Assembly: GCA_027061725.1 (NCBI GenBank)
Contig: JAMOVG010000244.1
Coordinates: forward strand, 1 to 36,291
Source of the DNA: Desulfobacteraceae bacterium
GTDB taxonomy: Bacteria > Desulfobacterota > Desulfobacteria > Desulfobacterales > JALSRD01
DNA length: 36,291 bases
Direction of reading: 5' to 3'
Below the pieces are notes generated by a model. It was not told the origin of the DNA and did no database searches. It saw only the letters and a list, made by a program, of their open reading frames with translations. Shown here one piece after another: positions 1-36,291 of the stretch (the first letter of the stretch is position 1; every line of letters starts with the position of its first letter). The translations under genes and the position numbers were made by a program.

Positions 1-564
1 GACGCTCCAGTCGCCCTCCCGCAGGGCGTTGGGCAGCTGGCGCAGGGTAAAGATGTCGATGGTCAGATTTTTGAGGCCGTAATCCCTTTCCAGGCCGCGG
101 CAGACCCTTTCAAAGTCGGCGGTGGGCTCTTCGAAGGTTGGCGCATCGACTTCCACGTAGTAGGTGCGCACCGCAGGATTGTGCTCGATGTGGATGTCCC
201 GGGCCGCCTTGCTGACCACCTGCTTTCCGGCCCTGGATTCCTCGGGAACGAATACCAGGATATCGCCCTGCACCTTGGCGACACAGCCCAGCCGGAATCC
301 CTTCTGTTTGCGCTCTTCGTTGATGAACTTGTCTTCTTCTTCCTGCCATGGGCTGACGTGATCCATGCTGGACGTGATGCCGTACTTTTCGAAGTGTCCT
401 TCCTCGATGCGTACGATGCACTTGCCGCAGACCTTTTTCTCGCCGCACAGCGCTTCGATGTCCACTCCCAGCAGGCGGGAAGCTTCGATAATATTGATAC
501 CCCTGGGAACTTCCCCCCGTCGTCCGGAAGGTTGGAAAATCACCATCACTTTGTCTTCATCCAT
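1..564 (-). CDS. Corrinoid-activating ferredoxin/ASKHA protein (RACo-like), partial
   Basis: This is the N-terminal part (188 codons) of a protein that runs off the left edge. Residues 1-110 form a plant-type 2Fe-2S ferredoxin domain with cysteines at 40, 46, 49 and 94 (C-x5-C-x2-C...C). The segment after about residue 120 matches the linker before the ASKHA ATPase domain of corrinoid activators such as RACo. The known role of that family is ATP-dependent reductive reactivation of Co(II) corrinoid proteins that have been accidentally oxidised. The start is the ATG at 564-562, chosen because an AGGAGGG ribosome site lies a few bases before it. It is the last visible gene of the corrinoid methyltransferase run, directly after the corrinoid protein it would serve. 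The ATPase domain is outside the window, so an ordinary ferredoxin cannot be strictly excluded. Confidence 0.85.
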   Translation of the reverse strand, partial: MDEDKVMVIFQPSGRRGEVPRGINIIEASRLLGVDIEALCGEKKVCGKCIVRIEEGHFEKYGITSSMDHVSPWQEEEDKFINEERKQKGFRLGCVAKVQGDILVFVPEESRAGKQVVSKAARDIHIEHNPAVRTYYVEVDAPTFEEPTADFERVCRGLERDYGLKNLTIDIFTLRQLPNALREGDWSV

Positions 565-746
565 TCGCGGTTGCCCTCCTCAGAAAGTTTTAACCACCCA
601 CCGCCTCCAGCTGCCGTCGGCCGCAACGTCATCCCCACGTGCCGCCGGCGGGGCCGGTGTGCCAACGTCGGATCGATCGGAAAAAGGGGCAACCCCGGAA
701 AGGCCCAACGCGCTTCCCGGGATTGCAATGGCCACCGTCGGTGGCG

Positions 747-1418
747 CTACTGGCCTTCTTTGCTCTGCATCTTGCGCAGCCGGCTGATCATCTTGATGCC
801 TTCGGACACCGCGTTTCCAGCCGACTCGGCGTAGCCGTCGGCACCGAAAAGGTTGGCGACATCCTTGGTCACCGGGGCGCCGCCGAGCATGATGGCCACG
901 TTGGGGTTTTTCTCCTTGATCATGGCAATGACCTTCTTCATGCCCAGCATGGTGGTTGTCATCATGGCGGACATGGCCACCACTTCGGAGTCCGTGCGCA
1001 GCTGTTCCTCCACGAACTTTTCCAGGGGCACGTCGCGGCCGAGGTCGTGGACCTCCCATCCGGCCACGTCGAACATCATCTTGACGAGGTTTTTGCCGAT
1101 GTCGTGCACGTCACCCTGGATGCTGCCGATGACCACCTGGGCGTTGAGTCCGCCCTCCCGTTTGGGTACGTGGGGGCGCAGGATGTCCAGCCCGGCGTAC
1201 AGCGCATCGGCGCACATCAGTACCTCGGGTACGAAGTACTCCTGCTTGTCGTAAAGCTCACCCACCACTTCCATGCCGGCCGCAAGCCCGTCCATGATCA
1301 TTTCCAGCGCGTCAAAGCCGGCGTCCACCGCCTCCTGGGCGGCCTCCTTGACCTCGTCTTCCTCGTATTCGATCACACCGTTTTTCAGTTTCTCGAGCAG
1401 TTCTTCCTTGGATGCCAT
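747..1418 (-). CDS. Methyltransferase cognate corrinoid protein
   Basis: A 223-residue B12-binding protein of the MtbC/MttC/MtaC type. Residues 1-85 form the helical cap domain that covers the cobalamin, and residues 92-215 form the Rossmann-like cobalamin domain. The lower-ligand motif D-x-H-x-x-G is visible as D103, H105 and G108, so H105 should ligate cobalt (base-off/His-on). A conserved SAMMTTTM segment near 150 and LGGAPV near 178 also fit the family. It carries the methyl group between the two methyltransferases encoded just upstream. A 182-base gap separates it from the activase gene; it contains a short perfect hairpin at 731-745 just after the stop codon, without a T tract. The length is normal for the family. 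Confidence 0.93.
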   Translation of the reverse strand: MASKEELLEKLKNGVIEYEEDEVKEAAQEAVDAGFDALEMIMDGLAAGMEVVGELYDKQEYFVPEVLMCADALYAGLDILRPHVPKREGGLNAQVVIGSIQGDVHDIGKNLVKMMFDVAGWEVHDLGRDVPLEKFVEEQLRTDSEVVAMSAMMTTTMLGMKKVIAMIKEKNPNVAIMLGGAPVTKDVANLFGADGYAESAGNAVSEGIKMISRLRKMQSKEGQ

Positions 1419-1507
1419 TTATCTGTCTCCTCATTGTGCTGGTTGATGAAACGGGGTTGCTCCCCTCGAATGCAGACCTTTCGTGCCGAAGTGCAGCGGC
1501 GCTCGAA

Positions 1508-2572
1508 TCAGAGCCTGCCCACGGCCGGGGTGGGTGTGCCGCCCATTTCCCTTACAGTGGCCACCATGGCCCGGAAATTTTCCTCCTTGATGTCCGGCCA
1601 CAGGTCGCATCCCGGCCAGATGGCATCGACGCCGGAGGTGATGTTTTCCTTGATGCCCTCGACGGCCTGCTCAACGGTGGTCTCTTCGGCGCAGGGAAGT
1701 TTGAAGACGTCAAAATACCCCAATACGATCACGTCGTCACCCACTTTCTTGCGGGTTTCGGGAATATTGTTTTTGACGTCAAAACTCAGGGCGTCGGCAC
1801 CGCACTCGTTCATCATTTCCACCAGCGGGTCGGTGGAGCCGCAGATGTGCAGCACCTTGGGGGAGTCCCAGGCGGCCAGGATCCTCGTCAGGCGGGGCTG
1901 GATGACCTGCTTGAAGGTGCGCGGGCTGAGCAGGTCGGCGGCCACCCCGGGTTCACGCAGCGTGATGTAGTCGGCGCCGGCGGCCCGCAGGGATTTGCCG
2001 ATCTCGATGATCATGTCCGTGAAGCGGTCGAGGATGGACGCCACCAGTTCCTTTTTCTTGAAGACACCCTTGAGGACCTGGTCCAGTTCAATGGTCTGGC
2101 CGCACTGGGTGAAAGGACCCAGCTGCCAGGCGCCCACCGGGTATTCCGGGGCTTCTTTCTTGATGATCTTGATGGCCTCGGGAATCAGCGGCATCCTGCC
2201 GCGGGTCATGATGTTTTCGATGTCGTCGTCGGTGATCTGGACGTCTTCCAGCACTTTCCACTTCTTTTCGGGAATGGTGGGGTAGAGGATGTCCTCCGAA
2301 TCCTCGTAGAGGCTGATGGTATTGCCCAGGGCCTCGGATTCCCAGCACATGTCGAAGGGCACCACGATGGAATCCAGGTCGAACATGCGGGCCGATTCGA
2401 TGGCCGACCGCGCCAGTTTCTCGGCGTCCACGTGCACCTGGGGGAATTTGTATCCCAGTTTCTTGATGGCCGGCATCAGCACCATGCCCATGCCGCTGAA
2501 AAAAGGCATGGTGTCAATGGGCTCGCGGTTGAAAAAGCGCAGGACTCGTTCCTTGGGTGTCAACTCTGCCAT
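1508..2572 (-). CDS. Uroporphyrinogen-decarboxylase-fold corrinoid methyltransferase
   Basis: A 354-residue protein of the MtaA/MtbA/CmuA branch of the URO-D superfamily. These enzymes bind zinc, activate a thiol, phenolate or methoxyl substrate and exchange a methyl group with a corrinoid protein. The zinc ligands are visible as H242-x-C244 and C322; the 78-residue spacing between the cysteines is close to that of MtbA. True haem-pathway URO-D lacks this set, so haem synthesis is unlikely. The start at 2572 was preferred to in-frame upstream codons because AAAGGAG precedes it and the family N-terminus (MAELTPKERVL) begins there. It lies between the MtrH-like gene and the corrinoid protein gene. 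By analogy with acetogen O-demethylases it may be the substrate-specific methyltransferase I, acting on a methoxyaromatic or methylamine-type donor. The substrate cannot be read from sequence. Confidence 0.85.
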   Translation of the reverse strand: MAELTPKERVLRFFNREPIDTMPFFSGMGMVLMPAIKKLGYKFPQVHVDAEKLARSAIESARMFDLDSIVVPFDMCWESEALGNTISLYEDSEDILYPTIPEKKWKVLEDVQITDDDIENIMTRGRMPLIPEAIKIIKKEAPEYPVGAWQLGPFTQCGQTIELDQVLKGVFKKKELVASILDRFTDMIIEIGKSLRAAGADYITLREPGVAADLLSPRTFKQVIQPRLTRILAAWDSPKVLHICGSTDPLVEMMNECGADALSFDVKNNIPETRKKVGDDVIVLGYFDVFKLPCAEETTVEQAVEGIKENITSGVDAIWPGCDLWPDIKEENFRAMVATVREMGGTPTPAVGRL

Positions 2573-2720
2573 GGCGAAAAACTCCTTTCTGAAGTCTGGT
2601 GACGGACCATGCCGCCCCCGGGTCTCCCCGGCCCGCCGTCCGCGGTTCCCGGTTTGCGCGAACGCGCCGGACGGCCGGTGGGGCAAATGCGTTGAAGCAG
2701 CGGGAACCAGCGCCCCCTCT

Positions 2721-3677
2721 TCAGCCCGCCAGTGTCTTGAGCTGCTCCACGAAGTCGGGAAACAGCTTGAACAGGGGGTGATTGGGGTCCTTGGGCAACT
2801 GCTTGGTTTCGGCGAAGACGGCGGTGGCCAGAAACGCTTCGGATTCGGCGACGGCCGGAAGAATGCGGGTCGCACCGGCCATGGGCCCTGAAAAGATCAT
2901 GTCATGGTACCAGAAGGCCGAAAGGGCTTCCAGCGCGGCGTCCGTGGACGACCAGCCCTTGAATCCCCACATGTCTTTAAAGCGCTTGAGATCCATGTAG
3001 GAACCGTTGCTGGGGGCGCTGGCCGCCGGGAAACCCCACTTTTCCTTGATCATGCGGTTGGCCACCCCGCAGAAAGCCGTCGCGGGCCCGTTCATCACCG
3101 AAGTGTCGACGAAGATGCTCTCGAACTCGGCGCCGGCTTTTTCGATGGCATCCAGCAGTTTCTGGGTGCCGCTGATGCGCCCCGAAGGCATCTGGTCTTC
3201 CTGGTCGAATGCCACCAGCAGGACGTGCTTGACGCCCATCTGGGAAATTTCACGAATTTCGGTCTCCAGGTCCTGCTCCCAGACGGTCAGGCTGTTGTAG
3301 AACATGCGGTCCAGCAGGCCCTTCTCGGCGCAGTAGGCCGCCCCCTCCAGTTTGGGCTTCATCACCCAGGCGTCGATGCAGAAGGGCATGTCGCTGACGG
3401 ACGTCACGAAATCAATGAAGCGCTTGAACTCTTCGCCGGTGTTGGCCACGATATCGGCCATGCCCGGAACGCCGGTTTCCTGGGACAGGCGGTCCTGTGT
3501 CTTGAGAAGCTCTTCGGCGCGCTTCTCGTTGAACCCCTCTTTGCGCTTGCCCTCGAAGACCCGATCACCTTTCTGAAAAATGGAACTGACGCAGACACAC
3601 GGGTATTCTCCGGGCTGACCGCCGAATTTGACCCCCCCGACTTCACATACCTTTTGCTCGGTTTCCAGTCGAAACAT
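2721..3677 (-). CDS. MtrH/MtgA-like methylcorrinoid:tetrahydrofolate methyltransferase
   Basis: A 318-residue protein that resembles subunit H of methyl-tetrahydromethanopterin:CoM methyltransferase. The N-terminus (FRLETEQKVCEVGGVKFGG) and the following GEYPCVCVSSIFQKGDR stretch are characteristic of this family, which has a TIM barrel that binds a methyl-pterin. Stand-alone bacterial members such as MtgA move methyl groups between a corrinoid protein and tetrahydrofolate, so this is the likely methyltransferase II of the locus. The start at 3677 follows a GAGGAGGG ribosome site; a longer in-frame reading to 3809 has no ribosome site and no family similarity. It is the first gene of the metabolic part of the run, 236 bases downstream of the response regulator gene. 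Confidence 0.85.
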   Translation of the reverse strand: MFRLETEQKVCEVGGVKFGGQPGEYPCVCVSSIFQKGDRVFEGKRKEGFNEKRAEELLKTQDRLSQETGVPGMADIVANTGEEFKRFIDFVTSVSDMPFCIDAWVMKPKLEGAAYCAEKGLLDRMFYNSLTVWEQDLETEIREISQMGVKHVLLVAFDQEDQMPSGRISGTQKLLDAIEKAGAEFESIFVDTSVMNGPATAFCGVANRMIKEKWGFPAASAPSNGSYMDLKRFKDMWGFKGWSSTDAALEALSAFWYHDMIFSGPMAGATRILPAVAESEAFLATAVFAETKQLPKDPNHPLFKLFPDFVEQLKTLAG

Positions 3678-3913
3678 CGTTCCCTCCTCTCTTGAAGTAA
3701 AAACCGGTATCGATTCCCCCCTTTTACGCGCCAATCGGAAACATCCGGAAACACCGCCTCCAGCCAAGCGGAATAGTAGCGGAGCCAAAACGGTTTGAAT
3801 ATCGTCCAAAGGATGATTTGCAGGGTCGGGTCAGTTGATTTTTGCAGGGGCCAGTGGTTGGTTGCGGGCCCGCTGGAGGCCGTGGCGGCGGGTGAATCGT
3901 TGCGTCGGGGAGA
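3678..3913 (-). promoter_or_regulatory. Upstream region of methyltransferase genes with 10-bp-phased repeat
   Basis: This 236-base gap separates the response regulator stop from the MtrH-like start. It holds two copies of CGGAAACA at 3736-3743 and 3746-3753, a direct repeat with a period of exactly 10 bases (one helical turn), 60-75 bases before the start codon. This spacing would suit side-by-side binding of a regulator such as the adjacent NarL-type protein. I found no convincing sigma-70 or sigma-54 promoter by eye, so an independent promoter here is only inferred. Confidence 0.35.
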
Positions 3914-4576
3914 TTACAGGTCCGGATCGACCAGACCCAGCCGGATGGCGAAACGAATCAGTTTGACCGGCGAGTCGATGTCCAGTTTTTCCATGATGTT
4001 GGAGCGGTGGGACTTGATGGTGCTGATGCTGACGCACAGCATGTCCGCGATCTGGCGGGTGGAGTGCCCTTCGGCAATCAGCTGGAAGACTTCCCTCTCC
4101 CGGTCGGACAGCTTCTTGTAGCGCTCTGTGCGCGGGGAGCTCTTGCGGGGTGAACGATAGGTTTCCACCAGCACTTTTGAGATGGAGGGACTCAGGAAGG
4201 TCTCGTTTTTCATGGCGGCGTGAATGGCCTTGATGATGTCGCGCCCACTGGAATCCTTGAGCAGATAGCCCGAGATGCCCGTCTCCAGAAGCTCGTGGAT
4301 ATAGTGCTCGTGGGAGTACATCGAAAGGATCAGGATCTTGGCGGCGGGCAGCTGTTTGCGCAGCCGCTTGGCGGCCTCGATGCCGTTCATGCGCGGCATG
4401 GCGATGTCCAGGATGATGACATCCGGCTGAAGCTTTTTGGCCTTTTCGATGGCCGTGTGCCCGTTGGTGGCCTCGCCGACGACTTTCAGCTCGGGCTTTT
4501 CCTCCAGCAGGCGGGCGAGCCCCTGCCGCACGATGGTATGATCGTCAACCAGCAGTACGCGAATAGGTTGCTTCAT
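3914..4576 (-). CDS. NarL/FixJ-family response regulator
   Basis: A 220-residue two-component response regulator. The receiver domain (1-125) has the acidic pair D11/D12, phosphoacceptor D57 (VIILDIAMPRMNG) and K107. A LuxR-type helix-turn-helix follows at about 155-215 (LSDREREVFQLIAEGHSTRQIADML). Its start codon lies inside the last codons of the histidine kinase gene (32-base overlap), which indicates translational coupling and a cognate pair. As the DNA-binding output of the V4R/kinase cassette, it probably controls the downstream methyltransferase genes, whose upstream region carries a phased direct repeat. The target assignment is inference. Confidence 0.95.
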   Translation of the reverse strand: MKQPIRVLLVDDHTIVRQGLARLLEEKPELKVVGEATNGHTAIEKAKKLQPDVIILDIAMPRMNGIEAAKRLRKQLPAAKILILSMYSHEHYIHELLETGISGYLLKDSSGRDIIKAIHAAMKNETFLSPSISKVLVETYRSPRKSSPRTERYKKLSDREREVFQLIAEGHSTRQIADMLCVSISTIKSHRSNIMEKLDIDSPVKLIRFAIRLGLVDPDL

Positions 4577-6827
4577 GGATCAGCTCTTTCTTGACGGGGA
4601 TTTCGATTCGAATCCGGGTGCCCTTGCCCGGCTGGCTCCTGAGAAGAAACCTGCCGCCCAGCAGGGAAACCCGCTCGCGCATTCCCAGCAGGCCCAGCGA
4701 CTGCCGGTCCCGGCCGACCACGCGCGTGTCGAAACCGGTGCCGTCGTCCTCGGCTTGGAAGATAATCTTGGGGTAGCTCTTGATGATGGAGAGCGTGAAA
4801 CGCTCCGCCCCGGAATGCTTCAGGGTGTTGGTCAGCGCCTCCTGGCTGAAACGGTAGAGAACCGTTTCCATGTCCGCGTTCAGGCGCTGATCGAAACCGA
4901 CCATGTGAAACTCGATCTCCAGGCCCGAGTGCTTGCGGATCTCTCGAAAATAGAGGTTCAGGGCGGGTTCCAGCCCCAGATCCACCAGCATGGTGGGGTG
5001 CAGGTGGTAGGACAGGCGCCGGATTTCCGAAGCCGTACGGTTGATCATGCGGCGGATCTCCCGGATTTCGGCACTGAGGTCCGGGCGGTTGCCGGCGTGG
5101 CGCTCCTCGAGCCGGTCGAGGCCCAGCTTGACCGCTGTCAGCGACTGCCCGGCTTCGTCGTGCAGTTCCCGCGCGATGCGCCGCCGCTCGTCTTCCTGGC
5201 TCTGGAACAGCTTTTCCGTCAGCCGCCGCAGTTCATGGCGGTGCTGCCGGATGGTGGCCATCATCTGCGTGTTTTCGATGGCGCCTCCCAGGAAATTGCC
5301 CAGCGAACCCAGCAGGTGGATTTCGTGTTGGCTGAACACCCGTCTGGACGGCAGCTGGAGACCGAAAAAGCCCACACCGCGGCCCTTGAAGGTGATCAGG
5401 AAACAGGTCAGCCACAGATCCGTCTGGTAGCCGCTGGCCCGGTAGCGCACCTGAAAAGGGGGGAAGGCCGCTTCGGGGATCAGGCGGACATTCTCGCGGG
5501 TCAGGGACTGTTCAAGCAGGGCGTCCCTGAAGACCACCTCGTCGCGGTCCCCGGTTCCCACATTTGGCAGATTGTAGCGGGCCTTCAGACGGATGGTGCT
5601 GTTGGGGCGGTCGATCAGGAAAAGTCCGCCGCGCTCCAGTTTGAGGACCTTGATAACCTTCTTCAGGGTGATTTCGAGAATGTCGTCCAGATCCATGGTG
5701 TGGTTCAGGGCTACGGCGATACTGTTCAGGATCGACAGCTCCCGGTTGCGCTGGCGCACCATTTCCTCGGTCTGCTTGCGGTGGGTGATGTCCTTGATGA
5801 TGCCTTCGTATTCGATGGTGCCGCTTTCGGGGTTTTCGTACCGTCGGCTGGAGATCAGAACGTGAAGGGTGGACCCGTCACGTTTCCGGAAGTCCACCTC
5901 GAAGTCCTTGACATAGCCCTCGCGGTTCATGCGCTCGATAAAATAGTCCCTGTCCCCCGGGTTGCGGTACAGCCGGGTGGCGGATCCCAGGCGAAGCAGT
6001 TCCTGCTTGTCGGTGTAGCCCAGCATTTCAATGCCGGCCTGATTGATGTCTAGCAGGGTGCCCTCGATGGTGGAGGTGTAGATCATGTCGTGGCTGCCCT
6101 CGAAAATACGGCGGTATTTCTTTTCCCGCCGGACGATTTCCTGCTGCAGCCTTTTGAGTTCCGAGATGTCCTTGAAAATCTCCAGGCCGCCGGTGATCTT
6201 GCCCTGGCTGTCCTGAAAGGCGGAAGTGGAGCAGATGATGGGCACCTGGTTGCCGTTGATGTCGGTGATTTCGTATTCCTGGTTGTGGATGTCGCGCCCC
6301 TCCGCCACGGCCCGCTTCAGGGCGCAGTTGGTTTCGCAGATGGGGTTTTTGAAGACGTCCTTGCAGAACATGCCCACGGCGTCGTACGCCGAGAAGCCGG
6401 TGATTTTTTCCGCGGCCGGGTTGAAATAGGTGATGCGCCATTCCCGGTCGGTGGTGAACAGGCCGTCGGGGATTCGGTTCAGGATTTCAACGAAGCTCTC
6501 TTCCTTCTGGTAGATGCGCTCCAGCGCCTTGGCGTTGTATCGGTGCAGCTGCTCGGCGATGAAGTAATTCCATCCCTGCTCGTGGTGTTCCCCCCTGAGC
6601 CGGAAATAGGAACAGGTCAGGCAGGAGGACAGCTTTTTGAAAAAGTCGTCATCGGCGGTATCGTCGCAGTGGGTTTTGGGGATCAGCCAGCACTCACCTC
6701 CGCGGATTCCATAGGCCGGGCACAGAACCTTGGCGCAGCCCAGCATTTCCCAGCAGGATTGCCGCGCAGGTCCCTGAAACGTTTTAAAGGATAGATTTGT
6801 GAGGTGATTTTCTGGCAATGAACTCAC
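4545..6827 (-). CDS. Cys-rich PAS-PAS-GAF sensor histidine kinase (NarX/DegS-type)
   Basis: A 760-residue cytoplasmic kinase. In order it has an N-terminal cysteine-rich segment (C25, C31, C36, C46, C54, C69, C72), PAS 1 (about 112-225, with three more cysteines near 155-168), PAS 2 (236-355), GAF (375-530), a HisKA_3 dimerisation helix with phosphoacceptor H555 (ARELHDEAGQ) and an HATPase domain (650-745, DDGTGF and GLLGMRERV). There is no membrane segment. I place the start at the GTG at 6827-6825 because AAGGAGG stands nine bases before it; the reading frame stays open to an ATG at 6905, but that lies deep inside the preceding V4R gene and has no ribosome site. The chosen start still overlaps that gene by 44 bases. 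The cysteine cluster could bind a metal or Fe-S centre. Signals are unknown; the V4R neighbours may supply them. Confidence 0.9.
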   Translation of the reverse strand: MSSLPENHLTNLSFKTFQGPARQSCWEMLGCAKVLCPAYGIRGGECWLIPKTHCDDTADDDFFKKLSSCLTCSYFRLRGEHHEQGWNYFIAEQLHRYNAKALERIYQKEESFVEILNRIPDGLFTTDREWRITYFNPAAEKITGFSAYDAVGMFCKDVFKNPICETNCALKRAVAEGRDIHNQEYEITDINGNQVPIICSTSAFQDSQGKITGGLEIFKDISELKRLQQEIVRREKKYRRIFEGSHDMIYTSTIEGTLLDINQAGIEMLGYTDKQELLRLGSATRLYRNPGDRDYFIERMNREGYVKDFEVDFRKRDGSTLHVLISSRRYENPESGTIEYEGIIKDITHRKQTEEMVRQRNRELSILNSIAVALNHTMDLDDILEITLKKVIKVLKLERGGLFLIDRPNSTIRLKARYNLPNVGTGDRDEVVFRDALLEQSLTRENVRLIPEAAFPPFQVRYRASGYQTDLWLTCFLITFKGRGVGFFGLQLPSRRVFSQHEIHLLGSLGNFLGGAIENTQMMATIRQHRHELRRLTEKLFQSQEDERRRIARELHDEAGQSLTAVKLGLDRLEERHAGNRPDLSAEIREIRRMINRTASEIRRLSYHLHPTMLVDLGLEPALNLYFREIRKHSGLEIEFHMVGFDQRLNADMETVLYRFSQEALTNTLKHSGAERFTLSIIKSYPKIIFQAEDDGTGFDTRVVGRDRQSLGLLGMRERVSLLGGRFLLRSQPGKGTRIRIEIPVKKELIHEATYSRTAG

Positions 6828-7401
6828 AGTAGCCGTCCTCCTTGGCACGGCAGCGCCGCTCTTCGGCGAGAAAGGAAAAACAACCGTCAGGGTACTCGCC
6901 GCCATAGATCAGGTCCATGAAGGCCCCTGTGACACCGCGCAGCATGTAGCATTTTCCGGCGGTGGAATAGCCGTATTCGCGGATGTAGCCCCGGGCTTCG
7001 TAGGAATCGTTGACCCGGATGACGAGCTTTTCCTCCGGGACCAGTTCCACCACGTGGAGATCGCCCCATCCGAATGCAACGGCCACGGCGGTGAATCCGT
7101 GGATCTGGTCCTCCCTGGACTCCAGCATGGGGACCACGATTTCGTCCCATTCCCAGGAATTGCGGATCCCCTGGAAAGTGGCGTAGCCGCACTCCTGGGC
7201 GGCGGCCACCAGCAGTGCGCGGGCTTTTTCCTCCTGGCCCAGATCGCACATCCTCTTTTCGAATTCGAAGTTGATTCGATTGTAGTAAATCGTGGACAGG
7301 ATGGACAGGTACACACCAAACAGGGGGATGATCCCCTTGGCTTCCCGGATGCGGCTGCCCTCCATGACCGCGTGAATGATCTTGTTGCCGTCGATAGCCA
7401 C
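6784..7401 (-). CDS. V4R (4-vinyl reductase) domain protein, second copy
   Basis: A 205-residue protein with a V4R domain in its C-terminal half (about 100-200). The cysteine signature is present: C in GKCYMLRG, then CFSFLAEERRC and GYCEF near the end. V4R domains are predicted to bind small hydrocarbon or aromatic ligands, often with zinc, and occur in NtrC regulators of phenol/xylene pathways and in photosynthesis enzymes. The start is a GTG at 7401-7399 that follows the stop codon of the upstream V4R gene directly (TAG then GTG), with GGAG eight bases before. The kinase gene begins inside its last codons. This tight layout suggests it feeds a ligand signal to the kinase. The N-terminal 90 residues resemble nothing I recognise. 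Confidence 0.8.
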   Translation of the reverse strand: MAIDGNKIIHAVMEGSRIREAKGIIPLFGVYLSILSTIYYNRINFEFEKRMCDLGQEEKARALLVAAAQECGYATFQGIRNSWEWDEIVVPMLESREDQIHGFTAVAVAFGWGDLHVVELVPEEKLVIRVNDSYEARGYIREYGYSTAGKCYMLRGVTGAFMDLIYGGEYPDGCFSFLAEERRCRAKEDGYCEFIARKSPHKSIL

Positions 7402-7926
7402 CTACCGGACTCCTATCTCAAAAACACATTCGCGATCGCGTTTCATCTTGCAGCTGGACTCGCGCACGTCGTAGTATCCCGTGGGCTTGCCGAAAAGGGC
7501 CGACATGACGCCGCCGATCCATCCCCGGGAAAAATGGCAGCCGGCCGTTTCGCGCCTTCCGTGTTTGGCCAGCCAACCGGTGACGTGGTGGCTAGCCGGG
7601 CTGGAGAGGATGCCCCCGTCGGGACCGATCTGCCGGAAGTGAAGGATCCCCAGCCCGCAGTTCTGGTACATGATGGCCACCATCTCCAGTTTGGATTTGA
7701 GCGTTTTGATCTGGTCGTAGCGGGCGAACAGGTATTCGAAATTGTGGAAGCTGGCCTTCTCGGCCGCGTCGTAGAGCAGCGCAACGCCCGCCTCTCCCAG
7801 CGCTTCTTCGAGCATTTTCTGCAGGTTGATATTGTAGTGGTGGCAGTGCATGGCAAAGGTCTGCCCGGAAAAGACCAGGCGATGCCCGTCCCTGTCGAGT
7901 TCTTCCTGCCAGTTGAACGGTTTCAT
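7402..7926 (-). CDS. V4R (4-vinyl reductase) domain protein, first copy
   Basis: A 174-residue soluble protein and the first gene of the regulatory cassette. The C-terminal part shows the V4R pattern G-C-x-F-x-x-G-W, then V-R-E-S-S-C and R-E-C-V-F, which are the conserved cysteines and aromatic positions of the domain. A helical N-terminal part (1-110) includes the CHHYN segment. The start at 7926 has GGAGAAG six bases before it; upstream in-frame codons lack a ribosome site. It is distinct from the next V4R gene rather than a recent duplicate, since the N-terminal halves do not match. It is probably a ligand-binding partner of the downstream kinase. The 231-base gap on its upstream side is very GC-rich and shows no clear promoter in this direction. 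Confidence 0.8.
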   Translation of the reverse strand: MKPFNWQEELDRDGHRLVFSGQTFAMHCHHYNINLQKMLEEALGEAGVALLYDAAEKASFHNFEYLFARYDQIKTLKSKLEMVAIMYQNCGLGILHFRQIGPDGGILSSPASHHVTGWLAKHGRRETAGCHFSRGWIGGVMSALFGKPTGYYDVRESSCKMKRDRECVFEIGVR

Positions 7927-8060
7927 TTTCTTCTCCGACGACAGCGTCCGTTTCCCCGAGTCGGCCTCCGGAGGCGCGCCCGCCGCTGTTCGGCGGAAGC
8001 GGGCTCCCGTTGGAATGCGGCGCCGCGGCCGGGTTGCCGGGTTTTGCGGAGACGGGCGGA

Positions 8061-8089
8061 TTGACACGGCCCGGGGCCGCTGTTATGGT
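8061..8089 (+). promoter_or_regulatory. Sigma-70-type promoter for the CobW-like gene
   Basis: A perfect -35 hexamer TTGACA at 8061-8066 is followed by a 17-base spacer and TATGGT at 8084-8089 (4 of 6 to consensus). It lies about 70 bases before the CobW-like start and reads in the right direction. The spacer contains a GC palindrome. No zinc-regulator operator was recognised. Confidence 0.6.
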
Positions 8090-8157
8090 TTTCGGCAAAT
8101 GGCGGAAGGAGCACCTGCGGGCAGCCACCGGCTGCACCCATTTGGGAGGTGAAATCC

Positions 8158-9135
8158 ATGAGTGATGCCGCGGACACCCCTATCGCCGCGAAAGCCGGGG
8201 TGGTCTTGCTTTCCGGTTTCCTGGGAGCTGGGAAAACCACGCTTCTCCAGCGGATCCTCTCCTGGCAGACCGATCTGTCGGACACCGTGGTGGTGGTCAA
8301 CGAGTTTGGCGATGCAGGCATCGACGGCGCTCTGTTGAAAGAAAGCGGTTCGGACATCGTCGAGCTCTCCAGTGGCTGTATCTGTTGTACACTAAGCGGG
8401 GATTTTACGCAATCCCTCGAGCGGGTCTGGCGGCGGTTTCAGCCGCGCCGGGTGTTTATCGAAGCCTCCGGCGTGGCAGACCCCGCCCTCATCCGCTCGG
8501 TATTCGACGATGCCGCCATCGGGCGCCACATGCAGCTCGGCCAGATCGTGACCGTTCTGGATGCCGATTTCTGGCAGGCCCGTGAGGTTTTCGGGCCGCT
8601 GTTCTTCAGCCAGCTCGAAACGGCCGACCTCATTTTGCTAAACAAGATCGACCTGGTGGAAAAGGACCGGGTCCCCGCCTTTCTGGCGCAGCTTCACGAA
8701 ACCTTCCCGCAGGCCCGCGTGGTGCCGACCGTTCACTGCCGCATCGATCCGCAAGTCCTGTGGGATGCCGGCAGCGCCGACGTCCGTTCTCCGAAGCCCC
8801 GCCTGTTTGCACGGATGTTCAAGACACCCGACACCTCCGGGCCGCAACCTGTGCCGGCCCGCGGTGATGATTTCATATCGTTCACATTCGAGACGCCCCA
8901 CCCCCTGGATGAGGCTGCCTTCGAGCGCTTCATGCAGGAACTGCCGTGGGAAGTGTTCCGCATAAAGGGCCCGCTGCGCTTCCGGGACAGGACCGTGATG
9001 CTCAATCATGTGGGCGGCAGGAGCGATTTTCTGCCCTGGGAAGCGGTCGGCGAAACCCGTCTGGTTTTCATCGCCTGGGGCGTCGACCCCGATGAGATCC
9101 TGCAGCGCCTGAAGGCCTGCGTTGTTAGCGGCTGA
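8158..9135 (+). CDS. CobW/G3E-family GTPase, putative metallochaperone
   Basis: A 325-residue G3E GTPase. Walker A is GFLGAGKTT at 20-28, the metal-binding CxCC motif is C74-I-C76-C77, and an EASGVADP switch segment and NKIDLV guanine-specificity motif follow. A CobW C-terminal domain occupies about 235-320. The family delivers or inserts zinc, cobalt or other metals; CobW proper accompanies cobalamin synthesis. The start at 8158 has GGGAGG eight bases before it, better than the in-frame GTG at 8149. It is a single-gene unit with its own promoter, convergent with the SMC-like gene. Given the corrinoid proteins and adenosyltransferase nearby, cobalt handling is possible, but zinc is equally likely from sequence. 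Confidence 0.9.
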   Translation: MSDAADTPIAAKAGVVLLSGFLGAGKTTLLQRILSWQTDLSDTVVVVNEFGDAGIDGALLKESGSDIVELSSGCICCTLSGDFTQSLERVWRRFQPRRVFIEASGVADPALIRSVFDDAAIGRHMQLGQIVTVLDADFWQAREVFGPLFFSQLETADLILLNKIDLVEKDRVPAFLAQLHETFPQARVVPTVHCRIDPQVLWDAGSADVRSPKPRLFARMFKTPDTSGPQPVPARGDDFISFTFETPHPLDEAAFERFMQELPWEVFRIKGPLRFRDRTVMLNHVGGRSDFLPWEAVGETRLVFIAWGVDPDEILQRLKACVVSG

Positions 9136-9190
9136 TGTCGGCACCCTGCCGCAGGCCCCCCCATGGCCCGGGCCAGCGGTTTGCCCGAAT

Positions 9191-10171
9191 CTAGCAGCAC
9201 TTGTAGAGGCGCAGCAGGCGTTCGTCCATGACGAAGTAGAATTTCATGAAGGAAGATCCGTCGAAACGTGTGCGAACGCCGTGGAGGGTGTTGGCCAGGT
9301 CGATGGTGCTGCGCAGGTGGGTAATCATGATGAGCTGTTTTTCGCCGCCCACGTCCTTGAGAAAAGCCTGCATGGATTTGTGGTTGATGTAATCCAGCGC
9401 CGGCTCCACCTCGTCAAGCAGGTAAAAGGGGCTTTGCAGCCGGCTGAAAAGCGCCAGTTTCAGTGCCAGGCTGGTGACCGATTTTTCGCCGCCGGACAGC
9501 TGATGGACACGGCGCACCCGGTTGCCGGGCAGGGTGGTTTGAATGTCGAAGCGCCGTCCGCCGTTTTCGCCGTGAAGGTCGAAGCGAACTTCGGCCAGGG
9601 GCATCAGGTAGGACATGTAGCGCCGGAAAAGGGGGAAAACTTCTTCCATGAGGCACCCCTCGGGGGCCGGCCCCGCGGTTTCGCCCAGAAGCTCCCGAAT
9701 CATCTCGAAACGTGCCCCGGGATCGGAGAGCAGGATGTCGTTGATGTGCTCTTGGCGAATGATGGTCTGCAGGGCCTGACCCAGGCCCAGTTCCGCCAGG
9801 CGTCGGCGCAAGGCCGCGCGGTCGAGGGGTTTCCCCTGGAAGACGAATCGGTTCGTGCCCTGCCGGTCCATCTCGCGGGTGATCTGAAATACCGGGGCCT
9901 CCCGGCGGTCTTCGGATTTGAAGTTGAGTTCCACCCGGATGACCTCGGCCGGCGGGTAGGCGTCGCTGCCCGCAAAGAACAGCTCGCGGGGCTCATAACA
10001 GCGGATGCGCTCCAGGTCGTCTTCCCCGAGGGCCCAGACGATGGCATCCAGGATGTTGGACTTGCCAACGCCGTTGTTGCCGATGATGACACCGATGCCG
10101 GGCTGAAAGGCCATCTCGGTTTTTTCGGAAAAAGACTTGAATCCTTCGATGTTGACATCCTCGAGAAACAT
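9191..10171 (-). CDS. Short SMC/Rad50-type ATPase without coiled coil
   Basis: A 326-residue ABC-type head ATPase. The N-terminus MFLEDVNIEGFKSF is SMC-like. Walker A GNNGVGKS lies at 31-38, a Q-loop-like region at about 138-150, signature LSGGEKS near 224-230, and Walker B FYLLDEVEPALD near 248-259 followed by a D-loop and a switch histidine (MITHL). In normal SMC proteins a coiled coil of hundreds of residues separates the two halves; here fewer than 60 residues connect them, so it is essentially a bare head. It may dimerise on ATP and act on DNA or a protein partner. The start at 10171 comes just after the stop of the UGA-containing gene, with AAGGAG before it; the ATG at 10186 is an alternative. 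It ends the TSCPD/thioredoxin/SMC operon. Confidence 0.8.
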   Translation of the reverse strand: MFLEDVNIEGFKSFSEKTEMAFQPGIGVIIGNNGVGKSNILDAIVWALGEDDLERIRCYEPRELFFAGSDAYPPAEVIRVELNFKSEDRREAPVFQITREMDRQGTNRFVFQGKPLDRAALRRRLAELGLGQALQTIIRQEHINDILLSDPGARFEMIRELLGETAGPAPEGCLMEEVFPLFRRYMSYLMPLAEVRFDLHGENGGRRFDIQTTLPGNRVRRVHQLSGGEKSVTSLALKLALFSRLQSPFYLLDEVEPALDYINHKSMQAFLKDVGGEKQLIMITHLRSTIDLANTLHGVRTRFDGSSFMKFYFVMDERLLRLYKCC

Positions 10172-10172
10172 G

Positions 10173-10469
10173 TCACTCCTTCGCATTTTTTTCCCGGTGG
10201 CGTCGTCGAATTTCGGCGATGAGTTCCTCCTGCATGGGGATCAGGGCTTCGTACACCAGGTCCCCGTCCAGGGCCACGGAGGGCAGTGACCGGGCCTTCA
10301 GCTCGCGGAAACGCTGGACCCCCTCGCGGGTTCGCATGTCCCATTCATGGACATCGATGAGCTGCTGTATGTCTTTCGGTAACACCTTTACCGATTCTGC
10401 CATGTAGACACACGCCACTCACTGGTTGAAATCGGTGAGCAGCACATCCACCACCACGGGCTCGTCCAT
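10173..10469 (-). CDS. Thioredoxin-like selenoprotein (UxxC, in-frame UGA)
   Basis: A 98-residue small redox protein read through an in-frame TGA at 10421-10419, codon 17. The N-terminal 16 residues (PVVVDVLLTDFNQ after the start) form the first beta strand of a thioredoxin fold. The TGA is followed by V-A-C, giving the redox motif U17-V-A-C20. The C-terminal half has a beta strand, helix and the cis-proline segment LPSVALDG near residue 69, then EALIPMQEELI. Without readthrough, the 81-residue downstream frame would lack the first strand and the active-site nucleophile and would have no ribosome site at its GTG. The ATG at 10469 has AAAGGAG six bases before it and lies 17 bases after the TSCPD gene. 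A 7-bp hairpin follows the TGA at a SECIS-like distance. A misread or a cysteine codon mutation is the alternative. Confidence 0.78.
10376..10394 (-). promoter_or_regulatory. Candidate bacterial SECIS hairpin
   Basis: On the coding (minus) strand a perfect 7-base-pair stem TCGGTAA / TTACCGA encloses the loop AGGTG. The stem begins 24 bases after the TGA and the loop about 31 bases after it, within the usual distance for bacterial selenocysteine insertion elements. The loop is G-rich, as SelB-recognised loops tend to be. It lies inside the coding sequence, as expected in bacteria. I did not fold competing structures. Confidence 0.55.
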
Positions 10470-10486
10470 GGTCGGCTCCTTTCTGT

Positions 10487-11428
10487 TCAATCTGCGTTTT
10501 CGACGGAGAAGTCGATTTTGTCGCCGGCCGCCCGGAGAAGGCCCCAGGCGGTCCGCCCCCCGTCGAGGGCGGGGCCTGTGCCGATAAAGTGCCGCCCGCC
10601 GACCTGCCGGTGGATCCACTGGCGGCTCTGGCTGAACACGATGACATCGGCCTCGAATTGGGGCGTCATGGCCGCAAGAGCCGGCAGGACGTTTTCATCG
10701 CGCATGAAATCCGTCAGTCCGCATACCATGTTCATTTCCAGGGCGAAAGGTTCGAAGTCGGAGTAGCCCGGCAATTGCTGGAGATACGCCCCAAAAAAGG
10801 CGACACCGCATCGGTCCCCGATCGTGAAGCGAAGCACTTGGGGCATCTGGGCCAGCCGGTCGCGGTCCCGGGGCGGCATGCTCGGCTGGGCCCCGTTGCC
10901 CGCCTGACAGGCACAGCGCCAGTCCCGTTCCCCCAGAACGGCGAAGATGCCGTGCCGGTGAATCGTTCTGACGAGTTCCCGGCAGGACGATCTGCCGTCG
11001 GTGAGATTGCCGAGGCAATACAGCGCTTGCACGCCCCTGCGACCGGCGGCCGCAATGATTCTTTCCAGGGCGGCGATGTCCCCGCCGAGTTCACCGATCA
11101 GGGCTACGGCGCTGCGGGGCGCCTCGTCGCATGCCAGGCGAAAGGAGTCCGCCGGCGCGAGCCCGCCGTCCATGGCCCGGGTGAGCGCCTCGGAGAGTTG
11201 GCGGGGACAGGAGGTGCCGTCGCGGCATTCGATGCCGTCGAGCAGCGGCAGAATATCCCGGACGGGGCGGCCGCGGATCAAGCGGCAGACCAGTTCGGCG
11301 TTTCCGGGGCACCCGCCGCCTACGAACCGTACGGCGTGCAGACAGCTTCCCTCGATGCTGAAGTGGATTTCCGGGGGGCACACGCCCCGGGTCCGGTAGA
11401 TGAAACGTTTCCTCTCTTGCTGGGCCAT
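10487..11428 (-). CDS. TSCPD domain fused to degenerate metallophosphoesterase
   Basis: A protein of about 313 residues. The first 80 residues are a TSCPD domain: TRGVCPPEIHFSIEG, GGGCPGN and the diagnostic GTSCPRQL are all present, with cysteines at the conserved places. Such domains occur alone or at the end of B12-dependent ribonucleotide reductases. Residues 95-310 follow the layout of YfcE/calcineurin-like phosphoesterases (ALIGELGG, YCLGNLTDG, VLGERD), but the metal ligands are lost: the usual DxH, GD, GNHD and GHTH motifs have become ELGG, GN, GERD and a non-histidine segment. It is therefore probably a pseudo-enzyme with a binding role. It starts the operon with the UGA-containing thioredoxin gene and the short SMC gene. 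The ATG at 11428 has GGGGG six bases before; the ATG at 11434 is also possible. Confidence 0.72.
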   Translation of the reverse strand: MAQQERKRFIYRTRGVCPPEIHFSIEGSCLHAVRFVGGGCPGNAELVCRLIRGRPVRDILPLLDGIECRDGTSCPRQLSEALTRAMDGGLAPADSFRLACDEAPRSAVALIGELGGDIAALERIIAAAGRRGVQALYCLGNLTDGRSSCRELVRTIHRHGIFAVLGERDWRCACQAGNGAQPSMPPRDRDRLAQMPQVLRFTIGDRCGVAFFGAYLQQLPGYSDFEPFALEMNMVCGLTDFMRDENVLPALAAMTPQFEADVIVFSQSRQWIHRQVGGRHFIGTGPALDGGRTAWGLLRAAGDKIDFSVENAD

Positions 11429-11592
11429 GTGCATCCCCCGACCACGAAATCGGTGATGACGGCGGCTGCCGTCCTCCGTCGGCCCCCTGTTTTAGGTCCG
11501 GCCAGTACAATATAACAAACAGCCGTCCGGTTGAATCGTCCCGGGGTTGATTTTTCGTCCGGATGGGGATGGTTTTGGCAAGAGGGAGATGA

Positions 11593-12129
11593 TTAGAACT
11601 CGATGCCCTTCTGGGCCTTGATGTGTTTCTGGAAAGGATGCTTGACTTCCCGCATTTCCGTCACCAGGTCGGCCATGGCTACGACTTTTTCATGGGCATT
11701 GCGGCCGGTGAGCACCACGTGGGTGTTCTCCGGCCGGGAAGCCAGTGCCGACAGGACGTCTTCGATTTCCAGCAACCCGAATGAAACCGCCACGTTGATT
11801 TCGTCCAGGATGATCATGTCGTATTCATTGGCGGCCAGTGCCTCGCGAAACAGATCCAGTCCCCTGTAAGCCTTGGCGATATCCAGTGTTTCACAGGCCC
11901 GGCTGTGTACAAACCCCGCTCTTCCCAGCTGGCGGATAGTAATGGGCAGTGCCGTTTTCTGAAGCGCCTTGTATTCGCCGACATTCTTTTGGCCTTTCAT
12001 GAACTGCAGGATGAGAACCCGCAATCCCTGTCCGGCCGCCCGCAGTGCCAGACCAAGCGCGGCCGTGGTTTTTCCCTTTCCGTTTCCGGTATTTACGATG
12101 ATGAGTCCTTTTGCGGTCGTGTTGCCCAT
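11593..12129 (-). CDS. cobO: Cob(I)yrinic acid a,c-diamide adenosyltransferase (CobO/BtuR type)
   Basis: A 178-residue adenosyltransferase of the CobA/CobO/BtuR family. It transfers the 5'-deoxyadenosyl group of ATP to cob(I)alamin or its precursor, giving adenosylcobalamin. The P-loop GNGKGKTT is at about 16-23, an LDEIN segment in the middle (MIILDEINVAVSFGL) is the Walker-B-like part, and VLTGRNA precedes the C-terminal HPFQKHIKAQKGIEF, which is typical of the family. The start at 12129 has AGGGG about ten bases before; the length is usual. No B12 riboswitch is evident in the 262-base divergent upstream region. It fits the window's corrinoid theme but is transcribed as its own unit. Confidence 0.93.
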   Translation of the reverse strand: MGNTTAKGLIIVNTGNGKGKTTAALGLALRAAGQGLRVLILQFMKGQKNVGEYKALQKTALPITIRQLGRAGFVHSRACETLDIAKAYRGLDLFREALAANEYDMIILDEINVAVSFGLLEIEDVLSALASRPENTHVVLTGRNAHEKVVAMADLVTEMREVKHPFQKHIKAQKGIEF

Positions 12130-12326
12130 TGAAAGTATACCCCTTTGCGGATTCTGTACATTTCTGATCGCCGATCCCCGGACTTTGAAAAACAAACTTT
12201 ATTAACCGTGCGGCAATGTGTCAAGGCGCGCGCGGAAGATGATTCGGTTTCTCTTTTCAGGGGGGAATGCCCCCCGGTGTCGGGGATACGCTCGGCCTTG
12301 GACGGGGGGGATGCGCAAACGGATTC

Positions 12327-12360
12327 TTGACATTTTCCATTGGGCGTGACGATAGATAGG
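12327..12360 (+). promoter_or_regulatory. Possible promoter for the GcvH-like gene
   Basis: A perfect TTGACA at 12327-12332 is followed after about 18 bases by GATAGATAG, a weak -10 match, roughly 35 bases before the GcvH-like start codon. The rest of the divergent gap 12130-12391 shows only AT-rich sequence before the adenosyltransferase gene and no recognised riboswitch. Confidence 0.35.
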
Positions 12361-12391
12361 CAGACCGCCATCAAATGCAAGGAGAAAAACC

Positions 12392-12901
12392 ATGCCGGTT
12401 GTTGAAAAGTTTCTGGGTCGGCGGGTCGAGATTCCCGAAGACCGACGCTACTTTGCAAAAGAGGGGTTGTGGGCAAAGCCGGAGGGACCCGATGTGCTTT
12501 TTGGCTTGACGGAACCTTTTCTTGTCCTGGCCGGTGGGTTCAGCGAGGCGGAGTGGCTTTTTGAGGACGGCCGGACGGTGGGGCGCGGCACCGCCGTGAT
12601 GTTCGCCATCACGGGGAAGATTCTCTACATCGAGACGCCTCGTGCAGGAACCGTTTTTTTCAATGACGAGGCCAAACGGCATCCACAGCACGTTGTTGCG
12701 GATCCCTATGGCCGGGGCTGGCTTTTCAAGGTCGTTTCCCCGGACGGGGATCAGGGGGCGCCGAAATCCCTGGACGCTTTCCAGTATCTTGAATACCTCC
12801 GGGACTCGGAGGGGTTCAAGAATCCCGAGGGGTTGAAGGGCGGCGTTTCGGGAATCTGCAAGGCCGTTTATTCCGGCATCCGGGAACAGAAGATTTCCTG
12901 A
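12392..12901 (+). CDS. GcvH-like (lipoyl-domain) protein
   Basis: A 169-residue protein that follows the plan of glycine-cleavage H protein: an early GLWAKPEGPDVLFGLTEPF segment, a hammerhead beta-rich core, PRAGTVFFND at 83-92 and DPYGRGWLFKV at about 104-114, which matches the H-protein DPYGxGWL signature. The lysine at the lipoyl position would be K76 (AITGKILYIETP), but the distance to the following proline is one residue shorter than in canonical H proteins and the flanking ESVK motif is absent. Lipoylation is therefore uncertain. A 50-residue tail beyond the usual end is unexplained. AAGGAG stands before the ATG. No P or T proteins are near, so a role in glycine cleavage is doubtful; a stand-alone sulfur or lipoate-linked function is possible. 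Confidence 0.7.
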   Translation: MPVVEKFLGRRVEIPEDRRYFAKEGLWAKPEGPDVLFGLTEPFLVLAGGFSEAEWLFEDGRTVGRGTAVMFAITGKILYIETPRAGTVFFNDEAKRHPQHVVADPYGRGWLFKVVSPDGDQGAPKSLDAFQYLEYLRDSEGFKNPEGLKGGVSGICKAVYSGIREQKIS

Positions 12902-12944
12902 AAAAGATCCCACAGGATACGGCGGTGGGTCGTTTCCTGTGGGA
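12901..12944 (-). terminator. Rho-independent terminator of the zraP-like gene
   Basis: A perfect 10-base-pair inverted repeat TCCCACAGGA (12908-12917) / TCCTGTGGGA (12935-12944) with a 17-base loop lies in the 70-base convergent gap. On the minus strand it is followed by TCTTTTTC, so it terminates the zraP-like transcript; in the other direction there is no T tract. Confidence 0.8.
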
Positions 12945-12971
12945 GGTGTTGTGTCGACGGGTGACTGTTTC

Positions 12972-13487
12972 CTACCAGGCGCAGTAGGCGCCGCCGTGCC
13001 CGGATCCGTGGCCGTAGCCGCCGGCGAAACCGCGTCCGGTCCGGGGATCGATTTTACGCATTTTGACCATGTGGTCGATGCGCTTCTGGTCGAGCTGGGC
13101 GCGCAGCTCCGAAATCTCTTTCTGCAGTTCGGCCGCTTTGGCGGAGTCCGGATCAGGTTTGGCCAGCTCGCTTCGCAGCGCCAGGTTCTTGGCGTAGAGG
13201 TCCTGGCGGATAGACTCGGTTTCTTTAAAGAAAGCGCTGCGGGCCTCGTCCAGGGCCTTGATCTGGTCCGGCGTCAGGTTGCTGCGATAGCCGGGGCCGT
13301 AGGTGCCCTGCCAGTTGGAGCCGTTGCCGTTCCACCCGGGGCAGCCATATCCCATGGCGCTGCCGTGCATTCCCATGCGATGGCCGTAGCCCATACCCCA
13401 GTCGGCGAAAGCGTAAGTGCCGAATGCGACGATGGCCAGTACACTCAGGATCACGATGACACTGGTTTTTCTCTTGCTTGCCTGCAT
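12972..13487 (-). CDS. ZraP-like periplasmic metal/stress protein
   Basis: A 171-residue exported protein. Residues 1-28 form a signal peptide (basic start, hydrophobic run, AFA cleavage site). A Gly/Met/His-rich stretch follows (WGMGYGHRMGMHG), then a long amphipathic helical region at about 70-145 (LTPDQIKALDEARSAFF, LRSELAKPDPDSAKAAELQ), as in the CpxP/Spy/ZraP superfamily of periplasmic chaperones and metal sensors. The tail is Gly/His-rich with a lone cysteine near the end. The start at 13487 follows AGGAGGG. Its sigma-54 promoter, upstream palindromes and position just after a ZraS/ZraR-like pair indicate it is the main target of that regulator and may damp the kinase by feedback, as ZraP does in enterobacteria (analogy, not shown). 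Confidence 0.85.
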   Translation of the reverse strand: MQASKRKTSVIVILSVLAIVAFGTYAFADWGMGYGHRMGMHGSAMGYGCPGWNGNGSNWQGTYGPGYRSNLTPDQIKALDEARSAFFKETESIRQDLYAKNLALRSELAKPDPDSAKAAELQKEISELRAQLDQKRIDHMVKMRKIDPRTGRGFAGGYGHGSGHGGAYCAW

Positions 13488-13568
13488 GTTGAACCCTCCT
13501 TTGAACGGTTGTGTGTGGAAAGTGGTTTTTGAAACCATCGGTTTTCCCGGTATTTCAGCATTGAATTC

Positions 13569-13584
13569 AGCAACAGGTGTGCCA
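13569..13584 (-). promoter_or_regulatory. Sigma-54 (-24/-12) promoter of zraP-like gene
   Basis: On the minus strand the sequence reads TGGCAC, five bases, TTGCT. It matches the -24/-12 consensus TGGCAC-N5-TTGC at every defined position. It lies about 80 bases before the zraP-like start codon and reads toward it. The neighbouring activator carries the GAFTGA loop needed to contact sigma-54. Confidence 0.85.
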
Positions 13585-13650
13585 ATGCGCCGGGGAACGC
13601 CCCTAATTTTTATAACTTCCTGAATTAAAGCAAAAAAGAAACTTTTGTCG

Positions 13651-13692
13651 GGCATGGCCACGTGCATGCCGACATGGGTACGAATTACGCAC
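13651..13692. promoter_or_regulatory. Palindromes upstream of the sigma-54 promoter (activator sites)
   Basis: Two inverted repeats lie 70-125 bases upstream of the sigma-54 promoter. GGCATG / CATGCC arms (13651-13656 and 13665-13670) flank an 8-base centre that contains CACGTG. GTACG-AATTA-CGCAC at 13678-13692 has one mismatch between arms. Their distance suits enhancer-type binding by the ZraR-like activator. Confidence 0.5.
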
Positions 13693-13769
13693 ATGCGTGT
13701 CGGAAGTCTTGCCAGGGTGGGTAAAACAGGGACAGTTGGGCGGTGGGTGTGCCGGTGGTCGGCCGGTTT

Positions 13770-15155
13770 TTACGATACGCCGTAGCTGCGCAGCTTCTTG
13801 TGCAGGGTCTTGCGGTTGATGCCCAGGCGGCGGGCGGCCTCGCTCTTGTTGCCGCCGGCGGCCTCCAGGGCGGCCAGGATGGCTTCCTTTTCGACTTCAT
13901 CCAGGGAGCGCAGCGGTTTCGTGGAAGGTGCCCCGCGGATCTCGCCCGGTGTATCGGGCGCCCCCTGGTAGGGACGGGTGACGCTAAGGGGCAGTTCCTT
14001 TTCGCTGATCAGGTCGCCGGTGAGCAGGATGACGGCGCGCTCCACGGCGTTTTCCAGTTCACGCACGTTGCCGGGCCAGTTGTATTTGAGCAGCATGTCC
14101 ATGGCCAGCGGTGTGAAACCCCGCACGGCCTTGCGGTTCTTGCGGGAGTACTGCCGCAAGAAGTGCTGGGCCAGCAGGGGGATGTCGTCGACGCGCTCGC
14201 GCAGCGGCGGCATGTGCAGGGCGACCACGTTGAGCCGGTAGTACAGGTCTTCCCGGAAGCGCCCGTCGGCCACGGCTTTTTCCAGGTCGCGGTTGGTGGC
14301 CGCCAGGATGCGTACGTCGACCTTCAGGGGGTTGTCGCCGCCCACGCGCTGGATTTCCCTTTCCTGAATGACGCGCAGCAGTTTGGCCTGCATGACGGGG
14401 CTGGTTTCCCCGATTTCGTCCAGGAAGATGGTACCGCCGTCGGCCTGCATGAAACGCCCCTCCCGGCGCCGGTCCGCGCCCGTGAATGCGCCCCGTTCGT
14501 GGCCGAACAGCTCCGACTCGAGCAGCGTGTCCGTCAGGGCGGCGCAGTTGACCACCACCAGGGCCTTGTCGCGGCGTTCGCTGTTGTAGTGGATCGCCCG
14601 GGCGATCAGTTCTTTGCCCGTACCGCTCTCGCCGGTGATCAGCACGGTGGCCTCCGAGGCCGCGATCATGGCGGTCATCTCCAGCAGCGCCTTCATGGCG
14701 GGACTCTTGCCGATGATGCTGCGCATGTCGAAACCCGACCGGAGCTGCTGCTTCAGGGCGCGGTTTTCCTCCTTGAGTTCGGTGTGCTCCAGCGCGCGCT
14801 CGATGGTCAGCTTGAGGACCTCGAAGTCAAGCGGCTTGGTCAGGTAGTCGTAGGCCCCGGATTTGAGCGCCTCCACCGCCGATTCCACCGAGGAGTAAGC
14901 CGTCATGATCAGGATAGGAATGGCGGGGTTATAAGCCTTGATGCGCTGCAGGGCTTCAATACCGGACATGGCGGCCATACGCACGTCCATCAGAATCAGG
15001 TCGTAGGGCCCCTGGCGCACTTTCTCCACGGCGACGCCGCCGTCATCGGCGGTATCGACGCGGTATCCCCAGCTGCGCACGATGGTCTGCAGGGTGGTCC
15101 GATGTCCGGGGTCGTCGTCCACGACCAGGATGGCTGCGTTGTTCGGTGCCTTCAT
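13770..15155 (-). CDS. Sigma-54-dependent response regulator (ZraR/AtoC-like)
   Basis: A 461-residue NtrC-family activator. The receiver domain (1-120) has the DDD acidic patch near 13-15 and phosphoacceptor D57. The AAA+ domain (about 145-375) shows Walker A GESGTGKE, the sigma-54 contact loop GAFTGA, a DEIGE segment and the LYYRLNV motif. A Fis-type helix-turn-helix closes the protein (NKSEAARRLGINRKTLHKKL). Its ATG overlaps the kinase stop by four bases (ATGA), so the two form a cognate pair. The target is probably the zraP-like gene immediately downstream, which has its own sigma-54 promoter, though further targets are possible. Confidence 0.95.
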   Translation of the reverse strand: MKAPNNAAILVVDDDPGHRTTLQTIVRSWGYRVDTADDGGVAVEKVRQGPYDLILMDVRMAAMSGIEALQRIKAYNPAIPILIMTAYSSVESAVEALKSGAYDYLTKPLDFEVLKLTIERALEHTELKEENRALKQQLRSGFDMRSIIGKSPAMKALLEMTAMIAASEATVLITGESGTGKELIARAIHYNSERRDKALVVVNCAALTDTLLESELFGHERGAFTGADRRREGRFMQADGGTIFLDEIGETSPVMQAKLLRVIQEREIQRVGGDNPLKVDVRILAATNRDLEKAVADGRFREDLYYRLNVVALHMPPLRERVDDIPLLAQHFLRQYSRKNRKAVRGFTPLAMDMLLKYNWPGNVRELENAVERAVILLTGDLISEKELPLSVTRPYQGAPDTPGEIRGAPSTKPLRSLDEVEKEAILAALEAAGGNKSEAARRLGINRKTLHKKLRSYGVS

Positions 15156-16954
15156 GGGTTGCTCTTCTCTCCTTGCGGCGGCTGCGGCGGAAGATAGACG
15201 GTGAACCGGGTGCCGCCGCGGGGGGCGTCCTCGATGCTGATGGTTCCGCCGTGGGCCTCGATGATCTTGTACACGATGGCCAGCCCCAGGCCCGTGCCGG
15301 TGGTCTTGGTGGTGAAGTAGGGGTCGAAGATCTTGGAACGGTTTTCCTCGGGGATGCCCATGCCGGTGTCCGTGACCGATATCTGTACACCGCCGTCCGC
15401 AGCGGCCTGCGCTGCCACCGTCAACCGGCCGCCGTCGGCCATGGCCTCGATGGCGTTGAGGTAGAGGTTGAGCAGGCACTGTGAAAAGCGGTCCGGATCC
15501 AGGGAAAGCGGCGGCAGATCTTCGGCAATGGAAAGCCGTATCCCGATGCCGTGCATTCCGGCATCCTGCTGCACCAGGCGTACGGAGTGGCGCAGTACGT
15601 CCGCGAGGTCCGTCCGGCGGCGGCTGAGCTCCGAAGGGCGCGCGAAGTCCAGCAGTTCGCTGACCACCCGGTTGAGCCGCTCCACCTCCCGCACCATGAC
15701 CTCGGCGGCCTCGCGGTCGCTGCTGCCCGCCGCGAATTTCTGGCCGAAATAGCTGGCCAGCCCCTTGATGGAACTGAGCGGGTTGCGGATTTCGTGGGCC
15801 ACACCGGCCGACAGGCTGCCCAGGGCGGCCAGCTTTTCCTTTTGCCGGATCTCATCCTGCAGCCGTTTGACTTCCCCGAGGTCGCGGAGGATGAGGATGT
15901 GCCCCACGAAATGGCCGGCTTCGCTGACGATGCGCGAGGCCGAGACGCTGAGGGGCACCCGGCGGTCATCGGCAAAACGGCACTCGACTTCTCGTTCGAG
16001 CACGGTGTCGCCGCTGTCGGCCGCCGCGATCAGGCGGCACAGGACCTCGGGAAGCACTTCTTCGGGCCGGCGCCCGCGAATGCTTTCGGCGTCAAACCCG
16101 CCGATATTTCCGGCGGCGGCATTGACGAAGGCGATGCGCCCCTGGCGGTCGGTGGCGATGAGGCCCACCGGCAGGGAAGTGACCACCTCGTCGGCAAAGG
16201 CGCTGGTGTCCTGAAGCTGGCGCTTGGTGGCGCGGTAGCTCTGGGCCCAGAAAAGCGCCATGAAACCGCCCACGCCCAGCAGCAGCAGCACGGCCGAAAC
16301 GACCAGGGTATTGCGGATATCTTCACGACGGGCGGACTCGAACGGCGTGGGATCAAGGCCCACCAGGATAATTTGCCGCTTGGCGCGGCGGTCGGGTCCG
16401 AAGCACCAGTCGTTTTCGGGCAGGTGGCCCATGCCGCGGCGCTTCATCCTATCGGACATGCGCTGATGCCAGCGTTGCGCGTCTTTCGGGAAGGGCCGGA
16501 AAAAACGGTAGACTTCGAAGGCTCTGCGCCCGTCGGGCAGCACGACCATGTGCCAGCGGGGGCTGGCCCCCGGCGCCAGCCGCTGCAGGGAGAAGCCGGG
16601 CCGCAACAGGCGGCCGACTTTCTGCGGGTCGCTGTGCGCCAGCACCCTGCCGCTGGAATCGACAACGCTCAGGTACAGCACGTGGGGCAGGCGGCCGGTC
16701 TCTTCCAGCAGCGACTGGACCTGTTTGCCGCCCCACATCATGCCCATCATGCCCGTGCGTGCGCCGGCTTCCACCGCACGGATCAGGGCGGCGCCCTTTT
16801 CACTGAGGATCTGGGACTGATAGCGCTTTTCCTGGTGATAGTTGCGCACCGACAGCACGGCCACGATGAGCAGCAGCAGTGCAACGGCCGCCAGGATCAG
16901 CCAGATGGAAACCGGCTGGCGGGGTATGTTTCTCTGGACGGAATTCGTCGTCAT
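15152..16954 (-). CDS. Membrane sensor histidine kinase (ZraS-like)
   Basis: A 600-residue kinase with two membrane helices (about 17-37 and 217-237) that bracket a periplasmic sensor domain of 180 residues. That domain is unusually rich in Met, His and Trp: RTGMMGMMWGG at about 67-75 and the RWHQRMSDRMKRRGMGH run near 161-177, both plausible metal ligands. A PAS domain (about 255-360), a HisKA domain with H387 (AGVAHEIRNPLSSIKG) and an HATPase domain (DTGMGIPEENRSKIFDPYFTT, GTGLGLAIV) follow. The start at 16954 is the first ATG that gives a short positive N-terminus before the first helix; its ribosome site is weak. A promoter is visible about 190 bases upstream. Copper, zinc or silver sensing is plausible but not decided. 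Confidence 0.92.
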   Translation of the reverse strand: MTTNSVQRNIPRQPVSIWLILAAVALLLLIVAVLSVRNYHQEKRYQSQILSEKGAALIRAVEAGARTGMMGMMWGGKQVQSLLEETGRLPHVLYLSVVDSSGRVLAHSDPQKVGRLLRPGFSLQRLAPGASPRWHMVVLPDGRRAFEVYRFFRPFPKDAQRWHQRMSDRMKRRGMGHLPENDWCFGPDRRAKRQIILVGLDPTPFESARREDIRNTLVVSAVLLLLGVGGFMALFWAQSYRATKRQLQDTSAFADEVVTSLPVGLIATDRQGRIAFVNAAAGNIGGFDAESIRGRRPEEVLPEVLCRLIAAADSGDTVLEREVECRFADDRRVPLSVSASRIVSEAGHFVGHILILRDLGEVKRLQDEIRQKEKLAALGSLSAGVAHEIRNPLSSIKGLASYFGQKFAAGSSDREAAEVMVREVERLNRVVSELLDFARPSELSRRRTDLADVLRHSVRLVQQDAGMHGIGIRLSIAEDLPPLSLDPDRFSQCLLNLYLNAIEAMADGGRLTVAAQAAADGGVQISVTDTGMGIPEENRSKIFDPYFTTKTTGTGLGLAIVYKIIEAHGGTISIEDAPRGGTRFTVYLPPQPPQGEKSNP

Positions 16955-17144
16955 GAAAGAGGCCGCATACGGGCACGATTCCGTGCGCCGCCGAAGCAAT
17001 CCTGTTCTTTTGGAACCCGGACGCCCGCTGCGCTGCAAACGATCGGCCGGGAGCCGTCAACGATGGTTGGCTTTGGCCAGGCCCGCGGAATAATACTGTT
17101 GATTTCAGGACCGTGACACGCAGCGAGAGCTGAATTACAGGCGG

Positions 17145-17173
17145 ATGATACGCGATGGTGGGTATTTTGTAAA
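17145..17173 (-). promoter_or_regulatory. Sigma-70-type promoter of the ZraS/ZraR-like operon
   Basis: On the minus strand: TTTACA (5 of 6), a 17-base spacer and TATCAT (5 of 6). It reads toward the kinase gene, leaving a leader of about 185 bases. The match and spacing are good and the local sequence is AT-richer than its surroundings. Confidence 0.65.
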
Positions 17174-17184
17174 CGCATATTCGG

Positions 17185-17352
17185 GTGCGCACGCGTTTTG
17201 TGGGTAAAAATATCCCATTTGCGGGCAACCGGTCGTGCCTGGCTTCCGGCCACCTGCGCCTCGTCCCCAAGGCCGTCACGTCCCACCGCAATGCACGGAT
17301 GCGCAAGCGGGCCATACACGACATCGCAGGCCTGACGCGCTACGCGCTGTAA
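17185..17352 (+). CDS. Possible 55-residue reading frame or gene remnant
   Basis: A GTG-initiated frame with no ribosome site encodes a basic peptide containing LRLVPKAVTSHRNARMRKRA and ending LTRYAL. From 17224 to the stop nearly all codons end in G or C, as real genes in this window do, which is the only evidence for coding. I recognise no family. It may be the 3' remnant of a decayed gene. The opposite strand is also open here, so coding direction is not settled. Confidence 0.2.
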   Translation: MRTRFVGKNIPFAGNRSCLASGHLRLVPKAVTSHRNARMRKRAIHDIAGLTRYAL

Positions 17353-17456
17353 AAGGGGCCGATTACCGTCGACAACGGAAAAAAATAGCCGCCCGCGGTC
17401 AGCGGCGCATTCCCCGCGGGGCGGGTGTTCGGCCGGCATCGGCAGGGCGTTTGCCG

Positions 17457-18455
17457 TCACCCTTTCGGCCTTCCGCCTCTTGCCGGCGTCGGCCCCTGTG
17501 CCTGGTTGACGGACTGCCCCGCCAGGATGCGCGCCATGAGCGACCCGATGTCCCGCGGGGGTGCGTCGCGCGTGTAGAGCTGGGCCAGCATGTCGTCGAA
17601 GGCGCGGGCCGGCGGGGAGAGCGGTTGATCCCTGAGCCGTGCCAGGCTCACGTCCAGCAGGGGCGGGTTTCCGGAGAGGCTCGCGGTGGCCAGCTGTCCC
17701 CTGTCCAGTTCCAGCGCCACGCAGGCGCGCACCAGTATGGAAACCCCCTCGCCGCGGCTCACCAGCTGCTTGATGAACTCGTTGTTGCCGGTTTCCATCA
17801 ATACGTTGGGGCTGAAACCGTGGCGCCGAAACAGGTCGTTGACCACCTTGCGGGTGCCGGAGCCAGTCTCTTTCATGATGAAAGGTTCGCCGGCCAGCTC
17901 GCGGAAGGCGACCGCGCGGCCGCCGGCCAGCCGGTGGCCCGGCGGCAGGATGACCACCAACTCCTCCCGGCTGAAGGGAACGAAAGCGATGCGCGGGTCT
18001 TCCGATGCCTGGGCCACCACCGCCACTTCGTTTTCAAATTCCAGCAGGCTGTGGATCATGTCCAGGGAACTGCCCTCGTCCAGGGTGATCTTGATGTGCG
18101 GATAGCTCTGGTGGAAGCTGCTGATCAGCGACGGCATGAAGTAGCGGGCGTAGGTCTTGGTGGTGCCCACCCGCAGGACTCCCCTCTTGAGCGCACGCAT
18201 CTCCTCGATGGCGTTTTCAATCTTCTGCTCGATTTCAAACAGCTGCACGGCGTATTCGTAGACCGTGCGCCCCTCGCTGGTCAGGTGCATGCGCCGGCCC
18301 CGCTTGCGGAAGAATTTGAGTTCCGTGCCGGCCTCGAAGGCCTTGATCTGGGCGGTGACCGCCGGCTGGGTGATGCACAGATCTCGGGCGGCGCGGGTGA
18401 CGTTCAGCCGCCGGGCGGTGTGGTAAAAGGCGCGCAGCTGGTTGAGGTTGAGCAT
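17457..18455 (-). CDS. LysR-family transcriptional regulator
   Basis: A 332-residue LysR-type regulator. The winged helix-turn-helix occupies 1-60 (LRAFYHTARRLNVTRAARDL, then QPAVTAQIKAFE), and the periplasmic-binding-like effector domain about 90-300. AGGAGAAGG precedes the ATG. It is divergent from the phenylphosphate synthase operon, the classical arrangement for a LysR activator of the adjacent pathway, and the shared 245-base region carries an ATC-N9-GAT palindrome. The effector is probably a pathway compound such as phenol, phenylphosphate or 4-hydroxybenzoate, but that is inference. The C-terminal 30 residues are extended and rich in Gly, Arg and Pro. Confidence 0.95.
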   Translation of the reverse strand: MLNLNQLRAFYHTARRLNVTRAARDLCITQPAVTAQIKAFEAGTELKFFRKRGRRMHLTSEGRTVYEYAVQLFEIEQKIENAIEEMRALKRGVLRVGTTKTYARYFMPSLISSFHQSYPHIKITLDEGSSLDMIHSLLEFENEVAVVAQASEDPRIAFVPFSREELVVILPPGHRLAGGRAVAFRELAGEPFIMKETGSGTRKVVNDLFRRHGFSPNVLMETGNNEFIKQLVSRGEGVSILVRACVALELDRGQLATASLSGNPPLLDVSLARLRDQPLSPPARAFDDMLAQLYTRDAPPRDIGSLMARILAGQSVNQAQGPTPARGGRPKG

Positions 18456-18551
18456 GGCCCTTCTCCTGGCAGGGGGCTTCGGCCGAGCCGGAAAACACGG
18501 TGAATCCGGGATGTTTCTGCCGGTGCAGCGGCCCGGTTGGCTAACTTTTGG

Positions 18552-18596
18552 TTATGGCATCGAACAAACTATCAGATTTTCTGATGGATACCATAA
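18552..18596. promoter_or_regulatory. LysR-type operator in the divergent region
   Basis: A perfect 6-bp-arm palindrome ATCAGA-TTT-TCTGAT at 18571-18585 fits the ATC-N9-GAT (T-N11-A class) pattern of LysR sites. It is nested inside wider arms TTATGG (18552-18557) and CCATAA (18591-18596). It ends 12 bases before the candidate -35 of the pps operon, the usual place for a LysR activator. Confidence 0.6.
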
Positions 18597-18607
18597 ATTT
18601 AATTAAA

Positions 18608-18641
18608 TTGACAGCGTCGGGTTGAATATTTCATACAAAAT
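18608..18641 (+). promoter_or_regulatory. Candidate promoter of the phenylphosphate synthase operon
   Basis: A perfect TTGACA at 18608-18613 is followed after about 18-20 bases by CATACAAAAT, a poor -10 region, as is common for promoters that need an activator. It lies about 60 bases before the ppsA start, just downstream of the LysR-type palindrome. Confidence 0.45.
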
Positions 18642-18700
18642 AAACCATTTTCACTGCGGTTCCCCCATTTTCCCGCCAAACTGACAGGAGGAGGTAGACT

Positions 18701-20545
18701 ATGGCCGACAACAAGTTCCTCAGTCCCCACGAAGTAGAGACCATTCCCGGCACCGAAGGCTGGGAGCGCATGTACCCCTACCACTACCGCTTCAGCACCG
18801 ACGACCCCGAACGGCGCAAGTACGAAGAGAACATGTTCTGGTTCAACGACGCCCTGCACTACCCGGAACCCATGTATCCCTTTGACATCATATGGGACGA
18901 GGCCTGGTTCCTTGCCCTTTCGCAGTACAACACGCGCATCTTTATGGTTCCCCCCGCCCTAGGCGTCGACCACCGCATCATCAACGGCAATGTCTACATC
19001 ACGCCGGTCCCGGTGACCGACCCCAAGGAAGTGGAAAACCGCATCCCGCTGTTCATGGAGCGCGCCGGCTATTACTACCAGAACTGGGACAAGCTCACCG
19101 GGCAGTGGGAAGAGAAGATGAAAAAGATCATCTCCGAGCTCAAACAGATCGAGATCAAGCCCCTGCCGGAGATAGAGGACATGTCGGTGGTCACTGAGGG
19201 CGCGGGCACCTCCAGCGGATATCATCTGCTGAAAGACTACGACCGGCTCATCGACCTGGGCATCCTGTGCTGGCAGTACCACTTCGAATTCCTGAACCTT
19301 GGCTACGCCGCCTACGTTACCTTCGTGGATTTCTGTACCAAGGCCTTCCCGGACATTCCCCTGCAGCGCATCACCCAGATGGTGGGCGGCATCGATGTCA
19401 TCATGTACCAGCCCGACGAGGAGCTGAAAAAACTGGCCAAGCTGGCCATCGAGCTGAAAGTGGATGGTGAAATCGGCACCGACGCCGATATCGACGAAGT
19501 GGTCCGTCGCCTGAGCAAGTCGGAAAACGGGCGCAAGTGGCTGGAGGCTTGGGACAACGCCAAGGACCCCTGGTTCTACGTCTCCACCGGCACCGGCTGG
19601 TATCACCATGACCTGAGCTGGAACGACGACCTGAACGTACCCCTGAACTCCATGCGCATTTACATCGAAAAGCTCCAGCAGGGCCTGTCCATCGACCGCC
19701 CGCTGGAGCGCATCCAGGCCGAGCGCGAGGAGATCACCCGCGAGTACCGGGCGCTGCTCAAGACCGACGAAGACCGCCAGACCTTCGATCAGCTGCAGGG
19801 CACCGCCAAGCTGGTCTTTCCGTACGTGGAGAACCACCTTTTTTACGTGGAGCACTGGTTTCACTCCATCTTCTGGAACAAGATGCGTGACGTGGCCCGT
19901 ATCATGAAAGACCACGGCTTTATCGCGGAGGTGGAGGACATCTGGTTCCTTAACCGCAGCGAGATCAAGGACGCCCTGTGGGACCTGGTGACCAGTTGGG
20001 CCACCGGCACCAAGGGCTACGGGCCGCTGCACTGGCCACCCGAGATCGCCTGGCGCAAGGGTGTCTACGAGAAATTCAAGCAGTGGACTCCCCCGCCGGC
20101 CGTGGGAACGCCGCCCGAGACCATCGCCGAGCCGTTCACCATCGTGCTTTGGGGCATCACCAACGAGTCCATGGCGGCCTGGGCCAAGCTGCGCGAGATC
20201 GGCGACCCGGACAAGGTCACCGAGCTCACCGGCTTCGCCGGTTCGCCGGGCGTGGCGGAGGGCGTGGCGCGCGTGTGCCGTTCGGTGGACGACATCAACA
20301 AGCTGGCCGACGGCGAGATCCTGGTGGCGCCCACTACCTCTCCCTCCTGGGCGCCGGCCTTTCAGAAGATCAAGGCCTGCGTCACAGACGTGGGCGGTAT
20401 CATGTGCCATGCGGCCATCGTTTGCCGCGAGTACGGCATGCCCGCCGTAGTGGGCACCGGCCAGGCCACCACCATTCTGCAGACCGGCATGAAGATCCGC
20501 GTGGACGGCGACACTGGAAAGATCACGCTCCTGGACCGGGTATAG
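18701..20545 (+). CDS. ppsA: Phenylphosphate synthase subunit A (phosphohistidine subunit)
   Basis: A 614-residue homologue of the central part of PEP synthase, as in Thauera phenylphosphate synthase subunit 1. The swivelling phosphohistidine domain is at the C-terminus (GFAGSPGVAEGVARV, then GGIMCHAAIVCREYGMP); the phosphoacceptor would be H570, essentially the position (569) described for the Thauera subunit. The rest, about 1-480, is the domain specific to this family, which holds the phenol side. The enzyme uses ATP to phosphorylate phenol to phenylphosphate, releasing AMP and phosphate, as the first step of anaerobic phenol degradation. AGGAGGAGG precedes the ATG. It is first in the operon, 12 bases before ppsB. 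Other PEP-utilising enzymes acting on related hydroxyaromatics cannot be excluded. Confidence 0.85.
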   Translation: MADNKFLSPHEVETIPGTEGWERMYPYHYRFSTDDPERRKYEENMFWFNDALHYPEPMYPFDIIWDEAWFLALSQYNTRIFMVPPALGVDHRIINGNVYITPVPVTDPKEVENRIPLFMERAGYYYQNWDKLTGQWEEKMKKIISELKQIEIKPLPEIEDMSVVTEGAGTSSGYHLLKDYDRLIDLGILCWQYHFEFLNLGYAAYVTFVDFCTKAFPDIPLQRITQMVGGIDVIMYQPDEELKKLAKLAIELKVDGEIGTDADIDEVVRRLSKSENGRKWLEAWDNAKDPWFYVSTGTGWYHHDLSWNDDLNVPLNSMRIYIEKLQQGLSIDRPLERIQAEREEITREYRALLKTDEDRQTFDQLQGTAKLVFPYVENHLFYVEHWFHSIFWNKMRDVARIMKDHGFIAEVEDIWFLNRSEIKDALWDLVTSWATGTKGYGPLHWPPEIAWRKGVYEKFKQWTPPPAVGTPPETIAEPFTIVLWGITNESMAAWAKLREIGDPDKVTELTGFAGSPGVAEGVARVCRSVDDINKLADGEILVAPTTSPSWAPAFQKIKACVTDVGGIMCHAAIVCREYGMPAVVGTGQATTILQTGMKIRVDGDTGKITLLDRV

Positions 20546-20557
20546 CGAGGAGGCATC

Positions 20558-21640
20558 GTGAAAGATCGCAAGCAATACGTACGCTGGTTCCAGGAGTGCG
20601 ACCTTGAGTCCATCCCCCTGGTAGGGGGCAAGAACGCCAGCCTGGGCGAACTGCTCAAAGCCGGCATCCCCGTACCGCCCGGTTTCGCGGTGACCACGGA
20701 GGCCTACCAGCGGTTCCTGGATGAGGGCGGTATCCGGCAGGAGATCATCCGCATCGCCGGCACGGTGCGCCCCGATGACACCGACACCGGCGAGGAGGCC
20801 AGCCGGCGCATCCGTGCCCTCATCGAGTCCACGCCTGTCAGCTTAGACATCGAGGACTACATCGGCGAGTTCTACCGGCGGCTGTCCAAGCGCAGCCGGG
20901 TGCCGGCGGTGCCGGCCGCGGTGCGCTCCAGCGCCACGGCCGAGGACCTGCCCGGCGCCAGCTTCGCCGGTCAGCAGGACACCTTTCTGTGGATCCGCGG
21001 CATGGACGACATCCTGGCCCATGTGCGCAGATGCTGGTCGAGCCTGTTCACGCCGCGGGCCATGGCCTACCGGGCCAAGATGGGTTTCGACCACGAAAAG
21101 GTGGCCATTTCGGTGGGCATCCAGAAAATGGTCAACTCCTGGACCGCGGGTGTCATGTTCACCTTGAACCCGTCCAGCGGCGATACCTCCACCATCGTCA
21201 TCGATGCCAACTGGGGCTTCGGCGAGAGCGTGGTTTCCGGCGAGTGCACGCCGGATCACTTCGTGGTCGACAAGGTGACCATGGAAATTACCAAACGCAC
21301 CATCTCGGCCAAGGAGTGCCTGTACACCGTCAACCCCGAAACCCATGCCGTGGAGCGCCACGAGATCCCCGAGGAGCGGCGCACCAACCAGTGCATCATC
21401 GACGATGACGTGGTCGCGCTGGCGCGCATCGGCAAGCTTATTGAGAAGCACTACGGCAAGCCCATGGACATCGAGTGGGCCATTGACAAGGATCTGCCGG
21501 CCGCCGGCCGGGTGATGATCCTTCAGAGCCGTCCGGAGACCGTGTGGAGCACCAAAAAGGTCGAGCCGGTGTGCAAGCCGCGCAAATCGGCCCTGGAGCA
21601 CATCGTGGCGGGCCTGGTGGCCGGCAAGAAGATTACCTGA
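20558..21640 (+). CDS. ppsB: Phenylphosphate synthase subunit B (ATP-binding subunit)
   Basis: A 360-residue protein equivalent to the N-terminal ATP-grasp half of PEP synthase/PPDK. Visible motifs are GGKNASLGELLKAGIPVPPGFAVT at the start, AVRSSATAEDLPGASFAGQ near 125-143, NWGFGESVVSGECTPD near 222-237 and DIEWAID...ILQSRPETVW near the end. It would bind ATP and phosphorylate the histidine of the A subunit. The start is a GTG with GAGGAGG before it. The split into separate A and B genes matches known phenylphosphate synthases and differs from one-piece PEP synthase. The length is similar to the 40-kDa Thauera subunit. Confidence 0.88.
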   Translation: MKDRKQYVRWFQECDLESIPLVGGKNASLGELLKAGIPVPPGFAVTTEAYQRFLDEGGIRQEIIRIAGTVRPDDTDTGEEASRRIRALIESTPVSLDIEDYIGEFYRRLSKRSRVPAVPAAVRSSATAEDLPGASFAGQQDTFLWIRGMDDILAHVRRCWSSLFTPRAMAYRAKMGFDHEKVAISVGIQKMVNSWTAGVMFTLNPSSGDTSTIVIDANWGFGESVVSGECTPDHFVVDKVTMEITKRTISAKECLYTVNPETHAVERHEIPEERRTNQCIIDDDVVALARIGKLIEKHYGKPMDIEWAIDKDLPAAGRVMILQSRPETVWSTKKVEPVCKPRKSALEHIVAGLVAGKKIT

Positions 21641-21689
21641 ACCTCCAAACCTGACATCTGATACCTTAAATAACGAAAGGAGCCACTAC

Positions 21690-23096
21690 ATGAAGGACAT
21701 GCGGGATTTTGTGGCGGTCTGCGAAGAGAAGGGACTGCTGAAACGGATCAAGGCCGAGGTGGATTGGAACCTGGAGCTTTCCCACATCGCCAAGCTCAAT
21801 GAGGAGCAGAGCGGTCCGGCGCTGCTGTTTGAAAACGTCAAGGGCTATGACACTCCGGTGATCACCAGTGTGTGCACCACGGTCGAACGGCTGGCGGTGA
21901 TCATGGGCCAGCCCGAGGACTCCAGCCTGGGAGACCTTTACGAGGCCTGGGCCAAGCTGGGCGAGAACCTGCTGCCGCCCAAGGAGATCGATCCCGCCGA
22001 CGCCCCCTGCAAGCAGAACAAGATGATGGGCGACGAGGTGGACCTGTTCAAGTTTCCGGTTCCCAAGTACTACCCCATGGACGGCGGGCGTTTCTACGGC
22101 ACGGCCCACTTCATTATCACCAAAGACCCTGACAGCGGCTGGATCAACCTGGGCACCTACCGTAGCCAGCTGCTGGGCAAGGACAAGATCGGCACCCAGT
22201 TCATCAAAGGCAAGCACGCCGACATCATGCTCAAGAAGTACCAGGCCATGGGCAAGCCCATGCCGGTGGCCTCCATCGTGGGTTGCGACCCGCTGCTGTT
22301 CATCCTGGGAGCGGCGCGGGTATCGGCCTTCGTTTCCGAGTACGACGTGGCCGGCGCCTTGCGCGGAGAACCTGTGGAGGTGGTGCGCGGCGAGACCGTA
22401 GACCTGCCGATTCCGGCCCACGCCGAGATCGTGGTGGAGGGCGAGGTGGACGCCGAGAAGTTCATGGACGAGGGCCCCTTCGGCGAGTACACCGGCTACT
22501 ACTCGGGCGTGGGTACCGATCCGCGCAATTTTATCGACGTAAAATGCGTGACCTACCGCGACAACCCCATCTTCTGGGGCACCACCGTGGGCCGCGCCGT
22601 GACCGACACCCACATGACCATGGCGCTTTCCTACGGCGCCAACCTGTGGCAGCAGCTGCTGGCCATGAAGATCCCGGGCTTGAAGGGCGTCTACTGCCCG
22701 CCCGAGGGCTCGGGTCGTTTTCTGGCCATCATCTCGGTCAAGCAGATGTACCCCGGTCACGTGGACCAGGTGCTCACGGCCGCCATCTCCACCGAGATGG
22801 GCGCTTACGGGCTCAAGACAGTTATCGTGGTGGACGACGACATCGACCCCTGGGACATCCCGCGGGTGATGTACGCCCTGAGCTTCCGCTTCCAGCCCAA
22901 TCGCTGCCAGATCATCAAGCGCGGCCGCTCCACGCCGCTGGACCCGTCGCTGCCCATCAACGCCCGCGAGATCACCGGGCGGCTGCTGATGGACGCGACC
23001 ATTCCCTACGAATGGAAGGAAAAGCCGATTCCCATCGAACTGGACCCCGAGGTGGTAAAACGGGTCAAGTCGCGCTGGTCCGAGCTGGGATTGTAG
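21690..23096 (+). CDS. UbiD-family decarboxylase, phenylphosphate carboxylase-like
   Basis: A 468-residue UbiD-fold enzyme that uses prenylated FMN. The conserved EGPFGEYTGYYS segment (about 264-275), the MGAYGLKTVIVVDDDIDPW region and the surrounding Arg/Glu-rich core are all present. In Thauera the UbiD-like alpha and beta subunits carboxylate phenylphosphate to 4-hydroxybenzoate; here a single UbiD gene directly follows ppsAB, so it is the likely carboxylase. AAAGGAG precedes the ATG. Its cofactor would come from the UbiX downstream, with an LpdD-like chaperone. There is no second UbiD, gamma subunit or delta phosphatase in the window, so they are either elsewhere or not needed. A reversible 4-hydroxybenzoate or catechol-type decarboxylase is the alternative. 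Confidence 0.85.
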   Translation: MKDMRDFVAVCEEKGLLKRIKAEVDWNLELSHIAKLNEEQSGPALLFENVKGYDTPVITSVCTTVERLAVIMGQPEDSSLGDLYEAWAKLGENLLPPKEIDPADAPCKQNKMMGDEVDLFKFPVPKYYPMDGGRFYGTAHFIITKDPDSGWINLGTYRSQLLGKDKIGTQFIKGKHADIMLKKYQAMGKPMPVASIVGCDPLLFILGAARVSAFVSEYDVAGALRGEPVEVVRGETVDLPIPAHAEIVVEGEVDAEKFMDEGPFGEYTGYYSGVGTDPRNFIDVKCVTYRDNPIFWGTTVGRAVTDTHMTMALSYGANLWQQLLAMKIPGLKGVYCPPEGSGRFLAIISVKQMYPGHVDQVLTAAISTEMGAYGLKTVIVVDDDIDPWDIPRVMYALSFRFQPNRCQIIKRGRSTPLDPSLPINAREITGRLLMDATIPYEWKEKPIPIELDPEVVKRVKSRWSELGL

Positions 23097-23121
23097 CCGG
23101 CGGGGAAAGCAAAAGGGATAA

Positions 23122-23241
23122 ATGCGACGAGGCACAAAGAAAGAAGCCGGGCGCCTTTGGCAGTAGGTCGCCAAAGGCGCGCCGGGCATGTTTCTCTGGC
23201 GCCCCGGATGTACATCGGAGCGAAGGCCAAAGACGCCCGGC
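23122..23241 (+). promoter_or_regulatory. Structured intra-operon leader with short peptide and alternative hairpins
   Basis: In the 251-base gap between the UbiD and Tm-1-like genes, arm I (23146-23161, GCCGGGCGCCTTTGGC) can pair with arm II (10 bp, 23152-23161 with 23170-23179) or with arm III (23226-23241), 15 of 16 positions. The two pairings exclude each other. A 14-codon frame (23122-23166, MRRGTKKEAGRLWQ, AAGGG before its ATG) ends within the first loop, so ribosomes on it would cover arm I. This resembles an attenuator or mRNA-processing switch, but no T tract follows arm II, so transcription termination is not shown. Confidence 0.4.
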
Positions 23242-23347
23242 GCGGGGTTGCGGGAACTTATCGGGAAAGGACTTGGCACAAAGCAATGGAGGGGGAGATT
23301 GCTTGATATCCTCTCCGGAAAATAATCCCACAGACGAAAAAGACGCT

Positions 23348-24598
23348 ATGGAAAAGAAAAAGACGATACTGATCATCGCCAACCTGGACACCCGCGGCGC
23401 CGAGTTCAAGATGGTCAAGGAACTCATCGAGTCGCGGGGGCACGACGCCATCCTGCTGGATTTTTCCATGGAACAGGAGCCCTTCTTCGAAGGCGACATC
23501 ACCTGCGAGGAGGTGGCCGAGGCCGGCGGCCTGAAGATCGACGAGGTGCGCCGACTCTACCGCCAGGAGCGCCAGAAGGCCACTGACAACCAGGTGCGCG
23601 GCGCCCGCAGGATCGTGCGTCGGCTCTTCGAGGAGGGCCGCATCCACGGCGTGCTGGGCGTGGGCGGGGGCACCTCCTCGCTGGTGTCCACCAGCATCAT
23701 GCAGTCCATGCCCTTCGGCATGCCCAAGCTGATGGCCTCCTCCATGGCCGGACATCCCAAGTACGTGGGCAAGTACGTGGGCACCAAGGACATCACCATG
23801 TTAAACACGGTGGTGGACGTGGTGGAGCTCAACCCCATCTTAAAGACCCAGCTGATCAATGCCGTGGGGGCCATCTGCGGTATGGTGGAGATGTCGCCGG
23901 GCTGGAAAGTGCAGTTTGACAAACCCGTGGTGGCCATCACTTCCTTCGGTTTCGCCGAACGCGCCGTAGAGCCCGCCATCCACTACCTGCGCGACCGCGG
24001 CTACATCCCGGTGCCCTGCCATGCACAGGGGCGCGGTGACCGGGCCATGGATGAACTCATCCGTGACGGGTGGTTTTCGGGGGTCATCGACATCGTTTCC
24101 CGCGGCGTCGGCGAGACCCTGCTGGGGGGCAACTGCGCCGCCGGCGACGATCGCCTGCTGGCCGCCGCCGAGAGCGGCATTCCGCAGGTGGTGGCGCCCT
24201 CGGGGCTGGATATGCTCAGCGTTGGGGGCAATGCGACCCTGCTGGAGAAGTACAAGGACCGCCCCCAGGCGGTGATCGACAAGCTGCGCATCGAGGTGCG
24301 CACCAGCGCCGAGGAGGTGGCGCAGATGGCCCGCATCGTGGCTGAGCGCCTCAACCGCAGCCAGGCGCCCTGCGCCGTGCTGATTCCCCTCAAGGGCTGG
24401 AGCTCCCTGGACAAGGAGGGGCGGCCGCTCTACGACCCGGAGGCCGACCGGGTTTTTGCCGAGGTCCTGAAAAAAGAGCTCAAGGCAGGAATCCCGGTGG
24501 AGGAGGTCGATCTGCACCTCAACACACCGGAGTTCGGCCGAGAAGCCGTGGCGCTGTTTGACCGGCTTTACACGCAAATGAAGGAATCGTCGTCATGA
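23348..24598 (+). CDS. Tm-1-like ATP-binding (UPF0261) protein
   Basis: A 416-residue protein of the UPF0261/Tm-1 N-terminal family. The start KKKTILIIANLDTRGAEF and the GVLGVGGGTSSLVSTSIM and VVAPSGLDMLSVGG segments are typical of its two Rossmann-like domains; glycine-rich loops suggest nucleotide binding. The plant Tm-1 protein binds ATP and blocks viral replication, but the bacterial role is unknown. I use the ATG at 23348, where family similarity begins; an in-frame TTG at 23303 has a stronger ribosome site (GGAGGGGGAG) and could add 15 residues. It overlaps the next gene by four bases (ATGA). Its place between the UbiD gene and the ppsC-like gene implies a part in phenol activation, carboxylation or cofactor handling that is not yet described. 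Confidence 0.85.
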   Translation: MEKKKTILIIANLDTRGAEFKMVKELIESRGHDAILLDFSMEQEPFFEGDITCEEVAEAGGLKIDEVRRLYRQERQKATDNQVRGARRIVRRLFEEGRIHGVLGVGGGTSSLVSTSIMQSMPFGMPKLMASSMAGHPKYVGKYVGTKDITMLNTVVDVVELNPILKTQLINAVGAICGMVEMSPGWKVQFDKPVVAITSFGFAERAVEPAIHYLRDRGYIPVPCHAQGRGDRAMDELIRDGWFSGVIDIVSRGVGETLLGGNCAAGDDRLLAAAESGIPQVVAPSGLDMLSVGGNATLLEKYKDRPQAVIDKLRIEVRTSAEEVAQMARIVAERLNRSQAPCAVLIPLKGWSSLDKEGRPLYDPEADRVFAEVLKKELKAGIPVEEVDLHLNTPEFGREAVALFDRLYTQMKESSS

Positions 24599-25242
24599 TC
24601 ATCAGAAACTGGATGCGCAAGGATCCCGTCACCATTCACAGCGACATGCTGGCCAGCGAGGCGCTGGGTGTTTTCGAAAGCTGCGGACAGCCCTTCATCC
24701 CCGTGGTGGACGACGGCCGCCTGCGGGGCATCCTGGCCCGCCGCGACCTGCGCGAGGCGGCCTCCTGCGTGACGGCCGCCGAGAGCATCCATGAACTCAA
24801 CTATTTCAACACCCGCCTGAAGGTCAAGGACCTGATGGTGCGCAAACCCGAGACCCTGTCGGTCAACGACACCGTGGAGACCGCCCTGGCCAAGGGCAGG
24901 AAGTTCGGACGCAGCTTCTTCCCCATTTTGGACGGCGACCAGCTTACGGGAACGGTGTCGTATCTGGACATCTTCGACTCGCTCTACCAGATCCTGGGCG
25001 AGGAGGACCTCGCCAGCTTGTCTCTGGAATGCGGACAGCAGGGCGGCGAGCGCATGGCCGCCGAAGTGGTGCGGGCGGTTGACGAAACCGGCGGGACCCT
25101 GTACAGCCTGTTCAGACTCAAGGATCCCGAAACCGGCGTCCGCCGCCTGATCGTGCGCTTCCGATCGGCAGACCCCGAAGCCGTGGTGGCCGCCATCCGG
25201 GAAAAAGGGTACCAGATCATCGAGCGTGTGGCCACCCAGTGA
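24595..25242 (+). CDS. ppsC: CBS-domain protein, phenylphosphate synthase subunit C-like
   Basis: A 215-residue protein with two CBS domains (about 1-60 and 75-135: NWMRKDPVTIHSDMLASEAL, then VKDLMVRKPETLSVNDTV) and an ACT-like C-terminal domain (about 150-215: GGTLYSLFRLKDPETGVRRL). In Thauera the third subunit of phenylphosphate synthase is a CBS protein of about 24 kDa that stimulates the activity several-fold, and this matches in size and domain type. CBS pairs usually bind adenine nucleotides, so it may set activity by energy charge. The start and stop codons overlap those of both neighbours by four bases. Here it is separated from ppsAB by two genes, which is unlike the usual order. Confidence 0.75.
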   Translation: MIIRNWMRKDPVTIHSDMLASEALGVFESCGQPFIPVVDDGRLRGILARRDLREAASCVTAAESIHELNYFNTRLKVKDLMVRKPETLSVNDTVETALAKGRKFGRSFFPILDGDQLTGTVSYLDIFDSLYQILGEEDLASLSLECGQQGGERMAAEVVRAVDETGGTLYSLFRLKDPETGVRRLIVRFRSADPEAVVAAIREKGYQIIERVATQ

Positions 25243-25652
25243 AGCAGGACACCTTTACCGTTGAGACACACACGGGAAACCGTGACCTGACGGCCGTCGT
25301 CCGGCGCATCGGCGACGACGTGCTGGTAGCCGTATGGGGCGGTGAACGGCCGCACATCGGTGCCGTGGCCGCGGCCCAGCCGCGGCCCAGCCTGAAGGAT
25401 CCGGCCAGGCGGAGCGCGTCGGCCTCGGTGTTGTGCTACGTGGGACACAAGGAAGATCTGCTGGCCCGCGAGATCGCGCTGGCCGTGGCGTCCCGGGTCA
25501 ATGCCGCCGCGGTGGTGACCGCCGGTATCCACTGGGACAACCTGGACCAGGACGGCATCGACCAGGTGGTGCGAAACAGCCGCCTGCTGCTGAATTCGAT
25601 ACTGGAACGACTGGCGGACGGGGATCACCCCGAAAGCCTCAGCGAGAAGTGA
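25239..25652 (+). CDS. LpdD-like prenylated-FMN chaperone
   Basis: A 137-residue protein that resembles the small LpdD subunit found with UbiD-type gallate decarboxylases. The features I recognise are VWGGERPHIGAVAAAQPRPS, the GHKEDLLARE segment and the AGIHWDNL motif near residue 90-97. Its known relatives are thought to help load prenylated FMN into UbiD enzymes. The start is a GTG that overlaps the ppsC-like stop (GTGA). UbiX follows 16 bases later, so the order LpdD-UbiX next to a UbiD gene supports the assignment. It takes the place where Thauera phenol clusters have a small carboxylase gamma subunit; whether the two are equivalent is unclear. Confidence 0.7.
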   Translation: MKQDTFTVETHTGNRDLTAVVRRIGDDVLVAVWGGERPHIGAVAAAQPRPSLKDPARRSASASVLCYVGHKEDLLAREIALAVASRVNAAAVVTAGIHWDNLDQDGIDQVVRNSRLLLNSILERLADGDHPESLSEK

Positions 25653-25668
25653 AAGGGAAGGGGATTTC

Positions 25669-26301
25669 ATGCCCAGAAGAATCGTCATCGGCATCTCCGG
25701 CGCCAGCGGCGTGACATACGGGGTGCGCATTCTCCACCTGCTGCAGGAGAGCAACTACGAGACCCACCTGATCATCTCCAGGGCGGGCAAGCTGAACATT
25801 GAAATCGAGACGCCTTACACCGCCGGCCAGGTGGCCGCCATGGCCGACCGCGTCTACGACGACGCCGACATGGCCGCCGCGGTTTCCTCGGGTTCCTTCC
25901 TCACCGAGGGCATGATCGTGGCGCCGTGCACCATCAAGTCGCTGTCGGGCATCGCCAACTCCTACAACACCAACCTGCTGGTGCGGGCGGCCGACGTGAC
26001 CCTCAAGGAGAAGCGCAAGCTGGTGTTGGTGGTGCGCGAGACCCCGCTGCACAAGGGGCACCTGCGCCTGATGAGCCTGGCGGCCGACATGGGCGCCCAC
26101 ATCCTGCCGCCGATCCCCTCTTTTTACCACCAGCCCAAGACCATCGGCGATATCGTGGACCAGACCATCGGCAAGATCTTCGACTACATGGGCATCCGGC
26201 ACTCGCTTTTCCGGCGCTGGGGGGAGCAGCCGGAAGAAGACGAGCCGCGCAGTGCTATTGGTGCCGCCGTGGCCGGAAGCCACCGGGGAGGCGTACAATG
26301 A
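25669..26301 (+). CDS. ubiX: UbiX-family flavin prenyltransferase
   Basis: A 210-residue flavoprotein. The N-terminus RIVIGISGASGVTYGVRIL is the FMN-binding signature. The VAPCTIKSLSGIANSYNTNLLVRAADV segment and the RETPLHKGHLRLM segment are the prenyl-phosphate and active-site regions. It joins dimethylallyl (phosphate) to FMN to make prenylated FMN, the cofactor of the UbiD enzyme in the same operon. AAGGGAAGGGG stands before the ATG. Its stop overlaps the ligase start. About 20 extra C-terminal residues are polar and poorly conserved. Confidence 0.93.
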   Translation: MPRRIVIGISGASGVTYGVRILHLLQESNYETHLIISRAGKLNIEIETPYTAGQVAAMADRVYDDADMAAAVSSGSFLTEGMIVAPCTIKSLSGIANSYNTNLLVRAADVTLKEKRKLVLVVRETPLHKGHLRLMSLAADMGAHILPPIPSFYHQPKTIGDIVDQTIGKIFDYMGIRHSLFRRWGEQPEEDEPRSAIGAAVAGSHRGGVQ

Positions 26302-27632
26302 TGGCAGACAGCCCCTACTGGAACCCCTATCTGGAAACCCTGCCGCGGGAGCGCCTGCGGGCCCTGCAGTTGGCCAAGTTCAAACGCATTTTTCAGTGGG
26401 CCTGGGAACACTCGCGGTTCCACCGCAGCCTCTACGACGCCGCCGGCATCGCTCCGGCGGACATCCGCACTTTCGAAGACATCCGGCGGGTGCCCAAGGT
26501 GGAAAAGTCCATGATGCGCGATATCCAGGGCAAGGACCCTTTCCCATACGGCGACGCCCTGTGCGTGCCGCTGGAGGAGGTTTCCGCTTTCCGCCAGACC
26601 AGCGGCACCACCGGCCGGCCGGTCTACCAACCCGACACCTGGCAGGACTGGGAGTGGTGGGCCGAGTGCTGGGCTTTCATTCTCTGGGCCCAGGGCTACC
26701 GTCCCGGGGACCGGGTGTTCATCCCCTTCGGCTACAATATTTTTGTAGCCTTCTGGGCCGGGCACTACGCCGCCGAGAAGCTCGGATGCGAGGTGGTGCC
26801 CGGCGGCGTGCTGGACACCCAGGCGCGCATCCTCAAGATCCAGGAACTGCGCGCCACGGCCATGATGGCCACCCCCACCTATGTGCTGGGCATGGCCGAC
26901 ACGGCCAAAAACAAAATGGGCATCGATCCCGCGGCGCTCACCATCGATAAGATCACCTGCGCAGGCGAACCGGGGGCCAGCATCCCCTCCACCAAGCGGC
27001 GCATGGAACAGGCCTGGAACGCCAAGGTCTACGATCACGCCGGGGCCACCGAGATCGGGGCCTGGTCCTTCGAGTGCCAGGCGCAGCCGGGCGGCATGCA
27101 CGTCAACGAGGCCTTTTTCCTGGTGGAGATCGAGGACCTGCAGACCGGGGAGATCATCGAGGAGCCCGGACGCCGGGGAAAGATGGTAATCACCGCCCTG
27201 GACCGCCATGCCCAGCCCTGCGTGCGCTTCGATGCCAAGGACGTCATCGAGTGGGACGAGCGTATCTGTGAATGCGGCCGCACTTTTCGCCTGGTCAAGG
27301 GCGGTGTGGTGGGACGTGCCGATGACATCACCAAGGTCAAGGGCGTGCTGCTGGCGCCGGCAGCCATCGAAGAGGTTGTGCGCGGCATCGAGGGCTTGGG
27401 AGACGAGTACGAGGTTGTCGTGGACCGCCCCGGGGACATCGACCGCATCACCCTCAAGGTGGAGCTGATGCCCGGCGCCGAAAACCGCGTTGCAGAGATC
27501 GAGGCGCAGCTCAAGGACCAGCTGCGCCTCAAGACCAACCTGGGCTACAAGCTCGAGTTTCACGACTACGGCCGCCTGCCGCGTTACGAGGTCAAGGCCC
27601 GGCGGTTCAAGGACCTGAGAAAGCAGCATTGA
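26298..27632 (+). CDS. PaaK-type aryl-CoA ligase (candidate 4-hydroxybenzoate-CoA ligase)
   Basis: A 444-residue ANL-superfamily enzyme of the phenylacetate-CoA ligase (PaaK) branch. The P-loop SGTTGRPVY is at 102-110, the YDHAGATEIG adenylate motif near 240, a CECGR segment near 325, and the C-terminal KVKGVLLAPAAIE and PRYEVKARRFKDL parts are present. It activates a carboxylic acid with ATP to an adenylate and then a CoA thioester. In this operon the likely substrate is 4-hydroxybenzoate made by the carboxylase. This is unusual: described 4-hydroxybenzoate-CoA ligases mostly belong to the benzoate-CoA ligase branch. GGGGAGG lies six bases before the first of two adjacent ATGs, and the start overlaps the ubiX stop (ATGA). 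Confidence 0.85.
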   Translation: MMADSPYWNPYLETLPRERLRALQLAKFKRIFQWAWEHSRFHRSLYDAAGIAPADIRTFEDIRRVPKVEKSMMRDIQGKDPFPYGDALCVPLEEVSAFRQTSGTTGRPVYQPDTWQDWEWWAECWAFILWAQGYRPGDRVFIPFGYNIFVAFWAGHYAAEKLGCEVVPGGVLDTQARILKIQELRATAMMATPTYVLGMADTAKNKMGIDPAALTIDKITCAGEPGASIPSTKRRMEQAWNAKVYDHAGATEIGAWSFECQAQPGGMHVNEAFFLVEIEDLQTGEIIEEPGRRGKMVITALDRHAQPCVRFDAKDVIEWDERICECGRTFRLVKGGVVGRADDITKVKGVLLAPAAIEEVVRGIEGLGDEYEVVVDRPGDIDRITLKVELMPGAENRVAEIEAQLKDQLRLKTNLGYKLEFHDYGRLPRYEVKARRFKDLRKQH

Positions 27633-27711
27633 AAGCAGGGGCCGTTGCCGGTTGCATGATGGCGTCGTGCGGCGGGCTTACCACGGACCACGGACAATCC
27701 GGGAGGATGAC

Positions 27712-27897
27712 ATGCAGGAGCTGAAGCAGCTCGAAGAGATCGACCGCGACATTCGACGGCTGAAGGAAATTGCCGGCCGGCTGAAAGCCGCCCAGCCGGA
27801 ATTTCCGGCCCTGGTGCGCAACGCCGACCGCATCCTGGCTTCTACCAAGATGCTGGAACTCAACGTCTGCGATCTGCTGGATCTGGCCGCCGAATAG
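27712..27897 (+). CDS. Small 61-residue helical protein
   Basis: A 61-residue reading frame with GGGAGG five bases before its ATG, at the end of the phenol operon and just before the terminator. It is predicted to be entirely helical and charged (LKQLEEIDRDIRRLKEIAGRL), with heptad-like leucines and one cysteine (NVCDLLDL). I recognise no family. The ribosome site, codon usage and location support a real gene. It may be a small subunit or coiled-coil adaptor of one of the operon's enzymes. The 79 bases before it hold nothing recognisable. Confidence 0.55.
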   Translation: MQELKQLEEIDRDIRRLKEIAGRLKAAQPEFPALVRNADRILASTKMLELNVCDLLDLAAE

Positions 27898-27934
27898 AAG
27901 GGCCTCTCCTGTCCGGGGGCCGGGGGCAATTTTC

Positions 27935-28005
27935 TAAAAAAAGCAGGGCCACCGGAGTGCACGGCGATTTTCCCGCTGCGCCTCCGATGGCCCTTTCGCT
28001 TTTTT
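27935..28005. terminator. Bidirectional terminator between the phenol operon and barrel gene
   Basis: A 13-base-pair stem (27945-27957, AGGGCCACCGGAG, with 27982-27994, CTCCGATGGCCCT, one mismatch) is followed by TTTCGCTTTTTT and preceded by a run of seven A. It sits between convergent genes and can stop transcription from both sides. Confidence 0.8.
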
Positions 28006-28025
28006 GACGTGACGCTGCAGTGGGC

Positions 28026-29252
28026 CTAGAACCCGAAGCGCAGCCCGACGCCAAAGCGGCCGTACTTGCCGATGTCGTCAAACTCGTCGAAGGCCGAGCG
28101 GGCCTCGAAGTAGACGGAAGTGTTGAAGGCGTGGGGCTCGCCGTATACGCGCACCCCCACGTTAACGATCATGTCCGCCTGGCTGTCTTCGGCGTCCAGG
28201 TCCTGGTCGCCGTTGGTGATCCAGCCGCCCACGCCGATGCCGGCGAAGAAGCGTTGTGCGAAGTGATAGTTCGCAAGCGCATCGAAAGTGAAACCGCCGG
28301 CGCCGTCGTTGCCGGTCAGGGTCGGAAAGCCGCCAACCAGGCCCAGCAGCGAAAAGGACTCGTTGAGGTAGTACTCATAACCGACGCGCAGGGACAGGTA
28401 GTTTTGGGGATCGAACTGGCGGAAAAAGCCCACGTCGCCGATGAACTGGCCGCGGCGCACTACCGCCACCTGCTGCTCACACTGCGGCGAGGTGACCGAG
28501 GCCCCCTTGTTGTCTGTTACCGTGGCCACCACGCGGTAGTCGCCGCTGCCCGGTGCGGTCATCTGCTGTACGAAAGGCGGGGCGGCGACGGTCTTTTCTT
28601 CCACCGTGTTGCCGGACGGATCGATGAGCGCGAATTTCACCGAGGCGATGTTGCCGTCGGGGTCGGTGGAGCCGCTGGCATCGGCCGTGATCTGCTGGCC
28701 GCTGAATAGCCGTTGCGGTGTCACGCTGAGCGCGCACAGGGGGTCCTGGTTGGCCGGTGCCGGCGGCGGTGGCGGTGCCGCGGCTTTTTCAGGTGCCGGC
28801 GCGACGCCGACTTCCTTGAGCCCCAGATTGCCGCAACGCAGGGGCACCACGAACACGTACCGGCGACCGTCCATGTCGATATTGAACTGCAAGGCGTCGA
28901 AAGGCTCTTTGCCGTGCCAGGTGACGTCCTTTAGAACCCGGACCTTGCCGCCCTTTTTAAACAGCATCCAGCGCATGGTTTCGCCGTAGCCGAATTTGAC
29001 GGCCGTGATGGCGGCCTGCGGGAACTGTTCCTGAAAAGCTTTGAAGAGCGCCGGCTCACCGGCCTTGGCGAAACCGTGGGACAGGTCCGCCTGGCGCTCG
29101 TCGACCATTTTCTGAAGGTCTGCTACCGAGGTCAGCGGCGGTTTGTAAAACGGGTGGCGTCCCAGCCTTTTCAGTGTCGTGGCCGCTCCAGCGGTGGCTC
29201 CCCCCACAACCAGCATGCCAATTATTAAAAACAGGGCGATTTTCGTCTTCAT
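28026..29252 (-). CDS. Outer-membrane beta-barrel protein with PKD-like domain
   Basis: A 408-residue exported protein with signal peptide 1-24. An N-terminal soluble domain (about 30-140) is followed by a proline/alanine linker near 155-168 (APPPPPAPA), an Ig/PKD-like domain (about 170-265: SVTPQRLFSGQQITADASGS) and an OmpA-type barrel (about 270-408) with alternating hydrophobic strands and the terminal phenylalanine needed for BAM assembly (FGVGLRFGF). AAAGGAG precedes the ATG. The function is not evident: it could be a structural anchor or a pore. The N-terminal domain has a lone cysteine near 140 and another pair in the PKD region. It is a single-gene unit with its own terminator. Confidence 0.75.
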   Translation of the reverse strand: MKTKIALFLIIGMLVVGGATAGAATTLKRLGRHPFYKPPLTSVADLQKMVDERQADLSHGFAKAGEPALFKAFQEQFPQAAITAVKFGYGETMRWMLFKKGGKVRVLKDVTWHGKEPFDALQFNIDMDGRRYVFVVPLRCGNLGLKEVGVAPAPEKAAAPPPPPAPANQDPLCALSVTPQRLFSGQQITADASGSTDPDGNIASVKFALIDPSGNTVEEKTVAAPPFVQQMTAPGSGDYRVVATVTDNKGASVTSPQCEQQVAVVRRGQFIGDVGFFRQFDPQNYLSLRVGYEYYLNESFSLLGLVGGFPTLTGNDGAGGFTFDALANYHFAQRFFAGIGVGGWITNGDQDLDAEDSQADMIVNVGVRVYGEPHAFNTSVYFEARSAFDEFDDIGKYGRFGVGLRFGF

Positions 29253-29357
29253 GCCTTCTCCTTTTGATCGATGTTGTGATTTCCGTACGATATCCTGACG
29301 CGGGAGTGCTTGCTTCCCGGTGTCGCTAGAGGCCCGGCAGGTGCTGCCACCGTAGCC

Positions 29358-29690
29358 TCAAAAGACCATGGGGGCATACCCCTCGGCGATGTATGCCGAA
29401 ATGATGGAACCCACGTAGTCCACGTCCACGCCCAACTGCTCCAATTTGTCGCTGATGCCGTCGCGGTCCGCGAGGAATTTGCAGGCCGTGGGCTTCTGGT
29501 ACTCCAGCAGCTGCGAGGCCGCCTCGGCCACCTGGGGGTCTTGCCCCAGCAGGTTTTCAAAGGGGCCGAAAAAAATAACCTTCAGGTCATCCACCCACTG
29601 GTTCTTGATGGCGTTAAATGCATACATGATGCCGGTCAGCGCCTTGTCTTTTTCCGCCGTCGATATGACCACCAGAACCTTGGCTTTCAT
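29358..29690 (-). CDS. DsrE-like small protein
   Basis: A 110-residue protein that starts KAKVLVVISTAEKDKALTGI and has a Rossmann-like alternation of strands and helices, as in the DsrE/DsrF/YchN family. One cysteine is at about position 70 (PTACKFL). DsrE proteins move persulfide sulfur in sulfur oxidisers and sulfate reducers, but a single cysteine outside the usual place makes that role uncertain. GGAGG lies nine bases before the ATG. It stands alone between the barrel gene and the CDP-alcohol gene, with no sulfur gene nearby. Confidence 0.6.
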   Translation of the reverse strand: MKAKVLVVISTAEKDKALTGIMYAFNAIKNQWVDDLKVIFFGPFENLLGQDPQVAEAASQLLEYQKPTACKFLADRDGISDKLEQLGVDVDYVGSIISAYIAEGYAPMVF

Positions 29691-29848
29691 GCTGTTGCGC
29701 CTCCGTTTAGCGGTGGAGCCTGTTTTGGGAAGATGCCGAAGACAGGACCATCAATTATGACCGGAAGATACATGAATCGTCCCCTGACATCAAGACCTCC
29801 GGCCATTTTTTTCTTTCTACGGCCGGAAAAGCGGGCCGACACGTCCTG

Positions 29849-31024
29849 CTATTTTCGGAAGTACATGCGGGCCAGGACCAGGGCAAAGGCGGGGGCGCCC
29901 ACGGCGGTCAGCACCAGGAACCAGTTCAGGTGCCCGAACGCCGCCAGGATAACCACCAGGTAGATGAAATCGCGCCGCGAGAGGTAGTCGGCCATGCGTG
30001 CCGTGGCGGAGCGATCCCCGTCGGGGGCCAGGGAAGTATACAGGGGGCCGCCGCTTTTTCGGGCCCGCATGGTCTTGAGGTAGACCAGCGAGGCCGATGC
30101 AAAGGTGCCGGCGACGGCCAGGGCGGCCAGCAGAAGCGGCCAGAGACTGCCGGTGCCCCGCCACCACGCGTGGCCTATGGCGTAGAACACGGCGGCGTGC
30201 ACCACGTTGTCTCCCCAGAAATCCAGGATACCTCCCAGTCGGCTCTCCATGAATTTAATGCGGGCGATTTCGCCGTCACACCCGTCCAGGATGGAGTGCG
30301 CCAGGAACAGCAGCGCCCCGACGGTTTGCCACCACCGGCCGCCCATGGCGATCAGCAGTGCTCCCGCCAGACCGATCAGGATACTGATGAGCGTTATCTG
30401 GTTGGGCGTCACACGGGTGTTGACCAGCCGCCTGGAGAGGGCCAGCGAAAGGCGCCGCTCCACATGGCGCGACATGAAACCCTCGGTTTCTTTGACCAGG
30501 TTGCTGAACAGGGCACGCTCCACGAAAACCGGGTCGGTGGGCTCGCTGAGCCGGTACAGCATGCCGCTCCGCACCACCACGGCCGGCAGGCCGTGGGCCT
30601 GTTCCAGGTGGTCGGCGGCCCGGGGTACGCCTCCCGGACGGGCGATGAGATGGGCCACCTCCCGGAGCTGGCGATGGTCGCAGGCCAGCAGCATGCGGCT
30701 GTTGCGGATGACGCAGGGACCGGTTTCCCGGATGGTGGCCGCAAGGTCGCTCAGGAAGGCCACATCGGGCAGGTACTCCGGCGCCAGCAGCAGGTACAGC
30801 GTGTCCGGTGTTTCAGGCAGACTGGCGACGCCGGGAAGGATTTTTCCCGGCGCCACCACCTGGGGCAGCCGGTCGGGGCGGCTGGAGAGGAAAACAACTT
30901 CGTCCACGCCGGCTTTTACCGCCGTGTACACCAGGCGCCGGCTCAGATCCAGGCCGCCCAGCCGGAGGGTCAGCACCTCCTCGTGCCCCTGGGCGGGCAC
31001 CACCAGAACGATGCGGGGGCTCAT
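29849..31024 (-). CDS. CDP-alcohol phosphatidyltransferase with degenerate nucleotidyltransferase half
   Basis: A 391-residue membrane protein. The C-terminal half (about 185-391) is a CDP-alcohol phosphatidyltransferase with an intact catalytic motif: D250-G251, A254-R255, G264, D268 and D272, plus about six membrane helices. The N-terminal half (1-170) resembles the nucleotidyltransferase part of archaeal-type IPCT/DIPPS enzymes (di-myo-inositol phosphate synthesis), but lacks the GxGTR-like nucleotide loop. The junction EGFMSRHVERRLSLALSRRL matches that bifunctional family. It would move a polyol or lipid phosphate from a CDP-activated donor. A separate nucleotidyltransferase gene at 34410 has an intact loop and may supply the donor. 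The start overlaps the previous stop (ATGA). Confidence 0.8.
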   Translation of the reverse strand: MSPRIVLVVPAQGHEEVLTLRLGGLDLSRRLVYTAVKAGVDEVVFLSSRPDRLPQVVAPGKILPGVASLPETPDTLYLLLAPEYLPDVAFLSDLAATIRETGPCVIRNSRMLLACDHRQLREVAHLIARPGGVPRAADHLEQAHGLPAVVVRSGMLYRLSEPTDPVFVERALFSNLVKETEGFMSRHVERRLSLALSRRLVNTRVTPNQITLISILIGLAGALLIAMGGRWWQTVGALLFLAHSILDGCDGEIARIKFMESRLGGILDFWGDNVVHAAVFYAIGHAWWRGTGSLWPLLLAALAVAGTFASASLVYLKTMRARKSGGPLYTSLAPDGDRSATARMADYLSRRDFIYLVVILAAFGHLNWFLVLTAVGAPAFALVLARMYFRK

Positions 31025-32064
31025 GGGACCTCCTCCAGGACGGATTCCGGCAGGGCCTGCCGGCCGCCCTTACGATGGGCCTGGTGGCAGGCATTCAGCA
31101 GGGCCAGGCACCAGGCCGCCTCGGCCAGGTTGCGGCCGGGAATGTCCCCGGAGCGCATCTCGCCGACGAACTCGTCCACGATGAAACCGTACCACTCGGG
31201 ATGATGGGAGCCCTGCGAGAGGGCTTCGGCGAACCGGTATTGACGGCGTTGTCCGTCGCGGGTCAGTACGATCACATCGTCGTCGGCAGAGAGCACGCCC
31301 CGGCTGCCCTCGATGACCACGCGGTTGCCGCGCCGGTCGCCGGCCCAGGTGAAGAAGATGCGGGCCCGCACGCCGGGGTAATCGATCTCCACGGTGGCGG
31401 TGTCCTCCACCGGAATGCGGTCGTACCTGCGGTTCTCCAGGCGGCAGCGTACCCCCCGCGGGGTGTCGCCGGCCCACTGGTTGATCATGTAAAAAGCGTG
31501 CCAGCCGTGGTCCACCAGGATGCCGCCGCCGGACATGCGCGGATCCAGGCGCCAGTTGCCGCCGGCCTCCTCTTCTCCCACGGTCACCGAGGGGCGGGTG
31601 CGGATGACGTCATAGGAAATGCGGCGCACTTCGCCGACGGCTCCCTGCGCGAGCATCCGGCTGATCTTGCGGAAAATGGGTGCGTAGCGCCAGTTGTGCA
31701 CCGTGAAGACGGTCCTGCGGTGTCGCGCCGCCAGGCGGGCTACCCTGCGCAGGTCCTCGGTGGCGATCACCAGCGGTTTTTCGCACAGCACGTGAGCGCC
31801 CTTTTCCAGGGACCGGCAGATGAGCGCGGCGTGGGTCCCGGGCGGGGTGGCGATGTCTACGAAATCCACCGCTTCTTCGGCCAGCAGGGCATCGGCGTCG
31901 CTGTAGAAAGTCGATTGCGGCAGCACCTGACGGCACGTCTCCCCGGTGGCCGGCAGCGCATCCATGACCGCCGTGATCTCGATGTCGGGTCGGTTGCGGT
32001 AGGCCGGCAGGTGGCCGTTGACGGCGATGTTGCCGAATCCGATGATGGCGCCGCGCAGGCGCAT
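31021..32064 (-). CDS. Gfo/Idh/MocA-family oxidoreductase
   Basis: A 347-residue NAD(P)-dependent dehydrogenase of the sugar/inositol type. The Rossmann start is GAIIGFGNIAVNGHLP; the family motif E95-K96-P97 (LCEKPL) and the catalytic D185-H186 with H189 nearby (LVDHGWHAF) are present. It oxidises or reduces a hydroxyl/carbonyl of a sugar, inositol or cyclitol. With the aminotransferase directly upstream it would make an amino sugar or aminocyclitol: dehydrogenase gives the ketone and aminotransferase the amine. The stop overlaps the next gene (CDP-alcohol transferase) by four bases, and only three bases separate it from the aminotransferase, so it is operonic. The exact substrate is unknown. 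Confidence 0.88.
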   Translation of the reverse strand: MRLRGAIIGFGNIAVNGHLPAYRNRPDIEITAVMDALPATGETCRQVLPQSTFYSDADALLAEEAVDFVDIATPPGTHAALICRSLEKGAHVLCEKPLVIATEDLRRVARLAARHRRTVFTVHNWRYAPIFRKISRMLAQGAVGEVRRISYDVIRTRPSVTVGEEEAGGNWRLDPRMSGGGILVDHGWHAFYMINQWAGDTPRGVRCRLENRRYDRIPVEDTATVEIDYPGVRARIFFTWAGDRRGNRVVIEGSRGVLSADDDVIVLTRDGQRRQYRFAEALSQGSHHPEWYGFIVDEFVGEMRSGDIPGRNLAEAAWCLALLNACHQAHRKGGRQALPESVLEEVP

Positions 32065-32067
32065 GGT

Positions 32068-33417
32068 CTATCCCTCCTTTTTCACCCGGGCTTCGATGAC
32101 CCGCAGGCTCTGCTTGAGTATTTCCAGGCCTTCGGCCGCCTCTTCGGCGGTGATCACCAGCGGTGGGTTGATGCGGATGTTGGCGGTGTAGCACATGCTG
32201 ATCAGGCCGCGGTCCAGGCACTCGTGAAACAGGGCGCGGGTGAATTTCTTGGGAAGCGGTTCTTTGGAACTGCGGTCGCGCACCAGTTCCACGCCGATCA
32301 TCAGGCCCCGCCCGCGCACGTCCCCGATCAGGCCGCACTCCTGCTGGAATTCACGCAGGCTGTCCATCATCAGGGCCCCCACCTGCCGGGCGTTTTGCGC
32401 CAGGTTTTCGTTGACGATGATGTCAAGGGCCGCGCGCCCGGCGGCCGCCGCCAGCGGGTTTCCGCCGTAGCTCGATGAGCTGCCCGAGGGGTTCCCGAAG
32501 GGTTTGGCGGCGGCGGCCTCCCGTGAAGCCGCCACGGCGCTCATGGGAAACCCGCCGCCGATGCCCTTGCCCAGGGTCATGACATCCGGCACCACGCCGT
32601 CGTGGTCCACGCCCCACATGGACCCCGTGCGGCCGAAGCCGGTGATCATCTCATCGGCGATCAGCATGGCGCCGAATTCCCGGGCCACCTCCTGTACGGC
32701 CGCCAGGAAGCCGTCGGGCGGGGGGACGTTTCCGGCCGTGCCCTGCACCGGCTCCACCAGGATGCCGGCCAGACGGTGGGTGCTCTGGTGTTTGAGGCTG
32801 TCGCGGAACCACTCCACGCAGGCCAGGCCGCACTGCGGGTGGGAGAGGTTCCAGCGGCAGCGGTAGCAGTAGGCGTATGGCCCGGCCAGGTACAGGCCCG
32901 GCATCAGCGGTCCCAGCTGCGCCTTGAAGCCGGTGTCGCCCAGCAGGCCCAGCACGCCCCCCGTTTTGCCGTGGAAACCGCCCCAGAAGCCGGCGAACTC
33001 GTAGCTGCCGGTCACCGATTTGGCCAGGCGCAGGGAGGCCTCCACGGCTTCGGCGCCGCTGGAGTACATCTGGATGCTGTCGATGCCCGCCGGCAGGATG
33101 GCGGCCAGCCTTTCCAGGAAGGCCAGGCGGTTTTCGGTGCAGAAGCTGCCGAAACAGGCGGACTGAACCTGCTCGGTCAGCATCTTGACGTAGTGGGGGT
33201 GGCAGTGTCCCACGCTGCCGACGCCGATGCCGGCCGTAAAATCGATGTATCGGTTGCCGTCCACGTCGGTGAGGCGCACACCGCGCGCTTTTTCGATCAC
33301 GATCTCCGAGAACAGTGCGATGGACTGCAGGCCGGGCGCCATGTGGCGGCTTTCGCGGGCGAACAGCTCCCGGCTGCGGGGGCCGGGTGTGCGGTGGCTG
33401 CGGGCTTCATCAGGCAT
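32068..33417 (-). CDS. Class III PLP aminotransferase with Cys cluster
   Basis: A 449-residue fold-type I class III aminotransferase (acetylornithine/GABA/glutamate-semialdehyde type). The PLP lysine is K284 (LGKGIGGGFP) and the cofactor aspartate D255 (LIADEMITGFGRTG). The GSGTE-like SSGAEAVEASLRLA segment near 119-132 binds phosphate. A cysteine-rich insertion, C184-Y-R-C187 and C196-x3-C200, recalls the cysteines that hold a 2Fe-2S cluster in animal GABA transaminase. The amino acceptor is presumably the ketone from the downstream dehydrogenase. The start at 33417 has AAAGGA seven bases before and overlaps the ATP-grasp gene by eight bases; longer in-frame starts lie inside that gene. Confidence 0.88.
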   Translation of the reverse strand: MPDEARSHRTPGPRSRELFARESRHMAPGLQSIALFSEIVIEKARGVRLTDVDGNRYIDFTAGIGVGSVGHCHPHYVKMLTEQVQSACFGSFCTENRLAFLERLAAILPAGIDSIQMYSSGAEAVEASLRLAKSVTGSYEFAGFWGGFHGKTGGVLGLLGDTGFKAQLGPLMPGLYLAGPYAYCYRCRWNLSHPQCGLACVEWFRDSLKHQSTHRLAGILVEPVQGTAGNVPPPDGFLAAVQEVAREFGAMLIADEMITGFGRTGSMWGVDHDGVVPDVMTLGKGIGGGFPMSAVAASREAAAAKPFGNPSGSSSSYGGNPLAAAAGRAALDIIVNENLAQNARQVGALMMDSLREFQQECGLIGDVRGRGLMIGVELVRDRSSKEPLPKKFTRALFHECLDRGLISMCYTANIRINPPLVITAEEAAEGLEILKQSLRVIEARVKKEG

Positions 33418-34246
33418 CGGTGGATCCTTTCTGCATTTCAACACGGCCGGCGATGTGGTCCGCGATGTGCTGCGCGGCCGTCGACCGGAAAAGCGCAAAA
33501 CTGGGCCAGGCGTTGACATCGATGACGAATAGCTTGCCCCCGGCGGTGACAATGGCGTCGCCGCCGAATATTTCCAGGTGCATGCGGTCGGCGGCCTGTT
33601 CGCACAGGCGCTGGAGCCGTCCGCGGTCGAAGGCGTGGCGCCGGAGGTGCTGGTCGCGGTGGTAAAACCAGTGAAACCAGCGGCTGCCGCTGCGCGGGCT
33701 GCGCACGCCGTAAAACTTGATCAGGTCGCCGTCCACGTGCTGCTGGACCAGCACACGGGCGATCTCACGGCGCTGGAAATCGGCCATGATGCGGCGCAGG
33801 TCCTCGGGCGTTTCGGCAAACTGCACGTCGCGTTTTTCGATGGCGTGATAGTCGCCGCGCTTGACCCACACCCGCCGAAGACCGTTGAACGCCGCGTTGG
33901 TGGCCACCAGGCGTGTATCCGGGAAAAAGGGCAGGTCGGCCAACCGCTGCAGCATGGCCTCGCGGAAGGTGGCGCGCACGCCTTCGGGGCTGTTGATCAG
34001 CAGGGCGCCGCGCTTCTGCAGCCGCTCGAGGCGCTCGAGCACCGGCCGCCGCTCGCACATGTAAAAGATCACGTCGGGCACGCGTTCGATCCGGCGGACG
34101 CCTTCCGGCCGGATGGTGCGCACCGCAAAGCCGTGGCGTCGGGCCAGTTCCTGCGCCACGGCCGATAAAATGGCCTCGTCGTCGCTTTCCCGCTCGGGGG
34201 AGTGCTCCTGCTCCCGGAAAACGCCGAGGGCTGTCGTGGGTGTCAT
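33410..34246 (-). CDS. ATP-grasp family protein
   Basis: A 278-residue protein with the layout of an ATP-grasp ligase of the RimK type. A small N-terminal domain (1-80) leads to ALLINSPEGVRATFREAML, the central RRVWVKRGDYHAIEKRDVQF part has the ATP-binding lysine and the VLVQQHVDGDLIKFYGV strand, and the C-terminal GGDAIVTAGGKLFVIDVNAWPSF carries the metal-binding D-x-N. Such enzymes join a carboxylate to an amine using ATP. In this operon it may attach an amino acid or other acid to the amino-polyol. AGAGGAA precedes the ATG. The 163-base gap upstream is AT-rich and may hold a promoter. Confidence 0.75.
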   Translation of the reverse strand: MTPTTALGVFREQEHSPERESDDEAILSAVAQELARRHGFAVRTIRPEGVRRIERVPDVIFYMCERRPVLERLERLQKRGALLINSPEGVRATFREAMLQRLADLPFFPDTRLVATNAAFNGLRRVWVKRGDYHAIEKRDVQFAETPEDLRRIMADFQRREIARVLVQQHVDGDLIKFYGVRSPRSGSRWFHWFYHRDQHLRRHAFDRGRLQRLCEQAADRMHLEIFGGDAIVTAGGKLFVIDVNAWPSFALFRSTAAQHIADHIAGRVEMQKGSTDA

Positions 34247-34409
34247 GCGGATTCCTCTGCTCTTATGGGACGGCCGGTGATTTTGTTGCCAACGCTGCAT
34301 TTGCCGGCAACCCACCTGTTTAATCCATTTGGAGACGTTTTTAAAGCCAAAATACCACTTAAATGCGGCCTGTTATTGAAAACAAAGCAGACCAAATTTC
34401 CTGAAACGC
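34247..34409 (-). promoter_or_regulatory. AT-rich gap upstream of the ATP-grasp gene, possible promoter
   Basis: A 163-base gap of lower GC than its surroundings separates the nucleotidyltransferase and ATP-grasp genes. It contains GTTGCC / GGCAAC arms around 34288-34314 and poly-A/T tracts near 34340-34390. No clean -35/-10 pair is visible, so it marks a likely second promoter of the set rather than a proven one. Confidence 0.3.
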
Positions 34410-35123
34410 TCAGCCCGAGGCGTAATGCCGGGCAATGAACTCTTCCGCGCTGGCCAGGTCCCGCGGGCGGTCGACGTCGATGGAGGTGCCCATGTCAAAG
34501 CCGTAGGCCGGTTTCCCCTGCTCGATGAGAAACCCCAGAAAGGCGCGCAGGGCGGGAAACGCGCGCCCCCCTCCCAGACGCGCGGCGCCGCGGGGCATCA
34601 GGTAGACGCCGGAGGTGACCAGCGGGCCGGCCGGGCCGCCCAGGGCCGTGATGCGCCCGTTCGGGGCCAGGTTGGCGTAGAGGGGTTTTTCGTCGTCGAT
34701 GTAGTCGGTCACGCCCAGTACGATGGCCTCGTCGGGCAGGCCGTCGGCGAAGGCCAGCAGGTCGGCCATTTTCCCCGGCAGGTAGATGGCGTCCACCGTG
34801 GTGATCAGCATGCGGTCCCGGTGGCCCGCGGACAGCACCGCCAGAAAGCTTTCGAACGAGGAGGCCGTGTCGCGGCAGGTGACGGAGAAGTGCACCCCCG
34901 AAAAACGGCGCGCCAGGTAGCGCTTGCAGGGCGGTCCGCTGGTGGTGTTGAAGATGACGCTGATGTCGCGGATGCCCGCGGCCGCAAACTGCAGCAGGCT
35001 CCAGCCCAGCAGGGGCCGGCCGCCCACCTCGATCATGGGCTTGACCGTTTCGAAGCCGGCCTGCCGGAAACGGCTGCCGGTGCCGGCCGCGATCAGTCCG
35101 CCGGAAACGGTGCTCAGATCCAT
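34410..35123 (-). CDS. NTP-transferase family nucleotidyltransferase
   Basis: A 237-residue Rossmann-fold nucleotidyltransferase with an intact nucleotide loop (GLIAAGTGSRFRQAGFETVKPMI) and the following PLLGWSLLQFAAAGIRDISVIF strand-helix. The metal-binding TTVDAIY segment is near residue 105. Such enzymes couple a nucleotide to a sugar, polyol or choline phosphate. With the HAD phosphatase gene overlapping its start by ten bases and a CDP-alcohol transferase in the same set, it probably makes a CDP-polyol donor. The start at 35123 lies inside the end of the HAD gene. The nucleotide used (CTP or UTP) cannot be read from sequence. Confidence 0.82.
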   Translation of the reverse strand: MDLSTVSGGLIAAGTGSRFRQAGFETVKPMIEVGGRPLLGWSLLQFAAAGIRDISVIFNTTSGPPCKRYLARRFSGVHFSVTCRDTASSFESFLAVLSAGHRDRMLITTVDAIYLPGKMADLLAFADGLPDEAIVLGVTDYIDDEKPLYANLAPNGRITALGGPAGPLVTSGVYLMPRGAARLGGGRAFPALRAFLGFLIEQGKPAYGFDMGTSIDVDRPRDLASAEEFIARHYASG

Positions 35124-35809
35124 GGCGCCAGCCTTTCAGGCAGTTCCCCGAGACTTCGGATGACGGCCGTTCGGGTGTCAGCGGCCAGGTCCGGCGGCAG
35201 TGCCTCCCGCGGCGAGAGCCACACCGCCCGCATGCCCACGGCCCGCGCGCCACGGATGTCCCGCGCCAGCGCGTCGCCCACCATCACGGCCTCTTCAGGC
35301 CGCACGTCCATCTGCGCCAGGGCCTGGCGGAAGATGACCGGGTCGGGCTTGACCGCGCCCACCCGCGCCGAGTCCACCAGCACCTCCATGAGATCCGCCA
35401 GGCCGGTCTGTCGGCAGATGGCGGCCAGGTTGCCGTAGTTGTTGGAGATGATGCCCAGCCGGAAGTCGGCCGAAAGGCGCTCCAGCAGCGGTCGGATGCG
35501 CCGGATGTGCTCCGTCGACTGCCGGAAAAAGGCGCCGGCGATATCTTCCACGAGCGCCTCGCGGCAGCAGCCCAGGGCGGTGAGCACCCGGCGCACCTGT
35601 TCGTGCAGCACGTCGGACAGGCTCAGGTGCGGGTCGGCCTCGGCCGTCAGGCTGTCATCGGCATGGTAGAAGGCGCGGTCGAAAGTTTCCGGGGGCGTCG
35701 CGATGCCCGCCCGACGGTAGATGGGGCGGAAGCGTTCCTTCCAGGCGACGCCGTCGGCGTCGAGTGTGCCGCCGTAGTCGAAAAAGACGGCTTTTGGGGC
35801 TGCAGTCAT
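35114..35809 (-). CDS. HAD-superfamily phosphatase
   Basis: A 231-residue hydrolase of the HAD family. All four motifs are visible: motif I DYGGTLDADG near 10-19 (with the second aspartate replaced by threonine-context TLD), motif II ISNNYG, motif III lysine in VKPDPVIF and motif IV MVGDALARDI. A helical cap lies at about 25-95. It probably removes a phosphate from a small polyol or sugar phosphate intermediate of the set. The start at 35809 overlaps the stop of the MlaC-like gene by four bases (ATGA). Confidence 0.9.
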   Translation of the reverse strand: MTAAPKAVFFDYGGTLDADGVAWKERFRPIYRRAGIATPPETFDRAFYHADDSLTAEADPHLSLSDVLHEQVRRVLTALGCCREALVEDIAGAFFRQSTEHIRRIRPLLERLSADFRLGIISNNYGNLAAICRQTGLADLMEVLVDSARVGAVKPDPVIFRQALAQMDVRPEEAVMVGDALARDIRGARAVGMRAVWLSPREALPPDLAADTRTAVIRSLGELPERLAPWI

Positions 35810-36291
35810 GGCGCGGCCTCTTTCTCGGAGGAACCCTGGTCCCGGGTGCACTTGTCCGTCTTGGCGTCGATCTTTTCGATCAGTGCGGCGATGTCGTGGT
35901 CTTTGAGAAAGTGGGTGTATTCCGCCCGTTTCATGGAGAGGTCGTTGACCCCCCGGGCGGAGACGCTGACGATCTTCCAGCCGTTTTTGGTCTTGCGGCA
36001 GATGTAGTCCAGGTCGACTTTTTCCCTGGTGGTGATCAGCAGGGTCTTGACCACGGCCTTGGTTTCCTTGGGCTGCCTGGTTTCCAGGGTTTCGAAGCGC
36101 TGGCCCGAAAAGCTGTCAAAGTTGCGGGCATAGGTGGCGGCGCTCATGCGGGTAAGGGCGGTGGTCAGCGCCCGACGCTGGGCATCCGTCAGGCTGCGCC
36201 AGTGGCGCCCCACGGCCAGGCGGGCGATGAACGCAAAATCGAAGCTGGCGCGCACCACCGGCAGCAGCGCCTCGAAACGCTGCGCGCACGA
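35806..36291 (-). CDS. MlaC/Ttg2D-like phospholipid-binding protein, partial
   Basis: The C-terminal 161 codons of a periplasmic MlaC-type protein whose N-terminus lies beyond the right edge; the frame is open to the last base. The visible part matches the family core: VVRASFDFAFIARLAVGRHW, then TDAQRRALTTALTRM, TYARNFDSF and a beta-sheet region, KVDLDYICRKTKNGWKIV. MlaC carries phospholipids between the inner and outer membranes. The tail is polar and lysine-rich. Its four-base overlap with the HAD gene suggests that lipid transport and the CDP-alcohol set share a transcript. Confidence 0.88.
   Translation of the reverse strand, partial: SCAQRFEALLPVVRASFDFAFIARLAVGRHWRSLTDAQRRALTTALTRMSAATYARNFDSFSGQRFETLETRQPKETKAVVKTLLITTREKVDLDYICRKTKNGWKIVSVSARGVNDLSMKRAEYTHFLKDHDIAALIEKIDAKTDKCTRDQGSSEKEAAP

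Follow-up and report, generated by a model that had tools for sequence, protein, structure and literature searches.

The minus strand of the window (the whole 36,291-nt stretch of DNA analysed, from a Desulfobacteraceae bacterium) carries a gene for a small thioredoxin-like protein in which the in-frame UGA at codon 17 is almost certainly decoded as selenocysteine (Sec), as judged by comparison with homologues. The reading frame runs from an ATG at 10469 through the TGA (10421-10419) to a stop at 10175-10173. Translation with the TGA read as U gives MDEPVVVDVLLTDFNQUVACVYMAESVKVLPKDI...REKNAKE, 98 residues with a single internal TGA. The first-pass annotation had described this otherwise uninterrupted frame correctly, without stating its strand, and its good ribosome site is the AAGGAG found 6 nt before the ATG. 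A reading of 10173-10469 on the plus strand was rejected, as no gene is there. The features of the gene are as follows.

10173..10469, minus strand: thioredoxin-like selenoprotein gene, 98 codons including Sec17, with the UVAC motif and a terminal TGA
10419..10421, minus strand: putative Sec codon TGA (codon 17), TGA in 38/38 distinct homologues and Cys in the sister CAAC paralogue
10476..10481, minus strand: ribosome-binding site AAGGAG, 6 nt ahead of the ATG
10376..10394, minus strand: candidate SECIS hairpin TCGGTAA-AGGTG-TTACCGA, 7 bp with a 5-nt loop, TGA-to-loop distance 31 nt

Relatives were searched with the 98-residue read-through, and the family alignment was then run against a class sample (389 genomes) and a phylum sample (395 genomes). 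The UVAC gene was found in 40 of the 389 class-sample genomes and in 3 more of the phylum sample, ~43 genomes that all belong to one phylum and span many genera. The named matches were metagenome-assembled genomes labelled Desulfobacterales, Desulfobacteraceae, Desulfohalobiaceae, Desulfobulbus, and Deltaproteobacteria, and an Olavius symbiont. The gene was absent from the same-genus genome and is thus accessory. Three other copies were also seen. G007:C667 (L025) is a damaged-looking second copy with TGG changed to TGA at the conserved Trp, and G093:C113 (L026) is a damaged-looking second copy that lacks residues 1-21 and with them the active site. G597:C153 (L110), a distant member of the family, has two in-frame TGA codons and lacks the usual hairpin.

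The TGA was located at codon 17 in every one of the 38 distinct full-length homologues, a pattern far beyond chance, and no Cys form of the family was found among these sequences. Relatives with Cys at this position, which had been proposed as a sign of Sec, were instead found in the sister CAAC paralogue, where each copy has TGC or TGT at the aligned position (VQCAACGYM versus NQUVACVYM). The 16 residues before the TGA are conserved as protein (VDVLLTDFxQ) while their synonymous sites are free; 43% of pairwise codon comparisons in this part were synonymous versus 15% with amino-acid changes, which is the mark of a translated region.

If the TGA were a true stop, only the 81-residue GTG open reading frame (or a product of the internal ATG, M23) would be made, and the 16 upstream codons would be a chance or relic leader. 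Such an 81-amino-acid frame (10418-10173) is indeed the only output of a standard open reading frame caller here, as the first-pass annotation had anticipated, and the assembly lacks selB (see below). However, the codon after the TGA encodes V, I, L, T, or A and is GTG in just 5 of the 38 homologues, and the upstream strand, which translation from this GTG would leave out, is kept in all of them. The shorter product would also lack strand 1 of the predicted fold as well as its active-site residue, in line with the earlier description of the fragment as lacking the active site. Conservation therefore refutes a start after the TGA, and we regard a true stop as very improbable. The chance that an ancestral TGC or TGT was turned into TGA by pseudogene decay or sequencing error is negligible; a single draft genome taken alone might allow it, as might the extra TGA and the truncation in the second copies of G007 and G093, but it is refuted by the same TGA across many genera, the protein constraint on both sides, and the conserved RNA hairpin.

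The perfect 7-bp hairpin that had been reported to begin 24 bases downstream does begin at the 25th base after the TGA and spans nt 25-43. PMC13188914 gives the limits of a bacterial SECIS (bSECIS) as a loop of 3-9 nt, a stem of 4-16 bp, a UGA-to-loop distance of 16-37 nt, a G in the first two loop positions, and a minimum free energy of -7.5 kcal/mol or lower. The hairpin falls within these limits (7 bp, loop AGGUG, 31 nt), with -13.9 kcal/mol for the fold of the TGA plus 45 nt, so that the bSECIS check suggested for the bases after the TGA turned out in its favor. An Rfam scan of 10300-10500 gave no match. An automated bSECIS scan was passed by 38/38 homologues but is permissive, and the real evidence is the contrast at synonymous sites. 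Normalized synonymous entropy was 0.27 over codons 7-14 after the TGA, compared with 0.77 upstream and 0.85 over codons 15-32, and it was 0.71 at the same codons of the Cys-containing CAAC paralogue. The frozen codons over the hairpin include GTA (38/38), TCG (34/34 of Ser), and TTA (36/38), and the top A-U pair is replaced by G-C in three homologues. These alignments strongly support a synonymous freeze that falls exactly over the bSECIS-fitting hairpin and only in the TGA family.

We also searched the genome for the Sec machinery, whose absence had been named as evidence against a selenoprotein. A tRNA-Sec (76 bits; ARAGORN anticodon TCA), selA (621 bits), and selD (363 bits, with its own in-frame TGA of the Sec type) were detected, which bears out most of the machinery. 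However, selB was not found in the 410-contig draft assembly with the TIGR00475 and PF09107 profiles or with same-genus DNA as the query; the candidates proved to be other translation factors (EF-Tu, LepA, and TypA by sequence) and tRNA-like matches. A selB at 357-387 bits was present in the same-genus genome and in each of the eight tested relatives that carry the UVAC gene. Because the whole same-genus stretch around selB likewise has a counterpart in this assembly limited to tRNA-like pieces, the missing selB points to an assembly gap, short of proof.

The protein was predicted by AlphaFold2 to adopt a thioredoxin fold (pLDDT 88.7) with a strand at residues 5-11 followed by a helix at 18-28, and the top PDB matches in a Foldseek search of the predicted structure were thioredoxins (E 1.6e-4, TM 0.64). 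This order would place residue 17 at the usual attacking position. The prediction thus supports a protein made of one thioredoxin-fold domain, with Sec-Val-Ala-Cys as the active site where helix 1 begins, and it agrees with the earlier description of a thioredoxin-like remainder, with strand 5-11 ahead of Sec17. In the modeled fold and its UxxC logic, the protein resembles selenocysteine thioredoxin (PF00085, UxxC). Unlike that protein, it lies below every Pfam thioredoxin cut-off, the best model being Thioredoxin_3 (PF13192) at 13 versus 24.8 bits. A PDB search with the protein sequence gave nothing useful.

The sole informative NCBIfam match was HUIPC_Trx_selen (NF047660; 43.4 bits versus a cut-off of 105, E 2.8e-11), the HUIPC motif thioredoxin-like (seleno)protein that PMC13188914 includes and attributes to Haft and Tolstoy 2025. 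Both are small thioredoxin-like UxxC proteins with a C/UxxCxYM pattern, and both are encoded in the same gene cluster of this genome. These likenesses would fit a UVAC protein that simply belongs to the known HUIPC family as a form with Sec, which we nevertheless consider quite improbable. A score of 43 bits where the curated cut-off is 105 indicates a separate family, and its motif is QUVAC, not HUIPC or HCxPC. Sec was present in all UVAC copies found, whereas the HUIPC-type group in this set mixes Sec and Cys. In addition, a true HUIPC gene is present in the same genome: the second selenoprotein gene at G000:C246:28289-28555 (L048) scores above the NF047660 cut-off, and its relatives mix Sec and Cys. 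In a tree of the thioredoxin-like proteins of the cluster, UVAC formed its own clade, sister to CAAC and apart from HUIPC and CLPC, with moderate support (90/90) on few columns.

The CAAC paralogue (G000:C246:31786-32052) shares 40-47% identity with UVAC and was detected in 38 of the 40 UVAC class-sample genomes. It differs from UVAC in having Cys for Sec and in the absence of the hairpin constraint, and no curated family name was found for it. On these sequence comparisons, UVAC is best described as a family of its own in which only Sec has been seen so far, with the CAAC family of the same cluster as its sister. The claim of a new selenoprotein holds insofar as the curated models of Pfam and NCBIfam leave it uncovered, but HUIPC (NF047660), a related Sec family, has already been described. 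Among the entries of the PMC13188914 family table that were compared, none matched its motif. Thioredoxin-like proteins with Sec are known as a kind, and searches of Pfam and NCBIfam returned no model of the UVAC family.

The host is an uncultured relative of sulfate-reducers, and the genes of the cluster are those of vitamin-B12-dependent methyl transfer. The neighbors of the selenoprotein gene in the window include the following.

10487..11434, minus strand: TSCPD-domain protein of 315 aa, upstream partner (PF12637, 54 bits), ending 17 nt before the selenoprotein start
9191..10171, minus strand: SMC/RecF-like ATPase, downstream partner (PF02463, 158 bits)
2721..3809, minus strand: MtrH/MtgA-like methyltransferase (NF002142, 288 bits; PF02007, 164 bits)
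1508..2875, minus strand: MtaA/CmuA-type (URO-D) methyltransferase (TIGR01463/NF004889; PF01208, 187 bits)
747..1418, minus strand: corrinoid protein (TIGR02370, 208 bits) with B12-binding domains
1..273, minus strand: N-terminus of a RACo-type corrinoid activator, continuing into contig C246

Positions 1-295 of the window overlap the end of contig C246 (G000:C246:35735-36029; L070:15736-16030) with 98.3% identity over 295 bp, indicating that the window runs on into C246 with the remaining corrinoid and thioredoxin-like genes. From the operon onward, the window part encodes V4R-like, histidine kinase, response regulator, MtrH-like and MtaA-type methyltransferase, and corrinoid proteins. The C246 part encodes RACo, DUF2284, a second MtaA-type enzyme, CAAC, an ArsE-type thioredoxin, CobW, a thioredoxin reductase (TrxR)-like protein, the HUIPC selenoprotein, and CLPC. 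The corrinoid methyltransferase cluster extends over ~30 kb and holds four thioredoxin-like genes besides UVAC (CAAC, ArsE-type, HUIPC, and CLPC). Its layout recurs in G066, G079, G084, G088, and G093 and partly in G054, and UVAC is linked across families to the corrinoid protein, MtaA, MtrH-like, RACo, CobW, and TrxR-like genes. Two more distant genomes encode a URO-D/MtaA-type methyltransferase whose C-terminus is the CAAC domain, with CobW adjoining (L116:1492-2841 and L115:1191-2555). Elsewhere in the window, at 18701-26301, genes for PEP-utilizer domain, PPDK_N, UbiD, CBS, and flavoprotein products stand in a row; we take them to resemble the phenylphosphate synthase/carboxylase set of anaerobic phenol degradation.

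From the gene neighborhood and the fusion of the CAAC paralogue, rather than from the UVAC protein itself, we infer with roughly even chances that the selenoprotein acts as a partner to the corrinoid methyltransferase system, in redox reactions or in the handling of thiols or selenols. The hairpin would direct insertion of Sec at UGA codon 17, and the product may act as a Sec/Cys dithiol-type redox carrier. The Sec17 selenolate would attack a disulfide, a selenenylsulfide, or an oxidized thiol, Cys20 would resolve the intermediate, and the flavin TrxR-like protein of the cluster may reduce the UVAC protein again. In this scheme the protein would serve the adjoining corrinoid-dependent MtaA-type system; its task would probably be to maintain a methyl acceptor or donor, a thiol or selenol, in the reduced state or to present it. 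Homologous MtaA-type enzymes of other anaerobes use methyl-sulfur or methyl-selenium compounds (PMC10418091), and by analogy a reduced selenol or thiol partner is plausible.

The immediate partners of the gene, the TSCPD protein and the SMC-like ATPase, have no obvious methyl-transfer role, and the selenoprotein might instead serve these two in some process that has nothing to do with corrinoid methyl transfer. The order TSCPD - UVAC - SMC-like ATPase is kept with tight spacing in most relatives; here the gaps are 17 nt and 1 nt, the ATPase starting 1 nt past the selenoprotein stop or at a same-frame ATG at 10186. On the other hand, UVAC adjoins methyltransferase and thioredoxin-like genes in G054 and G093, where no TSCPD gene was detected, and G054 also lacks the SMC gene. 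We consider service to the operon partners possible but rather unlikely. A literature search joining TSCPD, the SMC-family ATPase, and a selenoprotein found no paper. It is improbable that the Sec17 selenolate is itself the methyl acceptor or carrier, with the MtaA-type enzyme moving methyl groups between the corrinoid protein and protein-bound Sec as Se-methyl-Sec; if so, a small thioredoxin-fold protein would stand in the role that coenzyme M has in methanogens.

For the partnership with corrinoid methyl transfer, the closest described comparison is with the type 1 mlp gene clusters of Kountz and Balskus (PMC10418091), which are corrinoid methyl-sulfur/methyl-selenide systems. Both combine MtaA-type homologues with a corrinoid protein and a reductive activator in Sec-using anaerobes, a likeness based on MtaA/URO-D, corrinoid-protein, and RACo family matches only. 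That paper mentions thioredoxin once and does not mention Desulfo-, CobW, or DUF2284.

These results add a selenoprotein family without a Pfam or NCBIfam model, whose members are cut short by start-to-stop gene callers. In each full UVAC copy found, selenium appears to be fixed, not optional. The family would link selenium redox chemistry to an uncharacterized corrinoid methyl-transfer cluster of uncultured Desulfobacterota, and with five thioredoxin-like proteins, two of them with Sec here, encoded beside MtaA-type methyltransferases, the role of selenium in this cluster is directly testable.
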